The notes under the pieces are model-generated. The model saw only the letters and a list, made by a program, of their open reading frames with translations, searched no databases and had not been told where the DNA came from. A DNA stretch of 26,502 nucleotides from Saccoglossus kowalevskii (Eukaryota; Hemichordata; Enteropneusta; Harrimaniidae): the NCBI RefSeq assembly GCF_000003605.2, contig NW_003130854.1, forward strand, positions 2,673,138-2,699,639, given 5' to 3'. Made by a program: the position numbers and the translations under genes. Positions 1-26,502 of this stretch are shown here, one piece after another. Numbering within the stretch: the stretch's first letter is position 1; the number at the start of each line of letters is the position of its first letter.

Positions 1-437
1 TTCATTAAAAAGTTTAGGACTAAATTTTCAAAAGCACGGTCTTTGTATAACACTTGGACTTTTTACTACACACTGACGAGTTTTAATAAGAAACTTTGAT
101 TCAGATCTTAAACTACGACTAGGTACATAAAATTCGATTAATTCACATAGATAATTTGGGGCAAAACCATACAAAGATTTATACACTAGTAAAAGTAATT
201 TGAAATTGATTCTTTGTACAACTGGTAACCAATGAAGTTTAATAAAAATGTCTGTAATGTGGTCATATTTTCGAGCACGAGTGACAAGGCGGGCTGCTGC
301 ATTTTGTACACGAATAAGAGGTTTTATCTTAGTTACAGGGAGACCAGACAATAATGAATTACAGCTGTCTAAGCGAGAAGATATGAATGCATGTACCAAC
401 TTTTCAGTATCAGATGTGACATTGGATTTACCGTTTC
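1..437 (-). mobile_element. CR1/L2-like LINE, reverse transcriptase C-terminal remnant
   Basis: An open frame on the minus strand from about 435 down to 28 matches the region just after the catalytic RT core of CR1/L2/jockey-type non-LTR retrotransposons. Diagnostic pieces in order are SRLDSCNSLLSGLP, RVQNAAARLVTRARKYDHIT, LHWLPVVQRINFK and YVPSRSLRS. A TGA codon at 436-438 ends the frame on its upstream side, and the RT catalytic motif and endonuclease are absent from the window. This is the 5'-truncated tail typical of a dead LINE copy. The frame ends in a stop near position 28 and the element's 3' end probably lies off the left edge. It sits downstream, on the same strand, of the duplicated racemase exon 1, so it is likely an insertion in that paralog's first intron. 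The family assignment rests on remembered consensus wording. Confidence 0.8.
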
Positions 438-568
438 ATCTTCAACTTGAAAAAAGTCGTTATGTCCATAACATCACTCGACATTTTTCTACTTTTTCTC
501 ACAACTATCAAACTCGCCAAAAAAATTAGCAATTTTGTATAACTGATCTTGTTTCAAACGAATATATA

Positions 569-869
569 GTTATGTGAGTATCCTAATGCTTCCCTCATGT
601 CAAATGGACATTGCGTATACTTAGTTCTCTATTAAAAGAAGTATTTTTTGAAAATCAAAGACAGAGAATGAGGAATAGGTAGCTTTTTAACCAGTCGACC
701 ATTACACCATGAATTATATACATTTCGTGATCACATCTAATTAAGTCACTATTTTGTTCGTGCTAAAATATTGTATAATGAACACAATATTTTTTCCTAA
801 TTTGTGAAATATTTGTTGGGTGGACACAATGTGCAGTGCATACTAGTAATATTAGAAATACCTTTTACC
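569..869 (+). repeat. Dispersed repeat, copy A (left part)
   Basis: This stretch shares phrases in the same order with 5832-6024: GTTATGTG-GTAT, CCCTCATGTCA, TTTCGTGATCACA, AATTAAGTCAC and CTAGTAATATTAGAAATAC. Copy A is about 100 bp longer in the middle. It holds no coding frame. It is probably a non-autonomous transposon piece with no assignable family. Confidence 0.55.
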
Positions 870-1659
870 TCTTTCCCGTACTGACCTCCGCCTGTCGCGG
901 ATACGTACAGATACATAGTTTACCTTTATTAGTGGCATTTTAAATGTATTTCTTTATTAATTATACTTGCCTTATGTCTTTTTACCTATCATTGAATACG
1001 AGGTAAATTTTCGAAAGAAATTTATTGTGAATTGTCTCATGAACCTCAAATATATGGATTTTTGTCTATATTTCGCCAATGCCAGTGTAATCGACACGGA
1101 TTAATTTATATCCACAATCAGTACACGCATTTTTCTAGACAATTTATGGATATAGTATCCATGCGTTATTCTTGCCTGAGCCACAGTGTGACTACATCCA
1201 GGCTTCTTTTACATTTTTGTAGCCAAATAGAAACCTAGTTAGTAATTTGAAGGAATAATTATTACATTATATTGTTGTATATTAATAACATAATTGTATA
1301 AATAACAAGAACATGTATGTCTATATATATAACATGGATTTATTTTGAATACAAAATCTGACCTGGGAATGTTGTATTTGACAATAACCATACGCAATTG
1401 AGTGTCGTTCTCAGATAGTTTATTATTACATTAACCACATACACTCTCTGTTGATGTTTAGAAAGTGTATATTTTTTTCTTTCAACACAAAGATCAAGGA
1501 TTGTGGTTGAGTTGCTAGAATGATACAGTCTTTATTTGAATCTCTACAAACACTTTTGCTCAAATTTAGCTTTTATTTTGGGCGATTTTATAACAATAAT
1601 GATGTATCAAAATGTATTGAATCCTGACGAAGAGTTAACGGAATCCCCATGTTACGTAC
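870..1659. other. Gene-free AT-rich stretch, presumed paralog intron
   Basis: I see no gene here. The only frames are short, lack family resemblance and contain AT-rich filler. By position it would be intron 1 of the minus-strand racemase paralog whose exon 1 ends at 1660. No match to racemase exon 2 occurs here. In gene 1 the same intron is 3.3 kb, so exon 2 is expected beyond the left edge. Confidence 0.5.
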
Positions 1660-1836
1660 CTTGAATGCCCCAATCTTTTGGAACAGCTCACATTTGAAGT
1701 AAAGATGTCGTCCCCCGGAAAACCTATCCATGGTCCGACACGTCATTACAGGCGTTACATGGGCCGCTGGTTTTATTCGTTCGACAGCTTTTTGCACATC
1801 TTCGTAGCTAATGCAGTATTTATTTTCTTTGGACAT
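1660..1836 (-). CDS. Racemase paralog, first coding exon (partial gene)
   Basis: These 59 codons begin MSKENKYCISYEDVQK and end at GAFK, the same end point as exon 1 of the plus-strand racemase. They end in a perfect donor, AAG|GTACGT, in phase 0. Only four residues differ from the plus-strand copy (G3K, K5N, S33C, Q34R), and I count 13 nucleotide differences in 177. The last 73 bases are identical. The intron sequences diverge at once after the donor. The C-terminal lysine is the PLP Schiff-base lysine of the serine/aspartate racemase family. The orientation is opposite to gene 1, giving two exon 1 copies head to head about 7.3 kb apart. The rest of the paralog would lie left of position 1. 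It could be a live paralog or an isolated duplicated exon; the intact frame and donor favour a live gene. Serine versus aspartate specificity cannot be told because the loop exon is not present. Confidence 0.75.
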
Positions 1837-1950
1837 AGTGGCAACAGAAATACGTCGAATTTGGCAACCTCTGGATCGTGTGAGTTGTGTGTATACGTGA
1901 TCACATAAATCGCCCAATGGCCCCGATAATATGCAAATTGTGGATTTCAT
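1837..1950 (-). other. In-frame 38-codon leader upstream of paralog exon 1
   Basis: An in-frame ATG at 1950 opens 38 codons that run without a stop into the presumed start at 1836. The plus-strand copy has an ATG at exactly the same offset (8996, 114 bases upstream). The last 34 leader codons align to that copy without an indel, although many codons differ. It could be a 5' UTR that happens to be open, or an N-terminal extension. Confidence 0.4.
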
Positions 1951-3570
1951 ATCACTCTGTTCGCCCACCTATATAAATTTCATGGTATAATATAGGAAAG
2001 ACGCTGTAAAAACTACTAGAATAGAGTTTAAAAAATAATTGTGTTGCATAAGTTTCCTTTGCTTCAATATACATTTTTGACCAAATTAGGAAGTATATTG
2101 CATTATTTGAAATAATGTTTTGCACTATGGTTAACGAGTTATAAACCATAGTAAATTACAACTGAAGAAAAATATTACAAAAAAACAACACTGTTGATGA
2201 GTAAATTTCATGTGTGAATTTCACTGAATTACACAAACTAACTTAAAATGTCAAAATTATATTGCTACATTCTTTTTGCCGATTCTAACGTCGTTTTAGG
2301 GATCACGAAATCATTTACAAAAGCTGTAAAGGAATTGCTTCTGTACAAACAATATAATTCAGCCAATTCTATATGAAATAAAACGGGTGGGTAGTTTTCA
2401 AAAGAATAATGACAAATTCATATTCTGAATGAGTATGGACAATAGGGAATGATATTATCACGAAATAAGCGCATCCGATAGCTGATTATTACGCAAAGTA
2501 ATACAGTATCAAGTATAAATTTAAAGCAATTGGGCGATTGATTGAAAAGAAGTTAAACAAGTATGTAATTGTTTAAAGACGGTGGACGAACGAATGGACA
2601 GACAATCTCTTATAAGACAATGCATGATGAAATAAATTGGAATCGCAGCTAACTAACCAATATGCTTACCTGTATTAAGTTAAAAGTATAATAACAATGT
2701 GATCTACGTGAAAACACAAGTGGAGTTTGGTTCAACAGTCTCTGCTAGAAAATTTAGAGTGATATAAATTATGATGCTAACGGAAAGAAGGACGAAGTAC
2801 ACCTCTTGTCCAGAATTAGACAATAGCGATATAGTGACACGATTAACTCGCATGAGAGAACATTTATTTTTTACCATGAACGAAAATAACAATTATACAT
2901 TTTTATAACTTTGTTATTAATATCTGAACATTTTTATGCTTTGTTATTTTATTTCCTGTTATGGCTTTCAATGTTTTTAATATTCATTATTTTATTTTAT
3001 TTTATTTTATTTGATATGCACATTTAAATATCATTTACAAAAACATTGTTGTGTCTGTAAATTATTAATTACTACAGCTAGAAAATAGAGAAAAATGCTA
3101 TGCAAAGAAAATATTAAATATTGTTACAGTATTGATTGTATATCTATGGGGATAAACAATGATGCAGAGAATCGTCGCCAACCTACCTGTTGAATTATGT
3201 GTGATTTAACATATATTCCCTGTGAAGATTATCAAAATATGTTTTGCTATGTATGATTGTAGTCGCTGATGCCTTTTTGCCATCGTATTTTTTGCCGTAT
3301 TGTTCATGTTTGAGAATATTGTACCTTCTGAATCTTTGCAGATTCGGGCTAATGTAAAGTGGTGCACCTGACTTTCAATGTATTATGTGGTTCGACCAAA
3401 CCACTTTATCAATTCATCTTAAATTTATAGTTTATGTCTGAAGTTTATATCATCTAATTGTCACATTACCGTAAATTCTCAAAAATCTACCACGAATAGT
3501 CTAATCGGGAAATTATAAAAAAGCGGAAATAATATTTTTTTAACATTTATTTTTAATATATTTTTTTTTA
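1951..3570. other. Gene-free AT-rich intergenic sequence
   Basis: No coding frame of recognisable kind is present. The contents are AT-rich sequence, a short pentanucleotide array near 3.0 kb and an A/T-rich lead-in to repeat copy C. By position the part just right of 1950 should hold the promoter of the minus-strand paralog, but I recognise no convincing motif set there. Confidence 0.5.
2989..3012. repeat. (ATTTT)n pentanucleotide microsatellite
   Basis: About five head-to-tail ATTTT units can be read directly, embedded in wider T/A-rich sequence. Confidence 0.8.
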
Positions 3571-3876
3571 ATAATACAAGTTTTTGTTGTAGCATCATTG
3601 AGACATGTACTCCCAATATTACTTATAAAACATACATATTTTTCAACCAATATTGCCAAAACATTAGGGGGTTTTGTAATGCTGTTTGCATTATTTAATT
3701 TTCACTTGTCAATTGCTTTCTGTTATATTAATGAAGCTGGTTTGTTGATTTTAAGATAACAGAAGCTCTCGTTTATCAGTCGTCAACGAGGAAATGACAA
3801 ATCTACTGATTTGTACAGAATAATTGGCTGCTATTATTAGTACAGTGATAACTTTTTCTTCACTTGACACACTATT
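3571..3876 (+). repeat. Dispersed repeat, copy C (right part)
   Basis: It shares long near-identical stretches with 6065-6820: the TTGTTGTAGCATCATTGAGAC block, the AACCAATATTGCCAAAACATTA block, and a run of over 100 bases from GCTGGTTTGTTGATTTTAAG to CTTCACTTGACAC with few changes. Copy B carries about 400 bp more between the first and second blocks. It has no coding content. Confidence 0.75.
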
Positions 3877-4239
3877 TTACAATTTAAAATTATTGTAGCT
3901 TGTTGGTCACATGTACTTTCAATGGCCTTCACCATCCCGTTCTGTTGTATCCATCTCTTTCTTGATAAAACATTCCAGTGTTGCCAATAACGACGATATT
4001 TGATATATTTATTGTATTTTTATTAGTGTAAATTCAATAGACGTGTGTAATCTGAGCCCGTTTATATATAGACTGTGACGTTCAAACTAGAATTTAAAAA
4101 TATCCATGTATGTGTGGTATTGTGTTTAAATAGTTACATTAGTTGGACAGCTGAATAGCAATAGTGAGATAATCAAAAGTTTTGAAATAAGTTGGTATCG
4201 TACATTTGCAGTTATTGTCCCGTTTGCTTGAGCGAGGTT

Positions 4240-5257
4240 GATCCTGAAATTGCTCAGTTTAGAAAAGTGAAGGGTGAACTGTCGATTGCAAAAGAAGTAA
4301 TACTGAGAGGGTAACGTCCCACACGCATTACAGCAACGTACAATCAAATTACCATATAGTGGACATCAAGGAGTAGTGAAGACAAAGAGATTACTTAGAA
4401 AACCATTATGGTTCCCTGTGATAGACCGTATGGTAGATGAACTGATAGCTAAACGTGTTCCATGTCAAGCAGCAAATCATATAATGAGCCGTTAAAAATA
4501 ACCACACTACCTAGTGGTCTGTGGAAGAATGTTTAAATGGATAAAAGTCCACCATTTAATGGACATGATTTCAGCAAGTTTGCTAATCACTTGAGACTTC
4601 ATCCCCAGAAAGTGACACCACTGTGCCCAAGAGCAAATGGTGAATCAGAGAGAGCAATGAGAACTGTTGAAAAGACAGTGCGTGCCTTACTTGAAGGCAA
4701 TAATTGGCATAAGGAAATATTCGATTTTTTACATCAATAACGTGCTACATCACACTCCATAACTGATAAATCTCCAGCAGACTAGCTGAATGAAAACTAA
4801 GAACCATAATTCCAGAAATACAACACCAGCAATACAAACCTACAATCCAAAGATGCAATAAAGAAACAGATTATGAAAGAGTACGCTGATCAAAGAAATC
4901 ATGCAAAATCGTCAGACATTCAAATAGGAGATCGTGTACTAATCAAACAAAGAAAACAAAATAAGAAGTCTGGACCATTTAAGCGAGAGCCATATTAAGT
5001 CGAGCAACAGAAGGGGACAATGATAACTGCTCGTCGAGGAAATCATAAAGTCACACGCAATAGCTCTTATTTCAGGAAACTGAAATTCAGCGAGGGAGTT
5101 ATTCCAGGTGAATAGGAATTAGAAGAGATGGAAGAAAAAGAATTTAATTCTTCAGATGTTGAAAATGTGCCATCACACCGGACATACAACCACAATCAAT
5201 ACGAAATCAACCAGATTAAGGCGTGAACCGGAATACCTCAAAGACTTCATAACATAA
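4240..5257 (+). mobile_element. Decayed Ty3/gypsy pol remnant (integrase)
   Basis: Conceptual reading with several stops gives the tail of a gypsy-type pol. First comes DPEIAQFRKVKGELSIAKEV-ILRG. The integrase zinc-binding region follows, with HQGVVKTKRLLRK, PLWFPVIDRMVDEL and PCQAA, then EPLKITTLPSGLWKNV. The frame then jumps straight to DKSPPFNGHDFSKFA and KVTPLCPRANGESERAMRT. Most of the DDE catalytic core, including the first two acidic residues, is therefore deleted between about 4530 and 4540. Downstream are IQIGDRVLIKQRKQNKKSGPF and a C-terminal STRLRREPEYLKDFI before a stop at 5257. Stops in 4310-4500, 4738 and 4784-4812 confirm it is dead. Gag, protease, RT and a 5' LTR are not visible. 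Stretches are described as seen; no repaired frame is proposed. Confidence 0.85.
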
Positions 5258-5475
5258 ACAATAACAATGAGATCATTGACCGGGTTGATACCTTCCTTCT
5301 CTCATCGTTACTACTGCAATGAATATTTGTGAGATACCTATGTTTATGAACTGATATTATAACCTGTGCAAAGCAAGTTAAAAGCTATCATATAGATTAT
5401 ACCAGAATTATACAAACTTTGCAATATGTTTTATTTATTAACATTCATGGATTGAATATCTAAAGAGGAGATGGA

Positions 5476-5655
5476 TGTAATGTCCAGTATATACATTTGT
5501 ATCCATGTAATTGTTATTTGTGTAGTGCTCTCTTACAGGCAATATGTAAGGAAGAGTTTACAATATGGCTGCCATGTTCATGAATAAATGAAGCTAAAGT
5601 TTGTGTTCCTAGCATTGTACAGATTTCTGTTTCACGGTCTTACGGTAAAAAGTAC
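5476..5655 (+). repeat. Probable 3' LTR of the gypsy remnant
   Basis: A purine-rich tract (AAAGAGGAGATGGA, 5462-5475) lies about 200 bp after the pol stop. It is followed by TGTAATGTCC, the usual TG start of an LTR. An AATAAA-type signal lies inside (AATAAATGAAG, near 5584). The right border is a guess at an ACA end near 5655. No second LTR is available for comparison. Confidence 0.4.
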
Positions 5656-5831
5656 ATGTAAACAGTACACAGTGAATGGGTTACAATAACCATGCACAGT
5701 GGAGAAATGAAACAAACGAACGAAGCATATGCAAATGAAAAGTATGCAAATGAATAAATAACAATTTTGAGCTGCTTACAAAATACAACCATTACTCGAT
5801 ATTTTAGTGTTGAATGACCGTTTTGTATTTT

Positions 5832-6820
5832 GTTATGTGGGTATCTCCCTCATGTCATACGATTTGGTAGAAACACTGCATATAATCGCTTCTCATGTAG
5901 AAGAAGTATATTCTGAATTGTCATGGACACCCTGGAATGTATACCTTTCGTGATCACACCAAATTAAGTCACAATAGGACACAATACTTGTTTTCGTCTA
6001 GTAATATTAGAAATACATTTTACTTATTGCCAAAAAAACAGAAATAATATATTTCAATTCCATCCGGGGTCTTTGTTGTAACATCATTGAGACAGGTACT
6101 CCTAATATCACTAATGAAAACATACCCCGTCACGCCATATTTTATTTAGGATGGCATATGATGCATACAAATCTTTTTCTTCTGAACCACTACGTTTATC
6201 TGAAATGCGGAAGGTATGTAGAAAGCCATTTGGATTTGCTAGTCATTTTATACTTAGTTATGTTGTTCAGACTCCATCTTGGATTTTTGAAAAAAAAGTA
6301 CTCTATATCTAATACTTTCGTGGGTATCAGAAATCTAAAATATGTAGAAATTTTGACGATCCTCAGACATTTATCAACATATTGCATTTTTCGAAAAAAA
6401 ACCTAAAATCATTTTTGTTCTCGGAACCACTTGCTTATTTTTTTCGGAAGTTTGGTTGTGGGTTATCATGTGGAGAAACCTATTGCAATTGGTCAAATTG
6501 TTAGGCCGCCATGAATTGAATACATTCACCATCAATTATCAGACATCTTGGATTTGTGCAAAAAATTATAAAGAAACCAATATTGCCAAAACATTAAGAG
6601 ACTTTGTAATGCTGTTTGCAATTTTAATTATAAATAAGTTTTTTGGGGGGTTTTCAAATAACTTCTGTTAAATTAATATAGCTGGTTTGTTGATTTTAAG
6701 ATAAAAGATGCTCTCGCCTATCAGTCGTCAACGAGGAAATGACAAATCTACTGATTTGTACAGAATAATTGGCTGCTATTATTAGTACTTCGATAACTTT
6801 TTCTTCACTTGACACGCTAT
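5832..6820 (+). repeat. Dispersed repeat, copy B (composite, both parts)
   Basis: Its left 190 bp match copy A (569-869). Its 6065-6125 and 6575-6820 blocks match copy C (3571-3876) in the same order and orientation. It is the only copy in the window joining both halves, with about 440 bp between the two C-matching blocks. Short frames inside it have no family resemblance and are not called as genes. Confidence 0.65.
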
Positions 6821-8198
6821 CATTAAATCATTAATAATACGAGTAAATACCTAACATTTTCTTTTGAAAATTTCATGATTTTTGTCGAAACTGTCGCCAT
6901 TCACGAGAATGAGACATTTTAGTTTTCTCTCATAAGAAATTCGGCCGTTCATTGCTATTTTCAGAAAGCCATTTTTTTTCTTTTTCAACTTGCTAATTTG
7001 ATATGCTGTTTCATTCGCTTTTGGTGAAGATATCATGATTTATATTTCAGTCAGTTTGACAGTGGTTGTCATGACATATACTGATAAAGGTTAATGACAA
7101 GACCAGATGGCGAGCTGGTCGAAATCAACCAAAAACATCTTATGACTCTGCAGTTTTTAAGATACAAGACAGTAGCTGTAATTCTAAACCAATGTTGTTT
7201 GCGAGTTTAAAAAAAGGTAGTATCTTGGTGGAATGTTAGTGCGAGATTATTACCCCATCAATATTAGTTAGTGTTGACAATGTATAGAAATGTTTTCTCT
7301 AGACAGCTTGACGAGTAATTAATTGATTATGATGTGTAGAACTTTCATGTGATTGGTTGTTTGTTGGAAGGAAAGGCCTTGGAGTCTCTTATACTGATTG
7401 TAATTGGTTAAGGGGTGACAAGAAATAAAGATGGATTTAATGCTGTCTCGGGTGAAAACCAGGGACTTGGCAGAGAATCGTTTTGGGAACATGAACGAAG
7501 CTTGTGTGTGTCTTTTGTTAGCCTAGCGTGGAAACGACCGAACCCCGGTTACCTAAGTGAAAGGTTTTTAACCATCAAAAATACCTATCACAAAGATAAC
7601 GACTTTTAATTCCAATGATAATGACCAATGGGGTGTATGAATAATATAAAATAAGCAATATGTTTTTCTATTTTTCTAACATAAATAAAGGACGAACGTG
7701 TTCGGTGTGAAACTCTGGTGAAAGGCTGGTAGTAAAAATATGCCTAAAACTGCATATGCTAGTTGTCCACATGTCAACTGCGTAGACCCACTCCTTCGTT
7801 TGCGCAATAGCTATATAACCAAATCCTGTACGGATCAATTACAGAAAAAAATCCGTCTGCCTAATTCCCAGGGAAAAAATATTACACATAGAAGAAATTA
7901 AAAAAAATACAGTGAATTAATCATTGAAAAAATAGAAAAATTTAAGTGAAGGGACAAAATGCAGTTGTTCTGCCTTCGCACCAATGTTTCTAATGGTCCA
8001 CCCCTCACAGTTCGCAACATGTGGACAAGAAGGTAACCCATGTCTAACGCTATGTAATTGTTAAAGGGTGGTGGTCGTCGCGCCGCGTCCTGTTCGATGT
8101 GGGACTCATGGCGACGTACAAACGCGTGTAAAATACACTGTTTGTTTATATGAAATTCGAACACGCGCTGTGCAAAGACCACCGCCCTTTAAATGTAA
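6821..8198. other. Gene-free stretch upstream of racemase gene 1
   Basis: Several short frames exist, for example a 64-codon frame at 7415-7609. None shows domain structure, splice context or composition unlike its surroundings. A more CpG-rich patch occurs around 8040-8115 in otherwise AT-rich sequence. I see nothing else to name. Confidence 0.4.
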
Positions 8199-8246
8199 TG
8201 ACGTCACCAATATCGTTGTTTATTTATCTGTATATTTTATATAAAA
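8199..8246 (+). promoter_or_regulatory. CRE-CCAAT-TATA cluster, candidate promoter
   Basis: A full palindromic cAMP-response element TGACGTCA (8199-8206) is followed at once by CCAAT (8207-8211), and TATATAAAA lies at 8238-8246. The order and spacing resemble a compact promoter, placed about 0.75 kb before the open leader of gene 1. A single exon from there would need an unusually long leader or an untranslated upstream exon. In AT-rich DNA the TATA string alone means little; the intact CRE is the informative part. Confidence 0.3.
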
Positions 8247-8713
8247 TAACAAGTAATTGACAGTTTGATCTTGTAATTATGTAATGACCACACGGTTTTA
8301 CATTACATCGCAGTAACGTAATTCTAACCTCCTCAGCGTAAAACAAATGACCTTTAAACCTACCAAGTTCATTCATGTTGAAAACACATACAACCTTTGA
8401 CACAAACGTCTGCGGCGTCTCTGTAAACAACACTCCAATCACATGAATGACTCCACTAGTCTACTATGAGTTGTAAAGTGTACACCTGAACGTTCACAAG
8501 GTAAGGGAGTAATTTCAGGGAGCCGTTCAGTGATACGGCGCGATGCTTGGATTACAACAGTTCTCATTTGACCTTGCGAGCAATTCACACTCGGTACCCC
8601 TGTGACTCAGCGTCACATACTTTCTGCCGTCACACGTACAAGCCTATTATTCTTATAGTAGATAACAATGACATATGTATAAATCATATTAGCTACTATT
8701 GTTAAGGCTTTGC

Positions 8714-8731
8714 AAAAAAAAAAAAAAAAAA
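8714..8731 (+). repeat. A18 homopolymer
   Basis: Eighteen consecutive A are read directly. It could be the tail of an old retroposed copy, but no target duplication is evident. Confidence 0.8.
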
Positions 8732-8995
8732 CGTCCATGCCAGGCACACGGTTATACTGCGTGGTATGTATAATTTATATTCTTTGTTGGCAAAGGTGGA
8801 ATCGTATCTGTCTGTGTTTTGGTGGTATTTATCACAAAATTTATTCATTTGTTATATATTTATTTGTTACATTTTTTGTTTCATTCACAATTAAATATAA
8901 ACGAATATGTGTAACACGGACGCGTCTCGTACTATCATAATGGTATATTATAGAAGCCATTTATTTTACGATTGGTAGGCGATCCTGAAGGTCAA

Positions 8996-9109
8996 ATGTC
9001 ACACGTAATTTGCATATCATCGAGGCCATTACTGGGGTTACGTGGTGACGTCTGCACGAAACTTGTACGGTCCAGATTTTGCCAAATTCGACGTATTTTC
9101 GTTGCCACT
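8996..9109 (+). other. In-frame 38-codon leader of racemase gene 1
   Basis: An ATG at 8996 opens 38 codons that read straight into the conserved start at 9110. The peptide is strongly basic with one acidic residue, including VRSRFCQIRRIFVAT, so it resembles a mitochondrial presequence. The duplicate exon at 1660-1950 has an ATG at the same offset and no indel over the last 34 leader codons. Family members normally start near the MSGEKKYC position, so translation from 9110 is the default and this leader may be 5' UTR. Confidence 0.4.
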
Positions 9110-9286
9110 ATGTCTGGGGAAAAGAAATACTGCATTAGCTACGAAGATGTGCAAAAAGCTGTCGAACGAATAAAGCCGGCGGCTCATGTAACGCCGGTAA
9201 TGACGAGCCAAACCATGGATAGGTTTTCCGGGGGACGACATCTTTACTTCAAATGTGAGCTGTTCCAAAAGATTGGGGCATTCAAG
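9110..9286 (+). CDS. Racemase exon 1 (residues 1-59)
   Basis: The exon runs from ATG to AAG|GTATGT. It carries the N-terminal helix and the strand ending in the PLP lysine K59, the last codon before the intron. This exon alone has a duplicate in the window (1660-1836, minus strand). Confidence 0.92.
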
Positions 9287-12200
9287 GTATGTAGTCATGT
9301 AGCGACCCAGGCAAGAATAACCCATCGGTACTATATCCCTACGATTAGATTTTAACAATTCTGGTATTTTAAATAAATTGTAATTCACGTCGATACACCG
9401 CACAATCACATGCGGCCTTCAAATTCCTTAGTTATATTAGTGCTGTTGTAGTTGTCGGACTTTTGTCTTCTGCTTCAGACTCGTACGTGGCTACTCCAAC
9501 AGCACTAATAATAATAGTACCTACGTTTTGCACCGCGCTGTTCATATGCGCTATCATGTCTGGAATTATTGAGGTTGGTTGAACTTCAGCAATGACAAGG
9601 TCAAAGGGTCAAAAATATGGAGTAAGGTTTCCTATAAAATAATTCTATAATTATGCAACCTACCTGATGCAGATGTACAGACTTGTCGAATATCATTTTT
9701 GTACAGCGTGTTTTATATATTTGACTTGATTTGTCAGTCTAATTTCTGCATAATTATCGTAAATAAATGAGGTGCCGTATATAATTATACACTGGGTTTC
9801 ATGAAGGTATGAATTTGTTTTTTGAAAATTTATAAATATTTACAAAACATTCATCTTGGAAAATCTTTACGTTTCATTTAAATCCAAAGAAGATTCTTCC
9901 TTTGGCTGTAGAAACCATTTTTTAACGCCCACCACCCATGAGTCTTTGCAGATTTTTTTCAATCAATGTACCATGAATGAAAAAATAGAACCCCATCAGA
10001 TCCAAGTACAAGTGTTATCATAATTGTGTTTATCGGTTTCGTAATGCTATGAGAAACCTGTTATTCAAGCAATGCAATAATTGTTCAAACTATGTCTGGC
10101 CCTGTGTGACCATATAAACATTCTTCTATATATTCATTCTTTTTGTATATACAGAGTGGTGCACACTTTGAACTAGTTTCAGCCAGTTACTGGAACATCA
10201 CTTTGCCAGAGATTACATAGCTAATATTTATTGATCCTGACAGTAAAAAATTTTGCAGTTGTGTTGTGGGGCTTGCCTTTATAAAACATTGATCACATCA
10301 GCTACAGCTAGCTGTCAAACATCAAAAGATATTGGTAAGACTTTCTTAGGACCCCTTCACCCATAACTCCAATCATAACACTGCCTCACCAGTACCCCTG
10401 TTTTCATTGTATATACCCCTCTTCAGTTCACTTGTAGTTATTTGGAGAGGCATATTGAATCACATTGGGGGCTGGAGTATAAGGGTAAGGAACTCTGTTG
10501 TGAGTGTGACCAAATGTTAAATATTCGCACATCTTGTTGTTGTGACATCAGGCACAGAAATATCAATCTGCAGTGTGAACGATTGAATAACTGGTAGAAA
10601 TAAGATTATTAACCAAGATAAAAGAAACAGTAGTAGATCAAAGCAATTATTTTTAATGAATCCTATAAGGTATATGATAAAACCTGTGTGGACTGGATAC
10701 GGCTTTTGCAGCCCTTTAAAAGTTTTATTGCCTATAAACATAAATAAATATGATTATTGCTTACACAATATGCGATTTTCAAATGAGTAAAGACACTAGC
10801 AAAAACAGCCAGAGACTACAACTATCGGTAACCAACAAAAACACACTGTGCTGTGTTGACTCAAGAACACACGAAACATCAAAGAAACCAGAGAGAGAGC
10901 TTTCAAGTTTAACTTCTTATTTATTCCGCCATTTTCAGTTACACCAACATCATTACTTTTTACATATCAATACACTCAGGTGATCAGGTGAAATATAACA
11001 ATATTACAAAAGTATGTATTCTGACCCATGCAATAAAGTAGTTCCAAAAACTTCACACACTCATTTGCATTAGAATTTATAGAAATTTATGTTTATTGTA
11101 CAACCTCACAAAAGACAATCAGTCTGTTTCCATGTGAGAATGAGCGGTTGAATTTTAACACCACAGCGCGCAAGTTTCGTAATGACTGAACCTGAAACTT
11201 GTCTACTGTAGAATACTTTATTTTCGCTTGGAATTTATTTTCGCTATTTTCGTTGAAAGAATGATTACGTGAAAATAAAATCCAGCGAATATACTTTTTC
11301 CCCCTATATTTTACATTCAACTCGTCAAAAATCAGTGAAAATAAATTCCATACAAAACACCCAAAATGCCTTTTCAGCGAAAATTAATTCCAGCTAAAAT
11401 AAAGTATTTCACAGTATTAGCCAGACTCTTCTTCAATTCTATTAATATTTTAAATCTCTTTAAAACAGATTTATGCTTAATTCACACCAATTAAAAAGCA
11501 GTAATATAGGGAATCCAGGGAAATACTAATGATTTAAGACCAATACAAAACAGAAAAAGGCCAGACTTTAAAGGGCAAGATGTCTTTGGCAAGGATTTTG
11601 AATTCCTGGCATAGTGGTAGGCATGTAAAAATGTAAACTACACATTCTCCCTGTAACATGGGTGAAGAGATTTCTAGCATATACATGCAGGCTGAAAGGG
11701 TACACCCATAGGACACTGTATCCCTAGGCTATGTGAAATCACAGTAATACCGGTACTGACATTTTTTTTATTTGAGAACATGAATTATTGCACATTAAAT
11801 CTGTTGAACTTGTGATCACATTCAGCATAACATTTGATGTGTTAATGAATAGTTATCATAACATAGTGCAGTCAAATTTTTGCAAGAAACTACTAGTATC
11901 ATAATCTGAAGTTGAAACCATTGCAGGGCAGGGCTTCCCCATCTAGTGCTTCTGCTTTTAATTGTTTGTTTTAGTATGTAGGAAAGGATAATGAACTTGA
12001 ATACCAGGTTGATCTGCACAATATTAAAATCAAATAACAGAGTGCTACAATGACACTGTTTTAATAATAATATCTGATCTTAAAAAGACTATAGATACCA
12101 CTCTTTTAAAAAAATGTTTGTTTTTGTCTCCACGTTCCATGCAAAATATTTGAACACCTCTGCTGTTTCGATCTCAGTTTAACCTCTGTTGTTGAGTGAA

Positions 12201-15200
12201 CTTGTAATACCATGGGCTGTTTTATCCTCTCACCTTTTGGTTTAGATAATACTAGCTCGTAACATGTATACGAACAAGTGATATTAGGAGATAATCTTGT
12301 ATTGAATATTCTGTAAGTCGAGTTTCTCCTTCAGAAACTGATGTAATAATACCAGTGCATTCACCTGTCACTGGTAGAATAGTGGTTGTAGTTATGGACT
12401 TATGATTTCATATCCTACCTTGGGTTAAATACTAAAAGAGGTCAACCACTACTTTAGGTTAGTGTGCCACAGACTCAGCGGTCGAAAGGCTAAATCCACT
12501 AACAAATGCAGATTTGGGGGAGCCTTGATGACAGTCTGCCGGCACAAAATGTGTTGTTGAAAAAAAATATAAACATTTAAATATAGTTTAATGAGTTATA
12601 TTTATGTTTTTTTTTTTTGTAGTTCCGTGGTGCTTACAATGCCATAAGCCACCTTATTGATGACTGTCCTGATAAGTCAAAAGTTAAAGTGGTGACACAC
12701 AGCAGTGGTAATCATGGACAGGCATTGGCACTTGCTGCTAAAATGGCTGGTGTACAAGCCTATATTGTGATGCAGAATATCTCTCCAGCTATTAAAGTCC
12801 GTGCAGTTAAAGAGTATGGTGCCACAGTTGTTGAATGTGAACCTGGTGAAAAGGTAAGTTTATTGTTTAGTAATCTAGGGTAGCATAATCTATGTTGCTC
12901 ATAGTACTAAATCAATGTATTAAATGTATACACATAAATTCTGAAAAAAAAAATCTGCAGGGTATTTACATTTATTGTATTGAGAATAATACAACTGTAT
13001 TTATACCTATACCCAATTTGCAGCAGCCTGGAATTGTTCTGTATATGCAATTATATAATGGTCTATAAATTGTCTTGCTTTACTGTAGGCAAGAGAAGAT
13101 GCAACAAATAAAGTGATGGCAGAAACTGGTGCTATATTCATTTCATCATCTCAACATCCAGATGTAATTGCTGGTCAAGGAACAATGGCAGTAGAGTTGT
13201 TGAATGAGGTAAGTAAAGAACTTAGTGAATGTGGTAAGCAACAATAAGAGGGAAGTCAGTGAATAAGGTAAAACAATTGAAAGGGGAGTAAGCGAATGAG
13301 GTAAGAAACTATATAAGGGAAGTCAGTGAATAAGGTTAAAACAATTGAAAGGTAGTAAGCGAATGAGGTAAGAAACTATATAAGGGAAGTCAGTGAATAA
13401 GGTTAAAACAATTGAAAGGTAGTAAGCGAATGAGGTAAGAAACTATATAAGGGAAGTCAGTGAATAAGGTTAAAACAATGGAAAGGTAGTAAGCGAATGA
13501 GGTAAGAAACTATATAAGGGAAGTCAGTGAATAAGGTTAAAACAATTGAAAAGGTAATGACTATAGAAGGAAAGTTAGTTTTTGAAATATTTAGTGACTT
13601 TTCCTTTTTGCAATAGTAAGACATAATGGTGACTGTAGCATGCTTGTCAGGTGTATACAGTAAAATCACACTGTCATCATTTCACTATATATGTAACAGT
13701 ATTATGATACCAAAAATTTATAAACACACTATAGACTATAGACAAGTGTCAATACATTTTTACAATATATCTTGAATTCTGTTTCAGGTACCTAATCTTG
13801 ATGCTATTGTAGCCCCTGTATCCGGTGGTGGTATGGTTGCTGGTATCTGCATTGCTGCCAAGGTAAATATTGGTTTCCTTAACCATTTATTTTGACAATT
13901 AATGCAGTCCTCAATAACTGTTCCGCATGTAGAGAATGTCCCCTTTTGTTAAAGTGAAATGAATTGATGGAGTAATCTTTATGCATGAAAAAAATGCTCA
14001 CAGAATTAATTACATTCAATTGGCTCTTCACACTGACTACATGTATAACATTCTGAGAAATAGATGTTAATCTATAACCCAATGTAGTATTATGTATTCA
14101 AATTTTGTATTATATCAGCACTTGCAAACTGCACATAAAACACATCAGGAGAGACAACAATTGTCGCCTGGCAAACAATTGTATTCAAATACAACTTAAT
14201 CAATGAGCCACATTTTTCTAGCTGTATTATTGAGCAATGTAATACCAAACAAAAGATGCTCCATAGCAGTTGACTTTGTGGTTGCAGCAATGTTTCTAAA
14301 CAATGGTGTCAGTTGATCTAAGACTATATTCGTTTAATTTCCTATTTTTTTTTACATCAGTATGTCATGCCTGGTGACTTGTAGTTATGTTGTTCAAACC
14401 ATACAACTTATGAAATGTATAAGTTGCTATTTTTTTGTTTAGACTATTCCTGCATGTTTTATATTTGGGGTGTGTAAACAGAAATCAAGTAACATGTTTT
14501 TTGGTGACTTAATTATATGTACAAAAGCATTTCTTTGTATTTATACTGTAGTTAATTTTATATGTAGTTGATTGGGAACTACATTAGAAAGACATGGTTA
14601 TTACCTACGTAGCACATATGATACAGATAAACCAACCAGAGAATACACAAACAGAATCCACACTTGCACAATTCAGATGACAGTATACCTCAAATCACTA
14701 TTAGATCTACTTAAAAATCATTATACTTGTCTTTACAGCACATCAAACCAGATATTAAAATCTATGCAGCTGAACCCATCAATGCTGATGACTGTGCCAA
14801 ATCGTTTGCTGCAGGTCACCGAATTCCGTTACCGGGACCACCGGACACAATTGCTGATGGATTGAAAACATCAGTAGGAGTTAATTCTTTTCCTATCATC
14901 AAAGATAATATTGAGGATGTAATCACTGTTACTGAAGAAGAAATCAAGGTATATGACTATTAGTATTTGTCCCTGTTCGGACGCAGTCCGATAACAGGGA
15001 CCTATGGATTGACCTTTGTGTGTGCGTCAGTGTGTGTGTCCGGTCCTGTATCTTAGACATGCCTGGATTGATTACATTCAAACTTCACACATACATCATA
15101 TTATACATAAGCACATCAATTTGTTTCACAATCTAATTCAAGATGGCCGAAAGGTGGCCATTTTTGTGCTGAAAAATCTAAATTGAGCATTTCTGGCATC

Positions 15201-16438
15201 TCAGAACCGGATCTTGGATGTTTACAGGTGGATTCTGTCAAAACTTGGTACATACATTTATGCACATCATTTTGTTTTTCAGATGGGATTCAAAATGACC
15301 AATATGAGACCATTTTGTTTTAATGAATGCAGTTCTAGTGNNNNNNNNNNNNNNNNNNNNNNNNNNNNNNNNNNNNNNNNNNNNNNNNNNNNNNNNNNNN
15401 NNNNNNNNNNNNNNNNNNNNNNNNNNNNNNNNNNNNNNNNNNNNNNNNNNNNNNNNNNNNNNNNNNNNNNNNNNNNNNNNNNNNNNNNNNNNNNNNNNNN
15501 NNNNNNNNNNNNNNNNNNNNNNNNNNNNNNNNNNNNNNNNNNNNNNNNNNNNNNNNNNNNNNNNNNNNNNNNNNNNNNNNNNNNNNNNNNNNNNNNNNNC
15601 AGATACATCAGTTTGACTATGAGATTGTGATGGCTGACCAGTGGCCATTTTGTTTTAATTAATGATATTATAGAGCAATATACATTGTATCTCTCAATAT
15701 GGACAAGTACTCTATTGACACTCAGATACAAGATGCCTGAATGTTAAAAAATCATAATCAAGCATCAGCTTCTGGATCCATATCTCTGACACTATATTAC
15801 TATAAACAAAACTGTATATTCTAAATTTGATAATTAATGTGGCTGTGCATGGCTTGTTACTTTAAAAAGGGGGTGTGTGTGGAAAAAGACTGGCAGGTCA
15901 ACACAAGTTGTTACCATCAAATAGTGAACAATAAACTGAATGCACATTTTAACTTAGATGCTCTGTGTTATTTATAAGAACTGAAAGGTAATCGTTTTGC
16001 GTCAGCGACAGCAATTTTCACCAAATGCGAGTACCGGTACCTCTGAATGTACACTCGAAATGCAGATATTAAAATGTTTACTCGTATCATTGTTTAGTTT
16101 AGCCAGTCAGCTGTTAACCCCTAATTCAGTTGAGCTAGCTCCAAACAAATGTTTTACAGTAATTATATATTAATCTGAAACGGAATCGTGTTCATAAAGA
16201 CTACTTTAGGGGGCCATCGATCAGCAGAATTTCTCATTTGCAATCGTAATTTCTTTTTCAGATTGCTACAAAGTTAATGTGGGAGAGAACCAAGCTATGC
16301 ATAGAGCCGTCATCTGGTACAGCTGTGGCTGCTGTACTCTCAGATAAATTCAAAGCACTTCCAGCAAGCATCAAGAATGTTGGTGTAATTCTATCTGGTG
16401 GAAATCTGGATCTCTCCAAATTGTCTGATTGGTTTTAA
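9110..16438 (+). CDS. Serine/aspartate racemase family enzyme, probable aspartate racemase (six exons)
   Basis: Joined exons are 9110-9286, 12623-12853, 13089-13208, 13788-13862, 14739-14948 and 16262-16438. They give 329 residues, close to the 340 of human serine racemase, and every junction is GT-AG and phase 0. Family members are cytosolic fold-type II PLP enzymes that interconvert L and D forms of serine or aspartate and eliminate water from serine. Visible landmarks are the PLP lysine K59 in FQKIGAFK-FRGA, HSSGNHGQ with catalytic S87, substrate arginine R138, the phosphate loop SGGG (188-191), a metal site E213/A217/D219, E286, and SGGN with S316 near the end. S155-S156-S157 replaces the His-Pro-Asn of vertebrate serine racemase. 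This triple-serine loop is the feature proposed to confer aspartate racemase activity in invertebrates. The C-terminal PDZ-binding tail of mammals is missing. The start at 9110 fits family length and has A at -3. Family is near certain; aspartate specificity is inference. Confidence 0.93.
9435..9510. repeat. Inverted repeat with perfect 14-bp arms
   Basis: TATTAGTGCTGTTG at 9435-9448 is the exact reverse complement of 9497-9510, with 48 bases between. Inner bases GTAG/CTAC extend the pairing across a small bulge. It lies 150 bp into intron 1. It could be a small MITE or a chance hairpin. Confidence 0.6.
10675..10713. repeat. Half copy of a fold-back repeat
   Basis: AAACCTGTGTGGACTGGATA with CTTTTGCAGCC matches one arm of the inverted repeat at 21380-21503. 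The partner arm is not seen nearby, so this is probably a truncated copy. Confidence 0.5.
11204..11416. mobile_element. MITE copy 1, about 210 bp
   Basis: Terminal inverted repeats of about 28 bp are read as CTGTAGAATACTTTATTTTC at the left. The reverse complement of CTAAAATAAAGTATTTCACAG stands at the right. TA flanks both ends (11204-11205 and 11415-11416) as a probable target duplication. The inside has more GCGAAAATAAATTCC palindromes. A second copy in inverse orientation stands at 22141-22352. It has no coding capacity. The TA duplication suggests a Tc1/mariner- or PIF-type source, which is inference. Confidence 0.7.
12623..12853 (+). CDS. Racemase exon 2 (residues 60-136)
   Basis: Acceptor TTTTTTTTTGTAG is followed by FRGAYNAISHL. 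The exon includes HSSGNHGQALALAAKMAGVQ with S87, the residue that removes the proton on the face opposite the PLP lysine. It ends EPGEK|GTAAGT. Confidence 0.93.
13089..13208 (+). CDS. Racemase exon 3 (residues 137-176), triple-serine loop
   Basis: AREDATNKV carries R138, equivalent to the substrate-carboxylate arginine R135 of human serine racemase. Codons at 13143-13151 (TCA TCA TCT) give S155-S156-S157, directly before QHPDVIAGQG. The exon ends AATGAG|GTAAGT, and that donor motif is multiplied in the adjoining minisatellite. Confidence 0.93.
13234..13556 (+). repeat. 67-bp minisatellite in racemase intron 3
   Basis: Unit starts lie at 13234, 13301, 13368, 13435 and 13502, each exactly 67 bases apart; the last copy is partial. 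Units 2 to 4 are almost identical and unit 1 is more diverged. Each unit begins GTAAG and ends AGCGAATGAG, so every unit boundary recreates GAATGAG|GTAAG, the exon 3 donor. The array begins 25 bases after the true donor. Confidence 0.95.
13788..13862 (+). CDS. Racemase exon 4 (residues 177-201)
   Basis: Twenty-five codons, VPNLDAIVAPVSGGGMVAG and onward, hold the PLP phosphate-binding loop. The loop reads S188-G-G-G where human serine racemase has four glycines. Acceptor TTTCAG and donor AAG|GTAAAT are both acceptable. Confidence 0.92.
13863..14738 (+). other. Racemase intron 4
   Basis: The intron is 876 bases of AT-rich sequence without a recognisable repeat or gene. It ends in a TTGTCTTTACAG acceptor. 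Confidence 0.8.
14739..14948 (+). CDS. Racemase exon 5 (residues 202-271)
   Basis: HIKPDIKIYAAEPINADDC gives the divalent-cation site E213, backbone A217 and D219, matching E210/A214/D216 of the human enzyme. IADGLKTSVG has T245 where human serine racemase has S242, a substrate-side position. The exon ends TEEEIK|GTATAT. Confidence 0.93.
14970..15000. repeat. Hairpin at the edge of a repeat block
   Basis: TCCCTGTTCGGAC faces GTCCGATAACAGGGA, giving a stem of about 13 bp with a two-base bulge and a short loop. It probably marks the end of the repeat element that fills intron 5. Confidence 0.6.
15066..15670. repeat. Degenerate tandem repeat flanking a gap
   Basis: GGATTGATTACATTCAAACTT...GCACATCAATTTGTTT near 15066 recurs with changes as GGATTCTGTCAAAACTT...GCACATCATTTTGTTT near 15231, a period near 165. 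CCATTTTGTTTTAAT-AATG occurs on both sides of the gap (about 15310 and 15644). The array probably caused the assembly gap. Confidence 0.5.
15341..15599. other. Assembly gap (259 N)
   Basis: The run of N is read directly. Nothing can be said about its content, and the number of N may be an estimate. Confidence 0.99.
16262..16438 (+). CDS. Racemase exon 6 (residues 272-329 and stop)
   Basis: The exon starts IATKLMWERTK, then EPSSGTAVAAVLS and VGVILSGGNLDLS with S316, the serine that contacts the PLP pyridine nitrogen in this family. It ends SDWF and TAA. The human protein continues for about a dozen more residues. Confidence 0.93.
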   Translation: MATKLMWERTKLCIEPSSGTAVAAVLSDKFKALPASIKNVGVILSGGNLDLSKLSDWF

Positions 16439-16598
16439 CTGTAGAGTGCGGATATTCACCAAAAATGTCAAATTTTCTATTGGAATGTTTTGATGTAAAG
16501 TAAAGTAGTTACACTAATGTGTATACAAATATTGTGTGTGTAAAAAATGCCAATGAATGTAGTGCTCTTTGATGCTTTGACTAGAGAATACACCATTC

Positions 16599-16604
16599 AA
16601 TAAA
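16599..16604 (+). terminator. Polyadenylation signal AATAAA, racemase gene
   Basis: This is the first AATAAA after the stop codon, 160 bases downstream. A second AATAAA at 17560-17565 could serve a longer 3' UTR. Transcript ends are not visible from sequence. Confidence 0.5.
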
Positions 16605-19257
16605 TTGATTAACACCACCCAGGGCCCAAGGTGAATGTGTTCTGGCAATGTGAAAATAATTAATTGAAATTATGCACGGGACCATAGTGTGGTATTGTTT
16701 TTATTTGCACTTTCAGAAACATCATGCCAACATGGCTATCATTTCAACAAACAACAGTAGATGCATTGTAGGCAACTGTTAATACTTGACTAACCCATAC
16801 AAGTGGAGGGAAATAGTCTTTTAATTTAACTCAGGAACTTGAGGAATTTTTTTTTTTTTATGTACCTGTCACAATCCAGTCTTGCAAACAATGTATACAT
16901 GTATTACTTGTTTTAAAGAAACTCTTAATTTAACAACGTCAATGTAAAAGTAAAACTTGTAATATAATTTTTTAAACAAATTTATAGCCCTGTTAAAAAT
17001 GTAAAGCATGACCTATAGGCCAAACTGTTAATCCACTGCAAGATGCATCGTTGAAACTGTGATAGGATAATTACAGGCTGTGAGGGGATTTCCCGTCATA
17101 TAAAGTCCAACCCAAATCTTTAATTAATTTTTTTGGGGTGTAGGGTGGCTTGCACAAAAGCCTTTTCAAGATCCTGCAGTGAATAGGGAAAAACACCTAT
17201 TCCCTCAAATGCTTTTAGTGAGACCTGCTAATACAGTTACACTTGCAATTTTTATCTATTTTACCCATTTTCAGATGGATTATAGTTGTAGAACTTTCGA
17301 TACATTGTATACTATTCATAGATGCAGTCAAAGTTCAACACTTTTGTTCCCATAGCATGAAAAAACAAGTTTACTCTGAAATAGGACACAAGTAACACTG
17401 AAATAAGCCATTCTGATTGACAAAAAGCAAGTAGATTTTAACAGCATGGTCACCTGACTGTGCTAGTAATCTCTGTAAATAAGAGGAATGTTTATTGAAG
17501 CAGACAGAAAATAATGAAAATATTCTATAGCATTACATTTTGTAAATTGTATGTCTACCAATAAAATGAAATACGGTATGAAGCTTGTTCACGGTTGTGT
17601 TCTCCTGTTTAGACTACTGTGCGATTGCAGTGATTATCATTTTTGATATGTTGTATATGTACTGTGGCTGACACTTCCAAGTCATTCAGGTTTTACTAAT
17701 GCATGCAGTTGGTGCCAATAATTAGTTTGCAACCAGCAACAAAATGCAGGCTACATTTTGTTATGCACCGGACTTATTTCTTGTGTTTGGGTTGATCAAT
17801 TGAAGGCAATATGGTTTATGTATGAACCATATTCAATATAGTGATCTTAGAATTTTCGTAACATAATTTTTTTTTAAATCTCAAAGGTCTGCGCCAATCA
17901 ATGTTTAACAACTATCTTCAGCCCATATACGTACAAAATGGTGTTTTTCATTTATCTGCCAGTTAACCACAGGCCAGCAAACACTGAAACAAAAGTACCG
18001 GTAATTAGCTCATTAGATAATCAGGGATAATAGTTTGGGCCTTGCAGCAATAGGCCCTACTTGGGAACCCTGAAAGATCACGCATCCTAGTATTTTTGTT
18101 GGCATGACAACATCATGCACATCAATCAAGGCAATTTAATTTAAAATACCAGACTTTAGTGATCATTGGGAAGAAAAAGACAGTAGTTGTGAGCCCCGAT
18201 TTTGGCTTCTGAATAAAAAACAAACTCTGTCAACGGTTATGTAATCAAGAGGTATTATGAAGCAAAAATCATCAGATTTTCAATTATGACTTTACCACAA
18301 TCAACTAATGTTGTGTACAAGAATTCAGACAGCATCCAAAATCAGCAACATAATCAACACAGTGCCTGTTTTACTAGTTTTTGTTCCAGAACTAGGTCAT
18401 TTTCATCAGTACATGTGTATTTTCAGTATGATGAGCTGTGTGAATGAACTAAGCAGGTGGTTTATGGCTGAAATCAACATGTACATATAGTTTACTATAT
18501 GTGAATCGGGTCCAATTTCTATGTCATTGGCCTAGGGTCCTTCTATACAAAAGGAGTTGTGTAACACACCTACACTGTGACAACACACAATTTGCGAAAA
18601 AAGAAAACCTCCCAGCCGTAATTTATCAGTGCACAATATTAAAATTACAACTCTCTTGGTCTATTACGAACAAGCTACACTTGCATCAATATAGAAACGG
18701 GAATATTTGTTTGTCACACAAACAAGCGACCGAAAGAGCTCCGCTGTAACATCTACCCACCCTATGTTTTCAACTCAGTTAACAATTATTATATATGCTA
18801 AATATTTCCACAAACAGAATTCAGCATAGATGTTACCAATATTATAAGGTACGGTAATATCACAGTCTGCATTATTTGCCTCCCTTTAGTTGATGGATAA
18901 TACTAGCCCATTACATTGCTCATATCAACTCTTCTACCAATGAGTGATATCAGGTGATGAGCCATTTATCACAGGACCAACACCAAAAGTAACAGACTGA
19001 GAAATCTGCCTTAATTTGGCCCATCCAAAAAGTCGCCCTGGGCGATTTCATGGCTGGTGGGCCCTTATTTGGGCTTCAAAATTGTTAGTGTCAGGAAAGA
19101 TTGAAATGTGCAAAGAATATTGTTAAAATATTAAAAAAACACCTTAAAAAACTGCCGAAAAATCGCCCTGGGAAATGTACTACAATAGCTCTAAAAAAAA
19201 ACGGAATATTGTAGGATCACGTATTTGATTTCCTGTTTATCCTATGTATCTATGTAT
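16605..19257. other. Gene-free stretch between the convergent genes
   Basis: No coding frame with family resemblance occurs on either strand, and I see no tRNA or other RNA gene. It may hold long 3' UTR sequence of the racemase up to the 17560 signal. The rest is unremarkable AT-rich sequence. Confidence 0.5.
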
Positions 19258-19870
19258 AGTGGAGAGATCTTGGCACGTGCCGAAACTTGTGTGTGAACAG
19301 TCAGGATTGAGTCGGCACAAACCAAAAAGAACTTGATCTCGGCCCCGATAGATTCTTGGGACCGAAACTCAGCACATGCCGAGATTTGCTGCCTGAACGC
19401 TCGACACGAGCTGAAATCACGCCCTCGGTGGTAAAAACAAGAAAACATAAGCTGATTCATAGTAGTATGTAGGAAATTTAGATATACTAGTATATGGTCA
19501 CATGCAGCAGTAATGAATGGAATGAATGCAAACCATCGTCAGCAACGCATATTTATGTGCTGCTGCAATCGCTATTTTCTTGCAATACTAAATTGATGTG
19601 AAAAAAATAATTGTGTTTCGAATCTCCTTTGCCGTTCATGTGCACGATGGATGGTAATAAGCACTATAACAATTATTATTATCATCATATACGTATCGTT
19701 TTCTATGTTTGGGCCAACAGATTGACGAATGAGGGCGTGATTTCGGCACGAGCCTTAAGTCAGTCCTAAGTAGGTCCCGAATAACGTGAACGCAACTGCT
19801 GTAATCCCTCTGCAAACGCAACGGATTAAAAATTTCGGCATGTGCAGAGATCCCGTAACGTGAACGTAGT
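19258..19870. mobile_element. Fold-back element with inverted ends
   Basis: The left part (about 19258-19440) and right part (about 19727-19870) are related in inverse orientation. GAAATCACGCCCTC near 19411 faces GAGGGCGTGATTTC near 19729. GGCACGTGCCGAAA near 19271 faces TTTCGGCATGTGC near 19835. Both halves contain repeated GTGAACG/CTGAACG words. No transposase frame is present, so it looks non-autonomous. Borders are approximate. Confidence 0.5.
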
Positions 19871-20227
19871 ATGCACTTCACAGCTTCTAAAGGCTGTTCT
19901 AGCTCATTTGCATAAAATATCTAATGAGGTACGACTAGTATGTGCCACTGGGCATCTGGAGGATAGATTGATAGTGCATGAATGCCAATTATGAGTTTGT
20001 TACCCTATTGTGATTAAGAAATATATTTACGATTTGCCAGATGCATTGGTAACATAATTGTTAATTTTGAAGTTGAATCAAAACATGGCTGCTTCAATAA
20101 TCCATGACAAATTACTACTGGACATGTGGAACAAATTTATGTGTGCAGAGAAGATGAGGTTTCACATATACACAACTTTATATCACACAAGCAATCTTTT
20201 AAAGTCACAAAGTTTTGTGTACATAAC

Positions 20228-20778
20228 TTAAGTATTCTTATTATTTTCTTTACAATTCAAATATTGACGCTTTGCCTCAAAAGTGACAACACTCGTTGCC
20301 ATGGCAGCATTCAAGCTGTCCATTCCAAATGCCATTGGAATATGAACTTTGTATCCATAAGTTTCATCTGCCAAATCAACTGCTTGTTTACTCAATCCGT
20401 GCGTCTCGCCTCCAATGACAATAGCTGATTTCACAGTCCAGTCAATGTTATAAAAATCTTTAGTCGGTACACAGTTTAATTTCTTGTCTACGTCCATGTC
20501 ATTCATCAAATCCTCATTTGGTAACTTACTGAGCAAATTCATAGTCCTGACATCGTTTAAATCAAGAGTTCTGGGATCAACTACAGACTCAGTCTCACAA
20601 TCATCTTCTTCTACCCTTTCAAAGGCATCAGCGGTTCTACAATCAGCAACATGTACAACCACGTCATCATCTAGATAATTCTTGACACTGTCCCATGGAA
20701 GATTGTTGTGAATCTGTGTTCTGAAATGTGCGCCAGCTCCTGCACGTAGTACTTTGAGGTCCCATATATCCACACATC
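20228..20778 (-). CDS. MRM3: MRM3 last exon
   Basis: Acceptor TTTGTAG is followed by the completion of a glycine codon and CVDIWDLKVLRAGAGAHFR. The exon contains the acidic insertion and SpoU motifs 2 and 3, and ends KENNKNT-TAA. Its size (551 bases) is typical of a terminal exon. I find no clear polyadenylation signal just downstream. Confidence 0.92.
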
Positions 20779-23700
20779 CTACAAAGAGACATATGGTTTG
20801 TGTAAAGTAATAACGTCAGAATGTTTTAATATTTTGTATAAAAAAAAAATGTATTTAACATATATTGCATTCAACTTGTATTAAGGTATCTTAATGTTGT
20901 AACAGTGATGTGGATACACATGACATTATCAGAGGTCACATTCCAGGATATGTTTGGTAGTGTGAAATGCCATGTCTGTTGACATTATTATGTTAGTCAA
21001 ACCAGCTTCTAAAAGTTACATTTATTCCTTTAGTACAAGCATTTCCCACATGGAATATTTTTGCATGTAAAATAAATTTTTTAAAGACATGTAATTGTTT
21101 GAAAACTACATTATTGAGACATTAATTTCTTATACTTTGAATATTTTTACTTCACAGATTTCACACAAAAGGGGTGGTCATATGATAATCTTATCATACA
21201 CCTTGCATTGCCTGGCTTTGTAACACTATAGGAACTGCAGCCTCACATCAGAGCAATAAATTCCTGTATCACACCCCACCCAGCACGCCCGGTTTTCATC
21301 AATCAAAACAAACTAGTCATTCTAAATTACTTTGTGTGTTTAAGGTCATGCCGTGGTGAAATAGTAAGGCACATGATAAAACCTTTGTGGACTGGATATT
21401 GTTTTTGTGGCCCTCAGTTGTACGGCTAACACACCCTTACAAGCTTGGACGCTTCCGCCTCACAACCTCCGGCCGCAAAAGCTGTATCTAGTCCATAAAG
21501 GTTAATATCAACCAGCCATGGCAGAAGTCAAAGTGATCCAGTACTGCCTGAATATATATTTTGCGGCATTGCTCATGATAACCTTATTTTTATACATTTT
21601 CTTTTGAGTGATGATTTAATGAGAGCCAAAAAACAAACAAAAATGTATAGCACTGTGCAGATGTTTATGATCAGAATTCTATATCTATCAGATTTGTTCA
21701 TTTTGTGATGATATCTTCAATTCTCTAATTTTGATGATTATTTTTGTCTTTTTTAATAAAAAGTTATATGTTCGACTTCTTTTTGAAAACCGCAAGTCTG
21801 TTGCTTTGATAGTATACATGTAGGTAATACAGGTAGACCTCTCTCAGATTTGTTTATTTCATGATGATATCTAATTTTGATGATTATTTTTTGTCATTTT
21901 TGGTAAAAAGTGATATTTTCGATTTCTTGTTGAAAACCGCAAGTCCAATTGCCTAGATAATATACATATAGATACTACAGGTGGATCTCTCTCATATTTG
22001 TCCATTTTGTGATGATATCTTTATTTGAAATGTGCATTGCTAACAGCGAAGATGCGCTTGTAATAGAGCAAATACAGTATCACAGTAAGCATGGTTTGAA
22101 TGATAAAAATAAACTGTAGACGTACTGCAAATTCCTAGAATACTAAATAATACTTTATTTTAGCTGGAATTAATTTTTGCTGAAAAGACATTTTGGGTGT
22201 TTTGTATGGAATTTATTTTCACTGATTTTTGACAAGTTGAATGTAAAATATAGAAAAAAGGTATATTCGCTGGATATTATTTTCACTGAATCATTCCTTC
22301 AGCGAAAATAGCAAAAATAAATTCCAAGCGAAAATAAAGTATTTTACAGTATACTATACTACTGTATTACCCCGGGCACGCGCCCCTCCCTGGGCAAGCG
22401 CCCACCCCCCTGTTTTCACAAAAGTTACATGTTGGGGACATCCTCGGTTAAACGCCCAGGGTGATTTTTAGCCAAGAACGGGGTCAACAATAAAGTTTTA
22501 TTTGTCAAAAACGAACGCGTTTGATTTATTTAAATAGTGTGTTTGTTACGGTAGTTCTCTTTTTTGGAGTGTGTGGTGGCCCAGAAAAGGGCTGTTTTGT
22601 TTGTGTTTTTACATAAAAACTCATTGAAAATTAACGATGTAAGATGAACCACGCAGCATGTGGCGCACACGTTCTGCTTTCTCTTCATTCACAATGAATC
22701 CAATATTGCAATAATCCATACCTTGGTGAGTGGTTTGAAGCACATAGCTTTGGTTTCAAAACATAGCATTTCGCTGCCTGTGAATCCATAACAGGAGCTA
22801 GTACTTTTGAGACATCACGTCGTAAACTTTCTTTCCATCCTTCATCACAGCTATGGCATTACAGTCATGTGGATTATTTTTCTGTCGTTGAAGAAAAAAC
22901 ATTTTGCCGACCTCAAGTCCATTACGATAACCACAATGAGGCATGCCGACGATAGATCATCGTTATTTTTGTAATTTTGTCATGTGTGTGAGTGCGTGAA
23001 TAAATCATGTTAATGAGGTCGACCCGAGTTCATTTTCAGTCTGTTTTTTATGTATCGCCATTTGGATATGTTTATGTATTCACAATAGTTTGTAATCATT
23101 TCACATCAGTAATAAAAGGTTTATTTGTTTCATAAACCTGTCTGCTATTCTTCAGTAATTACGATGCGATGTATCAATACGTGCGTGAACAAAATTATGC
23201 TAATGAGGTCATCGCCATCTTGGATTACAAGCGGTAGTTTTTCCTGGCCGTTTCGACTTGCACTGATCACGGTTACTAAATTTACTGACATAAAACAAGT
23301 TTTATTCTTGAAATTATACCCCGTGTCTTAGTGTTCCTACAGTTCTTGACCGAGTGCTCACGTTTATTGAAACCTCGCATAAATCAAGAAATCAATACGT
23401 GTACAAAGTGTACGAAAGCATTCCTTTATTTGACCTTATACGATTCTTATTTGGGGTGGTCCTCGGGTAAGCGCCCACCCCCAATTTTTTTCGATTTTGT
23501 ATGTTCAGGCCCCTGGGCGCGTGACCGGGGTAATACGGTAATGACTAGTGTATTACATGTACCACAGCTAACTATGCATACTATATGTGTATCCATACCT
23601 TTTGTAACAAGTATTTGTTGAGAACCGGCTGCCACGGCAGAGCGTAGCAATGCACCCAAATTACCAGGCTCTCTTATATTATCACAGATGACAGTTAGCG

Positions 23701-25402
23701 GTATACTCTGCTCTTCAGACATCATTGGTAGATCTTCAAATCTTGGCTGGGAAAACACAGCTGTTGAATAAATCACAATGCCTCATTATATGTCATATTG
23801 TAAACAAATGTACATTTGTTTCACATCCATGTAGCGTCTGCATAAAGTGATATGCACATGCGTATTCCAGGTACAAATGTATATGGTGTTTGTGTTATGC
23901 TCTATTGGGAGTTTGAACATTATAACAAATGCAATGAAAAAAGACCATATCACCCTGGATTAAACATCTAACATATATTTACATTATATTATGACAATAA
24001 CAATCTCCTCACAGTTCCATATTTAATTCATAATTAATGGTACAAATAGTCACTATATGTGTGCTGAAATTCATTTTGTTCACAAAAACATTGTTTATTT
24101 ACTCATTTTCCACAAATTCATTCTAATATCAGAAATATTGTAATTTTGTTTGACACTCAAGATAAGTATTGGGTTTGTATAGAACAAAATTGAAGAAGCT
24201 TTTTGAAAAAAAAAATGTTTTCAATCAACTCACCAACAGAGGGTGCCATGCAGTGGCTAAATGAGTGGAAAAAAATTGGCTAGCAATTTTTGAGGTTTTT
24301 TAGGCCTAAACTGTTCTTTGAGCTTGTGTGCAAAATTCATTGCTGACATAGCCCAGAGTCTGGCCGTTGGTTTATATTCTAACTAACGCCCAATGAAACG
24401 CGCCTGAAAATTCAAATTGGATTATTCAAATCAGCAGAATGTGGTCGTGGCAGCAGCCGCCGTCGCTCAGTAACGAGATAAGACAGGGCGATCTATCAAA
24501 TTTTGACAGGGGCCTGTGGTTGGCTATTATTTTTAACCACACTCACTCATTATTATTCATAAGTCTGATTAGTGTAACAACTAGGGGAAAGCGTGAATTT
24601 CACGCATGATAACGTGAGAGACATCAACATTACACAGGGAAAATCATGATCGCTGCTATGCAAGTTTTTCAAGCTGTACATACAAGACGATTACCTTACG
24701 ATACCTGCCATTTTGTTTGACCTGGCAGTGTGTGATAATTCCTGGATTTGACCTTGTACCTATGCGATTATGTAAATTATATTTACGTTCAGACTCCTCC
24801 CTCCCTTTTCTGTCTCTTATCGAAATTGAAACCAGGATCACGTGGGGATGCTTTGACGTAATGTTGTTTGTATCAGTTGTTCAATTAGCTTCATGCCACC
24901 CGTATTCACCATTTGCATATTCGGACCAATTTCTGTGCTAGATCCAGCTCGTTTCACTGGGTGATGATTACGGGCAGCTATGCAAATTATCACAGCAGAG
25001 TCTCTGGGCTACTGCTGACAGTGCTGACTGACATCATGCTAATGTTGTAACTGACAGTTATTTGGCTGAATAAATTTGGAATTAGTGATACCAGTCACAA
25101 AATTAACACTGTTATCCACAATAATTTTAATAGTGGTCTTGTGCCAGATAAGATACATACCCATAATCCCCTGCGGTGTTACTACATCTGACCATAGTTT
25201 GACCTCCTTGTATGGAATCCTAAGAAGCTCAGCATCTGTTTCGTACCAAGGTATTCCTTCCAGACTTTCAACTCGGCTGAAGTATATGGTATGGCATTCA
25301 GCACCAGCCAGAATGGCATCGATTATAAGTCTTCTGCCTTCTAGCAGGACTTTTTTGGTTTGTTCTCTGTATTTCCGGGATCTCATCAGTGTCAGGATTC
25401 TC
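20228..25402 (-). CDS. MRM3: Mitochondrial rRNA 2'-O-methyltransferase MRM3 (RNMTL1), C-terminal three exons
   Basis: Exons in transcript order are 25402-25161, 23760-23599 and 20778-20228, joining in frame to 317 codons; the 5' exons lie off the right edge. MRM3 is a TrmH/SpoU-family enzyme that uses AdoMet to methylate a ribose in mitochondrial large-subunit rRNA (Gm1370 of human 16S). Residue 1 is the first full codon seen. The substrate-binding N-domain holds VLLEGRRLIIDA (18-29) and VTPQGIM (74-80). SpoU motif 1 is DNIREPGNLGALLRSA (107-122). Motif 2 is IGGETHGLS (256-264). Motif 3 is IPMAFGMDSLNAAMATS (281-297). These form the knotted AdoMet site and all key residues are present. An acidic insertion at about 185-240 sits between motifs 1 and 2, as in vertebrate MRM3. 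The missing part should hold the mitochondrial presequence. The gene converges on the racemase gene. Confidence 0.92.
21380..21503. mobile_element. Fold-back MITE-like element, 124 bp
   Basis: Arms of 33 bp at 21380-21412 and 21471-21503 pair at 27 of 33 positions, beginning AACCTTTGTGGACT and ending AGTCCATAAAGGTT. Five of the six mismatches are transitions. A related half copy lies at about 10675-10713. Confidence 0.7.
21689..22020 (+). repeat. About 150-bp tandem repeat, 2.2 copies
   Basis: Starts at 21689, 21845 and 21993 share AGATTTGTTCATTTTGTGATG and variants. Within units, TTTTGATGATTATTTTTTGTC, TTGAAAACCGCAAGTC and ATACTACAGGT recur in order. The spacings are 156 and 148 bases. Confidence 0.85.
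22141..22352. mobile_element. MITE copy 2 (inverse orientation)
   Basis: The reverse complement of 11204-11416 is read along its full length, with TTTATTTTAGCTGGAAT at the left and AAATAAAGTATTTTACAGTA at the right. The left terminus is slightly altered. It abuts the TIR transposon starting at 22360. Confidence 0.75.
22360..23540. mobile_element. 1.18-kb DNA transposon with terminal inverted repeats
   Basis: The left end TACTGTATTACCCCGG (22360 onward) and the reverse complement of the right end, TACCGTATTACCCCGG (from 23540), match at 24 of 26 positions through GCGCCC. Subterminal GGGCGCTTACCCGAGGA-like words recur inside both ends. The middle holds a decayed coding fragment on the minus strand (22750-22944) and a pair of similar phrases ending TTAATGAGGTC / CTAATGAGGTC. 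No transposase is visible, so it looks non-autonomous. Its right end lies 58 bases from the MRM3 exon. Confidence 0.75.
22750..22944 (-). pseudogene. HIRAN-domain-like coding remnant inside the transposon
   Basis: On the minus strand from 22944 one reads MPHCGYRNGLEVGKMFFLQR, then KNNPHDCNAIAVMKDGKKV. After a frame change near 22822-22835 it continues RRDVSKVLAPVMDSQAAKC. The pattern of a hydrophobic-R/Q stretch, N-P-x-D-x-N-A-I-x-V, then x-R-x-[DE] and L-A-x-x-M, matches the HIRAN DNA-end-binding domain as in HLTF. The frame break and stops outside it make it a pseudogene fragment. The HIRAN call is from pattern memory and needs a profile search. Confidence 0.45.
23599..23760 (-). CDS. MRM3: MRM3 internal exon with SpoU motif 1
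   Basis: Acceptor TTCAACAG and donor AAAAG|GTATGG bound 162 bases. The exon encodes VFSQPRFEDL, then LTVICDNIREPGNLGALLRS, ending ILVTKG with the last glycine codon split. Phases at both ends match the neighbouring exons. Confidence 0.92.
23761..25160 (-). other. MRM3 internal intron
   Basis: The intron is 1400 bases, beginning GTATGT and ending CAACAG. I see no gene or clear repeat inside. Confidence 0.8.
25161..25402 (-). CDS. MRM3: MRM3 internal exon, N-terminal substrate-binding region
   Basis: Acceptor TTTTACATTGCAG is followed by RILTLMRSRKYREQTKKVLL, and the exon ends VVTPQGIM before donor GTATGT. EGRRLI and TPQGIMG are family signatures of the SpoU substrate-binding domain. Exons upstream of this one lie beyond 25403 and were not found in the window. 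Confidence 0.92.
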
Positions 25403-25488
25403 CTGCAATGTAAAACATGATTTAATGCTGAATGACAGCATTGAAATTACTTTTTTATAAGAGGCTGATAAACCACTTTGCAAGAAAC

Positions 25489-25583
25489 AAGTTTTCGTGA
25501 GTCAGTGAAGATCAGGAAGTTTTATAGCAGTGAAAATTTCACTGCTGTCTTCCAAGAAACTTGACTATCACGAAGACTTCTAG
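25489..25583. repeat. Long imperfect palindrome
   Basis: Positions 25526-25546 form a perfect palindrome around one base, with AGCAGTGAAA facing TTTCACTGCT. Beyond it, GTTTTCGTGA-TCA at the left faces TTGA-TATCACGAAGAC at the right, so the whole is a fold-back of about 95 bases. It is probably a small MITE. Confidence 0.6.
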
Positions 25584-25873
25584 CCGTGTAAATTAAACGG
25601 TTTACAGTGCCCCTGGTGCACAGATTACCAATTGCCTCCAGCCACCCCTAATTTCAAATGGGTTACCCAAATTAAAACTAGAAGTAAGAGCCTCGTGCAC
25701 TCCACCAAAACATGCATGCTGGTTCTTGCAGTCATATAATGTATTAGGATCTGATCACTCTCAGGCAACTAAGAGCGATATAATTTGTGCACAAATATCA
25801 TCATTTTGGTCCTCAAAATATTGTGTCAACTGCTAAACTGTGGGTAATTCCAGCTTTTATCCACACACCCCTA

Positions 25874-26117
25874 CAGATGGTTTAAACCGGAGGGGTCATA
25901 TTTCGACAAAAAGTATGGATGGTTTAATTCCAAGAAGTGTCATATTTTTGATATATTTAATTTTTTTCACATACCCATCCGTATACGTCAAATCAGTAAT
26001 GTTTTTTTTTTTTGGGGGGGGGGGTGTTAGTTAACAAAAATCCGACACCTGAATGGTGGATTTGAATCCATAGGGTGTCATAACCTAATATTATCCATCC
26101 GTGGGGGGGGGGGGGGG
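25874..26117. repeat. Degenerate repeat with homopolymer G tracts
   Basis: Three related phrases of the form GATGGTTTAA-CC-RGGTCATA occur near 25874, 25916 and 26055. CATCCGT words occur near 25976 and 26096. Homopolymers are T12 (26002-26013), G11 (26014-26024) and G15 (26103-26117). Confidence 0.7.
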
Positions 26118-26502
26118 TTACAAAAACTGGAATGACCCTGTGCTGTCATAAACCAATCATTCTAGGACAGCATTTTAGAGAACTCAGAATCAAAAGCACG
26201 CTCCAAAACGAGGTTATAATATTTAACACCCCCAACCAAATTTTAACAAACAAGCAATGATGTTCAGTTCTTTCCACAGTCACTTGTGACATATAACAAG
26301 TCTTCTATTAACAATCGGAGGTCCGTACCTCCTCCACAACACATACACGACACTACACCAGCTTACAGTCATCATAGGGACAAATTATTCCTGACTGCAC
26401 AAAATAAAGTTCCAAATTTTAATAAAGAAAATAGTCAGAATAAATTCATTTTGATTATGGGAAACCATACTCTAGCACCAGCCTTTGCTGTCTTCTTAAA
26501 AA

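Follow-up and report, generated by a model that had tools for sequence, protein, structure and literature searches.

Serine racemases (SR) and aspartate racemases (AspR) can be compared at a short loop, which consists of His152-Pro153-Asn154 in human SR and of Ser157-Ser158-Ser159 in the AspR of Anadara (PMC6424897). Together with the following residue, the loop reads SSSD in the AspRs of Anadara and Crassostrea and HSSD in that of Acropora, and in the Crassostrea enzyme it apparently determines that L-Asp is preferred (PMC6424897). The Acropora sequence implies that an AspR does not strictly depend on all three serines. A PPY loop is present in the SR of S. pombe, in which AspR activity is absent, and in the L-THA dehydratases (PMC6424897). 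Human SR is a bifunctional enzyme which prefers negatively charged substrates for elimination and positions negatively charged substrates by Arg135 (PMC6424897). Within the family, activity changes when the loop is modified by site-directed mutation (PMC6424897), and AspR activity is described as having arisen from SR through the triple-serine loop (PMC6333871); the excerpts of the review PMC12414876 do not contain the word "triple". In the tabulated comparison of L-serine racemisation with elimination, the SSSQ mutant of mouse SR acts on serine as a racemase only, beta-elimination being absent, and reaches a relative racemisation value of 55, on a scale where human SR is at 100 and wild-type mouse SR at 133 (PMC6424897). 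All mouse SR mutants of Uda et al. 2017 listed there with serine at the first loop position are devoid of elimination activity, and for the single mutant SPNQ the racemisation only reported by Uda et al. 2017 conflicts with the ratio of 1:1.4 reported by Foltyn et al. 2005 (PMC6424897).

For a gene of the acorn worm Saccoglossus kowalevskii, the function of a probable aspartate racemase had been predicted from such a loop. Loop exchange in either direction is said to result in gain or loss of AspR activity, and serines introduced into the loop of mouse SR reportedly shift its specificity to aspartate, both according to work of Uda et al. dated 2017. On account of these loop swaps and of the mutants listed above, the role of the loop as a determinant has been put to experimental test and goes beyond a correlation. 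The original prediction had referred to a proposed rule; the published case, in which the loop was altered by site-directed mutation (PMC6424897), is stronger.

Gene structure and catalytic residues

The window, i.e. the whole analysed stretch of 26,502 nucleotides, contains on its plus strand a racemase gene composed of six exons with predicted borders, which are separated by five GT-AG introns, all of phase 0. Exon 1 (9110..9286; start context GTTGCCACTATGT) encodes residues 1-59 including Lys59, exon 2 (12623..12853) residues 60-136 including Ser87 as equivalent of the re-face base, and exon 3 (13089..13208) residues 137-176 including Arg138 and the triple-serine loop. Exon 4 (13788..13862) follows with residues 177-201 and the PLP phosphate loop, exon 5 (14739..14948) with residues 202-271 and the metal-ligand equivalents Glu213 and Asp219, and exon 6 (16262..16438) with residues 272-329, among them Ser316 as equivalent of the pyridine-N ligand, and the stop codon TAA. 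The spliced product comprises 329 codons plus stop and is free of internal stops and frameshifts. An in-frame stop is located upstream of the ATG (9110) at 8951, an AATAAA signal is found 3' of exon 6 at 16599, and intron 5 includes a gap of 259 bases.

Intron 3 harbours a 67-base tandem array of 4.9 copies (13227-13556, in the region 13202-13556). It carries four exact repeats (13294, 13361, 13428 and 13495) of the context of the true exon-3 donor, GAATGAG/GTAAG, of which 0.01 occurrences are expected in the window. The array looks like a splice-site segment amplified into decoy donors just 3' of the triple-serine exon.

The active-site set Lys59, Ser87, Arg138, Glu213, Asp219 and Ser316, described as intact in the original prediction, is completely present in the translation and aligns with Lys56, Ser84, Arg135, Glu210, Asp216 and Ser313 of human SR at a constant offset of 3 (human numbering and residue roles from PMC6424897). 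The Schiff-base lysine is preceded by phenylalanine (Phe58-Lys59). Membership in the fold family is documented by matches to Pfam PALP (PF00291; 1.3e-76) and to human SR (3.3e-112 over residues 5-328), and among proteins of solved structure the best scores are those of serine racemases. The PLP phosphate loop, on which the original prediction is silent, reads SGGG at residues 188-191, compared to GGGG in human SR. Since SGGG is also found in the solved serine racemase 5CVC, presumably from maize, and recurs in no fewer than 5 of the 40 prokaryotic sequences compared, the exchange is probably tolerated and would not indicate damage.

A protein search of the genome listed 9 matches, 7 of them in the window, and all 11 of 11 candidates were scored. 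The two matches outside the window, on C2561 and C1856, are 35 and 38% identical, respectively, and do not resemble the animal SR exons; the one on C2561 is an open frame of 181 residues. Two PALP-like pieces elsewhere in the genome (L021, 1132-1677, and L020, 1468-1695), 32-37% identical to the query, possibly represent other PLP lyase genes or contamination. Downstream in the window, the minus strand carries exons of an MRM3-like rRNA methyltransferase (20231-25386), recognized by the Pfam families MRM3-like substrate binding (1.4e-10) and SpoU methylase (2.2e-12). As human SRR and MRM3 are presumably both located at 17p13.3, the linkage between racemase and MRM3 may be ancient.

The mitochondrial genes of the 572-Mb assembly bear on the identity of the animal. 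On the mitochondrial contig C4830 (17,037 bases), COX1 carries ATA at positions typical of Ile, a single AAA at a position typical of Lys and TGA at Trp positions, and contains neither AGA nor AGG. ND1 has one AGA, at a position typical of Ser, eight AAA and no AGG; the codon counts cover these two genes, with typical residues assigned by our own judgement. The tRNA-Lys has the anticodon UUU. In Table 3 of PMC3121625, the combination of AUA for Ile, AAA for Lys, AGA for Ser, a missing AGG and tRNA-Lys with UUU is given for Saccoglossus kowalevskii and, among the rows shown, for this species alone. ND5 and cytochrome b, both named by eye, are neighbours, an arrangement also described for hemichordates (PMC2697986). 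The animal is accordingly almost certainly a Saccoglossus and most likely S. kowalevskii.

The triple-serine loop

Positions 13143..13151 of the plus strand read TCATCATCT, and splicing and translation of the six exons confirmed that the codons TCA TCA TCT encode Ser155-Ser156-Ser157. They form the sole SSS of the 329-residue protein; when the protein was shuffled at constant composition, SSS appeared at 155-157 in 9 out of 20000 cases. The claimed register also holds: in HMMER alignments with chains of the Protein Data Bank, the triplet coincides, with no gap, with HPN of human SR (3L6B; His152-Pro153-Asn154) and, in the stretch "yISSSddyDVIAGQGT", with the corresponding serines in the AspR of Anadara (5YBW). 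The fourth loop residue, which is absent from the original prediction, is Gln158 (CAA, 13152..13154) as in mouse and human SR. The acorn worm protein therefore lacks the aspartate which the AspRs of Crassostrea, Anadara and Acropora carry at human position 155; a requirement of this aspartate for aspartate activity is not stated in the reviewed literature.

For a comparison with prokaryotic relatives, which is more informative than the shuffling, 46 loci with DNA (7 + 39) were drawn from a longer match list, from which 40 distinct aligned sequences remained after dropping 6 duplicates; the sample stems mostly from one phylum and gives no frequency of SSS among animals. SSS is found at the loop position in none of these 40 sequences. 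The middle position is occupied by proline in 37 of them and the third by tyrosine (26), phenylalanine (13) or cysteine (1) but never by serine, which occurs once at the first and once at the second position.

A second exon 1

A second copy of exon 1, likewise absent from the original prediction, is located on the minus strand (1660..1836) at a distance of 7.3 kb from the plus-strand copy (9110-9286). It is divergently oriented, pointing away from the studied gene, and is followed by a donor GTACGT. Of the 177 bases, 13 are not shared by the two copies, which corresponds to 4 amino-acid changes, and the differences are distributed over the codon positions as 2/2/9, i.e. 9 of 13 fall on third positions (binomial p 0.009; NG86 dN 0.036, dS 0.26). 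The dN/dS ratio amounts to 0.14 by NG86 and LWL85 and to 0.38 by YN00, a rough estimate based on 13 differences which does not distinguish the constrained copy. The 39 in-frame codons 5' of the ATG (117 bases) differ between the copies at 31 bases spread evenly over the codon positions (11/11/9; NG86 dN 0.33, dS 0.31); third versus other codon positions differ between these upstream codons and exon 1 with a p of 0.02 in a Fisher test. The upstream codons behave as an untranslated leader, unlike exon 1. A longer N terminus of the racemase had been considered, as no stop interrupts the frame between position 8951 and the ATG at 9110, nor in the copy on the minus strand; it was rejected on the basis of the substitution pattern.

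Two coding exons apparently under constraint with diverging leaders look like a head-to-head gene pair, and the minus-strand exon suggests the start of a paralogue whose remaining exons would lie beyond the left end of the window. Within the window, further exons of the minus-strand copy were not found. Outside stretches reading N, a whole-genome DNA search with exon 1 returned the two window copies only, and the protein search of the genome returned no second set of exons 2-6. The differences between the two first exons are clustered, with long identical runs in between, possibly as a result of gene conversion. Decayed pieces, one located between these exons at about 4200-5200 (+) and the other beside them at 31-399 (-), look on visual inspection like integrase and reverse transcriptase of retroelements; Pfam searches of 4555-4737 (+) and 31-399 (-) yielded no family.

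Paralogous pairs of recent origin are reported to occur in several invertebrates (Uda et al., in a work of 2016). As a tentative scenario, to which we give rather less than even chances, the acorn worm genes might constitute a young head-to-head pair, in which one copy gained the triple-serine loop and the other, seen as exon 1 only, keeps the SR loop, the AspR state being reached via SSSQ and not via SSSD. If true, the substrate change would become datable and could be compared between two close hemichordate neighbours.

Discussion

With loop, register and catalytic set as claimed, the assignment as a probable aspartate racemase is supported, and we consider aspartate racemisation to be quite probably the main activity of the encoded enzyme. 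The integrity of the gene, the residues and their register can be read from the translated exons and alignments, and the residue roles and the substrate preference are transferred from mutants and structures of relatives. In analogy to human SR, Lys59, as the residue of the internal aldimine, would abstract the alpha proton at one face, with Ser87 returning it at the other, and Glu213 and Asp219 would hold the activating divalent metal. The side-chain carboxylate of an aspartate substrate could be paired by Arg138, again on the model of human SR. The loop formed by Ser155-157 is expected to lie over the substrate imine in place of His-Pro-Asn, where it would favour an acidic substrate and suppress the beta-elimination of serine.

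Several features appear to point away from AspR. Gln158 and Ser316 correspond to the states of mammalian SR, and the protein as a whole scores better with human SR than with Anadara AspR. As the aspartate at the fourth loop position and the cysteine at the PLP nitrogen, which are seen in some AspRs, are both missing, the gene might instead encode a clean L-Ser/D-Ser racemase, in which the SSSQ loop abolishes beta-elimination and aspartate is a secondary substrate. The cysteine, replaced here by Ser316, is stated for Anadara alone and is consequently not clearly a defining feature of AspRs. The highest overall scores of the protein, which are those against SR, would agree with a serine racemase, and the same loop, when introduced into mouse SR, yields an enzyme that keeps serine racemisation as its only activity on serine, with the relative value of 55 (PMC6424897). 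However, the native SSS enzymes named in the reviewed literature, those of Crassostrea and Anadara, are AspRs (PMC6424897). The loop serines are also reported, in the 2017 study by Uda et al., to direct mouse SR towards aspartate. Altogether, we regard a serine racemase devoid of elimination as unlikely.

An L-threo-3-hydroxyaspartate or L-serine ammonia-lyase in place of a racemase would be in line with the best NCBIfam matches, beta-hydroxyaspartate dehydratase BhcB (349.8 bits) and threo-3-hydroxy-L-aspartate ammonia-lyase (337.4 bits), and with the bifunctionality of human SR and its preference for negatively charged elimination substrates (PMC6424897). Both scores are, however, far below the curated cut-offs of 550 and 452 bits, respectively, and the L-THA dehydratases carry a PPY loop (PMC6424897). 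Moreover, the tabulated mutants of Uda et al. 2017 with serine at the first position are free of elimination, even if the SPNQ mutant of Foltyn et al. 2005 kept it (1:1.4; PMC6424897), and an eliminase thus appears very improbable. Least credible of all is a non-functional or mis-assembled copy with the divergent neighbour as the real enzyme, for which the constrained-looking second exon 1 at 7.3 kb, the four exact donor contexts in intron 3 that could disturb splicing and the 259-base gap in intron 5 might be quoted, but which is opposed by six exons with intact splice sites and checked active-site residues and by the absence of stops and frameshifts.

Returning to the aspartate racemase as the preferred assignment, previous publications have covered the enzyme family as well as the loop rule and how AspR evolved from SR (PMC6424897, PMC6333871), and the acorn worm gene adds a further case to the known family, with an activity predicted from its residues. 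In the open-access literature, to which the search extended, no report of a hemichordate aspartate racemase was found, and the titles retrieved for racemase together with Saccoglossus deal with other subjects. An aspartate racemase at this locus would provide a defined route to D-aspartate for hemichordates and would place the triple-serine solution in a phylum without a report found in that literature. Because the body of the protein scores highest against SRs and the glutamine and serine of mammalian SR are kept at two positions, the acorn worm protein also represents a natural test of whether three serines suffice.

The comparison with known enzymes illustrates this combination. Human SR (3L6B) is identical to the acorn worm protein in 169 of 324 aligned residues (52%), and the whole-protein score is 378 bits against human SR versus 248 bits against Anadara AspR (5YBW). 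This difference is also visible for exon 6 alone, with 55.5 bits against human SR and 35 bits against Anadara AspR. The residue-by-residue alignment with Anadara AspR covers exons 2 and 3 only; there, exon 2 is about equally related to both (38/75 identical residues for human SR, 39/74 for Anadara AspR), and in exon 3 Anadara AspR is, if anything, closer (17/30 aligned residues, versus 19/39 for human SR). Human SR and 3HMK, a further mammalian serine racemase, presumably from rat, share with the acorn worm protein the checked catalytic residues, the glutamine at the fourth loop position and the serine at the PLP nitrogen, whereas human SR deviates by HPN in place of SSS and by GGGG in place of SGGG.

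The AspR of Anadara (Scapharca) broughtonii, in turn, has in common the fold family and the SSS in register, followed by DVIAGQGT, but differs by Asp160 instead of Gln158 and by Cys321 instead of Ser316 at the PLP nitrogen. The AspR of Crassostrea gigas, compared by its loop only, shares SSS at human positions 152-154 and likewise differs by aspartate as fourth residue (SSSD). All four loop residues are identical to those of the acorn worm protein in the SSSQ mutant of mouse SR. By phylum, the nearest characterised relative would be the AspR of the sea urchin Strongylocentrotus purpuratus, both animals being ambulacrarians; its description is reportedly due to Uda et al. in 2016. Compared to these systems, the acorn worm protein appears to carry an AspR loop in a body which as a whole is SR-like, an arrangement that fits a repeated origin of AspR from SR.
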